From Sipunculus nudus (Eukaryota; Annelida; Sipuncula; Golfingiida; Sipunculidae), in the NCBI GenBank assembly GCA_026874595.1, contig CM049313.1:70114659-70178658 (forward strand): 64,000 nt of DNA, in the 5' to 3' direction. The position numbers and the translations under genes were made by a program. Shown here one piece after another: positions 1 to 64,000 of this stretch. Within the stretch, counting starts at the first letter, position 1; every line of letters begins with the position of its first letter. The notes beneath the pieces are model-generated. The model was given only the letters and a program-made list of their open reading frames with translations, did no database searches and had not been told where the DNA came from.

Positions 1-1320
1 ATGGTGAAAATCACACAAAATCATTAATTTCTCAATAAGGGATGCATGCATTGGTCAAAAAATCAACTTGACCGAAGATCTTGGATAGTAATGTCATGTA
101 CCAGAAACAGGTGGTGCCACCTGTTATTCTTTTACTTGTTTTCGTGCCGTTTAATACCCCATCATTGCCACTTAACAGTACATTTATAACCTGTGAGCAT
201 TATAAGTCAAAAACTAATGGACAGATTTCTTTCATATTATGCATATACATAGACATGGGTTATGGGATGATGTATATATAAATTGGGGTCATGACCTTTC
301 CTATTAGAGTGGCCTTGACCTTGAATATTGCCATATATGGTGAAAAATTACACAAAATCATTAATATCTCAAAAAGGGATGCATGCATTGGTCCAAAAAT
401 CAACATGTTCGAAGATCTTGGAAAGTATTGTCATGTACCGGAAACAGGTGGCGCCACCTGTTATTCTTTTACTTGTTTTGTGCCGTTTAATACCCCATCA
501 TTGCCATTTATCAGTACTGTGAGCATTATAAGTCAAAAACTAATGGACAAATTTCTTTCATATTATGCATATACATGGATATGGGTTATAGGATAATGTT
601 TATTTGAATAGGGGTCATGACCTTTCCAATGAGTGGCCTTGACCTTGAATATTGCCATATATGGTGAAAATCACACAAAATCATTAATTTCTCAATAAGG
701 GATGCATTGATTGGTCCAAAAATCAACTTGAACGAAGATCTTGGATAGTGTTGTCATGTACGGGAAACAGGTGGTGCCACCTGTTATTCTTTTACTTGTT
801 TTCGCGCCGTTTAATACCCCATCATTGCCACTTAACAGTACATTTATAACCTGTGAGCATTATAAGTCAAAAACTAATGGACAGATTTCTTTCATATTAT
901 GCATATACATAGACATGGGTTATGGGATAATGTATATATAAATTGGGGTCATGACCTTTCCTATTAGAGTGGCCTTGACCTTGAATATTGCCATATATGG
1001 TGAAAATTACACAAAATCATTAATATCTCAATAAGGGATGCATGCATTGGTCCAAAAATCAACATGTTCGAAGATCTTGGAAAGTATTGTCATGTACCGG
1101 AAACAGGTGGCGCCACCTGTTATTCTTTTACTTGTTTTGTGCTGTTTAATACCCCATCATTGCCATTTATCAGTACTGTGAGCATTATAAGTCAAAAACT
1201 AATGGACAGATTTCTTGCATATACATAGACATGGGTTAGGGGATGATGTATATTGAAATTTGGATCATGACCTTTTCTATGAGAATGACCTTTTCTATGA
1301 GTGTGGTCTGATATTAATTG
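1..1320. repeat. Tandem array, two ~330-bp monomers forming a 660-bp higher-order unit
   Basis: The phrase atggtgaaaa...cacaaaatcatta recurs at 1, 337, 661 and 997. Spacings are 336, 324 and 336, so positions 1/661 and 337/997 are each exactly 660 apart and more alike than neighbours. Monomers carry a conserved 'gtggccttgaccttgaatatt' phrase and a centre of dyad, acaggtggcgccacctgt or its one-base variant. Short ORFs here are translated repeat and appear unrelated to any protein family. Confidence 0.9.
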
Positions 1321-1324
1321 TTGC

Positions 1325-1405
1325 TGAAGATGGGGGGGCCTATTCTTAAAGGGGGGGGGATTAATTGTCTGGCGATACTATGGCACCTGCGGTGCCAAGA
1401 AATAT
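1325..1405. repeat. Short module 'gatgggggcctattcttaaag' adjoining the tandem array
   Basis: This ~75-bp module reappears at 11231-11300 and 11711-11780, each time next to monomers of the same tandem family. It ends in 'ggcacctgcggtgcc', an imperfect palindrome. Confidence 0.7.
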
Positions 1406-1439
1406 CTAGTTTCCAGAATAGAACTCTGAGATCACTGAG

Positions 1440-2235
1440 CCGATTCTTCCGAAATTTTGCACAATTATCAGGTCACATGTGAACTGGTGCCAAAATATTT
1501 TGCGTTGACCTCTGATCTTTCCTCTCTCCAGTGCGTCCATCTGTACGTCTGTTTGAATTAACCCACATATCTTCAGAATCGTTTGACCAATCAGGAAAAA
1601 AAAATTTGCACAAATGTAGCCCTTGGATAGCTTTATAAAATACATAGAAAATGGTGGTGCCACCTGCAACCATTTTTCACAGTGTCCATCTGTTCATCTG
1701 CTTTTGGATAAAATCACTCATATCTCTGCAGTGAATGGACTTATCCACTTGAAATTTTGCATGTGAATTCATCCTGGATAGTTTTCTTGATTTTATGACA
1801 GGTGGCACCACCTACATTCGCGTTAAGGCTGCAGACATCGAGGCTTATATCTCAGGACTGGTTTGACGTATCTGCCTAAAATTTTACAATTGTATACAAC
1901 TTGGATACCTCTCTTGATTTTGTGGCAAGTGGCGCCACCTACATACACATTTCCGCTGCAGACATCCATGCTTTTATGCAACACACCTCTCTCTATTTCC
2001 CCTTGCCTCTCAACCAATCCTCCCAAAATTTTGCATGTGTATAGATCTCACATGGCTCTTTATCATACGCAAAACTGGTGACGCCATCTCGACCATTCTT
2101 GCACAGCATCAGTCTGTTTGTATGCTGTAGGATAAAATCACTCATATCTCGGTACTGGTTTGACTTATCTGCCTAAAATTTTGCATGTACATACATCTTG
2201 GATAGCTTTCTCGATTTTGTGGCAGGTGTCAAAAG
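1440..2235. repeat. Degenerate tandem repeat with ggtggcgccacct-type palindromes
   Basis: Phrases such as 'tgaaattttgcatg', 'cttggatagcttt' and 'aggtggcgccacct' recur every ~130-170 bp. A related block lies at 31600-32200. Open frames here lack codon structure and change with each monomer. Confidence 0.75.
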
Positions 2236-2486
2236 AACCTTCAGTCCTCAAGAAATTACAATAAGGGGCCCAGGGTCCCTTTGCTTTTCATGCCTAGGAG
2301 CATCACTGGCATGAAATTTTGACATAAAATTGGTAGGCCTTGCTTTATGAAAGCAATTTCAACACAATAAGGTTATTCTTTTTCTCTCCGTCCCCTTTTT
2401 TATTATTTTAAAAAAAATTTATCTATTCAGTCTGTAAAAATAATTCTCTCTTCTATTACTGGCTTGAAAAATCATCAATGAATTTT
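2236..2486. other. Intergenic, unassigned
   Basis: AT-rich sequence with no supported gene. I see no repeat signature except that it borders the AGCTCAG element starting at 2487. Confidence 0.4.
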
Positions 2487-2546
2487 TAGCTTAGCTGACT
2501 ATAAGTCATCTGAGCTATAGTCGTGGTCCATTGTCCGTCGTCCGTC

Positions 2547-2580
<34 letters not shown>

Positions 2581-3240
2581 GATGTCCGGCAGTAAGACCG
2601 GCACGTTTCGACACCGTTGGACCTACGAATCTGAAATTCGGCATACAGTTAGATGTCCCCAAAATCTCCTACCATGCCGAAAATTGGGTCAATAGGACTT
2701 CGTTCCTTCGAGATATTAAGGAAAAACCTCAATTTTTTATTAGAAATCTATTTTCACACTTCAGGACTGCCTAATATCAAAACCACTCATCTGGTTTTCT
2801 TCATATTTACCATAAATGTTCCTCTATATAGTTCCTATGTACATGCCAGATATTAAGTCAGTATTATATAATTTTAAAAAGTTATGGGCCCAAACATAAT
2901 GGACTTTGTAAAAAAATCAGGAAGATATTTGGTCACTTAAGACCAAAAGTGTTAAAGGTAGGGACCTTTTTTCCAGTAATACAACTTTAATTAATCAAAA
3001 TTTAATTGTATACCAAAAATTAGATCAAAATCTGTTAAATTTTTTTTAAATATTGGCAAAAATATAAAATTGGTACCTTAAATTTTGCCCAACTTTGGCC
3101 ACGGCACATTTTTTTCCTGTAAGTACTGTGGATTTAATTTTCACAGCATGTATACATAAGGATTTAATCTGTTCCACTATGAAATTTAAAAATAAAAGCT
3201 GCAAAATTAGGCTAGTTATTGAATTTTTTTGGAGGCTCTT
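2487..3240 (+). mobile_element. AGCTCAG-type element, 5' head and first body unit
   Basis: It begins with the imperfect palindrome 'tagcttagctgactataagt...catctgagcta', then 'tcgtggtccattgtccgtc' and a (CCGT)n run. A body shared with the copies at 9211, 14380-15077 (-), 16132, 20431 and 48000-48640 (-) follows. No transposase ORF is visible, so it is presumably non-autonomous. Confidence 0.8.
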
Positions 3241-4080
3241 GTTGTATTCCCTTTCATTGTCAAGCAGTCCACTTCGATGACTGTAGGTCCTTCAGTGCAC
3301 ATCTCTATGCTCCCCAGGCTGTTGGCATAATTTTAGATGTCCCAAAAATCTCCTACCATACCGAAAATTGGGTCATTGGGACTTCGTTCCTTCGAGATAT
3401 TAAGGAAAAAAACTCCATTTTCCATAAAAAAAGCCATTGTTACACTTCAAGGCTGCCTAATATCAAAACCACTGATCTGTTTTTGATTGTATATAGTATT
3501 CACATTCTTTCATACATTTTCTATGAACTTACCAAAAATTAGGTCAATATTGGGTATTACTTTGAAGTTATGGGCCAAAACGAAATGCAATTTGTAAAAA
3601 ATCAGGAAATATATTTACTCACCTAACATGAGAATTGCTGAACCTAGAGACCTTTTTTTCAGGAATATAACTTTATTTAATCAAGATTCAATTGTTTACC
3701 CAAAATTAGATCTGAATTTTGCAAATTTTTCAAGTTATTAGCATAAATAAAAAATCAATACCTTAAATTTTGTCCAACTTTGGCACTGTTGATTTAATTT
3801 TCTCAGCATATATACATAAGGATTTAATCTTTTAAAATCTGAAATTTCAAAGAAATTGATTGGAAAGAATAGCTTTTATTCATGTTTTCATACACCATGT
3901 CAAGTGTTGTTTACATCTAGCCCACCTAGTAGTACAGCCTTCACTTGCATTATGTAACCCACCCCAGGCAGCTTGCCTTGGGTCAGCTTGGCCACTACCA
4001 GCAGGCTTCCCCTCTGCCCTGCACCCCCCCCCCCCCCCGATGGTGCATAAACTAGATGAATGTTATTATTTTCTGTAATT
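3241..4080 (+). mobile_element. AGCTCAG-type element, second diverged body unit
   Basis: Phrases of the first body unit recur (atttagatgtccc, 'tcctaccataccgaaaattg', 'gcctaatatcaaaaccact'). The block ends at 'catgtcaagtgttgtttaca' and a poly-C tract near 4025. A close relative occupies 9290-10070. Confidence 0.7.
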
Positions 4081-4599
4081 GATTCATTCTTATTCCAGGC
4101 TATGCTACATTTTAGATTTTGTATTGTACCACCAGGGTTACAATGATTAAAGTGTACATTTAATTGTGTCCACAAAGTGGTGTATTGCTATGAAAGTGTG
4201 GATGTTCTTGAGATAAGAAATTCCTTACTTCAGAGGAGTAAAAACTTCACCAGGTGTGAAATTGACTATTAATTCCAGTAATAAATTAAAACTGGGATAG
4301 TAATTAGCACAATGATATTGTTTGTCCCTCATTCAACCAACAGTGTGTATACTTTATTTGAAAAGATGTTTTATTTTATCAAATTTACTGAATCTTTTAT
4401 TTTATTTTGGTGAATAAAATTAAGCATGTACTGAAAACTCTAATGTGCAAAAATTTTTAATAGTGATTCAAGGAATATTCTTGTAGATGCCATGTTGTGG
4501 CATTATTTTCTTTTAAATTCAGTTTAAACATTTATGATTTAAAATAATAAAATATATGTGTATGCATAATATAACCCAATATGAGCTACACTCTGGATA

Positions 4600-4730
4600 T
4601 ATGATGATTGCAACTTTTGCAACAATTCTAATATTTTAACTTATAGTTTCAGTTTTTTACTCTGTATAAATAATGATTGCAACTTTTGCAACAATTCTAA
4701 TATTTTAACTTATATTTTCAGGTTTTTTTA
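4600..4730. repeat. 70-bp tandem duplication
   Basis: 'tgattgcaacttttgcaaca' and its downstream context occur at about 4604 and 4674, almost identical over ~45 bp. Confidence 0.85.
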
Positions 4731-4936
4731 TTAAAAATTTATAAAACCTGTAAATAAAAAAATGATTCAGATAAAAACTTTTAATGGAAAAAGTGGATAT
4801 GCTTAAAAAAAATAGGCTTATATATAAACTTAAATGCATTATTCCCTTGAAAGTGAAATAAAGGTATTAGTCCATTCTGTCCACTTGCCTGTCCATCTGT
4901 AAATTTTCATATGCATTACAGTATCTCAAAACTTCT

Positions 4937-5848
4937 ACTGTTTTTCTTCATGACAGTCTTGTCAGAGTATTAGTTTGCAATCATATATTTAGAACTTTAC
5001 TATAACCAAGTAGGAGGGCCCCTTTCCTCTTAGCTTTTCATATTCTTATATAAATGAAAAACATTACAATAGAATATTTCTACATCCATCTTCGTTTGCC
5101 CTCACTTTTCCCTTCGCTGAACCCCATCCAAAAGTCAGCCTCAGTAAGCAAGAACAAGATGAAACAGATATATTCATACTTTAATATTTTGTATAACTAT
5201 TCGTCCATAGGTACCTATGTACATGCCAGAAATTATGTCAATATTGTGTAATATGTAGACAGAGTGGGCATCACAATAATTTACCTTGTCAAGACTAAAG
5301 AGATATTGTGTCATACTGTCACAAATTCATAAATCACTTCATCAGCATAGTTAATCATAACATCATATCTGTCAAATTGAAAGCTTGCATTTACTGTTTT
5401 TCTTCATGACAGTCTTCTCAGAGTATTAGTTTGCAATCATATATTTAGAACTTTACTATAACCAAGTAGGAGGGCCCCTTTCCTCTTAGCGTTTCATATT
5501 CTTATATAAATGAAAAACATTACAATAGAATATTTCTACATCCACCTTCGTGCTGCCCTCACTTTTCCCTTCTCCGAACCCCTTCCCAAAGTCAGCCTCA
5601 GTAAGCAAGAACAAGATGAAACAGATATATTCATACTTTAATATTTTGTATAACTATTCATCCATAGGTACCTATGTACATGCCAGAAATTATGTCAATA
5701 TTGTGTAATATGTAGACATAGTGGGCATCACAATAATGTACCTTGTCAAGACTAAAGAGATATTGTGTCATACAGTCACAAATTCATAAATCACTTCATC
5801 AGCATAGTTAATCATAACATCATATCTGTCAAAACTGAAAGCTTGCAG
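4937..5848. repeat. 456-bp tandem duplication
   Basis: Two nearly identical copies begin with actgtttttcttcatgaca at 4937 and 5393. A more diverged copy lies at about 26160-26500, showing that this is part of a dispersed element body. Confidence 0.9.
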
Positions 5849-6825
5849 ACTACCATACACTTTAGATCCTTCAACAAATAGCCTTATCATCATTCTACCA
5901 CTGCTTATTACTGCTGTCATTGCATTCATATTTGCTCAAATATATCACAATTTTTCAACCCCTCCTAAATAAATAAAAAATAAACCACTATATTTGACTC
6001 TATTAATCCATCAGTCAGGTTATTTCATTTATCATTTACTCACATATTACATTACATTCCTTTAAAATAGCCCAACATGTCCATGATATTCATAAGCTTT
6101 ATCGACTCGATATAGTATCACAGCGGAGAAACATTTATAGTCCAATCACGATCAGCTGAGGGCCGTGACCCATGGGTCCCTTGTTTTTTCTAAATTAGTT
6201 TCATTTTGCAAATTCCCAGCCTACAATCAAATTTGGTATGTTAATAGTTTACATATTCCTGTGGCACATTTGGCCTTGATACCACTCGGGCAAAATATGG
6301 GGCTTATAATAACCTTAAAGAGGACTGGATTTTAATTATCTCAGTTTACAAAAGTAGCTACTACCTTTGTTGTACATCATCATTTTTACATACATTTTAT
6401 GTATGTTTTACAAAAATTTAAGCTACATGCAAAACATATAAACCATCTGTTGTTATTAAATTTTTATGCAAATTCTAAATATTTTACAGTCATGTCATGC
6501 TTTGAAACAGACAAATTGTGTGAATAAAATAACATTGTAAATCAAGGAAAAGTAAAAACAACAAAAATTGATTGATTATTCATGCAGAAATGTCATAAGA
6601 ACCACGATGAGTTATGAAATCTTAAAGAGAATTAAAATTTACTAAAAGTAGTGATTGTGATGAAAAATGTATTTTAACATCTGTTACATAAAATAAAAAG
6701 CCTTGCTCATCAGCTGAGTGCCATTAACCATAGGTCACTTGTTTCTGTGCTGGTATAATTAGGATATTAAAAAATATTCTCATAATCAATTTCAGCTGAG
6801 CACTGTGACCCACAGGTCCCTTGTT
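5849..6825 (+). mobile_element. AGCTCAG-element 3' part, with three tail motifs
   Basis: The tail phrase CAGCTGAG(C)...GTGACCCAT(A/G)GGTCCCTTGTT occurs at 6153-6185. Diverged copies lie at 6711-6745 and 6793-6825. The first tail matches the body seen at 26160-26714, so 2487-6185 may be one composite ~3.7-kb insertion. No gene is seen here. Confidence 0.65.
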
Positions 6826-7035
6826 AAGATTGATAATAAAAATATTTAAAGAAGGTTAAATAGATGAAAATAGATGCTGGATTGGCAGAAGATTTTTAAA
6901 TTATGCATCTTACTAAATAATTATAATTATAAGATGCCTCATGACAAGGACTATGAGAATATGGCATCATTGCTGTGAGGCATTTAGTTATTATTGATAT
7001 TCTTATTTTTTCTTCCATTTTTTTATCCACCACAG

Positions 7036-8623
7036 GGAGCTCAAGTTTTAAAAGTTCAGTGCCAGATAGAGTTGAGACATTATCAAGTCAGCAGACAAAC
7101 CAAGAACAGAAACCTACCCTATGCCCAGAGAACCGGTTGTCTTATACCCAGTGCCCTGATAAAGATGGAAGTAGCCCACAGCCTGCAAACTCAAAACGAA
7201 CCTTTGTCACAGAACCTGAAAGCTATAGAGACTCACAAAGCAGTGACCAGTTGGTAGCAAGTGTGAACACAACTGCAGAAAAAGTGCCATTGGATACAGA
7301 AAAATCTTCCACGATTGATATAAAATCACGAACAAAAACTGGCATTAGTAAAGTGTCTCTACCTACTGTTAATTCATTAGGAGCTGAAGTAAGAGAAAGG
7401 GTTAGAGATGAAATTAAGGGTTACGTGTTTGGGAAAAAAGAAGACCACATCAACTGTGAGGATGTAGGCAATGTGTGTGGTGGAGGATCACATATAGACG
7501 CTCAGGAAGATGAATTTAATAAACTCCGTAGTAAACAGAAATATGTGTATGAACCCAGCAATAAAGAAACTTATGTTGATAGACCCTGTAGTAAACAGAC
7601 ATACATAAAGCCAGTAGAAGAGTGGCCCACGGAGGAGCCTAGGGTTTATGAACATGAAATACCAGCAGCTTTACGTGACCGTCAGATATACGATGCAATG
7701 TTTATCCATGCTGGAAATCCGGAGGATGAGGAGATTGCACTAAAACTTGCACACGGCATGGAAGACAATATCATATTGGATGGAGGTGAGAAACCAAAAG
7801 TGTATGTGCAGGTCAGGGATGAACAGTTTGGCCGCAGTAAAATAAATGAGATGGATAATGCAAATAAGTACAGTACTTTCAAGTTTGTGATAGTTTCAAA
7901 ATATTTGACAGAAGATAAATGGGCCAGAATGATGAAAGACGAAGCCCTTGTGGATGCCATTGAAAAGGAGGAGCTCAATTGGAGTGTGATACCTGTGCAT
8001 ACACAGTTGTCTGGGAAACGGGAATACGAGGTGCCATTTGGACTCAAAGCTCTGAATGGAATCATCTTCACTGGTGAGCAGTCTAAATACTTTTATACAA
8101 AAATTGGAAAATCCCTTAACAGCAAATTGTCTGTTAGAAGAGAGAGAGAAGACAATCTGAAACAGGAGAAGGAAAAAGCACTAAGTCAGATTCATGAGAG
8201 AAAAATGGATGAATTGAGGCTAAAAAAACATAAAGAACGCATGGAACAGTTGAAAAAAGAAGAAACAAGGAGGAAACAGTTTGAAGGGTATCGAAGGGAT
8301 GAGGAGAACGTAAGGCGCCACATGCAAGATGTGCATGTTGATAACCCTGATACTGTTAATCATTGGAAGCGGGAGCAGCAAGCTCCTCCAAGGACATCAA
8401 CCTCCGTACCTCAAAAAATGCATCATAACGGTTCATCCTCAGCACCCAAAGGTCAAGTTCAAGGTCATCAGAGTAATTATCATATTACCATAAAAACTGC
8501 ACAAAATGTCCAAATAGGGGATTCTGTCCACATGGAGCATGGTAATAGGAGAATGGTATCTCATGGAACAGGAGAGGAAGTGGAGTATGAGGTTCAGGAA
8601 GAGAAGGGCACCTCTGGTGACAA
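7036..8623 (+). CDS. TIR- and RHIM-containing adaptor (TRIF/TICAM-like), large exon
   Basis: This is an internal exon of a probable innate-immune signalling adaptor. The open frame runs back to 6975, but no ATG starts it and 'ttccatttttttatccaccacag' makes a strong 3' splice site at 7035, so the exon starts at 7036 in phase 1. Counting from its first residue: 1-165 polar and probably disordered; 166-193 has three ~10-residue SK..Y repeats; ~216-362 is a TIR domain (YDAMFIHAG at 219-227, BB-loop region RDEQFG at 261-266, FVIVSKYL near 284, and a C-terminal helix NGIIFTGEQSKYFYTKIGKS typical of TICAM-like TIRs); 368-430 is a Lys/Glu/Arg-rich probable coiled coil; 491-500 NVQIGDSVHM is a RHIM core, preceded by KTAQ. 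The BB-loop proline is replaced by Phe265. The exon ends in GACAA|GTAAGT (phase 2). Reading through gives a TAA three codon positions later, so intron retention would end the protein just after the RHIM. The N-terminus is not in the sequence I could assign. Confidence 0.85.
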
Positions 8624-8629
8624 GTAAGT

Positions 8630-8960
8630 GAACTTCATTCTGATCTGCAACATCCTATAACCTTTTCTCCTTTTGAAAAATTATGGTGTCATAGTGGCCA
8701 TCAGTGATATAGGGCTCAAGTTGATTGTTTCAGCCTGCGAGGTGTTATTATTACATTTCTGCTGGGAGGGCTAGGAAATTAGAAGTGATGATGTAACACA
8801 TGCAGTGCATGTCATGCACCCTGCAGGCTGAAACTTTTGTGCCAGCTCACTGAAAAATGCACCCAACACAAAGGGTCACAACAAGTACCGCTCAGAACTT
8901 TGTATGTGATGAAGGTAGAGGCCTGTGGGTCTGTATATACTACAGAGCCACAATTTGGTC
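8630..8960 (+). repeat. Dispersed repeat related to the 50.08-50.45 kb inverted-repeat element
   Basis: Intronic. Shared phrases include gatgatgtaacacatgca, gctgaaac and 'gtatatactacagagcc', all also found in 50083-50446. The sequence is strongly diverged. Confidence 0.6.
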
Positions 8961-9210
8961 TAGGACTGTAACTACTTTTCTAAGGGCCGGAAACTTGGGT
9001 CAGACTCCAGTATCCCTGGACTCAGACTAACACTTGAACTCAGATAGTGTTGACTCAACTATATGACTGGTATCCACATAACAATGTTTGCCAGTGACCC
9101 TTTCTCGTCTGAGAAGTGTCGTGTTCCAAGTATTGTAAAATCCTGTTTGACATCTATCAAAAGAATCTTCTTGACAGCTTTACTATTGCAACATAATTTC
9201 TCTAGCATTA

Positions 9211-10075
9211 TTAGCTCAGCTGCATGACTATAAGTCATCTGAGCTAAAGTCATGGTCCTTTCTCCGTCCGGCTGTCCGTTAACAGGGCACGTTTTGAAAC
9301 CGTTTGACCTATGAATCCAAAATTTTGCATACTGTTAGATGTCCCTAAAGTCTCCTACCATACCGAAAATTTGGTCACTAGGACTTAGTTCCTTCTAGAT
9401 ATTAAGTAAAAACCTCCATTTTCCATAAAAAAAGCCATTGTGACACTTCAAGGCTGCCTAATTTCAAAATCACTGATCTGTTATTGATCATATTTAGAAT
9501 TCATATTCTTCCAAAAATTTTCTATGAACATACTAAAAATTAGGTCAGTATTGCTTAATGTTTTGAAGTTAAAGGCCCAAATATAATGCAATTTTTAAAA
9601 AATTTGGAAATATATTTACCCCCTTAGAATGAGAATTGCTGAAACTGGAGAGACTTTTCTCAGGAATATATCTTAATTTAATAAAGATTTTATTGTTTAT
9701 CCAAAATTGTATCTGAATTTTGCAAATTTTTCAAGTTATTAGCATAAATAAAAAATCAGTCCCTAAATTTTGTCCAACTTTGGCAACGGCATGTTTTTTT
9801 CCCTGCAAGCACTGTTGATTTAATTTTCACAGCGCATATACATAAGGATTTAATCATTTAAAATCTGAAATTTCAAAGGAATTGATTGAAATGTGTAGCT
9901 TTTATTCAAGTTTTCACACACCATGTCAAGTGTTGTTTACATCTAGCCCACCCAGTGCTACAGCCTCCACTTGTGTTATGTAACCTACCCAAGGCAGCTT
10001 GCCTTGGCTCAGCTTGGCCACTACTAGCAGACTTCCCCTCTGCCCTGCCCCCCCCCCCCCCTCAAGTACTATATT
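9211..10075 (+). mobile_element. AGCTCAG-type element in the TIR-gene intron
   Basis: The head 'tagctcagctgcatgactat' is followed by only a short CCGTCCGG stretch, then the common body and a poly-C tract at ~10048. No 3' tail motif was found, so the copy is probably truncated. Confidence 0.75.
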
Positions 10076-10299
10076 AGATCAAGGTGACATACTGTGTTCG
10101 TTTGATGGCATGACTAAAACTTTATTTCTATTACTTGATTTTGAACACCAAGTTTCCCAGGATTTTGGTTTTATTCAAGGCTGCTGGAGAGCTGAAGTAG
10201 TTTTTGATTTGTGTGTTAGTTTTTGACGAATCACTCCTCAATATTTGGACATCACTGATACTAATGATATTTAACAAATCTATTAATTAGATTAATTGT

Positions 10300-11785
10300 A
10301 TCCCCCCAATTGTGGGGGATACTATGGACTTCTGTCAGTCCTGGTGCCACCACTGCAGATAAATCTTGTCTTTGTGATAACTCAAAAATTACTTCACAGA
10401 TCTTTACCAAACTTGATATGTGCATAGATATGGGCAAGAGGACAAAACCTAAATTGGGGTTATGACCTTCACAAGGAGAGTGACCTTGGCCTTGAATATG
10501 TCCATTTTGGTGGATATTACACAATTTCTCAAAAATCTCACTAAATCTAGCATGGATTGATTCAAAAACATGTTGACCAAAGATCCTGGATAGCCTTGTC
10601 ATGTGCCATAAACTGGTTGTGCCACCTATTATTCTTTTCTTGTTTTTATGTTTTTTAATACCCCATCATTGCCATTTGACAGTACTTTGAGCATTATAAG
10701 TCAAAAACTAATGGACAGATTTCTTTCACATTATACATATATACATAGATATGGGTTATGAGATATATTTGAATTTTGGTCATGACCTTTCCTGTGAGAG
10801 TGGCCTTGACTTTGAATACTTATATATTTGGTGAAAATCACGCAGATTCTTAAATATCTCTAGAAGTCTTGCATGGAATAATCCAAATATCAAGTAGACT
10901 GATGATCTGGGATAACATTGTCATGTACCATAAACTGGTGGGGCCACCTTTTGTTCTTTTCTTGTTTTGGCACCTTTTATTACCCCAATCATTGCCACTT
11001 GACAGTACTGTGGACTATAGTAAAAAACTGATAGACAGATTTCTTTCATATTATGTATAAATATAGATACGGGTTATTGAATAAGGTACACTTTAATCGG
11101 GGTCATGACCTTTACTATGAGAGTGGCCTTGACCTTGAATATATCCATATTTTGTGGAAAAAAATATTGTTTCTCAAATAGATGGAAGAAACCATGGTGG
11201 CTTGCCTAGTGTCAGTATATGATTCTGAAGATGGGGGCCTATTCTTGAAGGGGGGATTAATTGTCCAGGGATCCTATGGCACTTGCGGTGCCAAGATATG
11301 TCTAGTTATTAAAATCACACAAAATGTTAAATATCTTGATAAAGGATGCATGGTTTGGTCAAAAAGACAAATTGACCAAAGATCTTGGATAGCTTTGTCT
11401 TGTGCAGGAAACTGATGGTGCCACCTTTTGTCCATTTTATGTTTTGCACCTTTTAAAATCCCCTTCATTGCCACAATACAGTACTGAAAGCATTATAAGT
11501 AAAAAACTAATGGACAGATTTCTATCATATTATGCATATACATAGATTAGGTTATGGGATGAGATATATTTAAATTGGGATAATGACCTCTCCTATGAGA
11601 GTGGACTTGACCTTGAATATTCCCATATTTGGTGGAAAAATATTGTCTCTCAAGTTGATAGACCGAAGAAACCATGGTGGTTTTCCAAGAATCAGTATAT
11701 GCTTCTGAAGATGGGGGCCTATTCTTGAAGGGGCAATTAATTGTCCAGGGATTCTATGGCACTTGTGATGCCAAGATATGTCTAG
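10300..11785. repeat. Tandem array related to the one at 1-1320, inside the TIR-gene intron
   Basis: Monomers with 'gtggccttgaccttgaatat', 'tcatgtaccataaactggtg' and 'tttgagcattataagtcaaa'-type phrases recur near 10501, 10826, 11144 and 11621. Two copies of the gatgggggcc module are interspersed. The open frames are repeat-derived. Confidence 0.85.
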
Positions 11786-12850
11786 CTTTTATAGTGATAT
11801 CCAGTGTGAGTTGTTGCTTCAGGTGGATCATTGTAAAACAGCCACTAATAACAAAACATGTTTATGGTCATGCTAAAGGGGTTTAATTTACACTTTTTCA
11901 CTGCAAAAGGTTCAGTTTTGATGCTGTTCACTACTTTTTGTCTCTAATAGGCTTTAAATATTATGAGCTCAGCTAACTGAAAATAATCTGAGTTGTACAT
12001 TTAGGATGATCCTTTGTCTGTCATCTGTCTGGCCGAATGACCAAGTGGCCATCTGTCAACGTTGAACAAATCAATCAAGTTCAAGGCCTGATATTGTGCA
12101 TACAGTTAGTCAGGAACATAAACTGTTTCCATACCTGTCATTGGCAGGGCATGACTTTGAACAATAAGAACAAGAAGCTATAATTAAGTGTATGCAATAT
12201 AAATTTAAAATCTAATAATTTGTAACTTCTGTAATTATGCAAATTTCTAGAAGCTATTTTCAAATCATGAATATAGCAACTTATTGATTATTCTTCTTTT
12301 ATAGTCAGGACTGTTGAAGGGATGTTTCATTTTTACTCACAATGTATTATGATATACCCACAGTCTGTCCATTTGTCTGTCTTCCCAGGGCTTTGATGGA
12401 TTTTAACAAAACTCACTGTAACTACTTATCAATAGATTGTGGTGAGTTAAATTATAGACAAAATCCATACATATTTAATAAGGTCAAAGTTCACGAGGCT
12501 ACTGTGTGGTTTGGTAGTGAATATGATGAATTTTGATGAAACTCAACAGAAATGTTAACCAATATAATATCTTGCCATAGTTTGATTCCTGGCAAAATCA
12601 AAGCATATTTAATGAAGTCTGAGGTTACCAGACTTTTGTAGCACTGAGAGGACTTATAAAAATCTGATGTATATTCATAAAACTCATAAATATTAATGAA
12701 TACAGTTTCCAACCTGAATTTATTTCTGGGCAAAATTCACACATATTTAATGAGGTTAGAGGTTACAAGACATAAGAAAAAAGGCATATTATGCTTGTTT
12801 GCTGTGCACTTGTTGAAGCAATTCTTCTCAGAATTCACATTTTTTTCCAG
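11786..12850. other. Intron sequence of the TIR gene
   Basis: It contains a degenerate AGCTCAG head at about 11964-12070. Otherwise it is AT-rich with weak internal similarity ('tgatgaaactca', aatttaatgaggtca) that also appears around 18780-19320. No exon is recognised until 12851. Confidence 0.5.
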
Positions 12851-12996
12851 AAACCTAAGTGGGGCTGGTGCTAGAATTGGGTCAGGAAAGGTCATGACCC
12901 CAGGCATGGCTGACCCAGGAGGAGGGACACACTGGGACAGACGAGCTCATCAACCGCCAGACTCTTCATCATTGGGGATGCATCATCCTCTCGCAG
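12851..12996 (+). CDS. TIR/RHIM adaptor gene, penultimate exon
   Basis: A 146-bp exon with a clear polypyrimidine tract and acceptor (cacattttttccag|AAACC) and a donor CTCGCAG|GTATTT. It enters in phase 2, matching the 8623 donor, and leaves in phase 1, matching the 15257 acceptor. All 48 whole codons are open and the stretch is GC-richer than its flanks. It encodes a Gly/Pro/Ser/His-rich, probably disordered segment (residues 531-578 of the joined protein). Residues 537-545, ARIGSGKVM, share the IG....M spacing of a RHIM core but lack the usual Q; I treat this as a possible degenerate echo only. It has no recognised domain; the assignment rests on phase and position. Confidence 0.7.
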
Positions 12997-13182
12997 GTAT
13001 TTTGTATGAAGTTTCAACATTTTGATTGTGCAGTATAAAAAAATATTCTACAGGAATCACCCCTCCTTGTCATGTTTGAAAGAATCACAGGCAGTAGAAC
13101 TTTATAGAAAAAGATACAGTTTGCTTCAATTGATAGTTTTTTCCAAGGCAACTTGATTTTTTTTTCTAGCAAGATTTTAATT

Positions 13183-15077
13183 AACAAGGGACCTATGGGT
13201 CACTGTGCTCAGCTGACATTAACCTTGAAGGTAAAAATCTAAAATAATATCTAATGGAGATAAAGTGTAAGAGGAAGAGGTAATAAAGGCCATGGTTGGT
13301 TTATATGATTGGTTTGTATTGATGAGCAAGAAATTGTTGCAAAAAATATTTTGTGACCTGACCATGTGTTTCCTAATGTTGAAACTAAAGCATGTGAGCA
13401 GTTTGTGAACAAATGTTCTGTACTATTACCATGATCATTAGTTGGTTTTTCGATTAACTGTTGACATTTCAGTAGTTTACACATTTGTTCAATTGAATTT
13501 ATTTTTTTGCATAATATATATTTTTAATTATATATGTATTTTTTATGAAATGTATACAGCTGAAATATAGCTAATTAACAACATTAAACAGGGCAAACAA
13601 AGCCTGATCTCAAATTCTGCTGAGGCAGGAAAATAATGAACAAATGTTTGTATTAAATCCTGATTGTTTTATCACATCAATTATTTTCTAATTTAAGTTT
13701 ATATTTCTATACATTTCCAATTTAACATATATATTTAAATATAAAAGTTGATTCATAATTCTCAATTGCATCATCATAAATCTCAATCTTGTCAGATAAC
13801 ACCAAATCATGCATACAAATGTTTATTTATTTTTCAGCACAAAAATATATCTTTTAAATCTGCAAAACAATAAATATCTAAAAATAATACTTGATTTAGA
13901 TTTCAAAATTTTTAATTGTGTCTTTATTTATCCATAATGTGCTTCATATTTTATAATAATTTAAGCATACTGATGGGTTCATTTATATTTGTTAAAATCA
14001 TTTAAAAGAAAATTGATTTCTTTAAAAATGCTACATTACACAATATTGCATCTTCTGGATTACACCTTGAATTATTTTTTTTCAAGGAAAGTTTTTGCAT
14101 ATTGGAGTGGAAACAGCATTACAATTAAGGAGATACAGTGAAAACAATAACAATTACTGCATAACACTTGGTGGGTTGGGTTTGTGGGGGGGGGGGGGAT
14201 GATTGGGGTGGTGATATGAGAATAACTGTACACCTGTCACAGCAGGGGATCTCCCCCAGTGACTGTAACAAATCAGAAACCCTGGCATAGCTGACTTCCA
14301 GTGACCTGGAGTGGGACCCTGCATCTGTAATCAAAGCAAGTGACTACAGAAAAAAAAAATCAATAACTAGCTTAATTTTCAAGCTTTTATTTTCAAATTT
14401 CAGATTTAGACAAACTAAATATTTATGTTTACATGCTGTGAAAATTAAATCAATGGTGCTTACAGGAAAAAAACGTGCCATGGTCAAAGTTGGGCAAAAT
14501 TTAAGGTACTGATTTTTTTTTATGCTAATAACTTAATAAAATTTACAAAATTCAGATCTAATTTTGGGTAAACAATTGAATCTTAATTATACATAGTTAT
14601 ATACTTGAGAAAATAGACTCTAGTTTCAAAATTTTTCATTTTAAGTGAGTTATTATTTTTCCTGATTTTTTACAGAGTCCATTATGTTTGGGCCCATAAC
14701 TTAAAGAATTTATACTTTACAGACTTAATTTCTGGCATATACATAGGAACTATATAGAGGAATATTTATGGTAAATATGAGGAAAAACAGATGAGTGGTT
14801 TTGATATTAGGCAGTCCTGAAGTGTGAAAATAGGATTTTAATAAAAAATTGGGGTTTTTCTTTAATTTCTCAAAGGAACGAAGTCGCAAAGACCCAGTTT
14901 TCGGCTTGGTAGGAGATCTTGGGGACATCTAACATAATGCTGAATTTTGGATTCCTAGGTCTTACTGTTTCAAAACGTGCCACATCTACGGACGGACGGA
15001 CGGACAGACAGACGGACGGACGACGGACAATGGACCACGACTATAGCTCAGATGACTTATAGTCAGCTGAGCTAAAA
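13183..15077 (-). mobile_element. Full-length AGCTCAG-type element inserted in an intron
   Basis: Read on the minus strand it starts at 15077 with tttttagctcagctgactat, passes a (CCGT)n run near 14990-15020 and the shared body. It ends at 13183 with the tail motif (plus strand: aacaagggacctatgggtca). It sits wholly between the last two exons of the TIR gene. Its 3' half matches 22600-23285 on +. No coding capacity is seen. Confidence 0.8.
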
Positions 15078-15256
15078 ATGCAGGCCTGAGTGACAGCACT
15101 GAAAGTGAGCGAGGTAAATTGATGATGAATTTCGGACCCAAGACTGGCAACCTAACATACAGGCAGGCTCATCTTGACTTGTACCAACTAAGTGTGTCAC
15201 AAGAAGCAGTGATGACTTAATGTATATGATTCAGTATGGTCTTGTCATCATTGCAG

Positions 15257-15459
15257 GTACAATAGATGCTGACACATTCACAAGCGAAGTAGAGAGTCAA
15301 GCTCAACAGGAGGATAAGCCTGATGCCTCTAGGATGGTGGAGAAACTACTGGGGACAACAGCTAATCCAGACAGAGGCAGAGCCGCTCATTGTGCTTGTA
15401 GTGCTAAATGTGGCCATCAGATGGCAGCAGATGACCCTGCACAAAATAAACCAGTGTGA
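15257..15459 (+). CDS. TIR/RHIM adaptor gene, terminal coding exon
   Basis: The acceptor cttgtcatcattgcag|GTACA enters in phase 1, exactly as required by the 12996 donor. The frame then runs 66 codons to TGA at 15457-15459. With the two upstream exons this gives 645 residues for the part of the protein present. The peptide is acidic and polar, then carries H623-C624-x-C626-x3-C630-x-H632, a cluster that could bind a metal; no named zinc-finger class fits, so this is only a suggestion. The context (end of a TIR-RHIM protein) is known; the function of the tail is not. Confidence 0.7.
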
Positions 15460-16131
15460 TGATAATTTTGCAGTCACTCATGTAGCAACTTTGCCATGAT
15501 AATATGTTAGTCTTGGCAATAGCTGTGTCACCATTGCAACTTGTAATTGCATATGGATCTGCTGTTTTATAATTGATGTTAAACATCTGTAAACAGGCTG
15601 AGGTTTGACATTTATGAAATTTTTATTATATGAGACATATGGCAAGGAAAATTATCCACACCTTTTATCTTTCATTTGTGGCTAAATAACTTAGTGTCAT
15701 AATACCGCCCCCCCTCCAACCCTCATACCTACCGATTATCCTCATACCTACTGCACATGCCCCATAGTTGGCTAGAGCTTGGCCAACCATTTATTCCAGG
15801 GAGTCTGTTCATGGCTTTTTACCTATTTGAACAAAAGGATCCCTGACCTTTAGTACCCTGAGATTACCATTTTCCTTTAGCTCAGCTGACTCAACATCTT
15901 CACATGCAGGCAGGTCTGTGAAAAATCTCCATGGAAACCTGAAATTGGGTCTCTGTTACCCATATTCTCTTAGCTATGGGGCTTGTAAATACCCCCAAGA
16001 ATAAATAAAAATTTGATACAAAAGCTCCAGTATCTGAACAACTAATGCAATGATCACCATTAGTCTTTTCATGTAAATTGATCATGGAGTATTTCATCAT
16101 TTCCTGAAGACTAGAATTCTAATTTTAAGCA
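15460..16131. other. Probable 3' UTR and intergenic sequence
   Basis: No gene is seen. A partial AGCTCAG-like word occurs at about 15879. Confidence 0.4.
16000..16005 (+). promoter_or_regulatory. Candidate polyadenylation signal for the TIR/RHIM gene
   Basis: AATAAA lies about 540 bp after the stop at 15459, on the gene's strand. It is the first canonical hexamer I noticed. The region is AT-rich, so chance occurrence is likely. Confidence 0.3.
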
Positions 16132-18771
16132 TTTTTAGCTCAGCTGACTATAAGTCATCTGAGCTATAGTCGTGGTCCATTGTCCGTCGTCCGTCCGTCT
16201 GTCCGTCCGTCCGTCAGTCCGTCCGTCCGTCCGTAGATGTGGCACGTTTTGAAACCGTAAGACTTAGGAATCCAAAATTTGGCATAATGTTAGCTGTCCC
16301 CAAGATCTCCTACCAAGCCGAAAACTGGGTCTTTGCGACTTTGTTCCTTTGAGAAATTAAGGAAAAACCTCAATTTTTTATTAAAAACCTATTTTCACAC
16401 TTTAGGGCTGCCTAATATCAAAACCACTCATCTGTTTTTCCTCATATTTACCATAAATATTCCTCTATATAGTTCCTATGTACATGCCTGAAATTATGTC
16501 TGTATTATATAATTTAAGAAAGTTATGGGCCAGAACATAATGCATTTTGTAAAAAATCAGGAAAGATATTTGATCACTTAACACAAAACTTGTTAAAGCT
16601 ATGGACTTTTTTTCAAGTAATTTAACTTTAATTAATCAAAATTAAATTGTATACCCAAAATTAGATCAAAATCTTTTAAATTTTTTAAAATATTAGCAAA
16701 AACAAAAAATTGGTACCTTAAATTTTGCCTAACTTTGACCATGGCACGTTTTTTTCCTGTAAGTACTGTGGATTTAATTTTCTTAGCATGTTTTTGTTAG
16801 CATTTTGTCTGTTAACACCAAAAATATGAAACCAGTTGATCAAAAACTGTAGATTTTATTCAAGTTTTCAAGCACCATGTAACATATTGTTTACATCAGG
16901 CTAGTGTTATGCAGTTTGCAAGAGCTCAGCTCCCCAGCTTAAGCTCTCAGTTCCTAAAATTTGGCATACAATTAGATGTCTCTAAAATTCCCTACCATGC
17001 CAAGAATTTGGTCACTAGGACTTAATACCTTTGAGATATTAATGAAAAACTTCATTTTTCAATTAAAAACCTGTTATTACACTTCAATACTGCCTAATAT
17101 CAAAACCACTGATCTGACTTTAATCATATATAATATACATGTTTTTCAATACATTCTCTGTGCACATGCCAGAAATGATGTCAGTATTGCGTAATTGTTT
17201 AAAGTTATGGGCCCAAACATAATGCACTTTGTAAAAAATCAAGAAATATATTTACTCCCTTAACAAGGGGCTTGCTGAAGCTAGAGATTTTTTGTCAGGG
17301 ATGTAAGATTATTTAATCAAGATTCAATTGAATACCCAAAATTAGTTCTGAATTTTTAAAATTTTATAAGTTATTAGTATAAATATAAAATTAGTACCTT
17401 AAATTTTGCCCAACTTTGACCATTTCACTTTTGTTTAATGTGAGCTCTGTTTATATAATTTTCATATCATGCACACACAAGGATTTCAGCTTTTTAGTTT
17501 AGAAAGAAATTGGCCAAAAATTGTAGCTTTTATTAATGTTTTTATGAGACCATGTCAGACCTTGGCTCTCTCCAGCCACTATTGAGTCACCTGTATGTTG
17601 ACCTTGTTGATCTTTCAGCAAATTATGCACGCTTGAGGCGAGGCAGATACCGGGGCAGCAAGGCAGCTTATGGCCAGCCACAGTTGATCCAGGTGTCCAA
17701 CCCAACTCATCAAGTAGTTTTAACCAACAACATAACAATAAATTAATCAATTTTTATTGGTTTTTAATAACAAATTAAAGAAAAATAGAAAAGGAATTTG
17801 TTAGTTTATATTAATAGGGAAATAACTTGCAGTTACTGATGATATAAGAATCTTGTATTGATGGATAGAATGTCACGTATTTCAAATAACACCATGCAGT
17901 CACCTATGGCATTTTTCAGTTCAATTTTAATAATAAAAAAGTAAATCATATTATTCATTACTAATCATTAGGGATCATATGAAGGAAATTAATGATAGAC
18001 AAAGATGCAGTTGATAATATTAATCTAGATTCCTACTGTGTCTAGTGTGTACATTGATGTGAAATTAGTCCAAAATAAATATATCACATTTATTTTTTTT
18101 TTTTAATATAAATAAAAGCCATAAAACCAGGTACTTATGATCATTATTTAAATGTGTGAATTTTGTACATTCTGGATTCTCAACACCATTGTTTGGTGAA
18201 AACTGAATAAATACCAGACATGGTGGGAATACTTTGCAATTGTATTTAAATACGAATATGAATATGTACTCCATTATAAAATTTCTTGCATAAAGAATGG
18301 GAATTCAGGAAAAAATGAAAGTATATGAATACCAGTGCAAATACTTTCCAAATGTATTCATGAATGCATTCATGAATATATTCTTTAATATTATTTTAAT
18401 AATCATTTCAGTTATATTTCATTTTAAAAATCATACGATTCTCATTATTTTTAATAAAAATTATATCTGGGACAATATTTGTAATTTTTTTAATAAATAG
18501 TTAAACTCTTATATTATATGTTCTGCTTATAAGTTATATGGCCAAGTCAAAATCTGTGTGACAATAGTACTCCATTTGTTAATAAAATAAATGAAATCAA
18601 TTCTCTTCTCTGTCTCCAAAGGTACTATCAAAATCATACATAAGCTTAACAACAACAACTCATAGTACAGCTTATACTTATTACCACACAAAACCAGCAT
18701 GTGCCTCATTTCTAAATCATATTTTTTATCATATATAACAGCTGAGCGCCGTGACCCATAGGTTCCTTGTT
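16132..18771 (+). mobile_element. Full-length AGCTCAG-type element (~2.6 kb)
   Basis: The head 'tttttagctcagctgactat' at 16132 precedes a long (CCGT)n run at ~16185-16235, a first body unit, and a second diverged unit at ~16930-17480. A 3' part closely matches the inverted copy at 46648-48000. The tail motif is at 18739-18771. The 64-83 codon open frames inside are not conserved between copies. Confidence 0.8.
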
Positions 18772-19830
18772 TCTCTATTTATGAGACCTTTAATGATGTG
18801 GTTGTCCATTAGCAGGGCACAAATCATAACCACTGGACCAAGAATGTTCTAACTTGACCATCCTGGGAGGTACATAAAAAGTCTCCTTGAAAAACTGAAA
18901 CAAAGTCTCTGCTACCCATATAGTACCCCCAGCATAATTGAAAATTTGATACCAAAGCACAGATCAAAACCATTGGACCTAGAATCTTCTCACTTGACAT
19001 CCTGAGAGTTCCTCAAACGTTCAAATTAGGTCTCTGTTACCTTTACTCTCTGAGTTACGGTGCATAATTTCAAACTCGCTACACATATTGACTATCTTGC
19101 CTGGGTTTGATTGTGGCAAAATCAACATATATGTAATGAGGTCAGATGTCAAAAGACTTTTTTGGGAACAGACCATTTGGTCGCCATGATAACTGACAAG
19201 GAACTTTAAGAAACTCATTGATATCTTTACCAATAAAAGTACCTCACCTGAATTTTATTCTCAGCCTATTCTTTGAATATTTAATAAGGTCAGAGGTTGC
19301 AAGACTTTCAACAGGTGTATTATGCACTTTTATGGTGCTCTTCTTCCCATTGATTTAATTACGGGAGAGTCATAATATTAGTATAACCAAGAGCTGCTGT
19401 GTAGTGATTAGATTCTGCCAGTTTAGACACTTTAGTTAGTGCTACAATAGAATATTTTAATAAGTGAATTCCGTAGATGCTTATAACACATATGACATTA
19501 AGTTTTATTTGTTGAAAAAACCAACATGGCCCTATTTTATAGAATATTTTTTTAAATATATATGTACATTATATATATATGGGTATATACATTGCACTTT
19601 CACTGGGCATCTGTTTGGATGAATTGATTTATTATTTCTGCTATCAGAGAGTCTTTGTATATTTCGTTGGGTCAGTAATGAAATCAGTGATATGATTGGG
19701 TTAAATTATATTTTGTATGTTCATGCATCACTAGTAAGCTAAAATCTTAGACTGAACTTAAACCAAAACTTAATAAACCATAGTCCAGATGCAACCTATT
19801 AGCAACATCTGATAAAGTTGTGAGTACAAT
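18772..19830. other. Unassigned repeat-like sequence
   Basis: Phrases such as gggcacaaatcataaccactggac and 'gtcctgggaggt' repeat loosely within 18800-19320, suggesting another decayed tandem or dispersed family. No gene is supported. Confidence 0.4.
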
Positions 19831-19837
19831 GGACAAA

Positions 19838-19957
19838 ACATGTGGTCACGCTACGTGGTCACAAACATGTGGTCACGCTACATGGTCACAAGCATGTGGT
19901 CACGCTACGTGGTCACAAACATGTGGTCACGCTACGTGGTCACAAACATGTGGTCGT
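19838..19957 (+). repeat. 27-bp minisatellite, about 4.4 copies
   Basis: ACATGTGG occurs at 19838, 19865, (GCATGTGG) 19892, 19919 and 19946, exactly 27 bp apart. Each unit holds two GTGGTCAC words. There are no unique spacers and no neighbouring cas-like genes, so this is not CRISPR. Confidence 0.95.
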
Positions 19958-20430
19958 TAACATCACATGAGTGCCAGAAAGTTTAGGGAATCCTGAAAAC
20001 ATGTTAGAAAAATGGAGTATTGTTGCATAAATGCATACAAGGCTGTGGTTGGTGTACTAGGACATACCATAAAATAAATGTGTAATAATAAAAGACGACC
20101 CATGGGACTTTCCGAAAGTGGCCTTAATTCCGTGGCAGTCTTTTAGGCAGGTCAGTTATAACAGAATGCTTACAATGTAAATGTTTTAGGTCCACCTTAG
20201 GGTGATCTTAATAGACAGGTGGTCTTATAAGGCAGGTGGTCTCTAAGACAGGTCCACTCTGTATCAAAAAGGCCATAGGATCTTTGATTTTCCTTATTGT
20301 AGTTTTAAAGACACTGTTAAGTTACTCGTGTTATATACATTTCCTTAAAAACCTCAAGAGTGCTTGATTTTGTAATATTAATTTCAAGGTCTAGATGAAC
20401 AACTCCCATGAAACACAACCCTTTTCTTTT

Positions 20431-23285
20431 TAGCTCAGCTGACTATAAGTCATCTGAGCTATAGTCGTGGTCCATTGTCCGTCGTCCGTCCGTCTGTCCG
20501 TCCGTCCGTCCGTCCGTCCGTCCGTCCGTCCGTCCGTCCGTCCGTCCGTAGATGTGGCACGTTTTGAAACCGTAAGACCTAGGAATCCAAAATTCAGCAT
20601 AAGGTTAGATGTCCCCAAGATCTCCTACCAAGCCGAAAACTGGGTCTTTGCGACTTCGTTCCTTTGAGAAATTAAGGAAAAACCTCAATTTTTTATTAAA
20701 ATCCTATTTTCACACTTCAGGACTGCCTAATATCAAAACCACTCATCTGTTTTTCCTCATATTTACCATAAATAATCCTCTATATGGTTCCTATGTACAT
20801 GCCAGAAATTGGGTCTGTATTATATAATTTAAAAAAGTTATGGGCCCAAACATAATGCATTTTGTAAATAATCAGGAAAAAAATTTGATCACTTAACACA
20901 AAACTTGTTAAAGCTAAGCACTTTTTTTCCAGTAATATAACTTTTATTAATCAAAATTAAATTGTATACCCAAAATTTGATCAAAATCTTTTAAATTTTT
21001 TGAAATATTAGCAAAAATAAAAAATTGGTACCTTAAACTTTGCCCAACTTTGACAATGGCACCTTTTTTTTCTGTAACTGCTGTGGATTTGATTTTCAAA
21101 GCATGTTTTTGTTAGCATTTCAACTGTTAACATCTAAAATTTGAAACCAGTTGATCAAAAACTGTAGATTTTATTCAAGTTTTCAAGCACCATGTCACAT
21201 ATTGTTTACATCAACCTAGTGTTATGCAGTTTGCTAGAGCTCAGCTCCCCAGCTTCAGCTCTAAGTTCCTTAAATTAGGCATACAGTAAGATGTCTCCAA
21301 AATCCCCTACCATGCCAAGAATTTGGTCACCAGAACTTAATTCCTTCGAGATATTAATGAAAAACTTCATTTTTTTCATTAAAAACCCTTTGTTGCACTT
21401 CAGGACTGCCTAGTATCAAAACCACTGATCTGACTTTGATCATATATAATATACATATTTTTCTATACATTCGCTATGCACATGCCAGAAATGATGTCAG
21501 TATTGCGTAATTGTTTTAAGTTATGTGCCCAAACAAAATTGACTTTGTAAAAAATCAGGAAAAATATTTACTCAGGTTTCATGAAAATTATTGAAGCTAG
21601 AGAATTTTTTTAAGTATATAACTTTGTTTAATTAAGATTCAATTGTATACCCAAAATTAGATCTGTATTTTGTAAATTTTATAAGTTATTAGCATAAACA
21701 TAAAATCAGTACCTGAAATTTTACCCAACTTTGACCATGGCACATTTTTTCCCTGTGAGTACTGTTGATTTAATTTTCTCAGAATGTAAACATAAGTATT
21801 TAATGTGTTTAAATCTGAAATTTGAAACTAAAAGGTTGAAAATTAGGCTAGTTATTGAATTTTATCTTGAGGGTCTATTGTAGTCACTTGCTTTGTTCCA
21901 GATGCAGGTAGGCCACTCCAGGTCACTGGAAGTCAGCTATGCCAGGGTTCCTGATTTGTTTCAGTCACTGGGGGAGATCCCCTGCTGTGACAGGTGTACA
22001 ATTGTTCTCATATCACACCCCCTCCCCCCCCCCCCATGAATATATAAATATACATTTGTATGCATGATGTGGTGTTACATGACAAGATTGAGATTTATGA
22101 TGATGCAATTTAGAATTATGAATCAACGTTTATATTCAGAAATTTATGCTATATTGGAAATGTATACAAATTAAACTTAAAATAAAAAAAAAGGATCTAA
22201 TACAAACATGTGTTCATTATTTTCGAGCCTCAGCAGAATTGGAGATCAGGCTTTGTTTGCCCTGAATGTTTATGCAAAAGTGTTGTTAATCCCATCTCCT
22301 CCCCCCCCCCCCCCCCAGCTGTCATTGATCCTTAGCACCTCATCGTCACCTGTGCACTGGGACATTAGTTAATATTGCAAATGTGTACAATGTTTTCAAT
22401 TTGAAAGATAATTGGATTAGAAAAAATTAAGATCTAATATTGAAACATATTCTTGCCCCAGGAGAATGGAACATAAAGTGATCAGCTCTTGTCTGTCCAT
22501 CATCTCTCAATTATCATTAAATATATATACTAATTATGAAATTTTTCCTTTAAGCACTGTTGAAATAACTTTCATATGCTGTATGTGTATGGATTTAAGC
22601 CATTAAAGTCTGAAATTTGAAAGCAACTTATGTATTCAGATGTGTAATATTGCAGATGAAAAACTTTAAAATATTAAAATATATTATCAGCTTTGTTTGT
22701 CTAACAGTCTGTCTGTCCTTTTTTAAATATTATGTAATTGTGAATGGACTATTTAATCCTGTAAGTATTGTTGAATTAAATGGAAATCCTATATGTATAT
22801 ACACTATGTTAATACAGAGATGTTGTAACTCCCATCATTCCAGCCCTCCCCCCCCCCCCCCCCCCAACCACCACCACCAGGTTCTTGCATCTGGGGACTG
22901 GAGACATCAGTTATATTTCAACTGTATACATTTTATAAAATAAAAATACATATATTTAATAATATATATTATGTAAAATAGATCCAATTGAGCAAATGTG
23001 TAAACTACTGAACTGTCAACAAACTATCAAAAAGCCAGCCAATGATCATGGTAATAATATACATCTTATGTTCACAAACTGCTCACATGCTTCAATTTTG
23101 ACATTAGAGAATGCATGGTTTGGTCACAAAATATTATTTGCAACAATTTCTCACTCATCAATACAAACCAATCATGTCAACCAGCCATGGCATATATTAC
23201 CTTTTCATCTTAGACTTGATCTCCATTATTATTTTAGATTTTTACCTTCAAGGCCAACTTCAGCTGAGCACAGTGACCCATATTT
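20431..23285 (+). mobile_element. AGCTCAG-type element, large copy
   Basis: It has the head at 20431, a (CCGT)n run at 20480-20548, two body units, poly-C tracts near 22020, 22300 and 22850, and a 3' section matching 13183-13490 inverted. The tail at ~23262 is broken (agctgagcacagtgaccca without the final GGTCCCTTGTT). A better tail at 26682-26714 may be its true end, with the tandem array below inside it. Confidence 0.75.
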
Positions 23286-23373
23286 ATAGCACCATGTCTT
23301 GAATGTTTACATCAAGTCATTGGTTAACAGTGTTCCAGGCTGTTACATAACACCTTCACTCCTTGCCTACTGC

Positions 23374-25752
23374 TTCTGTGAGTGTCTGGGTCAGGCTGGG
23401 TCAGGCAGTAATTACCAGAGAGCCTTTCTCCTCTCTCTTTCCCTTTCTCTCTTTCTAGCTCTCTTTCTCTCTCTCTCTTTCTCTCTCTCTCACCCCTATG
23501 CCTCCCTTCCTCCCTCCACCCCATTATGTTGACAGGTACTATAAACCTAATTTATTAGATATATATGTTGATGCAATTAAGAAATGTGAATCAACTGAAA
23601 TATTCACATATATGTTATACTCTAAATGTATAGTTACATTTTCAAACCTGGAAAAAAATGATGTTATAAAAAAGGGAATTTATGTAAAAATTGTTCATAA
23701 TTTCCTGGCTCAGAAGAATGGGAATTAAAATTATTTGCTTTGTTTCTCTAGCTTTCTTGCCTGTTTTAAATATTTAATAATTATGAATAAACTTTTTTTT
23801 CCTGTAAGCTCTGATTAATTAAATTTCATATCCTGTACGTATATGCAAGGGTATTGTAACTCCAACCATCCCCTTCCCCCACCCCACTAAGTCCTTGCTC
23901 CTTCGCACTGTCAACAATAGTGTTATTGCTATAGCATAAAATTGAATAATTTGAAGAAAATATATACAGAGATTCTGTGAGTGTCTGGGTCAGGCTGGGT
24001 CAGGCAGTAATTACCATAGAGCCTTTCTCCTCTCTCTCTTTTTCCTTTCTCTCTTTCTAGCTCTCTTTCTCTCTCTCTCTTTCTCTCTCTCTCACCCCTA
24101 TGCCTTCCTTCCTCCCTCCACCCCATTATGTTGACAGGTACTATAAACCTAATTTATTAGATATATGTTGATGCAATTAAGAAATGTGAATCAACTGAAA
24201 TATTCACATATATTTGTTATACTCTAAATGTATAGTTACATTTTCAAACCTGGAAAAAAATGATGTTATAAAAAAGGGAATTTATGTAAAAATTGTTCAT
24301 AATTTCCTGGCTCAGAAGAATGGGAATTAAAATTATTTGCTTTGTTTCTCTAGCTTTCTTGCCTGTTTTAAATATTTAATAATTATGAATAAACTTTTTT
24401 TTCCTGTAAGCTCTGATTAATTAAATTTCATATCCTGTACGTATATGCAAGGGTATTGTAACTCCCACCATCCCCTTCCCCCACCCCACTAAGTCCTTGC
24501 TCCTTTGCACTGTCAACAATAGTGTTATTGCTATAGCATAAAATTGAATAATTTGAAGAAAATATATACAGAGATTCTGTGAGTGTCTGGGTCAGGCAGT
24601 AATTACCATAGAGCCTTTCTCCTCTCTCTTTCCCTTTCTCTCTTTCTAGCTCTCTTTCTCTCTCTCTCTTTCTCTCTCTCTCACCCCTATGCCTTCCTTC
24701 CTCCCTCCACCCCATTATGTTGACAGGTACTATAAACCTAATTTATTAGATATATATGTTGATGCAATTAAGAAATGTGAATCAACTGAAATATTCACAT
24801 ATATTTGTTATACTCTAAATGTATAGTTACATTTTCAAACCTGGAAAAAAATGATGTTATAAAAAAGGGAATTTATGTAAAAATTGTTCATAATTTCCTG
24901 GCTCAGAAGAATGGGAATTAAAATTATTTGCTTTGTTTCTCTAGCTTTCTTGCCTGTTTTAAATATTTAATAATTATGAATAAACTTTTTTTTCCTGTAA
25001 GCTCTGATTAATTAAATTTCATATCCTGTACGTATATGCAAGGGTATTGTAACTCCCACCATCCCCTTCCCCCACCCCACTAAGTCCTTGCTCCTTTGCA
25101 CTGTCAACAATAGTGTTATTGCTATAGCATAAAATTGAATAATTTGAAGAAAATATATACAGAGATTCTGTGAGTGTCTGGGTCAGGCAGTAATTACCAT
25201 AGAGCCTTTCTCCTCTCTCTTTCCCTTTCTCTCTTTCTAGCTCTCTTTCTCTCTCTCTCTTTCTCTCTCACCCCTATGCCTTCCTTCCTCCCTCCACCCC
25301 ATTATGTTGACAGGTACTATAAACCTAATTTATTAGATATATATGTTGATGCAATTAAGAAATGTGAATCAACTGAAATATTCACATATATTTGTTATAC
25401 TCTAAATGTATAGTTACATTTTCAAACCTGGAAAAAAATGATGTTATAAAAAAGGGAATTTATGTAAAAATTGTTCATAATTTCCTGGCTCAGAAGAATG
25501 GGAATTAAAATTATTTGCTTTGTTTCTCTAGCTTTCTTGCCTGTTTTAAATATTTAATAATTATGAATAAACTTTTTTTTCCTGTAAGCTCTGATTAATT
25601 AAATTTCATATCCTGTACGTATATGCAAGGGTATTGTAACTCCCACCATCCCCTTCCCCCATCCCACTTAGTCCTTGCTCCTTCGCACTGTCAACAATAG
25701 TGCTATTGCTATAGCATAAAATTTAATAATTTGAAGAAAATATATACAGAGA
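23374..25752 (+). repeat. Four tandem copies of a ~597-bp unit with pyrimidine microsatellite
   Basis: Unit starts 'ttctgtgagtgtctgggtca' lie at 23374, 23973, 24574 and 25167 (spacings 599, 601, 593). Each has a CT-rich block, 'ccccattatgttgacaggta', and a poly-C-rich end. The copies are almost identical, so the amplification is recent or kept homogeneous. Confidence 0.95.
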
Positions 25753-26714
25753 GACAGAGGCGTTGTAACTCCCATCGTAACTCCCCCCCCCCCCCCCTCC
25801 ATCAAGTCCTTCCGCCTGTGGAGTGGGCATTTTATAGCAACTGTATACATATCATAAAATAGAAAAAACAGTTTAATTAAAGTTTAAATTTAAAAAATTG
25901 GATCTCATTAGACAAATATGTAAAAAGTTGAACTGTCAACAGCCTGTCAAAAAGGTATCCAATGAAAGGGCAAGGTCAGACCTTAAAATATTATTTGCAA
26001 CAATTTCTTCAATCATATCAACCAACCATAGCCTAGATTACCTCTTTCTCTCAGACTTTATCTACATTACATAATATTTTAGATTTTAACCTTCCAGGTG
26101 TTTAAGTACTGTTGAATGCTCCCTCCCTCTCTCTCTATCTCCTTTTCTCTCTACATCCAACCCTCCTTGCTGCCCACACTGTTTCCTTCTCCGAACCCCA
26201 TACCAATGTCAGCCTCAGTAAACGAGAACAAGTTGAATCAGATTTTCATATTTTTATATATTGTATAACTGTTTGTTGCCTATGTACGTGCCAGAAATTA
26301 TGTCAATATTGTGTAATATGTAGATGTGGTGGGCATCAATATAATGTACCTTGTCAAGACCTAAGAGATATCATGTCATACAGTCACAATTCATAAATCC
26401 ACTCTTCAGCATAGTTAATAATAACATCATATATGTCAAATTGAAATCTTGCGGACTTCTATACAATATAGATCCTTCAACAAATAGCCTTATCATCATT
26501 CTACCACTGCTTAGTGTACTGTCATTGCATTCATATTTGCTCAAATATATTGCTATTTTCAACAGCTCCCAAATAAATAAAAAATAAACCACTATATAGC
26601 CAAATAGGTCCATGATATTCATAAGGTTTGTTGACTAAATATAGTATCACAATGGTGATACATTTATAGTTCAATCATGATCAGCTGAGCGTCGTGACCC
26701 ATAGGTCCCTTGTT
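25753..26714 (+). mobile_element. 3' part of an AGCTCAG-type element with tail
   Basis: It resembles 5500-6185 (ttctccgaaccccat, 'tagccttatcatcattctac', 'catttatagttcaatcatga'). The tail motif ends it at 26682-26714. Confidence 0.75.
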
Positions 26715-27265
26715 TATGTTCTCAACTGAAGAAGAGGAGCCCCATTCACTATTTACCCATGCTCTCCCTGAGTGCATTTAAGTAACTTCTGCATATTTAT
26801 AAAGTTATTGTTTGTACTGATATTCTGTCACACATGGTCAAACCAATATAACAATAAGATTATGTCCTGTTAAAAGCAATGTTGACAGTATAGAGAAAGA
26901 ATGAAATATAGACAGAGATATTTTAAAAAACATGGAAAATAGGAAACAGGTCCTGGAAAGTCCTGGAGAGTTATTTTCAAATGCATGTGACATCTTAATC
27001 CCAGGAGCATGGTGAATAGAATAGAACAGAGCATAATTGTTGTCCATATAGTGCATTGAAGGAGTTGTCTTGCAGTTTAAATTTCATGGTAGAACTTCTA
27101 TATTTTAACATGCATCAATATCAGTGGTTAATATAAAGTGAATCATGCTAGTCCCTTTGCATTATTTCATCATATTTTGCCTTTGTCTTGCGACAGTCTC
27201 TTTTAAAAAATGGTGAGGAGGCCTGATTCCTTGTTTGCTTGTTTGAAGGAATCGAGAACTCTGAA
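26715..27265. other. Unassigned AT-rich sequence
   Basis: I see no gene or clear repeat here. Confidence 0.4.

Positions 27266-27268
<3 letters not shown>

Positions 27269-27336
<68 letters not shown>
27269..27336. repeat. (TA)n microsatellite
   Basis: About 34 TA units. Confidence 0.98.
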
Positions 27337-27337
<1 letters not shown>

Positions 27338-27343
27338 TAATTC

Positions 27344-27640
27344 ACTTGAAGTGTGTAATCCTTTGCACACCACAGATAAAATACTTCCTAATTTAGTTCA
27401 TTTAAATTAGCTGGATTAAGCTTGAGTTACTGGGTTCATTGAGGTGTTCATGGTCCAGGTAGCTGTTTATTTGGTGGGGATTTGTAGGATTACTTGATGT
27501 TACACAGCAGGTGCTTGGCCCTATGTTTACGTGTGGAGGTCAGTTCGCTTCTATTATTTAATGTGCCCTGTTCTATTCTGCATATGATGAAATATTTCTC
27601 TGTGTTACATAAATTACATTTCTTTGTTGTGTTTGAATAA
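27344..27640 (-). mobile_element. Penelope-like element 3' fragment, minus orientation
   Basis: On the minus strand a frame ending at the TAA 27490-27492 reads KKCNLCNTEKYFIICRIEQG and then GTLNNRSELTSTRKHRAKHL. This is the Cys-containing C-terminus that follows the GIY-YIG nuclease in Penelope-like retroelements. The 3' flank (27408-27490) is inverted-repeated at 27838-27935. The rest of the element is missing, so this is a dead fragment. Confidence 0.7.
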
Positions 27641-27734
27641 TCCCTGCTTTTTGCGAGTATTTTCCATTTTCAGATTGCATATGATGTTTTTTCGTCTTTC
27701 AGGGTCCATACATACTGGCTTAACGTCGTGCTGT

Positions 27735-28058
27735 TTCTGTATTTCTCGCATGTTTCATACATACGCAGGGCTGACAGAGAACACATTTAAAACCCAGTAC
27801 TATGGTCACACCAGCAGCTTTAAAAATGAGTAATCCTTCAAGGAGTAACCCTACAAATCCCCACGAAATAAACACAATAGCTACATGGACAACGAAAACC
27901 TCAACTAAACCAGTAACCCATGCTTAATCCAACCAATTTGAACAAATGAAATTCACACTTGATCATTTCAGTTTGTACCTGAGGAGTGAGCTGGCTGGTA
28001 AGCTGAACTCACGAAAAAGTATGGTAGTAAATTATGAAATCAAGCCAATTATACACAT
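27735..28058 (+). mobile_element. Penelope-like element fragment with GIY-YIG start, plus orientation
   Basis: The plus frame gives TYAGLTENTFKTQYYGHTSS, matching the Y(I/V)GLTE..FKTR...H signature of the GIY-YIG domain in Penelope-like elements. After FKNE comes a stop, and the sequence jumps to the 3' region shared with the minus fragment, so the copy carries an internal deletion. Confidence 0.7.
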
Positions 28059-28078
28059 AGTATAATGTTATATATATT

Positions 28079-28462
28079 GTTACGAAGACAAATTGGTAAA
28101 GGGAAAACAATGGGCCAATCCCAGATTCGAAAGCATGTTGGTGGCTTCACTAGCGAGACAGTTCGGTCCGCTTTCAAGTCACCCCGTAACACCCGCTCTA
28201 AAGAGCGTTCTGCTGTCAGAACAAGACTAATTATCCCAGGAGTCACACTTCGGTGCACTTATTCCCTGGGCCACACATTTTACCGTCACGTTAGACGAGT
28301 CCCCATTTTGTTCAAAGACAAATTGGTAAGGGGAAAACATTGGGCCCATCCCGGATTCGAACCCATGTTTGTGGTGCACATGTCCGGCGTTCCAACCGCT
28401 TCGCTAGCAAAGCAAGCTTCACTAGCGAGACAGTTCAGTCTGCTTTCATGTCCCCCCTAACA
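28079..28462 (-). repeat. Dimeric tRNA-derived SINE
   Basis: Two related monomers start with acgaagacaaattggtaa at ~28081 and ~28315. On the minus strand the second has a B-box-like GGTTCGAATCC (plus ccggattcgaaccc, ~28351-28364) and an A-box-like TAGCGAAGCGGTTGG (plus 28389-28405). The first monomer has a damaged B box. It is inserted between TA-rich flanks in the Penelope-like region. A 131-codon frame across it is incidental. Confidence 0.7.
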
Positions 28463-28492
28463 ATATATATATATATATACATACATATATAT

Positions 28493-28545
28493 GCTTGAAG
28501 TGTTTGATCCCTTGCGCAATAAGGATTAAATACTTGCTGATATAG
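28493..28545 (+). repeat. Direct repeat flanking the Penelope-like region
   Basis: gcttgaagtgt..gatcc.ttgc....gat.aaatactt.ct matches 27344-27395, including the preceding TA tract. It resembles the long direct repeats that bound many Penelope-like insertions. Confidence 0.55.
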
Positions 28546-29400
28546 GTATATTACAGTACATATACATGCCACAAGGTGGTTGAAATATGGCTGTCAGTGA
28601 CAGAAAACATTCAGCTTTACATTCATGACTGCCAGAGTAACAACCTGTCTAAAATAAATCATGCTTGACAAGCCTGTTTAAGATTTATTGCAACAAAACA
28701 CGCATACGTAATCTGACCAAAAGATGTTCCCGGGCAGGATGGCCAGAATAGTTTAGAGGATGATTCAAGCATCAGGTCTTAGATCTTTTTCATACTGAAA
28801 ATATAGTTGCTTATATTCAGGGTTCCCCTGTCTCTCACTTTAATTTATTTATCATTCTGTTTTTTTTTTTCATTTTAAATTCGGTGTTAGAATTCAGACA
28901 TGTTAATAAGGTATATCATTCTCTTCTTTTTCGTGAGGTTTAACATTTTTTAGCAGAATTTTGCTGCTTGTTCATTGCCATGCTAAAGCCTTTAAATTTG
29001 TTTTGTTTTCAGATATATGATCAATATTTTATATATTATTATAATATAATTAATATATGAAATTTTTGTGGACATTACTTCTGAAAAAAAATATAGTTAA
29101 GTTTTTATTTTTTGATTAATCAAATGGTGCCTTTATTCTTATTATAAAAAAATTACGGTTTTGTTTTTATAAAGGTTTATTACAATGTGATATTGTCATT
29201 CCATTCTGTCAGAATCGGATAGCTCTTTATATTGTGTCAATAAATAAGCACACCAAAGGTTGGATAAAGTTGTATTATGTGTGCATTGTAACATAACATG
29301 GATATATTTGAAACCTAACATTGTAGTTAATGATTTAGGCTATAGCTAATTACCATGTGCTACGGCTTTTCAGTTCTATCAGAATATGATAATGATCATT
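28546..29400. other. Unassigned AT-rich sequence
   Basis: I see no gene or named repeat here. Confidence 0.4.
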
Positions 29401-29463
29401 ATAATATATATAATGCTGTTCATTATTATTGTATTAAAAATAAATAATTACACCTTAAAACAG

Positions 29464-29583
29464 GTACAGCTTGGAAATATGAACGGTATGACATCATTTG
29501 GCAGTGCTGAGTTCACAGAAACTACTTGCAGTAGTGCACACTGCGCAGAATCGGACTCACAAGAGCACGACTCCGTAATTTAG
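29464..29583 (+). CDS. Candidate terminal exon carrying a second RHIM core
   Basis: An open frame preceded by 'caccttaaaacag' (possible acceptor at 29463) encodes VQLGNMNGM near its start. It then runs polar, Ser/Glu-rich sequence ending HDSVI and a TAA at 29581-29583, about 39 codons. V-Q-L-G-x-x-N-x-M is the canonical RHIM core, as in TRIF and RIPK1/RIPK3 (family knowledge). The sequence changes from very AT-rich upstream to mixed composition exactly here, which favours an exon. The polypyrimidine tract is weak and I could not find the upstream exons, so gene identity is open. The acceptor would be phase 0, so it cannot be spliced directly to the 8623 or 12996 donors of the TIR gene. The alternative is chance: by my rough estimate such a motif should turn up by accident in well under one six-frame window of this size. 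Confidence 0.4.
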   Translation, partial: VQLGNMNGMTSFGSAEFTETTCSSAHCAESDSQEHDSVI

Positions 29584-29589
29584 GTTTGT

Positions 29590-30502
29590 AGGCATAGAAA
29601 TCCTAGTCCTACAATGCACCGGGCTTCACCGGCGGCGTAGATATTAATGATGTGAAGAGGGTAATATTGTTCATTCTAATGGTTGATAAGATTTTTTTTA
29701 AATTACATAAAACATGGGTGTATTAGTGCAATTTCGTAGTAAGTAATATTTTGTACACAATCGAATGTGAATTGTAAACAGAATGGGTTTCCTTGAGATG
29801 TAACAAATTTTAATTTTGAAGCAGTCCCAAGAATTCCCGCCTGGAAGAGGTCAGTAAGTAGAAACGCAGTATTGCGAAGGGCGGCAGTGAAGGAGGCCGT
29901 ATGACCGTATAGGGGCGGTTGTAATAGATGGCTGATGAAATTGATATTTATATTTTATTGTGTAATTATATATTAACAAGGTGTTTTGAAACCAAGAGGG
30001 CTCAGTGGCAGAAAGACCTTATCTCCTATCTGCCAGTTATCCTAGCAAAAAAAAAAAAAATAGATAAATAATACCATTCATTGTTGCCTGAATTAGGTGA
30101 ACAAGTAGTATGCCTAAGATCAGGTAAATTCCATCATTTGCTTGGATAAGTGAAATTTGAAGGAAAGGCAGACAAATTAATATAAGGAGGCTAAGATTTT
30201 GCATTCCACGGTTGTGTAGTACAAATTCAGCTGTGCATGAGAATATCGATAAGTTTGTATATTTTGATATTGATGGTGTTACTGGGTAAAAAATTGTTGA
30301 TTATTTCTAAGAATTGAATTATGACAAAAAACAAATGTTAATATGATGGAAACACTTATTTACGATGTAGTTGTCAATTTAAAGTATTCTTTCGTTGTTG
30401 ATATCATGAAAGATGGATAAATATTTGTGTCAATATTTGATTAATTTAGCATCCATTATATCAGTGATACATTATTTATTCGTCAAACCGTCACATCTTA
30501 AT

Positions 30503-30505
<3 letters not shown>
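29590..30505. other. Unassigned sequence
   Basis: Locally GC-richer patches (29600-29640, 29830-29940) hint at UTR or a promoter but show no supported frame. A poly-A run lies at 30047-30060. Confidence 0.4.

Positions 30506-30510
<5 letters not shown>

Positions 30511-30547
<37 letters not shown>
30511..30547. repeat. (TA)n microsatellite
   Basis: About 18 TA units. Confidence 0.95.
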
Positions 30548-30551
<4 letters not shown>

Positions 30552-30705
30552 CTGCTTATACACTTGACTGCTGTAACTGTGCTTCGCCATAGTTTGATTA
30601 AAATGTAATGTACGTTATTTGTTTGCTTTTATTTATTCATCAGTAAATGTTTTGAAAGTATGTAGTTATTCTTTCTTCCTTATAAATACATATATAGTAC
30701 GCCTT

Positions 30706-30870
30706 AAGGCGGTTTCACAGCAGATGCGTCCGAACGAATACGACACGAACGAATATTTCTGTCGTTCCGACTAAAATCCTGTCGCATAAGAAATTTCATT
30801 CACACCAAATCCGAACGATATTTTTCGTTGCTGACCGACGATTTTCGTCTCCAAAATTCGTAATGGAAAG
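30706..30870 (+). repeat. Dispersed repeat 'aaggcggtttcaca', upstream copy
   Basis: It starts 'aaggcggtttcacagcagat' and is rich in CCGAACGA words. The same kind of sequence starts at 31171, in the same orientation, on the other side of the LINE remnant. Confidence 0.7.
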
Positions 30871-30888
30871 GTATATGAGCAATACATC

Positions 30889-31172
30889 GGATGTACTAAA
30901 TTGAGGCCTTATGGCAATATATATTTTCCAAAGGGAATCTTATTAAATATACACAAAGGTTTAATTCAGCCTCACGTAGACTATGGGATGACTATCTGGG
31001 GTTACACTTCTAAAATCAATCTGATTAAAAGACAAAAACTACAGAATCGCGCAGTTAGAATAATTTGCAATATGTTTAATCATGAGAGAAGCACCAGTGA
31101 TCTACGGACTACTCTCGAAATCCAATCAGTAGCAGAGAGACGAGCTTACATGACTTTCATCTTGTATATAAA
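30889..31172 (+). pseudogene. LINE (non-LTR retrotransposon) reverse-transcriptase C-terminal remnant
   Basis: The frame encodes KGLIQPHVDYGMTIWGYTSK, then KLQNRAVRIICN. This is the thumb/C-terminal region of CR1/Jockey-type reverse transcriptases (L..PH.DYG...WG......L...QNRA.R). No catalytic YxDD box or endonuclease is present. The frame runs on into the flanking repeat at 31172, so it is a 5'- and 3'-truncated relic. Confidence 0.75.
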
Positions 31173-31320
31173 GGCGGTTTCACACCGGATGCGTACGAAC
31201 AAATTTTACGTCCAAACGAAAATTTGCTGTACGAACAAAAAAAAATACTTTATTTTATGTTGGTGCATACACACCTAATCCGAATGATGCCATCCGAACG
31301 AAAAAAATAGAACATGTTAG
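31171..31320 (+). repeat. Dispersed repeat 'aaggcggtttcaca', downstream copy
   Basis: It begins aaggcggtttcacaccggat with repeated CGAACGAAA words, and is the direct-repeat partner of 30706-30870. Confidence 0.7.
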
Positions 31321-31599
31321 GCCACGCAGGTCCCAATACCTATGAGCTCCCTTGAAAGCCTGAAACGGCCTCATAACTGCATCGCAACGGAGCGTACATA
31401 AAACATCAGACATAATCAAAGCAAGACTTTCGTTTGTAAGAACAGTTCATGAAGATAGTTTGGTTCCATAATTGCAATAGTGTTTAAAGTGTCTGACTCG
31501 ATCGGAAATTCGTGCCATACAAAAGGCTACTTGCATCTCTGTAGTCCTCCGCGACACCTTTTGTCAACAACTGACATTGAACAGTCTGGTTCAAAACTT

Positions 31600-32200
31600 C
31601 AGAAGGGGAGGACAATACGTATTAAATAATATGTTCCGACGCCAACACATATGTTCCGACTCGTTTGACCGATCGGCTGAAATTTTGCACCAGTGTAGAT
31701 CTTGGATAGCTTTATTTCATGCGCCACCTGCAACAATTTTTTGCACAGCGTCAATCTGTTTGTCTGCCGTGGGGGAAAATTCACTCTAATCTCGGCAGCG
31801 GTTTGATTTATCTGCCTCAAATATTGTATGTGTATAACTCTTGGAAAGCTTTCTCGATTTTATGGCAGGTGGCGCCACCTATGTTTACATTGCAGACATC
31901 CATACTAATATCTCAGAACTGGTTTGACGTATAAGCCTGAAATTTTGCATGAGTATAGATCTAACGTAGCTCAAGAGATCATAATTTTTTGGCCCAACTA
32001 AGAACCATTTGGGCATGGTGTCCATCTGTTCATTTGCCTAGGGTAAAAATCACTCCTATCTCAGCAGTGGTTTCACTTATCCACCTGAAATTTTGCATAG
32101 GTATATATCTTGGATAGCTTTCTCTTTCAAATAACAGATGGCGCTACCTACAATCATGTTAATCTGGCACACATCCAACTCAATCTATGCATCATTTCAC
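31600..32200. repeat. Relative of the 1.44-2.24 kb repeat block
   Basis: It shares 'tggcaggtggcgccaccta', 'gcagacatccat', 'tgaaattttgcat' and 'cttggatagctttctc' with 1650-2230, again at ~130-160-bp intervals. Confidence 0.75.
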
Positions 32201-33060
32201 CCGTCCTACCCTGATTTAGGCGGATACATGTAGTCGCTTGTTGTCTATCAGTATTCTTGTTTTCCGACAGTGTCACGGTCTTATTTTTTAAATTAGTCTG
32301 TCAGCTGGATAAAGAGAATGAAGGAATATTTAAAACAGAAAACACTCTTACAAATCCCCAATTTCGGAATCTAATAGTTCCTATCTTTCCACAACAGGCT
32401 ATTGTACTATTAAGAATATTAAGAAGAAATACATGTGCACACAAACTGGGAACCACATAACGTCTGCAACTGGGGAGTTATAAAATCTGGCCGTTATATG
32501 ATGTGTTTTAATAACAAAAAAAATACTGATCAGTCCCTTAATTCCCTGAGGCTTCCCCTGTGAGGGATCGACACTTTCTTGGGTTCCCAATTACCCGGTA
32601 TCTCGTCTCGTTAAGCAGGTGATAACACCGGTGCAGCCATAACCTAACACCAATGAATGCCCCGCAATCCAACAGAGTAACTTTTTAATTAAGATATTTT
32701 GTATTGTTCCAGAGTACACCCGAAAGTTTTCCTGATTTGTTCTATGGTGTTACTTTAACCCTCAATAATTTGGCATCTAAATGCCTAATCCGTGAACTTT
32801 TTGCGCAAATAAGCTAACATTAACCGAGTAACAAGTTGGCCGCAGAGAACATAACACCTCGCCACATGGCGAGATTTAAATATACAGTTCAGTAAGAGGT
32901 ATATGTAGTTCATGGTTAGTCCATGAAGTGCTGGAAGTCCTTACATGGGTAAGAAGTGAGCAGTCAGGCACTTTGACCCATCCTGAGCTGTGATCCTGCT
33001 ATATACAGTCAGCTAAAGGGCTGGGTGTGTGTGTGTGGGGGGGGGGGGGGGTTGGATAGA
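32201..33060. other. Unassigned sequence
   Basis: No supported gene. A poly-G tract lies near 33038-33050. Confidence 0.4.
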
Positions 33061-33063
33061 CGT

Positions 33064-33210
33064 TAGGCGCGGATAATTAACGGTTTGAGACGCAAAGTTT
33101 GGGGCGGATAATAAACGGTTTGAGACGAAAAATTAGGCGCGGATAATAAACGGTTTGAGACTTAATCGACGCGGATAATAAACATTTTGAGACGCAAAGT
33201 AAGGCGATTT
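33064..33210 (+). repeat. ~35-bp minisatellite, four copies
   Basis: gcggataataaacggtttga recurs at about 33069, 33104, 33139 and 33171 (spacings 35, 35, 32). Confidence 0.9.
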
Positions 33211-34252
33211 TTTTTAGTTAAGAGTGAATTTCTTTCCGTTTTCTAATTTTTTTTAAGAAGGAAAAAAAAGGGGGGGGGCAAAATCCGTCCCCGATCTTAG
33301 CTTTTCAAGTGGATGTTTGTACCTATGAAGGAGTTCTGATAAGCCTGCGCCTGACATTTATATTTAATGTTTATTTAGATAAATAAATATTAATTTGATG
33401 TATTAATGTTTCAATGGCAACTTTAGGACAAATGAGATCAGAGATACCGGCGCTCTAAACACTGAAGCAGTTAAGGAGATATTTCAGTTATTGCCGAGTC
33501 ATAGCTAGCTGACTATAGATTTGTCCACCTCACCATGCAAATTTGTATCTTTACCAGAACTTGAAATCAGCCTGCCTTTTTCCATTCACTTGTGTAAGTT
33601 TCTTTCTTTATAGCTGATATTGTTATATGCTAATTAAAAAAATGTAAAAGAAAAATATTTAAATGTACTTTAATAAGCATTTTCCGGTCATTCCCTTTAA
33701 TTGGAATCACAAACCAAGTTCAAGCTAATATTATTGTTATTGGCTGTGGTTCTCAGCTACACGATAGGGCGCTGTGACCCATGGCCCATTTCTTTCAGTT
33801 TCACTATATGCATACTTACATATTTTGCTACTCCGGATACATTTTGTGTGCACGGCAGGGTGTTCCATGCTATGCCCTTCTTTAACACATTTTATCCACT
33901 TTTCATCGATTCGGAGAAAATATAAATATAAAAATAGCCTAGAAGGCGTACTTAAAAATATATCCTCTGGAATATAACTTTAAAATCCTCTGGAAGGTCC
34001 TGATTTTCTGTAGACAGTACTAGACACAGCATTTCCATTAGGCACGTCAACGTGTTGGGCCATGGTCCACAATGATTAATCTTGCTGAATTAACAGCAGT
34101 TTTTAAAAGCCGTTAGTAATTATGTTTGCCACTTAAATGCGTAATTTAAAATGGACGCGACTCGGCGCGGCCTCTTATCACAAACGGCCAGGAGCCGTAG
34201 ATTATTTATATAATTTGCTGCCAGGTGGCAGAACCTATCGGGTAGACCTGTC
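33211..34252. other. Unassigned sequence
   Basis: A hydrophobic open frame at 33701 begins with TTG rather than ATG and partly consists of a repeat phrase. I do not call a gene. Confidence 0.4.
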
Positions 34253-34255
34253 TTA

Positions 34256-34545
34256 GGCCAAAAAAAAAAGAAAAGGTATGGTTCTCAAGCACCGCCTGCG
34301 TCAATTTTAACCCTCCGCATCAACATTTTTTTTTTTCGATTTTTATCCTTCTAGATATAAATAATACAATTTATGTAGTGTTTTTATCTGTTTGTCATAA
34401 AATTCGTTCTTTTCATGCTTTTCCCTAATCAAATGACATTTTTATCGAAACTTACAAAAAAAGGTAAAAAATAAAATACCGCCCGCCCGCACTGATTTCT
34501 AAAAAAAAGTGCCTGAGAACCATACCTTTCTTTTATTTTTTGGCC
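34256..34545. mobile_element. PIF/Harbinger-like MITE, copy 1
   Basis: A 290-bp element with terminal inverted repeats: left GGCCAAAAAA...ggtatggttctcaagcac, right gtgcctgagaaccataccttt...TTTTTTGGCC. It is flanked by TTA on both sides (34253-34255, 34546-34548). TWA target duplications and GG(C/G)C termini are typical of PIF/Harbinger (family knowledge). No transposase is present. Confidence 0.7.
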
Positions 34546-34659
34546 TTAAGCCTTCCAATGCTGCAAGAGCATATATGATGGCTCTCTCCGAGGGTACAGT
34601 TTTAAAGTCTTGTCGCTTGCATCGACTTGACCAGTCTAAATCAGCCTAAGCAAAATGTA

Positions 34660-35070
34660 AGATACTCTATACACAACCTAGCGTCATATCGGCCCTCTGA
34701 CATTACAACTAGATTACTGGGTGTCAGAGAGCCCTTACATCTAGGTCTGAGGAACGCATTTTAAGGCCCCATGAGGATGCAAATATTTTCGTCATTTTTT
34801 ACGCCTAATGGCCTACAGGTACACTGTCAATTGACATAAACCAGACATATCGATAGCACTTTAAAGGTGTTCACAGGGTTTCAGTTTGGGTTGTGAGTTC
34901 ACATGTATTAACTTGTGTTTATTCATTATTCGTAGCATAATGTTAAGATTGTGGGCTTTTTATTACAATATGAATGCAACATGATCGAAGACCACTGCGA
35001 TGCATTCCTCGATATTGCTTGTATCACGCCCCATTGTCACTGCATACTGAGTTGGGTTGTCACGGCTATT
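34660..35070 (+). repeat. Dispersed repeat shared with 53290-53880
   Basis: Shared phrases include 'attacaactagattactggg'/'attacgaccagattacttgc', ctgaggaacgcatt, 'ttttcgtcattt', 'gaagaccactgcgatgcatt' and gggttgtcacggcta, in the same order and orientation. Confidence 0.8.
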
Positions 35071-35185
35071 CACAACTTTGCCTTCTCTCATGGTACACGA
35101 CCAGCCGTTGTGGTCTCACAGTCCTGATAAGATGCCCAGCCCGACCGATTAGACATACGTTACTTATTTAATTCACATCGTAGAC

Positions 35186-35222
35186 ATGAAGAATGCTGTT
35201 ATCTTTTTGTTGTCGTTATTAG
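35186..35222 (+). CDS. Small secreted cysteine-rich protein, exon 1 (signal peptide)
   Basis: ATG at 35186 opens MKNAVIFLLSLL, a short basic-hydrophobic signal peptide. It is followed directly by TTAG|GTGAGT, a near-perfect 5' splice site, leaving the exon in phase 1. The next exon (36519) enters in phase 1; the split codon becomes Gly and the joined sequence reads ...LLG|QLYPQ, a plausible signal-peptidase site. The whole product is 73 residues. The upstream region is partly the dispersed repeat at 34660-35070, so the promoter may lie in or next to repeat DNA. Confidence 0.6.
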
Positions 35223-35328
35223 GTGAGTTTCAGAATTTAAATTTATGTATAGTATACTTATTTCCATATGACTTAACTGGATATTTATGAATTTCCCTGT
35301 CGAAATATGTTTGTACTTTAGGCAAATA

Positions 35329-35565
35329 ATGTATGGTTCTAAGGCACTGCCCGTGTCAATTTTAATCCCCCGCCTTAAAATTTTTATTTTTATTTTCATC
35401 TTTCAAAAAGATAAAATGATACAATTTTGAACAGATTGTTATGTAGTCCTTTCACCTGTTTAGCAAAATAAATTCTGTTATTATCATGCTTTTTACCTGA
35501 TCATATGACATTTTTATCGAAACATAAAGAAAAGGTAAGACAAAAAATTGCCCGCCTCAGTGTGA
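35329..35565. mobile_element. Partial copy of the Harbinger-like MITE
   Basis: It contains gtatggttctaaggcactgc, 'gtgtcaattttaatcccc' and 'atgacatttttatcgaaac' in the order of 34256-34545, but both outer ends are missing. It sits in the intron of the small secreted gene. Confidence 0.65.
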
Positions 35566-36120
35566 CGAATCTATTTCCTGAATTTATCTCCGTCTTCTCC
35601 ACGTAAAGTAGCTTCAAGAAACCAAAAACCAGTTCTTATCCCGAAAGTCAAATCTTCTTACACCCGTGAAGACAGTTCGCCAAGATAAACCCAAAGTTCA
35701 AGTGCGTTGGCAATAATATATGTTTGGTTTGCAATATTCGTTTGTGTAGGATTCTTTATTTCTGCTATTCAATGTTGGTAAAAGTAAATGTTAGGTCCTG
35801 GAGGCTTTATTATCACAGCCACGATATCAGACTTAATTTCATCACCAGCAAACTCCTTACAGCCGTCGATCAATGCATGTATGTTTTCTTTTTTGTTTAT
35901 TTATGCGGACCATGATGGGAGAATTTTTTTTGGAACGACAGAAGAATAAAAACGGTTCAAACCCTTTAATGCTTTCTGATATCAGTGCCCCCCCCCCCCC
36001 CCACAAACACCCACCCACACGTACACCTTTGGAGATTGAGATGACAGCTTGTATGACATCCACATGAACTCTCTCCCGGTGAACCAGTGAAGTACCATGT
36101 TGGCTAAGAAACAGATGGTC

Positions 36121-36303
36121 CTCTGTGTTTACCCACATTGGCCTTTGTGTTTACCCACATGGGCTCTGTGTTTACCAACATGGGCTCTGTGTTCATCCAG
36201 ATGGACTTTTGTGTTGAACAAGATGGTTCTCTGTGTTTACCCACACGAGCCTTTGTGTTTACCCACATAGGCCTTTGTGTTACCCACATGGAAGTCTGTG
36301 TTT
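36121..36303. repeat. ~21.6-bp minisatellite, nine units
   Basis: TGTGTTTACCCACAT-type units recur at about 36124, 36146, 36167, 36188, 36210, 36232, 36254, 36276 and 36297. The period close to 21 keeps frames open on both strands, but the peptides are repeat artefacts. Intronic to the small secreted gene. Confidence 0.9.
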
Positions 36304-36518
36304 GGATAATTAAGAATTTGATTTGCTCCCACCTTGTCCCTTTTAAACAGTGACATCTTGACTGTTTGCATATAGGGGATGGCAATATGGTTGGATGTTG
36401 CCGGATCCAAATGAGACTAAATTAGTTTAAGGTTGTTAATTTTCATTTATTAAGTTATCAACACAAAAAAATGAAGGTCTATACAACATGTAAAATCGAT
36501 TTGGTTTAGGTGTTTTAG

Positions 36519-36703
36519 GGCAACTGTACCCTCAATGCGGCCCTGATGGCCGGGGGGTATGCTACAGCCAGTGTGACATTTGGGAGGTAGAATGTTTGGA
36601 AACGGGGAATGGCTCCTGTTCCTCTGGCCAACAGTGCTGCTATGAATGGGAAGCTCCGTCGGAGTGTGGAAACCAGCCAATCATTGAACAGAATAACCTG
36701 TAG
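36519..36703 (+). CDS. Small secreted cysteine-rich protein, exon 2 (mature peptide)
   Basis: The acceptor 'ggtttaggtgttttag' ends at 36518. The frame (phase 1) encodes 60 residues to TAG at 36701-36703. Eight cysteines are spaced C-x7-C-x3-C-x6-C-x7-C-x5-CC-x8-C. The peptide is acidic and starts with Gln, so it could be pyroglutamylated. An even cysteine number behind a signal peptide suggests four disulfides and extracellular action. The spacing does not match WAP, defensin, Kunitz or EGF patterns that I know. Function is not assigned; a secreted regulator, inhibitor, matrix or defence peptide are all possible. An antisense frame over the same bases lacks these features. The first downstream AATAAA I see is at 37338, about 635 bp on. 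Confidence 0.65.
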
Positions 36704-38400
36704 TCTCCAATCAGTGAACAAGACAATAGGTAGGGTATCTTAGTCTTTCTTTTTAACTGCCGGCATTGGGGTCTGCCATGCATGTTTTGCTTCTACACAT
36801 GATTATAACGTATTTTGTTTGATGCGTTTGTCGGTGGAAATCAAGGGGGGGGGGGGGGGCTTTTGCAACTCCCAATAGTTACGGCCCTGGAAATGTTTCT
36901 AAACTAGAAAAATATTTTGATCACCTAAAAAGGGTGCAACATTTAATAGCCAATGATCACATTAAGCTAACTGATCCACAAGTAACATTAAGCTGACCCA
37001 TGGTTTATACATATATAGAGGATATTTCTGATTATTATACTGCCACTAGGAGGATATTATGCCTTCTCCAAGGTTCGTTCATTCGTAAAGCAGAGTTTGA
37101 CCAAAAAAGTTATGAACGGTTTTTGATGAAATGTCTTGGAGGGTTAAGTTGACACCCAATTAACAATCCATTATATTTTGGGAGTAGTCTAGATCAATTA
37201 TTAATCCAAAGGATTATATCCAAGTGTGGCACGTGAGATCCCTTTGTCCCCGGGTAGAGGCCGCCCCATTCATAGGTATAAGGGGCTACTTTTGTTCGGC
37301 AACTGCGTGTACAGAAACGTGACATTCTGTTCAGCACAATAAAGCTTAATTAGGGCGTCCCGGCGAGGGTTACCAGGAAGTCGAACATCTTCACAAATCA
37401 GCGCTGCCACTTTGTACTTCTTAATAGTAATAAATATTTTCTTCAGAAAGACTCTTTTTATATTTTCTTCGTACCTTTTCAGGGGTTAATTTTTTTTTTA
37501 AATCGTCATCTTCATGTAGTGATTATAGGCTGCCTACCTAACCTTAAATAAATGAGTGCAGTAGACATGCTCTGTCAATATTTCAAAATGATGGTATTTT
37601 ATCAAAGCGATGATTTTTTACTATGCAAGATTGCGAATGTTTTACAATGAATTACTGAAATATATATATTACTTTAGAAGTATTGTATGCTGTAAAATTG
37701 TACAAAAAAATTGGCACTGATTTGTGTTTTTTTTTAAATTCTGTACTGTTTCTTGCAAGATTTAATACCTTTTTTCTATTAAATGCAGTGGAAGCACTGA
37801 AACATCTAGTTTCACTTTATCTCCATGTGTTTTCTGTGTTGTCTTTGAGATTTTTATGTTTAAAGAAATTACTCAAGTCTTCTTTAACTGTAGGAAAACA
37901 ATTCAAGACGATAAAACGCATAATTGCTATTAACTTACATTAAATAATATAAGTTTGCTTCGATCATGTTAATTCAAGAGATATGGAAACGATATGAAAT
38001 TGAATGTTTTGTAGAAACGAAGACTGAAGGCTCCGGAAGAAGAAATAAAGATTAGTTATTTTGACAATAAACTTTATTTCATGCATTATATGTCAAATTC
38101 ATGAATTTTATTAAAGAAATTCGGGAGGCTGTATTTACAAATATACAAATTCCTCTCCAAAATCATGTCATGAAGAAAATGAGTGGCGTAAATTATAAAT
38201 AGAATATTAAGAAAAATATGAAATATTAAAAAAACTTAAAAATTCCTTTATTGTAGAGAGCAATAAGAAATTGTAACTCTGTCAACAGTATATTCAAACT
38301 GAGATATACATAAATGCATTGTCACAAGCTGAGCATGTATATTGTACAGTATACAAAATATTTACTGTGGACTAAATCAGCACTGATATTACTGAATTAT
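36704..38400. other. 3' UTR and intergenic sequence
   Basis: No further exon is recognised. AATAAA on + at 37338-37343. A poly-G tract at ~36845-36859. AT-rich from 37490 on. Confidence 0.4.
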
Positions 38401-38417
38401 GAAAATGATTTTTGTGA

Positions 38418-38423
38418 TTTATT
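38418..38423 (-). promoter_or_regulatory. Polyadenylation signal for the PAN-ILEI gene
   Basis: TTTATT on + is AATAAA on -, 35 bases downstream of the TGA at 38458-38460. This is the expected spacing for a terminal exon and supports the stop codon there rather than further splicing at the internal GTACGT. Confidence 0.55.
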
Positions 38424-38457
38424 GTCATGTTCACTTGTGGGAATCGAATAAAAACAC

Positions 38458-38771
38458 TCAGTTTATTGCCTTTTTCAAGATGAGACGTACCCTAACTTTG
38501 CTTGGCATGACCCTCCAAGAACATTTGTTATTGATGAGTACAATTTCTTTGCCGGGTCCCACAGCTATGAGAACGGCACCAGCTCTTACTCGGAAAAGTT
38601 TAATGTTTTCGACCAGCGGTACAGGAATATTGGCCAAGCTGTCGATCACCAGTACAACCACTCTGTCAGGAAGTTCCTTGTGTGCGACTACGTGGACATA
38701 TCCGGAAAGTATTTTTGAAGGCGTAGGCCGCTGCTCGTATACTTTATCGTAATCGCAGGGCCGAAACAACG
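38458..38771 (-). CDS. PAN-ILEI gene, terminal exon (ILEI/FAM3-like domain)
   Basis: On the minus strand a long polypyrimidine tract and acceptor (atgtttgtttgtttcag, ending 38772) lead into a phase-1 exon of 103 codons ending in TGA. The peptide CDYDKVYEQ...ELPDRVVVLVIDS...NIKLFRVRAGAVL...NNKCSWRVMPSK follows the order of an ILEI domain (FDT motif, LPDGRIVLVAVYD strand, LF..LG helix, then (R)DSW.F.G.K), as in FAM3 cytokine-like proteins and POMGNT1. This is my recognition from memory, not an alignment. The N-terminal GxNVVV strand expected of the domain is absent and would lie in an unfound upstream exon. A von Willebrand A fragment was considered and fits less well. The plus strand is also open across much of this exon, but with a weaker acceptor. 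Confidence 0.55.
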
Positions 38772-38779
38772 CTGAAACA

Positions 38780-40360
38780 AACAAACATACACACAGGAAA
38801 TTATGGTCTTGTTCAACCAATGGAGTGGTAAATCAGGATAAAAAAAAACTTTATTACATAAACACAAACATTAGGCTGTTTAAGCATATTATTCTTCACG
38901 GCCTAGTAAAAGCCACTCAATCAGTTACCCTCGGAGTCCCATTTGAAAATATATATTCCGAATGTCGTATTTCTACTTTTCGGTTAATAGAAGTAAATTT
39001 CGGTTCCTCAAATTGAATTTCGAAAAAAAAAGAAGATACGGAAGTTCGAGGTTATACTATATTACTAGCTTATCCTACCCATTCGTGGATTGTACTTGAA
39101 GACCAGTTTAGTTTCATCCTAAATATGACAGTGGGTAATTTTGATAAGTAATACAAGAACACACCCGAGACAGCCCACATTTTTTTTTTGCACAGGCCGA
39201 GAAATACATAGAAATAACGTGCTTAAGTTAAAGGTTAGTTGTTAATAAACAACAGATAAGACAATAGTTTATTTCAAACCTTACCACATATTTTATAACT
39301 ATAATCCAATTATGTTAATTTGGTAATGCTGTAGAAAGAACTTAACGTTTTCCATTGTGTGACTCTCTCATGCCCTGATTCAGAGTCACAAAAAATAATT
39401 TGAATTATCACTAGATTTATTGAGAAGTCTGGGGAGTGCCCTCAGCCCCCCTTGGGACACTTTGCATCATTCACGGCACCTTAAGATCATAAAAATCCGA
39501 GGCGTGGCCACAAAGGAGTTCCTTGACAGAATTCAAGTGCGACCATCGTCAAGTTTTTATAAAGATAATATAGATTATTTGTTTTTTTCCTCCGCAAGAT
39601 TGCTAAAAGGTTTATGATTTACTCTTTGTAATATGGTTTGTCGGTTCGCAATTTAATACAAAAAAGTCCTGAACAGATTTTATTGAAATTTTGCTGGAAA
39701 TTAAAAAACAATCGGAAATATCCAATAAAATATGTAGGTACTCTGGGTAACTACTATATGTTTCCATTCAAAAGCTCTGTTCCATTGTAACATATATAGT
39801 GCGGGAGTATATGTCACAGTTTTTTTTTTCTTTTGTTAAAATGGACACCACACATTTTTGGTATCTTCTAGGCCTGAACTTTTACCAAAAAGTATGGCTC
39901 ATTTTTTAATAAGGGATTTTGTCATTTTTCAGGTAATATTTGATTTTAGAGCAAAATTGAGGGCCAATATGTATAAGTATTAACTTTAGAAGGAAACCTT
40001 GCAACATAGCACCTCAGGCTGGTCACTATGATATATTAAATCAAAATAACTTAGATAAATCACATAAAGACACCAAAATAAGAGAGAACTCATAGTGCGC
40101 ATACCTCCGCCAACACCTTGATCCGCATCAAGATGCACCCGAGATTTAACAGACTAACCGTGGAAAAGTAACCAGTTGTATCTTGGCCAATGGTCCATTG
40201 TTCCACCAATTTTCATTAAAATATATTTTTTTGAATTACATATAGAGACTACAAGGTATTCTTGGGTAGTTTTTGCAATATGTATGGCGGACCACTCGCT
40301 GAGTTCAGGTATAATTTATATCGAATACAGTATATACTAGTTTATATATATATTGACATA
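38780..40360. other. Intron of the PAN-ILEI gene
   Basis: No exon is recognised. It holds short AT-rich and pyrimidine stretches, and a dispersed-looking phrase 'gcgcatacctccgccaacac' at about 40098. Confidence 0.4.
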
Positions 40361-40366
40361 AGTTCA

Positions 40367-41395
40367 GGTTTTAAAGGAGATTTGCCTAGAAGCTCCTAGG
40401 ATATTGCGTAAGAAGATTCCATGCCTAATGGATACAATTTGTGCCCCGTTTGTTTGGGTGCTTATATGACATCTTTTCCTGTAATTCACAAAATATAGGC
40501 CATGGTGACCTTCATTTTCATTTCAGGTTTCCAAGGAGATTTGCCTAAAAACTTCCAGGATATTGTGTTAGATTTTAGGCCTAACATATACAATGCTTGC
40601 CTCATCTAACTGTATTGGTGCTCCAAACCAATTTTCAGCCCATGGGTCACAGAATATAGGTCACCATTACCTAATTTCAGGTTTCGAAGGAGATTTGCCT
40701 AGGACCTCCCTGAATTTTGTTAGAAGATTCTAGGCCTAACAGACACAATATGTGCCCTGTCTGACTGTCTAGGTGCTTATATGAAACCTTTCCCTATAGG
40801 TCGCAATATCTTGGTCATGGTGACCTAATTTCAGTATTCAACGGACATTTGCCAGGACGTCTCAGAATTTTGCATTAGAAGATTCTAGGCCTAACAAATA
40901 CAATGTGTGCCCTCCATGAATTTCTGTCTGCTCAAAATTCTGTTTTCGGCCGAAAGGTCACAAAACCTAGGTAACCATGACCTTATTCCAGGTTTCCAAG
41001 GAGATTTGCCTAGAAACTCCCAGAATATTGTGTTTTTAGATTCTAGGCCTCACAGATACGATTTGTCCCCATCTGACTTTCACGGTGCTCATATGACATC
41101 TTTTCCCTGTAGGTCACAGAATGTAGGTAACTGTGACCTAGTTTCAGGTTTCCAAAGACATTTGCCTGGGACCTCCCTTAATGTCAGGTTAGAGGGTTCT
41201 AGGCCTAATGGATACAATTTGTGCCCCATTTGACTATCGTGGTTCACAAAATCATGTTTTTGGCCCGTAAGTCACAAAATAAATGTGTCACCATGACCTA
41301 ATTTCGGGTGCCAAGGCGATTTGCTCATGACTTCCTTGGATGTATAGTTAGAAGTTTCTAGGTCTGGCTGTTACGATTTGTTCCCTGTTAACGGA
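40367..41395. repeat. ~156-bp tandem array, seven copies
   Basis: 'ggtttccaaggagatttgcc' or a variant recurs at 40367, 40525, 40679, 40832, 40990, 41146 and 41306 (spacings 153-160). 'attctaggcctaac' and 'ggtcacagaatataggt' recur at fixed offsets. Confidence 0.9.
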
Positions 41396-41468
41396 CAGAC
41401 GGCCGGACGGACGCTGGACAAAGTGTGATCACTACAGCTCAGATGATTTACAGTCAGCTGAGCTAAAA
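41396..41468 (-). mobile_element. AGCTCAG-type terminus capping the 156-bp array
   Basis: 'acggacagacggccggacgg' is followed by 'ctacagctcagatgattta' and 'cagtcagctgagctaaaa', the minus-strand form of the AGCTCAG head. Here it is joined to a quite different body. Confidence 0.75.
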
Positions 41469-42440
41469 ACATATAAATGGACCCTGTTATTATTAAATTA
41501 TTATCTTCTTGCAATTAGGTCAATCAAATTTTCCATTGTTATATTACTGAAATTATTATCTCACTCGGTGATACTGAGGATACAAAAACCCGTCTCCTTA
41601 TTGGTTAGTTGATCAAAAAAGTATAACTTAAGAATCTTAAAGAATTTTAAGGAGTTTTGTAGATCCAAATATTTAATAACTTGAATGACTAAAATGTACC
41701 GTTGCTTTTAGTTGAGTAAAAAATAACACTTATTACCCTCCGAAAATGTTAAAGGTATATTAAAATTTGCAGTAATATGTGCATTCTCTCTCATGCTATT
41801 AGTTAATACTTTTTTTTCAAAACTATCTCGGCACAAGGATTTACTATCTCCAGTTTACCTGTTTTCAGGAGCGTTAATATAGAGGGGGGGGGGGGGAGGA
41901 AGATATATACCCCCACTTTTTGGTAAGGGGGAAGGTCAATGTAATTTAGATAATAATATTTTTATATTGCAAATGAAAAATATTAATAATTAGAATTATA
42001 GACTAGTTATGCCATTTATGAGTATACTATAAACCTGGTTTAGGATTAACTTAAACTGGAAACATAATACATGTACATGTACCTTGTTTTCTAAAACCGT
42101 ATCCTTAATTGTAAAATAAAATATAATTAAGTAGATATACGTATATGTGAAATGTGTCAAAAGGACGCTACATAAATATAAAATATATATATAATATATA
42201 TATGTGTCCATGTGTCTGTGTCTGTTTGTGTCATCACCGCCCCCACCCGACCCTGGAAGATGAATTGACGCCACTGCCTGTTTTATACGTTGTCATATGG
42301 TTCTGAACGTGAGTCCAGTACGAGGGTCTGTTAACAATAACAAAACTTCATGGCCAGAGGTCTTGCAAATATATAACTGCCACAGAAAGAAAGGTGAAAG
42401 AAGAGAAGAACTACAGAAAAAACACCAGTTGGAAGCTTGA
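41469..42440. other. Intron with weak dispersed repeats
   Basis: 41880-42200 shares phrases with 45150-45260 and 46190-46390 (gtttactataaa, 'ctggaaacataata', 'gaaatgtgtcaaa.gacgc'). No exon is supported. Confidence 0.5.
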
Positions 42441-42469
42441 AATATCTTGAATTGTGAAGTTGCGCGGTA

Positions 42470-42485
42470 CGGCCACCAGGTGGCG
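42470..42485 (+). promoter_or_regulatory. CTCF-like site
   Basis: CGGCCACCAGGTGGCG fits the first 16 positions of the vertebrate CTCF consensus YGRCCASYAGRKGGCR, recalled from literature. The following bases (TGT) do not fit. CTCF and its zinc fingers are conserved in bilaterians, so use in a mollusc is plausible but unproven. Confidence 0.35.
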
Positions 42486-42489
42486 TGTG

Positions 42490-43880
42490 CGCTTTGTTCA
42501 TTTTGCACCACTGATCTCGCCCGGAGACAGTTTTTTACCACTTGTGCACAGTAGTAAGCAAACGCATCAGAAAGGAATATTGGCATATACCATAATATGT
42601 AGAGGTGAAAAACACACAATGTGTATATAGTGCATATCACTACATGTGCATATATTTAACATGCCAGGTATATGAATGGGTCCCTTTAATATAAACAACA
42701 AGATATGATTTTAGACAGTCCCAAACTGTTAAGAGAAAACAATGTCTGTTTAGTTTGTAAACCCGTTAGGAAAATTAATTTTTTTATGCTGTTGTTCCTG
42801 TTTACTTTGTTTTATGTGCAGTCAGAATTGTTTTTATTTATTTTTTAAAGCATTTAAAACAAAGAGATGTCAAAAATTAACAAAAGAATAATACCATGCT
42901 TTTTAGGCTTCGTGGGAAGGTGAAGAACAAAAATGTATAGAGTGTCACATTTTTACCAAAAAAATTCACACAGAACAAAGTTTCTACATAATAGTATACT
43001 ATTTTTTTATTTTTTCGCATCCCTGTTGATCATTTTGAGACATAAACATGTTTACGACCTATCTGCACGAAAATTATCAGGAGACTATGAGCGATATAAT
43101 TACAATATTGATGTATTTGAGTATACGTGATTCAGTTATATTTAATGCAGCACTTGCACTGGTTGTCGCAAAGTCTTTAGCACTGGACGCTGAGTGCTCC
43201 ATGTGAAAACCTACATTACAAATATACAGTGTACAAAGGGAGATAAAGAAAATAATAATGTGATAATAAACTGGAATGTCCCGTTAATGAATCTTGCTCT
43301 ATATGGTGATTAAAGATTTAAATTTCTTATACGAAACCCGTCTATATATAGAAAGTGGTATTTCATAACTTAAACGACGACCAGTGTTATCAACCAGCGA
43401 GATACAATACCTACAGCTTATACCTGCACGTTTATACGGGTTATATCAGCTTTGCCCACTGAAGTACACCGGGGTCAAACGCACCCAGCCATGGGTCGAA
43501 CGCCATAGACTAGGATATTAGTGACAGGAGTATAGGCACGAACCAGCCGACCGCTAGTTCCGCATTTTTATAATAACCTACTATCACCTACCTGCAATAG
43601 TCAAAGCCTGAGCATAAGCACTCTGTTCAAATTATTTTCACTTTATATTGAAAATGATGGACAGAATGGTCCGCTTGGTGGGGATAAAGCCTCAGTATGC
43701 AGCCTTAGTTTCCAAAGCCTCACTATGTATCACTACAGGTTTGTTCTTGGCCATTTTTGGGTATGCTGTTCCGCTGGGTAAGTTCGTCACTAAGAGTGCA
43801 CTAGATCATGTAAAGAAAAACGAAAAGGAACCCATATGTAAAGTGGCGATCAATGATATAGTGTCAACTAGAGGTAAAAA
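42490..43880. other. Intron of the PAN-ILEI gene
   Basis: A further exon for the N-terminal ILEI strand is expected somewhere between 38772 and 43887. I could not identify it. 43430-43600 is GC-richer. Confidence 0.4.
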
Positions 43881-43887
43881 GACTCAC

Positions 43888-44185
43888 TGTAGATGGCGAC
43901 ACCTGGCGCTGGGGTGTAGAACTCTGAGCTGTCACAGCACCATCTCGAGAGCTGGCATAGCCCCTGATTCCTATCATAGCTGACGCTGCCACAAGATTCG
44001 TGCTGCATACACAGAAGTACACAGCCCCCTATACATCCAGTCTTAATGGCCGGAAGAATGACCTGGTCTTCCTCACTGAATCGACTTTCAGAGACCTCCA
44101 ATTTAAACCGGCTCATCACGACGCCATATATGCCATAAAAACAAAGCGATGCAACCAAGAAAAACTGTTGCATTGTGGCACTCAT
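43888..44185 (-). CDS. PAN-ILEI gene, first coding exon (signal peptide and PAN/apple-like domain)
   Basis: ATG at 44185-44183 opens 99 codons plus one base. The first ~24 residues (MSATMQQFFLVASLCFYGIY...) are a signal peptide. Residues ~28-99 form a PAN/apple-like module with Cys at 51, 55, 59, 65, 77, 83 and 84, including C-x3-C-x3-C and the typical ESCGSVSYDRNQGLCQLS stretch (a central CxxxxYxxxxxxCxL). The exon ends ATCTACA|GTGAGT in phase 1, compatible with the phase-1 acceptor at 38772, so the two could be joined directly or with symmetrical exons between. PAN modules bind proteins or glycans outside the cell. A secreted PAN-ILEI protein would be a lectin- or cytokine-like factor; this is inference. 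Confidence 0.65.
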
Positions 44186-44189
44186 GTCC

Positions 44190-45478
44190 GCATGGTTAGA
44201 AAAATATGCAAGAAGCTCTATTATATTAAACTCTCCGCCTTCCCTCTCATAAGGTTGCGATATTTTTATCTACTGTTTCTCACTGAGGATCATTTGAAAC
44301 TGGTGATGATTTGACAGACGTTGAGGTGCACTAAGAAAGATTGTCAGGAGTTTGCCATCACCCATGCGTACCCAGGCCTGTTAATCATTTAATTGCACTC
44401 GAGTAACCCCTTTTCTCTCTATTAATGCCCGGCAAAAACAATATTGATCATTGTGACAAACTGCCTCTTTTAAAAAGTCAATTAACTGATTTTAATGTTT
44501 TTCAGCTGGGACGCACCATTTTATATTAAATACGATGACGACTGTATACATGTTGTCGATGTTATGTCTGTTTGTTAAAACAAATTTTAAAAAGCACTCT
44601 TTATTACGGTACATCAGGCTGAAATTTACTTTGGAAAAAACACAGAAAATTTATCTCCATCTCTTTTGCACTGAAATGCGTGTACTTCATTGATTGATGC
44701 TCCCTGTTGCAGTGGAATATCAGGCAGGCTACTATATATGTATAGATTTAGGATTGTTTATTTATTGATGACAGGTGAGAGTGGCCCTATATGTTGTTAT
44801 ACTTTAGCAGTATTATTTCTTTTTGAGATAAACCTGGACAATTTTTTTTTTGGTGTTAGGTTTAAAACAATGAGATATTCGAGACGTGCTAACCGGGTTA
44901 ATCTGCGACTTATAATTCAGACAAAAAACTGGCCTGACCTGGGTCATGTAATGTTGGACACAATGCGTTCTTAAATCATTGGGGTAAGCCTATGAAAAGT
45001 TGTTCTTCAGTAAATGCCAGATCATGGAATCTAGGATCCCACTAAAGACACTTGGGGCAGAGGAGACACGCAAGTTGTCTAGAAGGAGGACATGGACGCA
45101 CTGTGATGTTCATATAAGACCACCATGGCAGAGTGATCCGGAGGCGTCAATATAGTGGAGATGGGGTATATATTCCCCACCACTTTTTAGCCAGCGGGAT
45201 GGGTCAATGTAATCATCCCCCCTGCTATTCAGAGAATAATATTGATATATTGGGAATGAAATATATTAATAACGAGCTGATAAACCTGGTATACCGGGAT
45301 TTTTAACGGGGTTGGGGAGATGTATTAAAGAAGAGTAAGAATCATGGCTCACTTTTTTATTCTAAAATTAAAGGAAAAAGATAGATTTTCAGTGGGACAC
45401 TGTTCAAATCTTTGAACATTTATTCTATGGCGCTGCGCTCATGGCAAGAAATATACTCAATTGCTTGGGAAAAAATAA

Positions 45479-45480
<2 letters not shown>
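44190..45480. other. Upstream and intergenic sequence
   Basis: Possible 5' UTR/promoter of the PAN-ILEI gene near 44190-44290 (minus strand 'gataaaaatatcgcaacc' could act as a TATA-like box, weak). 45150-45260 is part of the dispersed family noted at 41880. Confidence 0.35.

Positions 45481-45483
<3 letters not shown>

Positions 45484-45541
<58 letters not shown>
45484..45541. repeat. (TA)n microsatellite
   Basis: About 29 TA units. Confidence 0.98.
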
Positions 45542-45543
<2 letters not shown>

Positions 45544-46388
45544 AAAATAAATGTTCGAACTAAAAGGGGGGGGGCGTGCGACCCCTCTGAATCCGGTACT
45601 GGGATAAATAACATTTGAAATGAGTTATTGCAGTGTGTAACCCGCAGTATGGTTTTATGCCTCCAGATCACGAGGGGGGGGGGATGTTGAAAACATTAAA
45701 AAAAAGGTTGCGGCGGCTGAAAAGGGTGGGCAAGGGATAAGACCCACCCCACTCCTTCCCCCGGATCCGCTTCAACCATTATTCGGGGGATACGCTTCTA
45801 CCGTTATTGTACTATACTGATATATAAGAAATGAGTGCCAAGTGATTGAGGGTCACATGTAGTTCACATTTATTGACCCCGCAAGTGGGAAAGTGACAAC
45901 AGGGTTTATGCCCATGCATAACAAACCTTAAGCTGCTTGAGCTTGTTTTTGTGTTTTTGAAAAGGTCGCCTTCCGGTCTTTTTCCGAAGGAATTTCGGAT
46001 GTTTTCGGTATATGGTGCTCTCCCCGCAATGCGGAAAGCAGGATGAATAACTAAAAATGTGTGTACATGAAAAATTATTGATTATTATAGCGGCCATGTC
46101 ACTTAGGTTATAATAACCTTTAAAAATGAAGTATGGCACAGTGGCATTCGCAGCGTGGTTTCAGGGAACATTGAGGATAAAGGTGAAGCGAATTTCTTTT
46201 ATAAGTATTAGATTAGAATTTTAGACTTTGGTTCCATTTACGAGTTTACTATAAAATATATTTCTAAATGTGCATGTTTAAATTAACCTATACTGGAAAC
46301 ATAATACCTTATATTATAAAACCTTGATTACTTAATTGTTATATATTTGAAATGTGTCAAACAGACGCCAAATTGTATATAAATATAA
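45542..46388. other. Unassigned sequence with 'ggatccgc' dispersed phrase
   Basis: 'ccggatccgcttcaacc' at ~45762 is related to phrases at 54285, 55430 and 55630 that accompany poly-C/G tracts. No gene is seen. Confidence 0.4.
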
Positions 46389-46505
46389 AGTTACGAAGAC
46401 AAATTTCTCAGGGGGAAATACTGGGCCGGTCCGGGATTCGAACCCATGTCGGTCACGCACGTGTCCGGCGTTCCAACAACTTCGCTAGAAAAGGAAGCTT
46501 CCGGA
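46389..46505 (-). repeat. tRNA-derived SINE, single monomer
   Basis: It starts with 'gttacgaagacaaatt', as at 28079. It has the minus-strand B-box-like GGGTTCGAATCCC (plus ~46432-46445) and a weakened A box (plus gttccaacaacttcgctag). It is the same family as 28079-28462. Confidence 0.7.
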
Positions 46506-46647
46506 ACACTAGGCAGCAAGAAATGTCTAGGGGAATGAATAAAGAAGTCAGTGGTTTTTTGTTAACAAATAATTATAATTTATTCTTAGAAGAATCTTAA
46601 CATTAGTAATCTAAATCAATACAATTACAATGTGTAACAATAATAAA

Positions 46648-48640
46648 ACAAGGGACCCATGGGTCATGGCGCTCAGCTGTTATATATAATATAAAATATG
46701 ATTTGGGAAAGAGGCACATGCTGGTTTTGTGTGGTAATAAATATAAGCTTTATTATGAGTAGTTGGTGTTTAGCTTATGTATGATTTTGATATTATCTTT
46801 GGAGACAGGGAAGAGGATTGATTTCATTTATTTTATTAACAAATGGACTGCTATTGTCACACAGATTTTGACTTGGCCATATAACTTATAAGCAGCACAT
46901 ATAATGAAATAATTTAACTATTTATTAAGATTTAATAACAAATATTGTGCCAATATTATTTTTATTAAAAAAAATTATAGGAAAATCATGATTTTTTTAA
47001 ATAAAATATAACTGAAATGATTATTGAAATAATATTTTAGAATATATTCATGAATGCATTCATGAATACATTTTGAAAGTAACTGCACTGGTATTCAAAT
47101 ACTTTCATTTTTACCTGAATTCCCATTCTTATGCAATAAATTTTTTTAATGCAGTACATATTCATATTCGTATTCAAATACATTTGCAAAGCATTCGAAC
47201 CAAGTCTAGTATTTATTCAGTTTTAGCCAAACAATGATGTTGAGAATCCAGAATATATAAAATTCACAAATTTTAATAATGATCATAAGTACCTGGTTTT
47301 ATGGCTTTTATTTATATTAAAAAAAATAAATGTAATATATTCACTTTGGACTAGTTTCACATCAATCTACACACTAGACACTGTAGGAATCTAGATTAAT
47401 ATTATCAACTGCATCTTTGTCTATCATTAATTTCCTTCATATGATCCCTAATGATTAGTAATGAATAATATGATTTTTTTTTTTTTTTATCATTAAAATT
47501 TAACTGAAAAATACCATAGGTGACTGCATGGTGTTATTTGGAATAACATTGACATTGACATTCTATCCATCCATACAAGATTCTTACATCATCAGTAACT
47601 GCAAGTTAATTTTCTGTTACTCATCAACTAACAAATTCCTTTTCTATTTATTTTTATTTAATTTGTTATAAAAAAAACAATACAAAAATTATTAATTTAT
47701 TGTTTATTGTTATGTTGTTTTTCAAAACAACTACTAGATGAGTTGGGTTGGACACCTGGATCAACTGTGGCTGGGCATTAGCTGCCTGGCTGCCCCAGTG
47801 TATGCTTCGCTCAAGCATGCATAATCTGATGAAAGGTCAACAAGGTCAACATACAGGTGACTGAAGAGGGGCTGGATTGAGCCTGGGTCTGACATGGACT
47901 TATAAAAACATTAATAAAAGCTATTATATTTGGCCAATTTCTTTCAGCTTTCTAAACTACAAAGATGAAATCCTTATGTGTGCATGATATGAAAATTATA
48001 TCAACAGTGCTCTCAGGAAACAAACGTGCCATGGTCAAACTTGGGCAAAATTTAAGGTACCAATTTTATATTTTTGCCAATATTTTAAAAAAATTTAACA
48101 GATTTTGATCTAATTTTTGGTATACAATTTTGATCAATTAAAGTTGTATTACTGAAAAAAGTCCCTACCTTTAACACTTTTGGTCTTAAGAGACCAAATA
48201 TCTTTCCTGATTTTTTTACAAAGTCCATTATGTTTGGGCCCATAACTTTTTTAAATTAAATAATACTGACTTAATTTCTAGCATGTACATAGGAACTATA
48301 TATAGGAATATTTATGGTAAATATGAAGAAAGCCAGATGAGTGATTTTGATATTAGGCAGTCCTGAAATGTGAAAATAGATTTCTAATAAAAAATTAAGG
48401 TTTTTCCTTTTTCCTTAATATCTCGAAGGAACGGAGTCCTATTGACCCAATTTTCGGCATGGTACGAGATTTTGGGGACATCTAATTGTATGGTGATTTT
48501 CAGATTCGTAGGTCCAATGGTGTCGAAACGTGTCAGTCTTACGGACGGACATCCGGACGGACGGACGGACAGACGGGAGGACGACGGACAATGGACCACG
48601 ACTATAGCTTAGATGACTTATGGTCACTTGAGCTAAATAT
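46648..48640 (-). mobile_element. Full-length AGCTCAG-type element (~2.0 kb), minus orientation
   Basis: The minus-strand head is at ~48637 (plus tagcttagatgacttatggt), with a (CCGT)n run at 48540-48590 and the common body. A 3' part reproduces 17500-18771, and the tail is at 46648-46680 (plus aacaagggacccatgggtca). It lacks the second body unit of the 16132 copy. No coding capacity. Confidence 0.8.
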
Positions 48641-49710
48641 GTACAGTACCAGAGTGTCAGGATCCTAGGCTTTGATTTCTGGAATACACCACTGTCAAAC
48701 CTCAACAAGAGTCCTTTAACACAAATAATCCAGATGAACAGTTCATGTACATCTTCTCAGAGAATAGTGCGATTTAATCTCGAAAACATTCTGTTGTAAT
48801 CCAAAAGTGAAGTTCTGGTAATAATCCCAAAGGCTAACTGAAGACAATCCGTTAACAGTCTGTAAAAGTCCATAGAATATCTTTAAATTCTGCAGTTATC
48901 GGAAAGGTTCAAAAAACAATGACGAGAGAGTCACACTCTTCCGTGTCCGCTGGTATTTTTCTCTCTGCCGGCTCTAATCACAGCCCAGATACTTCCATTT
49001 TCACGAACATTCCAAAGAACACAACAATACACATTAATATGGTGTAGTGGTACGACGTGTTTGGTCGAAGGTGAACAAGAGATATGCTTCGCCAGTGGGT
49101 GATACGGCTGTGATTAGTGGGTGTAAAAATAAAATCAAAATTACAAATTTATTCCGGGTTCGTTCACTCCGTTTCACACGAAGTGAAAAGGCCTGGGTTA
49201 AAGTAAACCCTGCTTATTCCTTGAGTATTTTTACCAAATTTGGTACATCCTTCGCTCAGCAAAGCATATAACTATATAATACACTTCACAGTATTGAAAC
49301 ATCGATCCCTTCTCTCGATCTTCTCGCGCCGATTATTCTTAATTAAACATCGAACTTCTAACGGCATTATTTTTAACTTGCATAAAAAATGCTCTTCATT
49401 TGGACTGTAATACCTTGACCCTCTCCGGACCACACCGCGGTAAATAACTACATGAGAAGAAGCAGCCAAGTATGAAGATTGGAATTTTTTTAAGTCTTTT
49501 TTAGAGGTAATTATAGCGTTATTTAGGTTGAAGGGCAGTCAAAGTCAGGGAAACCTGTGTAGTAGGAAGGTTGGTTAAATAGGTGACAGGGGATGGGCCT
49601 AGTGATGCTTGTAATATCGCTCACTCGCTGACAACATTGTGTCAACTGTCAAGTGCCTGTGCTCTGGACCTATTCCATTCACTTCAATTTGTTGGCCTAA
49701 GATTTCAACA
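48641..49710. other. Unassigned; possible 3' flank of the Gypsy remnant
   Basis: Mixed-composition sequence with no supported gene. Its position downstream (minus sense) of the pol remnant would suit an LTR, but I see no matching second LTR. Confidence 0.35.
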
Positions 49711-49727
49711 CAAGTGCTCCCTAGTTA

Positions 49728-49925
49728 ACATTTTGTCAGCCTCGCAGATAGACCAGCTGCTCTTAAACTAATGATTAGCTGTAAGAGTACCAGAACATGA
49801 GTATCCCATTTTTTTGTATGTACCAGTTTGTCATATATATGACTGTCATCATTTTCCGTGCTATCTAAAATCCAGTGCATTCGATCATCAAAATTATCGC
49901 CCGAATTGACCATACCGAATGACAT
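49728..49925 (-). pseudogene. Gypsy-type LTR retrotransposon pol remnant (reverse-transcriptase palm)
   Basis: The minus frame reads MSFGMVNSGDNF..., then D..HIYDKLVHTKKWDTHVL... and AAGLSARLTKC, in the order of the Gypsy reverse-transcriptase motif MPFG..N(S/A)...F...(Y/F)VDD...HT..W..H......L..AGLT....KC. The catalytic VDD is replaced by IYD, and the frame ends at TAA after KC, so it is non-functional. Confidence 0.75.
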
Positions 49926-50082
49926 ATTTAAAATTGCATATCCACCGTCAGTATAACAGATGCAGTGTAATGTACTTAACGTTCAGCTACTGGCACGTGC
50001 CAAAACTCTTTCTTCAGATCAGTGTTCGAGGAAATATCATCTGCTGAACAGAGCAGGAACTCCGGTACGTAAACCCAGTCGT

Positions 50083-50446
50083 GGCTCTGTAGTATATACA
50101 GAGCCACAGGTCACTGCCTTCATTTGTCTGGCGGACTTCACACACATGGTAGTCCGGCTATAACCTCCTGGTCCACCCAGCTCAAATGTAGTACATGCAA
50201 CTCGCATGCTGAAACAATCGCATTTGTAACCATTGATCCGGTTACTAGGACGCTCACTGCAGAGATGATGTAACACATGCACACCGCTTCCTGAAACAAT
50301 TAAGCGGCTCACTATAGGACAGGCACCCAAAATGCAGGGTCAATGGCACTCAGAACAAGTGCAACGTCTCTGATTAGTATGCGCCCCATCTGGTTGATAA
50401 ATGAAGGCAGTGACCTGTGGCTCTCTATATACTACAGAGCTACAAC
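50083..50446. mobile_element. Inverted-repeat element inserted in the Gypsy remnant
   Basis: Arms 50083-50129 and 50396-50442 are reverse complements with about 3 mismatches in 47. The left arm itself begins with the palindrome ggctctgtagtatataca-gagcc. A diverged relative lies at 8700-8960. It is MITE- or foldback-like, with no transposase. Confidence 0.75.
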
Positions 50447-50936
50447 GGGGTCTAGAAATCCGGTTATTGGCTCCTGATCCACAACGGTGATTTCGTCCAG
50501 CTTGTGGTAATCAAAACACATCCTGTTCGTCCCATCTGGTCCTATATGTCACCGATTATGCGAAACATGAGTGTAATCTTGAATCGTCTATCTGTGTACC
50601 AATTTTCTGACTTCCCCAACTCCCGGGAGGTACATATATCCCACAAGCTTCCTGACCGAGCGATAAACAGGGCTGAACGAAAATAGAGGGAGGGGGTGCT
50701 TTGCTTGAGCGAGAACAGAAACAACAAATACACAGGTCAAATGTAACAATAAGTTTAATACAACACTTAATACTTATGTAAACTGCCACTTCACAGCGGC
50801 CTGCTGCGTGTCCCAAACGGCAACAGTAGAACACAACATCCGTCAAGCCTATAGCTCCTGACTCACGCCGCCCTGCGTTCCTAAATCAGTTCTCCTCTCT
50901 CGCTGGCTCACACCAGGGAACAACGTTGTCAGGACG

Positions 50937-51182
50937 TTATATGTAGACTATCCCACTCAAATTAGACTGGTACCCTGCCCCCAAACACGCTACAGTCTTT
51001 AGCATTTCCCTATTATTCACTTTGTTTTTAAAAAATATCGAATAGGCATTTGGTTTGGAATATGACTTACAACTCACTGGTTCATAATCAGTCTTCCAAA
51101 TCTGTGGTTCGAGAATATCTGTGAATACATCACTGTTTTCCTCAATTGCATGGCTCAGGGTTTTCTTCTTACTTGATTTCAT
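50937..51182 (-). pseudogene. Gypsy-type pol remnant (start of reverse transcriptase)
   Basis: The minus frame encodes EENSDVFTDILEPQIWKTDY..., then KSYSKPNAYS...KVNNREMLK..A.LGAG. This resembles the (F)SDVF.D.PG....HDI......P.....YR.P......V..E...ML..GVI segment that opens Gypsy RT. It lies upstream, in minus sense, of 49728-49925, in the correct order. Key residues are eroded. Confidence 0.5.
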
Positions 51183-51189
51183 CTAAGCC

Positions 51190-52360
51190 TGACAACTAGA
51201 TCCCTAGCAGACCTTTGGGCATTATTGATTGTCTCCTGTTCACTAGTATAGTTTTACTATAGGTTTTACATTTGTTGCACAAACAAGAACTTATAAAGCT
51301 TCATCAGACCCCAAATCAATCTGCTTTCTTTTGTGGTCTCACAAGTAGTGTAGTCTCTTCAGCGACTTCCTTTAAACTTGACCTTACAGTCGTTGCTGCT
51401 TATAATGCATTTTACAATATATGGAACTTTGAATTATAACGGCTTGTTATGAACTGTTGGCAGGGTTCCGATTTATTTTCACAATGTGAGCGGACGGGGA
51501 CTTCAAATCTGCTTCACTCACATACAGGTCCTTGTAATGGGATATATTATATAATCCACTGGGATAAAAATATGATCCAGCCAATATTTTTTAAGGGTTT
51601 CAGACCAATTACTGCGGCCTGGACCCCCCCCCCCCCCCTTCTGACCTATGGACCTTTTTAAGGGTTATTCATAAGTGCACCAGGCTTGGACCCACCCTTT
51701 TCCTAAATCCTGCTACACGTGGCGTAATCAGTCCGATTAGAGAAAGCGCGACACGTTTGTCTTCTCTATGTCCTTACAATGGACATCTTCTCTAAGAGAA
51801 AGGGTCAAATGAACATTTTATTAGCTGTTTTCTGGCCTCAAACATATAATACATAAAATCTGCAGGACTACCAATTTTTGAGCTCCGGTTGACATGTTAC
51901 CTTATAGGCTGTTGTTTACCTGACAACTTTGTATGCGTTGCAGTAAAAAGAAGCTCTGATAGCTCTGACAACTTTGACAAAATAACTGGAGCTTTCTTAC
52001 GCAAGTGAACAGCTAAATCATAAGAACCATAGTTATTGAAATAACCTTCAACCATTAAATCACTAGGTCCCTAAAATTTACCCTTTATCCAACAATCTCA
52101 GTAACAGACGTTGGCTCACTGACCTATCAAACTATCTTAAGTTATCTCTTACCCAAATTTCTATATATCCATATCTAGTGGGCAAAACAAGCCTTACAAC
52201 ATCATAATAAAAATCTACTCCTAGACAGTTTTCAATAACAATCAAGTGTAATGTATGTCAAAAGAGCAGCCAGTCTGGGTAAACAAGACTCTCTGTTTCG
52301 GTTGGCCGGCTTTCTGAATCTCCGTAAACTCAACCAGTACCTAACCATATATTCTCTCTT
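51190..52360. other. Unassigned sequence with poly-C dispersed repeat
   Basis: 51565-51715 ('tttttaagggtttcagacca', poly-C, 'tttcctaaatc') is related to 54160-54300. No gene is supported. Confidence 0.4.
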
Positions 52361-52362
52361 GT

Positions 52363-52386
<24 letters not shown>
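52360..52386. repeat. Poly-A tract
   Basis: About 27 consecutive A. It may be a retroposon tail, but no target duplication was seen. Confidence 0.7.
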
Positions 52387-52393
<7 letters not shown>

Positions 52394-52689
52394 GCTTTTT
52401 GTATCTGACCTATTGTCAAATCCTGTAATCCTGAAAGGAAAAGGCTGTTCCTCTGGACATGAAAGATGTTAGAATATTTACCCTGTACAAATCAAAGGTG
52501 AACACAGCGACCGTTATAATTACCACGTGGTGTCACTCCTCTACGCTGTTGAAAAGATATTGATTAGCTTTGCCATGACAATACTTCAGTCCCTAGCATT
52601 TCATGTGTATCCTCAATGAGGATTCCGGCTGGAAGCTCCGCTGTTGACATGATCTTTTTTCTTCAAGAATAACTGCAGGAATCAAAGAA

Positions 52690-53305
52690 ACTCCAAATTG
52701 TGTTCATTGTTGATCTTACTAAGGCATTCAATCTGGTCAGCATGCAGGAAAGAGCTTTCCAGGTTCCATGCAAGATCTAACGATAACCAACGTTTCGCAG
52801 CATCATCCAGTCTTCTTGTTAACCAGTGATAAGGACCGTAAACTTCGATAGTAAGACATCTCATACTTTTTGTATTTTATGTAGAGTCATGCAAGGCTTG
52901 CCCTTACAATATTTCTTCTTCGCTTACAGCGACTCCCTAGACGGCGGGTACTTTTCCAACCGAGCATACGGCATGCTCAACAGCTTAACCCGTGTTAAAT
53001 ATTAACTTTATATATTTCACATGGATTATACAACTAGCTGAAATAACTAATACGAGGCACTCTTCTTGGCTGGGATGGTGGCTTTCGGTACTCTATAGGG
53101 GTGGTGGTATTTTACTGGCGGGTCCAAAAAGCCTGTCCTCAGTATACTGCATGCTGTACACTTGTGAGTCTTGGACCACTTATTCTATGGAAGAGCAAAG
53201 ACTAAACAGCTTCCACTTCCGCTACCTATGGCACATACAGAATGTACTTTGCATTTAATGGAACGACATTGTCCAAATACCGAGGTCTTGGAGCATACTA
53301 GAGTA
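52690..53305 (+). pseudogene. LINE reverse-transcriptase remnant, internally deleted and frameshifted
   Basis: The plus strand encodes IVFIVDLTKAFNLVS (RT motif 'F.DLTKAFD.V') at ~52697. Then comes VMQGLPLQYFFFAYSDSL near 52888-52945 (the '(V)KQGCVLAP.LF' position), and further on LYTCESWTTYSMEEQRLNSF with HFRYLWHIQ (the 'LYG.E.WT.......LN.FH.R.LR.I' C-terminal region). The YADD box is missing. It is clearly a decayed non-LTR element. Confidence 0.75.
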
Positions 53306-53880
53306 ATGTCGACCCCCTGGCATTACGACCAGATTACTTGCGCCAGAGCGTCTTTACATCTAAGTCTGAGGAATGCATTATAAGGCCTTATGAAGATGCC
53401 AATGTTTTCGTCATTTCTGACAACGCTTCATTGCCTACAGGTACAGTCAATCAACATAAACCAGACCAATCGTTAGCATTTTTTGGGTACTTTCTAGAAA
53501 TACCAAACATTAGGGAGAAAAGTTCCGTTTTAACCCAACCCATTGGTAAACCCATCGGCATGTTTGTGGGTTTCATGACCGTGTGAACACAAGCATGGCT
53601 CCCATGGCTTACAGGACGCAGAAAGCTTGCAGGCGATACAGAAAAGGACCTGTGTCCATGGAGACGATGTTTCAGTTTGGGTAGTGAGATCGCATGTATA
53701 CTATTGTGTTTATCCATCATTTTCAGCATAATATTGAGATTATAGGCCGTTAACCACAGTAGGAATGCAACCTGATGCAAGACCACTGCGATACATTCCT
53801 CGATATTACTTGTATCATCACACGAGTAGGCTTACCAGCCCAATTATCCGATTCGGGTTGTCACGGCTAGGAGCGTACCA
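53290..53880 (+). repeat. Dispersed repeat, partner of 34660-35070
   Basis: It shares the ordered phrases listed for 34660-35070 (gattacttgcgccagagcgt, ctgaggaatgcatt, 'gtttcagtttgggtagtgag', 'gaccactgcgatacattcct', gggttgtcacggcta) and is more complete. It adjoins the LINE remnant and may be that element's 3' part. Confidence 0.8.
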
Positions 53881-54427
53881 CTAGGCCGGACATGGCAATA
53901 CAATGAATGCTGAAAGGATTCCAGGCAGCCACTGGACTTGCCGATGTAAACTAGTGAACTTGTCGATGACACTGTCCTCAGGTCGCTCAAATCTAAAGAT
54001 GTCTGTGAACGCGACCTCACATTATCTGGTGTCGGTGTGGAGAAACCCTAGAGATCCTAGCATTAGATCGGGATGCCTGGATATTGACCAGCCATGTTGG
54101 TTCTCAGTTCACAAGTGTCTCACCTGAGTATCCAGAAGTGGGGGTGGAGGTTTTCAGCCGCTGCAATTCTTTTAAGGGTTTCAGGACAATTTGGCGGCCT
54201 GGATTCCGGACCGGGGCACTTTTTTGTTGGATCATTAGTCCTCCTGAATTGGACACCCCCCCCCTTTTTTTTCCTAAATCATGGATCCGCTCCAAGTATT
54301 TCAAATATCACAGGAATGGACGTGTAATAAATTGCTGTTTGACATGATGTACTTATATTTGTCGTTAATTATTATTATATGCCTCTCACTATGTATGCTG
54401 TTGGTTGTATTTTCAATTAACCTGTAG
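53881..54427. other. Unassigned sequence
   Basis: 54160-54300 is the partner of the poly-C repeat at 51565. No gene is seen. Confidence 0.4.
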
Positions 54428-54722
54428 CATCTGTGTAATTTCACTTAGTCTGGTGTATTTGAACAACACTGTACAACAAAAATTGATCACTAGAGCAATG
54501 CGATTCAGAGGTCGGGGCATATATCAGGTCATTCGAACCGATTTTGCACAATATACAGAAAATAAGGAATTTTATTTCGTATTATATAATGGACTCGGAA
54601 GATTGTCTGGTCCAAACCGCCACGCACGGTTAGAAGAAGGTAAAAAGGGACAATCATTAATTTTGTACAGAGGTAAGGAGCTGTTAGGGCTTATCCTTGA
54701 CATAACCGAGACCATCTTCTGA
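54428..54722 (+). CDS. Unrecognised coding-like terminal exon
   Basis: Open from at least 54405 to TGA 54720-54722. Possible acceptors are cctgtag|C (54427) and ttcacttag|T (54450). The peptide (~97 residues) is of ordinary globular composition: ITRAMRFRGRGIYQVIRTDF, ENKEFYFVLYNGLGRL, KGQSLILYRGKELLGLILDI, with no low complexity. AATAAA follows at 54787-54792, 65 bp after the stop. I recognise no domain and found no upstream exon. It could also be a piece of a transposon ORF. Confidence 0.4.
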
Positions 54723-54786
54723 GGGAGAATCGGCTGGTCCCTATGCTTGGCAAAAGCGTTTTCTGGTGGGGTAGATCTAGATGTGG

Positions 54787-54792
54787 AATAAA
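54787..54792 (+). promoter_or_regulatory. Candidate polyadenylation signal
   Basis: AATAAA 65 bp after the stop of the 54428-54722 exon-like ORF. Confidence 0.35.
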
Positions 54793-54799
54793 CGTCAAC

Positions 54800-55765
54800 T
54801 CACCAAGAAATCTGTATTGCCATCAGTCACCATTAATTCTGAAGTAGATATAATTCAGTTAGATATAGTTTAGATATAGCATCAGTTTATGTTTTGTCAC
54901 AACTTACTGGACTTAAATATGAATACTAAAGGATAAACTGATTATGGTCATTTAAGAGTAAAGAAAAATAAGGACAAAAACGTTAGACGTTATCCCAGTT
55001 GCATGTTCCACCGAACCGGTTAGTGTTAAAAACAGCTGTCAGATGGCGGCACCCGATAAGCTTCGGGTGCTGTTAATGCGTCTGGTTTCTTCTTGTTTGT
55101 CATTATTGCCTATTTACCTGCTGTGATGAGTATTACAAGCCACATTTACCCGTTCATTCTACCCCTAGTGCCGTTACAGTTAAACCGACATACCATAAGT
55201 TAAATATAGAAACATATTATGTTCTCTTTATTGCAATGTACGTCAGATATTTACTTGTTAGACTATACGGTTTACTTTACTGCCCCCATTTTGAACATCG
55301 TGAACCAGTTTTATCGGTCTATATATAGTTTAATACGGCAATTGTTTCTTTAAATACCCTTTACTAAGACACTGATATACCTGAAGGGGTCATACAATTG
55401 AGGCCAAGGTTAATGAGCTGACATGAGCGGATCCGGGGGGGGGGGGGGGGTTAACCCACCCATTCCCTGAATGCGAGAAAATACCTTTTTTTTACAATGT
55501 TTATTTCCCTTATTTTTAACCACCACCACTTCCCACCCCCACCCCCCCCCCCTTCCGAAAGTTGCATGCGGATCTCCTTAGGGGGTTGTGTCCCTTAATT
55601 TAACCCCTCTCTAAGTTCCTAAAATCCTGGATCCGCCCCTGGCTTCTATCAACAACAAGGTGTGGTCTCTTTCAGCAGATATTGGCGCGGTTTACAGAAT
55701 GCTTGTATTGGCTCCCCTGCAGTGTCTTAGTTTACTATACTATGTTCTAAATACAAGTTTTCAAA
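54800..55765. other. Unassigned sequence
   Basis: It contains poly-G (~55437) and poly-C (~55542) tracts with 'ggatccgc' phrases at ~55427 and ~55627. No gene is seen. Confidence 0.4.
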
Positions 55766-55769
55766 TAGT

Positions 55770-56093
55770 TTAGGGTAATTTTCTTAAAATTTTATATATT
55801 TCAGTAATTTCCTTGAAAGCTGCATCTGGATGTGACAACCAATGTGGCAATAAAGAACTTTGGTTATTTCCAGTAGTATGTAACATTACTTTTGTGTTCC
55901 TTTCAATAATCTGACAGACCAGATGCGAGCCTGCATGAGTAGCCATCTTTGATTTAAGCTGGTCATATTTTTCAGAGTGTTCCAATGACATCATCCATTC
56001 AGCAGCTACCACGTTAGAATGTTTTTGATCCTGACTCCCATGAGTGGGTCTAATATGTCGTGAAATGCTTCCTGATTGTTAATATTTTATAAG
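55770..56093 (-). CDS. Unrecognised coding-like ORF
   Basis: The minus frame is open from about 56093 to the TAA at 55770-55772 (~105 codons). It includes SRHIRPTHGSQDQKHSN, EWMMSLEHSEKYDQLKSKMA, THAGSHLVCQIIERNTKVML and LLPHWLSHPDAAFKEITEIY. The composition is that of a real protein (balanced, few rare runs) in AT-rich surroundings. No ATG stands at its start and the acceptor candidate (ttaacaatcag) is weak. It may be a terminal exon or the end of an unidentified transposon protein; I name no family. Confidence 0.35.
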
Positions 56094-56392
56094 TATCCTG
56101 GTATATAAGTATCTTAAATACAGTGTTTATTTCCTTCGTTGTAAATTTGGTATACCCTTCAGGTTTTCCTTGCAACATACATTTTCCCAAAGAATTTTCC
56201 AATTATAAAAATATACCCAAAATGAGTGGATATAGAGGATGTTTGAACAGTCAGTAGCAAAGACAGCGCCTCCATGCATAGTGGTAGATCTTCCTCTCCA
56301 ACTGTACACCTGATCCTGACAATTGTCGAGGTAACGGCAGCCTGCCTCCCAAACGTCGAATCTTAATTAACTTAAGACGTGTGGTGGCAGCA

Positions 56393-56398
<6 letters not shown>

Positions 56399-56443
<45 letters not shown>
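56399..56443. repeat. (TA)n microsatellite
   Basis: About 22 TA units. Confidence 0.97.
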
Positions 56444-56447
<4 letters not shown>

Positions 56448-56942
56448 GGGTTCTTTAAGTATATAAGTTCTATATCCTATAGTATAAGTAGATGTGCACG
56501 CCGTTTCTAACAGTACTTTTTCATTTTCATCTGCTTGTCGAACTGTCATCCCGAGGTAAGACAAAAATTAACGTTATTCTGTTGGGAAAAATAATAAATA
56601 TTACATTCATGGTTGACTAACGTGTATTCATGCAGCAGTTAATTATACCAAGGCTTGTTTTACTATGAAAGTTTGTCTCCCTGTCCGTCATGACGGCTAA
56701 AATATGATAGCGGAAACTGCACTAGCCGAAACTGCTTCTAACTTCAAACGCCCCCACGGTAACCACAAACAAACTTTGTATACCAAAATTTGTCTTAATT
56801 ATCTAGTACAAAAAACACGACCATATAAGCCACTGATGTAAAATACCACAACACAGCAAATATTTTGATCCAATTATTAGAATGTGTTTTCTTTAATATG
56901 ACTTGTATCATGACTCATAGGCCCCTTTCACTTTTTTTAAAG

Positions 56943-57073
56943 GCCAGAATGTCATGGCTAGTGTAGAGGTGACAGCAGAAGAGGTACAACCAAAGAAACT
57001 AAAAAAATATGTATCTAAGCAGATCTGCTTCCAAGTTTATTATGTCTACCTGATTTTTATATCATGTCTATAA
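56943..57073 (+). CDS. Possible short exon, unrecognised
   Basis: A good acceptor (cccctttcactttttttaaag, ending 56942) precedes a frame with ATG at 56954 in strong context (gtcATGGct). It reads MASVEVTAEEVQPKKLKKYV... and ends in TAA at 57071-57073. The first 22 residues look protein-like. The rest is hydrophobic AT-rich sequence, so an exon may end earlier at TAT|GTATCT. Only position and composition support it. Confidence 0.25.
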
Positions 57074-57255
57074 AAATAATTTCTCTTGATAATTATTACA
57101 CTATTTATATCGGGTACACTTCCTGCAAACGGCTTGCCATTGTTTAGATGCAGATATGTTTCTGTGAATCTTATGTTATTTTGAAATTAAACATGTAATA
57201 TAAAGTTTTCTGTCGACAAACAATGCATGGCTCTATATAAATGCAACTAAAACTA
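57074..57255. other. Unassigned AT-rich sequence
   Basis: I see no gene or repeat here. Confidence 0.4.
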
Positions 57256-57258
57256 TTA

Positions 57259-57547
57259 GGCAAAAAAAAAATAAAAGGTGTGGTTCTCAGGCACCGCCCG
57301 CGTCAATTTTTAACCCCCGCATCAAAAAATTTTATTTTGATTTGTATCTTTCAAGTAGATAAATAATACATTTATGTAGTGCTTTTACCTGTTTAGCAAA
57401 AAAATTTGTTATTTTTACGCTTTTCACTGATCATAGGATATTTTATCGGAGCATTCAAAAAAAAGGTCAAAAATAAAATACAGCCCGCCCGCACCGATTT
57501 TTGAAAAAAAATGCCTGAGAACCATACCTTATTTTTTTTTTTTTGCC
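57259..57547. mobile_element. Harbinger-like MITE, copy 2
   Basis: A 289-bp relative of 34256-34545: left GGCAAAAAA...ggtgtggttctcaggcac, right 'tgcctgagaaccatacctt'...TTTTTGCC. Flanks are TTA (left) and TAA (right), so the target duplication is less clear than in copy 1. Confidence 0.7.
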
Positions 57548-57632
57548 TAATACTTTTTTTTTGTGTCAATGGTTGCTCTTATACACAACACTCCCAGTCT
57601 TATGAAAGAAATTCTAGCATTCATCTAATCGC

Positions 57633-58525
57633 TACGGTGGCTCGTATAGGACATGCACAGAATTATTTTTATCTCGTTCCCACGAGATAGTATCTCGTTC
57701 CCACGCGTTAGTATCTCGTTCCCACGCGATAATTATCTCGTTCCCACGCGTTAGTATCTCGTGGCCACGCGATAATTATCTCGTTCCCACGCATTAGAAT
57801 CTCGTTCCCACGCGTTAGTATCTTGTGGCCACGCGATAATTATCTCGTTCCCACGCGTTAGTATCTCGTTCCCACGCGTTAGTATCTCGTTCCCACGCGT
57901 TAGTATCTCGTGGCCACGCGATAATTATCTCGTTCCCACGTGTTAGTATCTCGTTGCCACGCAATAATCATCTCATTCCCACACGATACTGTCGCGTGGC
58001 CACGCGATAATTATCGCATTGGAACGAGATAAATGTAGACAGATAATACAGTAAGACCTACATCTTTAATCCTTGAGGCATGTTTCTATACACTGGATGA
58101 AGACTATGGTCAATTATTTGCATGAATTTAGAGCGGACTTAATATGCTGAGACCTGAAATGATACAACGGGCAATCGTACAACACTCGTGGGCCATGATT
58201 GTTTGGAGAATGTGTGATATATATATATATATATATATAAATAAGGGCCGTAGCCTGACACAAATGGCAGGGGAGGGATTTGATGGGGTAATCCCCGAGG
58301 GGGTGGGGGTGGGGGTGGGAGGGGGTCTCATCCTTCCAAGGTTTTTTTGGTCAATGCTTATTAAGTAAAACAGTACCTCTTTTTAGGGAGATTATTTGTT
58401 ATTTGGCTGGCAATGGATTCATTTACACACAGAATATCAACTTTTTTCACCGCAAATCCCGGAGTCTGCGGCCCTGTATATATGGTACTCCAAGTACTGA
58501 TTGCTCGAAGCGCCCGAGCAGAAGA

Positions 58526-58592
<67 letters not shown>

Positions 58593-59556
58593 CATATATA
58601 TATGTGAGGGTGCAAATACCCAAAAATAATAGAGTGGATGTTTTTATACATATCAATATGGCTCAACCCCCCCCCCCCCCCAAAAAAAATAAAATTTATT
58701 AGGGGGGCTCGGCCCCCGCGCATCCCCCCCCCCCCCCTCACGGTTTCGCCGCCTATGAATATATAACTTAAGTTTTATTGTGGAAAGAAAAATGTGAAGT
58801 GGAAGAATGAGCAAATTTCTCGTTAAAAGATCTCCTTAACCCCTCCCCCCAGTCATAATGAAGTGGCATGGCTGAGACCTTTTGTTGTAAGCTTCTCCCT
58901 TGAGACATAACACAAACCGACATGTTGTTTACCCTGTTCTGTATACCCGAAATTAAATAACTCCAACCCTAGTCCTAAAAAATAAGATTTTCTGGGAAGC
59001 TAAAATACAAACAAGTGTTTCAGTTTAATTCATGTTTGGTACACAAGGGTTTATATCACCCTACCCTAAAACAAACTCAATACAGTTTTCCATGAACAAA
59101 TAAAAATGGCCTATAGTTGAACCAACGCAATGAAATGGTGAACCAACATAATGAAAACTGCTGAAATTTACCTCATAGCATTCGGCGCAAACACACATAC
59201 AACGAAATACTTACAAACAATTTAAGCTGAATCGACGCTTGATATAAAACAGAACACAGACATTCTTGTCCAAATGAGGGCTTAAGCTAGCATGGCATAC
59301 TTACGCGTGGCCACGCGATACTAACGCGTGGAAACGAGATAATTATCGCGTGGGAACGAGATACTATCGCGTGGGAACGAGATAATTATCGCGTGGGAAC
59401 GAGATACTATCGCGTGGGAACGAGATAATTATCGCGTGAGAACGAGATACTATCTCATGGGAACGAGATAATTATCGCGTGGGAACGAGATACTATCGCG
59501 TGGGATCGGGAACGAGATAAAAATAATTTTGTGCATGTCCTATACGAGCCACCGTA
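57633..59556. mobile_element. Foldback element, 1.9 kb, with tandem-repeat inverted arms
   Basis: Both ends carry the same inverted terminus, TACGGTGGCTCGTATAGGAC followed by ATGCACA and AATTATTTTTATCTCG. Inside, the left arm (57676-58032) and right arm (59302-59520) are arrays of ~20-bp units of the type TATCTCGTTCCCACGCG, in opposite orientation. The centre (58034-59300) holds a (TA)n tract, poly-C runs and no transposase. This is the architecture of Drosophila FB foldback elements. The immediate flanks (aatcgc / aattgc) are only a weak target-duplication candidate. Confidence 0.8.
58531..58600. repeat. (TA)n microsatellite inside the foldback element
   Basis: Interrupted TA tract, followed by poly-C blocks at 58666-58681 and 58725-58738. 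Confidence 0.95.
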
Positions 59557-59943
59557 AATTGCTTTACAGAGGATGTTAATTTTAATATTAAATGGCAAAC
59601 ATGCTGATATAAGTTCAAACAAGACTCCATACCTCGTATATATCTATCAGAGTTCAATACCTGTTGAGAGGCGTGTGGTCACGCGTGTATAGATCCTTTT
59701 ATATAATTATTATATTGAATACAGATCTTGCGGTATAAACTTCCGACATGAGACACCCGTGTTTAAGTCAGCACTGAAATCCGACATGCGACATCTGGAT
59801 TTAATCCGTATCAAATGAACAATGGCCAACAAGGTTTTGAAACTGAAATGCTTGCAAACAGGAGGAGTCGATCAGGGTTTGATACGAGCACTAAAATACG
59901 ACAAAAACGTATTCCGAGGCGCGATTTTTTGTTTGCTTTTAGA
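59557..59943. other. Unassigned sequence
   Basis: An ATG in good context at 59822 (acaATGGcc) opens a 72-codon frame whose end lies in the duplication below. I recognise no domain and do not call it a gene. Confidence 0.35.
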
Positions 59944-59944
59944 G

Positions 59945-60097
59945 TTTGGCCGCACTTGGACCCGTAGAGACAGAGAACTGGTCGGAATCACGCGTCGGGC
60001 AAGATGGCAAAATAGAGATTGGCCGCACTTGCACCCGTAGAGACAGAGAAAAGGTCGGAATCACGCGCGGGCAAGATGACAAAATAGGATTAAAGAA
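59945..60097 (+). repeat. 76-bp tandem duplication
   Basis: 'ttggccgcacttg.acccgt' ... 'ggtcggaatcacgcg' ... gggcaagatg occurs at ~59945 and ~60021. Confidence 0.85.
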
Positions 60098-60099
60098 TC

Positions 60100-60880
60100 T
60101 AAATACAACTGCCTGATGTAGTTGCTGGATATTATCAATATCTATTATATACACATCATCGTGTTTTCTACAAATGAATACATAAATAAACTACCACACA
60201 CAAAAAACATGGAAGTGTGAATTATGTTGATTTGTTTTACAGAGCTCGTCCCTTTTCACACCGACAAAGGCTCCCTAGGATGCAATATATACTTGACCTA
60301 AAGAGTTGTTTTTATTACCTTTCTGTTTTGGTTAAAGTGGGGCGACCGAGTTTTTTTAAGTGTTGTTTATTCGAGATAGACGATATTTTCCCCGTGTCAA
60401 GTTTAAGGTTCGAGGTTGTATACATGTAATAGTGTTCGGGCGATGACCTTTACTATGTATATGTAAAGATAACGGAACTAAGCGACTTTTAGAGCAGGCC
60501 TGGTGTGATAAAAGTGACAACTCCAGGAGATCTCCTTCTGAGAGTGAAAAAAATCTTTGTGAAGTGCATCAATCCATTTTAACAGCATTTTATCTTCTAC
60601 AAGACATAAATTTATAAGTTTTCAGGAGACATTTTAATGTAATTATAATTCAGCCTTGCTCCGATTGATCCCCTTTTCCGCGACTATGATAGTCCTATTG
60701 AAGATAATACATTATCCATAGGACTAAGATATACCGCCAAACACAAAGACACACATACACACACACCTAATTTATCCTTTAAAACTGGCACACAAAATTA
60801 CACCTGAAATATCCTTAAAACTAAGTTTTTGTTGGAGTCTATCGAATTTATTTTTTCATTTTTTAAAATCCGCAACGATG
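60100..60880. other. Unassigned sequence
   Basis: No supported gene or named repeat. Confidence 0.4.
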
Positions 60881-61435
60881 GTTCACTTGATCCGGGCACT
60901 GCAGACGATCCTTTTTAAGCGCAGTGCGCATGCTCGTAGTAATGGTATGTTGAGGGGGTCTGCACCCGTCCTGCGAGTGTGGATAACAACAATTAAACTA
61001 GTAATTTCTCTGACTCTGGGTGGATCAACAAATGCCCGAGCAGATTGACTCTGCCTGCCGACTTTTGAGGAATCGTGCGGGTATGACATGAGGCAAGTGA
61101 TTCAGTCAGCTGGTTACACAGAAAATACAGCTGCCGAGGCAGTGTTAGTTAGTGCAGGGAGGAACTAACGTAAAGCTTTAGTGAGGTATAGGGCTTCAAT
61201 GAAGATGTAACAACAGCTGAACAGCCTAAGTACTGGTGCTCCTCGTTTGTATTCACAACAGCGACTACAGTAGCCGCTGCTGATTTTGTTGCGAACAGTT
61301 CCATCTAGACGCCCCAGGCTGTAAAAGGGCCCTTACGGACAATTGTAACAGACTTTACCACTGATCGTCCCCCGCCCCGGGGAGCCAAGTTCGGGTGATG
61401 TTTCTTTTCGCTTATCAGTAGACTGGTTCCCTTCA
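60881..61435. other. GC-richer unique sequence, possible promoter/5' UTR
   Basis: This is one of the few long balanced-composition stretches. It contains 'gtgcgcatgctc' (NRF-1-like GCGCATGC) near 60925. Frames are short on both strands. A promoter or first non-coding exon is possible, but there is no direct evidence. Confidence 0.25.
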
Positions 61436-62754
61436 AACATTATTTCAACGAGTAAACTGGCGGCGACCATGACTTGCTGCCGACCATCTGTGTAAAGGTT
61501 GTTATGACTGTGCGTGTCTGTATAAATGGATGTGTCGTTTTAAATGGAAAGCTGTCATTAGGAAAAGCTGCTGACCGATGAGCGGCGCTTTGGCCGACAA
61601 TTACCCACTCAGCTGACCAGATTCTTGTATTCTTTTCCCAAAATAAACGTATAAAATACGTAAAACATTGAATAGTCACTAAAATGGTCTGTTTTCAACA
61701 ATACATCTAGCAACATTCACCTGTTTTGCAGTTTCCCGTTAAATGAATGGTTGGTCGTGCACCATGAAAACGTCCACCTGTTCATTTCCCAGCTGTTGAG
61801 TGGCAAGTTGTGCCCAGTCCATCTGAAACGTCAGTTTCAGACTGAGGTTATTTGAACCGACCTTGTCATAATAAGTTTGGTCAGGACCGATATTAATGTA
61901 AACCCAACATGCAAAACACAACATACTTGAAAAAAATGGTTGATGTATATATACAAACATATAGGCCTATTTTGTTATATTTTTACATATGTGCTTTCAG
62001 GCTTTCAAGAATCAAATTACAAATTTGTTTAACACATATTATATTTATATATGCCTATACTTGATATAATTAATTAATTTCACTCTACAATAACGTGCAT
62101 ATGTTTGCTAAAACTTCAGACATTATAATTCATAAAATGTTTAAGAATTGGCACGTGACGTTTTACGTCCCTTTTGTATCTCTGAATGATATACCGGAAT
62201 ATTTGAATCCGTTCCTTAGCAAAAAGATATGGTGGGCGTGGCTTGATTACATGAAGGACAGGTATAAAATCAAGAAATCAGCTAGATGGAGGGCATATTA
62301 AAAAATACCTAACCACATGAAAATAGTAAAGCCATGAAACAGATCATAAGGCTGAGTATATATTAAATATTATTACTGATTACCTCATTACATAACTGAC
62401 TGATCAGTCTTCCGTCATATCTATACATTGGAGTCTTAGCGCTACTACAATAGAGCATTGTATGCGACAATAACAAAGCCCGGTACAGATTTAATGACGT
62501 GTATCGGAAAGCATTTAGGCAAATCAATAAAAATAACTGAGGCAGTTAAAATGGCAGGCTCTTACCTGAGGCAGCTATATGTATATCTAATTGTACACCT
62601 GTCAAATAACTCAAGTTTTGTTCAATAAAAATAACATAACTGGTATTTTCCTTCCGACAATTAACAGAGGTCGTCTTTGGAAACTTAGTTAATGGGGCTC
62701 TCAATCATGTACAATTATAGAGCTATATTTTACTCATATTACACATATTTATTC

Positions 62755-62755
<1 letters not shown>
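61436..62755. other. Unassigned sequence with weak open frames
   Basis: A minus ATG frame at 61739-61960 (73 codons, ...LATQQLGNEQVDVFMVHDQP...) looks partly protein-like, but it has no recognised domain or splice support. Confidence 0.3.

Positions 62756-62759
<4 letters not shown>

Positions 62760-62820
<61 letters not shown>
62760..62820. repeat. (TA)n microsatellite
   Basis: About 30 TA units. Confidence 0.98.
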
Positions 62821-62826
<6 letters not shown>

Positions 62827-64000
62827 TTTTTTTTTAACTTTGTAATTGCTTCAAGGCAAAAAGCACATATGTAAAAAATACCCAAATATGTATGTCTATA
62901 TGTCTATAAATACATATATATACCAACCATGCTATTATGTGTGTTGTGTTTCGTATGTTGTGATTACATTTATACAGGTATTAATGTAAACCAACAGGTA
63001 AGGTGATTGACAGCTAAGTCGCGCGAGGCGCATATAATGACGGTCATAAGGATTTACACTTTATAGTTTGTACATTCACATGTATTCCTTTCTGTTATTT
63101 CTCACTCGTATTCCAGTTCAAGATACATTTAATTAAAGTAGCTTTACACAGTCATATCGTTGAACTTGGATGGTTGGTCATTGCACTGCAGTTTCAAATT
63201 GACTGACTTCACGACTCGAAGTAATGCCTACTGAGTCATAAATGCATGCATGTTTGTAAATATAATATAAATTCCATATCGACAAAAAAGTAAATGCAAC
63301 ATTGACAATACTAAAGGCCTATATAGTATTTGATATGTTGAAAATTTTAAAAAGAAACAAATAGAAAGCATCATATGGTAAAATGTTTTCTCACTGCGAT
63401 CATATAATTAAAATATACTTGGCATGCAGCCACTTCGCAAACCGCTTGGTCGGGCATCGTTCTGTACATATAGAGTAGTATAACATTGTTAACATAAGTC
63501 GATTACACACTGGCTAATAACTGAATAAGACTGGATTATCAACACATACAGGTAATTGTGCCCATTTCCTGGAAATCAGAATATGCATTAATTAGAAAAA
63601 TGCATTCTAATGAATGCAAGCCTCCGCCATGTGGGGTTCCCTATTGTGGCATGCCCCCCAACCCTTGTTTGCGTTCACTTATTCGGCCCGTATTCCCAGG
63701 TTCATGGATAAGGGACTACATTTGTGAATAATTCTTGATGATGTCCCTGAATCCGGATCATGTGCCGCGCGCACACCAAAATCTAATCCTGGCCATTCCC
63801 GAAATGCCCTGAAACTTTCATGAGATTCCGTTAATGACTACATGCGTGAGTTATGTTGTAAATAAACACAAAATCACACAAACGAAGTTGAACGCACACT
63901 CTTCTGGGGAAGCAACATACAAAGACCAGTCAGTGCTTTCTTCAACCATCCTTTGTTAGTTTATAGAGAAGGCAAAATAACACGTATATGCAACATAAAC
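62821..64000. other. Unassigned sequence to the window end
   Basis: No gene or clear repeat is seen on either strand. Confidence 0.4.

Follow-up and report, generated by a model that had tools for sequence, protein, structure and literature searches.

A TICAM-like TIR adaptor gene with a plausible RHIM-like motif in a 64,000-nucleotide genomic window

We analysed a stretch of 64,000 nucleotides, referred to here as the window, and found a gene that more likely than not encodes an adaptor of the TICAM type carrying a RHIM-like amyloid motif, which would couple a TIR receptor to RIPK1-type signalling (probability about 0.58). The TIR domain precedes the motif, and this order is that of TRIF. 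The features of the gene in the window are as follows.

7036..8623, plus strand: exon A, comprising an N-terminal stretch, the TIR domain, a charged linker, the RHIM-like motif and an acidic tail
7656..8129, plus strand: TIR domain, TICAM (TRAM)-like, by phmmer against PDB, profile, Pfam and dN/dS
8130..8474, plus strand: charged linker rich in Lys, Glu and Arg, by sequence reading; helical by eye only
8475..8534, plus strand: RHIM-like segment NYHITIKTAQNVQIGDSVHM, with the core VQIGDSVHM at 8508-8534
8624..8629, plus strand: GTAAGT, a splice donor or else the protein end, including the in-frame stop TAA at 8625-8627; its context TGACAAGTAAGTGA is the same in the C17 copy
12851..12996, plus strand: candidate exon B, phase-compatible, GC 0.56
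15257..15459, plus strand: candidate terminal exon C, phase-compatible, GC 0.48, with the stop TGA at 15457-15459

The 1.43-Gb genome contains two copies with both the TIR domain and the motif, namely this locus and the C17 paralogue with an intact frame of 415 residues, as well as two more distant TIR copies. Exon A lies within an open frame (6957-8627), is preceded by CCACAG and ends at ACAA/GTAAGT. Its acceptor and donor contexts are common to the C17 paralogue, and the plus-strand similarity between the two copies begins 48 bases before the exon and ends 11 bases past it. With a dN/dS of 0.36 against the C17 paralogue (bootstrap 0.25-0.52), the comparison indicates that exon A is a maintained coding exon under purifying selection. 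The sequence-only reading had proposed a large exon carrying TIR motifs and NVQIGDSVHM, and the open frame, spliced edges and selection on 7036-8623 bear this out. It had also described a long charged helix; the charged linker is confirmed (dN/dS 0.24, 0.13-0.46), and its helical nature is judged by eye only. By eye, the N-terminal stretch is probably disordered. The TAA inside GTAAGT stops the frame of exon A in both copies.

The first bases of exon A complete a split codon, hence one or more upstream coding exons are missing; the gene is also 5' incomplete here because the first in-frame ATG, located by eye, lies inside the TIR domain. Pfam searches for upstream exons gave no match in the forward frames of positions 1-7035. 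Sub-threshold matches alone were found in the forward frames of the 10 kb before the window (zf_CopZ, E 0.042) and of the 10 kb before the C17 paralogue (STAT6_C, E 0.087). A tblastx comparison of the C8 stretch, about 50 kb ahead of the window, with the C17 stretch showed no stop-free coding stretch in common outside exon A among the best 40 matches; this is a weak result, since 78% of the C8 sequence and 35% of the C17 sequence had been masked as repeats.

The TIR domain is, by sequence, closest to TICAM2 among PDB chains. In a phmmer search of PDB with the TIR slice, no TIR protein other than TICAM2 (E 3.3e-4 to 6.1e-4) was reported at E<=10, and a profile built from the four copies reached it at E 3.6e-6 to 5e-6. 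Four queries in total, exon A, the TIR slice, the C9 paralogue and the four-sequence profile, each retrieved TICAM2 without any other TIR, thereby supporting the TICAM/TRIF-like assignment made from the letters alone. TICAM2 itself, used as a control query in the same PDB library, reached TICAM1, TLR1, 2, 5, 6, 10 and MAL. The domain is 87% identical to that of the C17 paralogue, with a dN/dS of 0.16 (0.08-0.30). AlphaFold models from single-sequence and four-sequence inputs were too poor for use (mean pLDDT 41.7 and 40.5), and a Foldseek search of PDB with the poor TIR model returned 285 matches at E<=10, none of which reached E<=0.001. TIR domains acting as NAD hydrolases have a glutamate at the fourth residue after a conserved W. 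All four copies have a residue other than glutamate four positions after the aligned W (which is F in one copy), and thus the protein probably acts as a scaffold rather than as an NAD hydrolase.

One alternative bearing on the TIR domain is an ordinary lineage-specific orphan TIR protein from an expanded mollusc TIR set, in which the likeness to TRAM would be convergent and unlinked to TRIF function. The TICAM2 matches are indeed remote (16.6-30.3 bits), and Pfam TIR_2 falls below its curated cut-off in all three copies scanned (E 0.00095 for the TIR slice and 0.012 for the whole frame at this locus). Diverse orphan TIR proteins, with no clear TRIF or TRAM, are described in the available part of a survey of Aplysia (PMC9334734). 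Against this stands the absence of any other TIR class in the four PDB queries, and we consider an orphan origin improbable.

The RHIM assignment is plausible on the basis of sequence. NVQIGDSVHM is encoded at 8505-8534, and its tetrad VQIG (8508-8519) fits the RHIM core (V/I)-Q-(V/I/L/C)-G given in the accessible text of PMC9444067. The stricter pattern [IV]Q[ILV]GxxNx[MLI], taken from the accessible sections of PMC9440496, is unmatched by VQIGDSVHM, which has V where N is expected. Pfam RHIM (PF12721) gave no match to the motif slices at E<=10, and its genome-wide search yielded no place over the cut-off and three under it, none at this locus; those three lie in 21-residue frames and were rejected. 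The profile searches suggested in the sequence-only reading thus returned TIR_2 below its cut-off and a silent Pfam RHIM. We dropped the label of a strict RHIM, as neither the consensus nor the Pfam model is matched; the tetrad and the TRIF-like order, both kept in one paralogue, are what stands of the RHIM originally claimed. No PDB chain was reported for the motif slice. The core is identical at 9 of 9 residues in the C17 paralogue, with one synonymous change within it. An identical run of about ten residues at this divergence has, by simple arithmetic, a probability of about 0.03 and is not rare, and the dN/dS of the motif is loosely bounded (0.43, 0.08 to infinity). A codon-degenerate pattern of the core occurs genome-wide only at this locus and in C17 (reversed-pattern control, 0). 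Six-frame translation of the entire window shows the tetrad itself 6 more times, within frames 8-77 residues long.

We also noticed that EAD10 (PF19954) matches the motif slices of both copies (E 0.028 and 0.027, profile positions 43-62/63), whereas none of eight shuffles and not the single reversed sequence matched it. The scores of 14.9-15.0 bits are sub-threshold against the curated cut-off of 24.1. A genome search with EAD10 gave two places below the cut-off, neither at these two loci, and one of them was read by eye as a mobile element. One of the eight motif shuffles matched an unrelated FGE-sulfatase (E 0.072).

It is conceivable, though rather unlikely, that the protein is a TICAM-like TIR adaptor in which VQIG arose by chance or serves as some other short interaction segment, with signalling by the TIR domain and linker only. 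Of 20,000 shuffles of the 644-residue joined protein, 3.97% contained the tetrad, 0.405% the relaxed nine-residue form and 0.015% the strict one. The first two frequencies would favour a non-amyloid VQIG, together with the unmatched strict consensus and Pfam RHIM model, the failure of EAD10 to match the whole proteins of either copy, and the lack of a core in the stretches read near the two distant TIR paralogues, which also weighs against the original RHIM claim. Of 19 bacterial frames with a similar word, 6 look, by eye, like hexapeptide-repeat proteins. The identical core in the C17 paralogue, the TRIF-like position and the control-backed EAD10 matches argue in the opposite direction. Another alternative, which we regard as very improbable, is that a TIR adaptor acquired a bacterial-type amyloid motif (BASS3/EAD10-like) on its own, so that the likeness to TRIF would be convergent and not due to common ancestry. 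EAD10 was the sole family reported for the motif slices, and words of the N[VI]QIGD[NH]N type were found in 24 bacterial stretches, a count without a control. Six bacterial proteins with such words were scanned; in two of them the word lies on the N-terminal side of an NB-ARC domain, and one of these two gave a sub-threshold Pfam RHIM match (E 0.036). These findings agree with BASS3/RHIM reports (PMC7889193, in the portion available) and count for the preferred reading as well. However, the EAD10 scores are sub-threshold, a RHIM core within EAD10 would be an assumption, and metazoan RHIMs have the same tetrad. Viral contigs matched a pattern in three stretches, none of which was confirmed as a relative, and plasmids gave four weak matches to the motif slice (E 5-7), each of them bearing a mandelate racemase-like annotation.

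Under the preferred reading, in which the RHIM-like motif of a TICAM-type adaptor is amyloid-forming, the cytoplasmic protein would be recruited through its TIR domain by an activated TIR receptor, and clustering might draw the RHIM-like tails together. The VQIG core could then seed a short amyloid, and this amyloid would serve as template for a RHIM protein, for instance the RIPK1-like kinase described from zebra mussel. Either NF-kB activation or regulated cell death might follow, without involvement of MyD88. As far as the available part of PMC12119088 goes, the RIPK1-like proteins of zebra mussel have a RHIM tetrad, and human cells were used to assay the C-terminal part of its RIPK1 for NF-kB activation. 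In this genome, no convincing RHIM partner was found with Pfam RHIM and the strict DNA pattern. The latter matched 40 places and its reversed control 39, which is no enrichment, and the eight of the 40 that were read lie in frames of 14-58 residues, none resembling a RHIM exon.

Known systems share parts of this architecture. In vertebrate TRIF (TICAM1), too, a RHIM-type tetrad lies C-terminal to a TICAM-type TIR, whereas the present protein belongs to a probable protostome, has a core without the RHIM asparagine and possibly a C-terminal extension, and shows neither a pLxIS nor a TRAF6 motif in the 644 residues analysed; these lack the N-terminus, where such motifs could lie. A loose TRAF2/3 pattern matched five times in the same residues. 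The TRIF N-terminal domain (PF17798) had no match in the genome, with its control silent too and the N-terminal exons missing. We dropped the label of TRIF orthologue. TRAM (TICAM2) is the closest TIR by sequence among PDB chains, but it consists of the TIR only according to the portion of PMC9440496 at hand, whereas here the TIR is succeeded by a long linker and then by the RHIM-like motif. Amphioxus TICAM (bbtTICAM) is likewise a TICAM-type adaptor of an invertebrate, although the same partial text reports the RHIM as not conserved in Leptocardii. The RHIM, PP and BASS3 amyloid signalling motifs are likewise short segments built around a [VI]QxG-type core; unlike them, the present motif leaves Pfam RHIM silent and has D-S-V after the tetrad versus the metazoan x-x-N. 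For bivalves, a figure legend of the scallop C. farreri pathway names TRAM/TICAM2 (PMC12521104, in part), a TICAM2-type component for which the RHIM was not searched there. The accessible portions of surveys of Mytilus edulis and Saccostrea glomerata describe no clear TRIF or TRAM, and one weak TRAM match appears among the mollusc surveys.

The missing link between TIR receptors and RIPK1-like RHIM proteins could be a bivalve TIR adaptor of this kind, bearing a RHIM-like tail. More tentatively, and with the odds against it, TIR-to-RHIM wiring might be older than vertebrates: a TRIF-like adaptor with amyloid output in early bilaterians could persist in bivalves, where it would be the MyD88-independent adaptor so far missing, and have been trimmed in amphioxus and ray-finned fish. 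Such a protein would allow a direct test of whether Toll-like receptors already signalled through amyloids before vertebrates arose.

The GTAAGT at the end of exon A would, if used as a donor, lead into candidate exons B and C, which rest on splice sites, phase and composition and are unproven. The junctions 8623/12851 and 12996/15257 join in frame through to the stop at 15459, with two and then one carried bases, as the sequence-only reading had stated; the C-terminal extensions that it proposed therefore stand as in-frame junctions, the exons themselves being unproven. Searches of the genome and of some 48 kb on the downstream side of the C17 paralogue, where matches were at chance level, turned up no second copy of either exon. 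With thresholds of our own choosing (acceptor pyrimidine fraction cut-off, 0.65), a stretch of 8,350 bases offers seven candidate internal exons with an open frame in the required phase. Two are versions of exon B, and exon B is the longest of the seven. The acceptor of exon C has a pyrimidine fraction of 0.647, just below that cut-off. The GC level of exon B is matched by 0.4% of windows, and that of exon C is in the top 5%. As side observations on the genome, a haemocyanin domain profile gave no match, its control also being silent, and at least 141 C1q-domain matches were found, a count compatible with the probable mollusc of the sequence-only reading, here taken as a probable bivalve; expansions of C1q domains are linked to bivalves.

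The plus-strand open reading frame at 6957–8627 of the window comprises 556 codons, and its coding part, exon A, begins after an acceptor at 7034–7035 and runs to a donor at 8624–8625. Exon A has the following order of parts:

7036–7655, plus strand: N-terminal part of about 200 residues, disordered-looking by eye
7656–8129, plus strand: TIR domain
8130–8474, plus strand: charged linker
8475–8534, plus strand: segment resembling RHIM, the amyloid motif of TRIF, with the core VQIGDSVHM at 8508–8534
after 8534 to the end of exon A, plus strand: acidic tail

The earliest in-frame ATG falls, by eye, within the TIR domain, and therefore at least one 5' coding exon is missing. A Pfam search of the forward frames over the 17 kb upstream of exon A found none, nor did a comparison of the stretches preceding the window copy and its paralogue on C17, with 78% of the stretch before the window copy masked. 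The window has large tandem arrays upstream of exon A and within the supposed first intron, at 1–1292, 4936–5847, and 10452–11785, whose periods are 336, 457, and 322/480 bases.

We searched the genome (1.43 Gb, 153 contigs) with exon A and obtained six places at four loci, including the window and these paralogues:

C17:35.844 Mb: two pieces in the search, intact 415-aa frame
C9:39.948 Mb: one match to the exon A query
C9:25.940 Mb (C9:25940233–25940726): two pieces in differing frames, apparently broken

Querying with the C9 exon instead returned the same four loci and a fragment with a 61-aa frame. The C17 copy has the acceptor and donor context of the window copy, and the DNA similarity between them stops 11 bases past the end of exon A. 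Our own counting script gave a dN/dS between the two copies of 0.36 (0.25–0.52) for the whole exon, 0.16 (0.08–0.30) for the TIR domain, 0.24 (0.13–0.46) for the linker, 0.23 (0.07–0.73) for the motif with eight residues on either side, 0.43 (0.08–inf) for the 20-residue motif alone, and 0.44 (0.12–1.90) for the tail. From these values and the similarity ending just past the exon, exon A is maintained as coding sequence. The value of 2.13 (1.06–7.51) for the N-terminal part comes from a gappy, unreliable alignment and reflects either rapid change or misalignment. The C9:39.948 Mb copy is perhaps part of a larger TIR protein. Upstream of its TIR exon, frames on the minus strand of C9:39948001–39958000 look ankyrin-like by eye, with no Pfam match for those frames, and a 409-aa frame gave sub-threshold matches to GT4-conflict (E 0.2) and DUF6760 (E 0.16).

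The sequence-only reading had proposed a TRIF/TICAM-like TIR adaptor, and its TIR assignment is upheld by two kinds of search. Pfam TIR_2 matched the window copy (whole frame, E 0.012; slice, E 0.00095), the C17 copy (E 1.1e-5), and the C9:39.9 Mb copy (E 4.6e-4), with scores under the curated cut-off in all three copies scanned. Among 177,635 distinct PDB sequences, the window TIR slice reached three TICAM2 (TRAM) sequences (E 3.3e-4 to 6.1e-4); the sole further row up to E 10 was a non-TIR protein. A TICAM2 query matched 29 sequences in the same library, including TICAM1, TLR1, 2, 5, 6, and 10, and MAL, so these TIR domains are present in it, though the window slice does not reach them. A profile of four TIR domains from the genome reached TICAM2 with E 3.6e-6 to 5e-6, followed by a non-TIR protein at 0.1, and the C9 paralogue as a lone query reached TICAM2 only, weakly (E 0.036–0.061). 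The TIR domain of exon A is thus taken to be, among PDB chains, of the TICAM type. A glutamate four places after an aligned tryptophan goes with TIR NADase activity; the residue at that place is not glutamate in any of the four copies (the tryptophan being phenylalanine in one), which would count against such activity.

The RHIM assignment stood in part. The motif has the tetrad (V/I)-Q-(V/I/L/C)-G described in PMC9444067, but not the fuller pattern with asparagine in PMC9440496, because VQIGDSVHM has valine at the asparagine position; with the motif slice, Pfam RHIM gave nothing up to E 10 and a PDB search reported no chain. When the 644-residue protein joining exon A to two candidate downstream exons was shuffled 20,000 times, the frequencies were 3.97% for the tetrad, 0.405% for a relaxed nine-residue form, and 0.015% for the strict one. 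The tetrad recurs at six more places in the window, all in short frames, and was not seen on the gene strand around the two C9 copies (stretches of about 19 kb and 10 kb). All nine core residues are the same in C17, with one synonymous change within; all four replacements in the 20-residue segment precede the core, and two further ones, at 528 and 532, follow it. A codon-degenerate pattern of the motif found these two loci alone (control 0). The bacterial effector-associated domain EAD10 matched the motif slices at identical profile positions (E 0.028 for the window, 0.027 for C17), with 14.9 and 15 bits against a cut-off of 24.1, and matched none of eight shuffles nor one reversal; counting against the motif, it was not reported for the whole proteins of the window and C17 copies, nor at either locus in the genome search. 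The EAD10 match would bear on RHIM only if EAD10 contains a RHIM core.

The candidate C-terminal exons B (12851–12996) and C (15257–15459) are based on GT-AG sites, phase, and composition alone. Their proposed joins fit in phase and splice sites. No second copy of B or C was found in the genome, nor near the C17 copy. By thresholds of our own, B is the longest of seven phase-fitting candidates in 8,350 bases, two of them versions of B. Its GC content of 0.56 is reached by 0.4% of windows in the region; that of C is in the top 5%, and the acceptor of C is slightly under the pyrimidine threshold applied to B. The exon A frame closes with a TAA inside the donor in both copies, and therefore the predicted protein may equally well end there, without B and C.

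In the probable mechanism, the TIR domain would draw the protein to a TIR receptor, the RHIM-like amyloid would then be nucleated and bring in a RIPK1-type kinase, and the output would be NF-kB activation or cell death. Of this, domain order, TIR kinship, and selection alone are established, the rest being proposed. Searches for a RHIM partner in the genome yielded none: Pfam gave three sub-threshold places, all 21-residue frames, and a strict DNA pattern gave 40 places versus 39 in the control, of which eight of the 40 were examined. Zebra mussel is described in PMC12119088 as having RIPK1-like proteins with RHIM; the C-terminal part of its RIPK1 was tested in human cells for NF-kB activation, full activity reportedly requiring the RHIM.

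We scanned N[VI]QIGD[NH]N, with no control, over a prokaryote collection of 84,980 genomes by its description, and found 24 stretches, 19 with a frame of at least 40 residues. Pfam on six of the 19 framed proteins identified two NB-ARC/TPR proteins:

L053:1–2322, minus strand: Chloroflexi, RHIM-like word N-terminal to NB-ARC
L049:3212–5920, minus strand: Streptomyces niger, RHIM-like word N-terminal to NB-ARC

Pfam RHIM matched below the cut-off in one NB-ARC/TPR protein (E 0.036) and in another of the six (E 0.05). Six others of the 19 look by eye like hexapeptide-repeat proteins, and the word by itself is therefore unspecific. The NB-ARC cases agree with BASS3/RHIM links described in PMC7889193 and PMC12261475.

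Among the matches listed in open PMC, no mollusc TIR-RHIM protein appeared by title or abstract. Published surveys report no clear TRIF or TRAM in Aplysia (PMC9334734), Mytilus edulis (one weak TRAM match; PMC3308963), or Saccostrea glomerata (PMC4892480), and an oyster genome paper names TICAM1/2 among the classes compared (PMC4346834). Novelty is lessened because TRIF and TRAM are said by the Mytilus paper to be identified in cnidarians, scallop components in the figure legend of a 2025 review include TRAM and TICAM2 (PMC12521104), and a cockle iridovirus paper mentions bivalve-like proteins with CARD and RHIM (PMC12452177). RHIM is given in PMC9440496 as not conserved in TICAMs of ray-finned fish and amphioxus. 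Predicted relatives may well be in public databases.

C1q-domain matches number at least 141 in the genome, from 150 scored out of 203 candidates, a count that would fit the C1q expansion of bivalves. A search for the molluscan haemocyanin domain found nothing, its control being silent as well. Elsewhere in the window, an open frame on the minus strand at 43871–44269 carries a PAN_1 domain that scores above the cut-off (E 5e-5), and two arrays with a 21/43-base unit, at 57670–58006 and 59297–59505, are mutual reverse complements about 1.3 kb apart.
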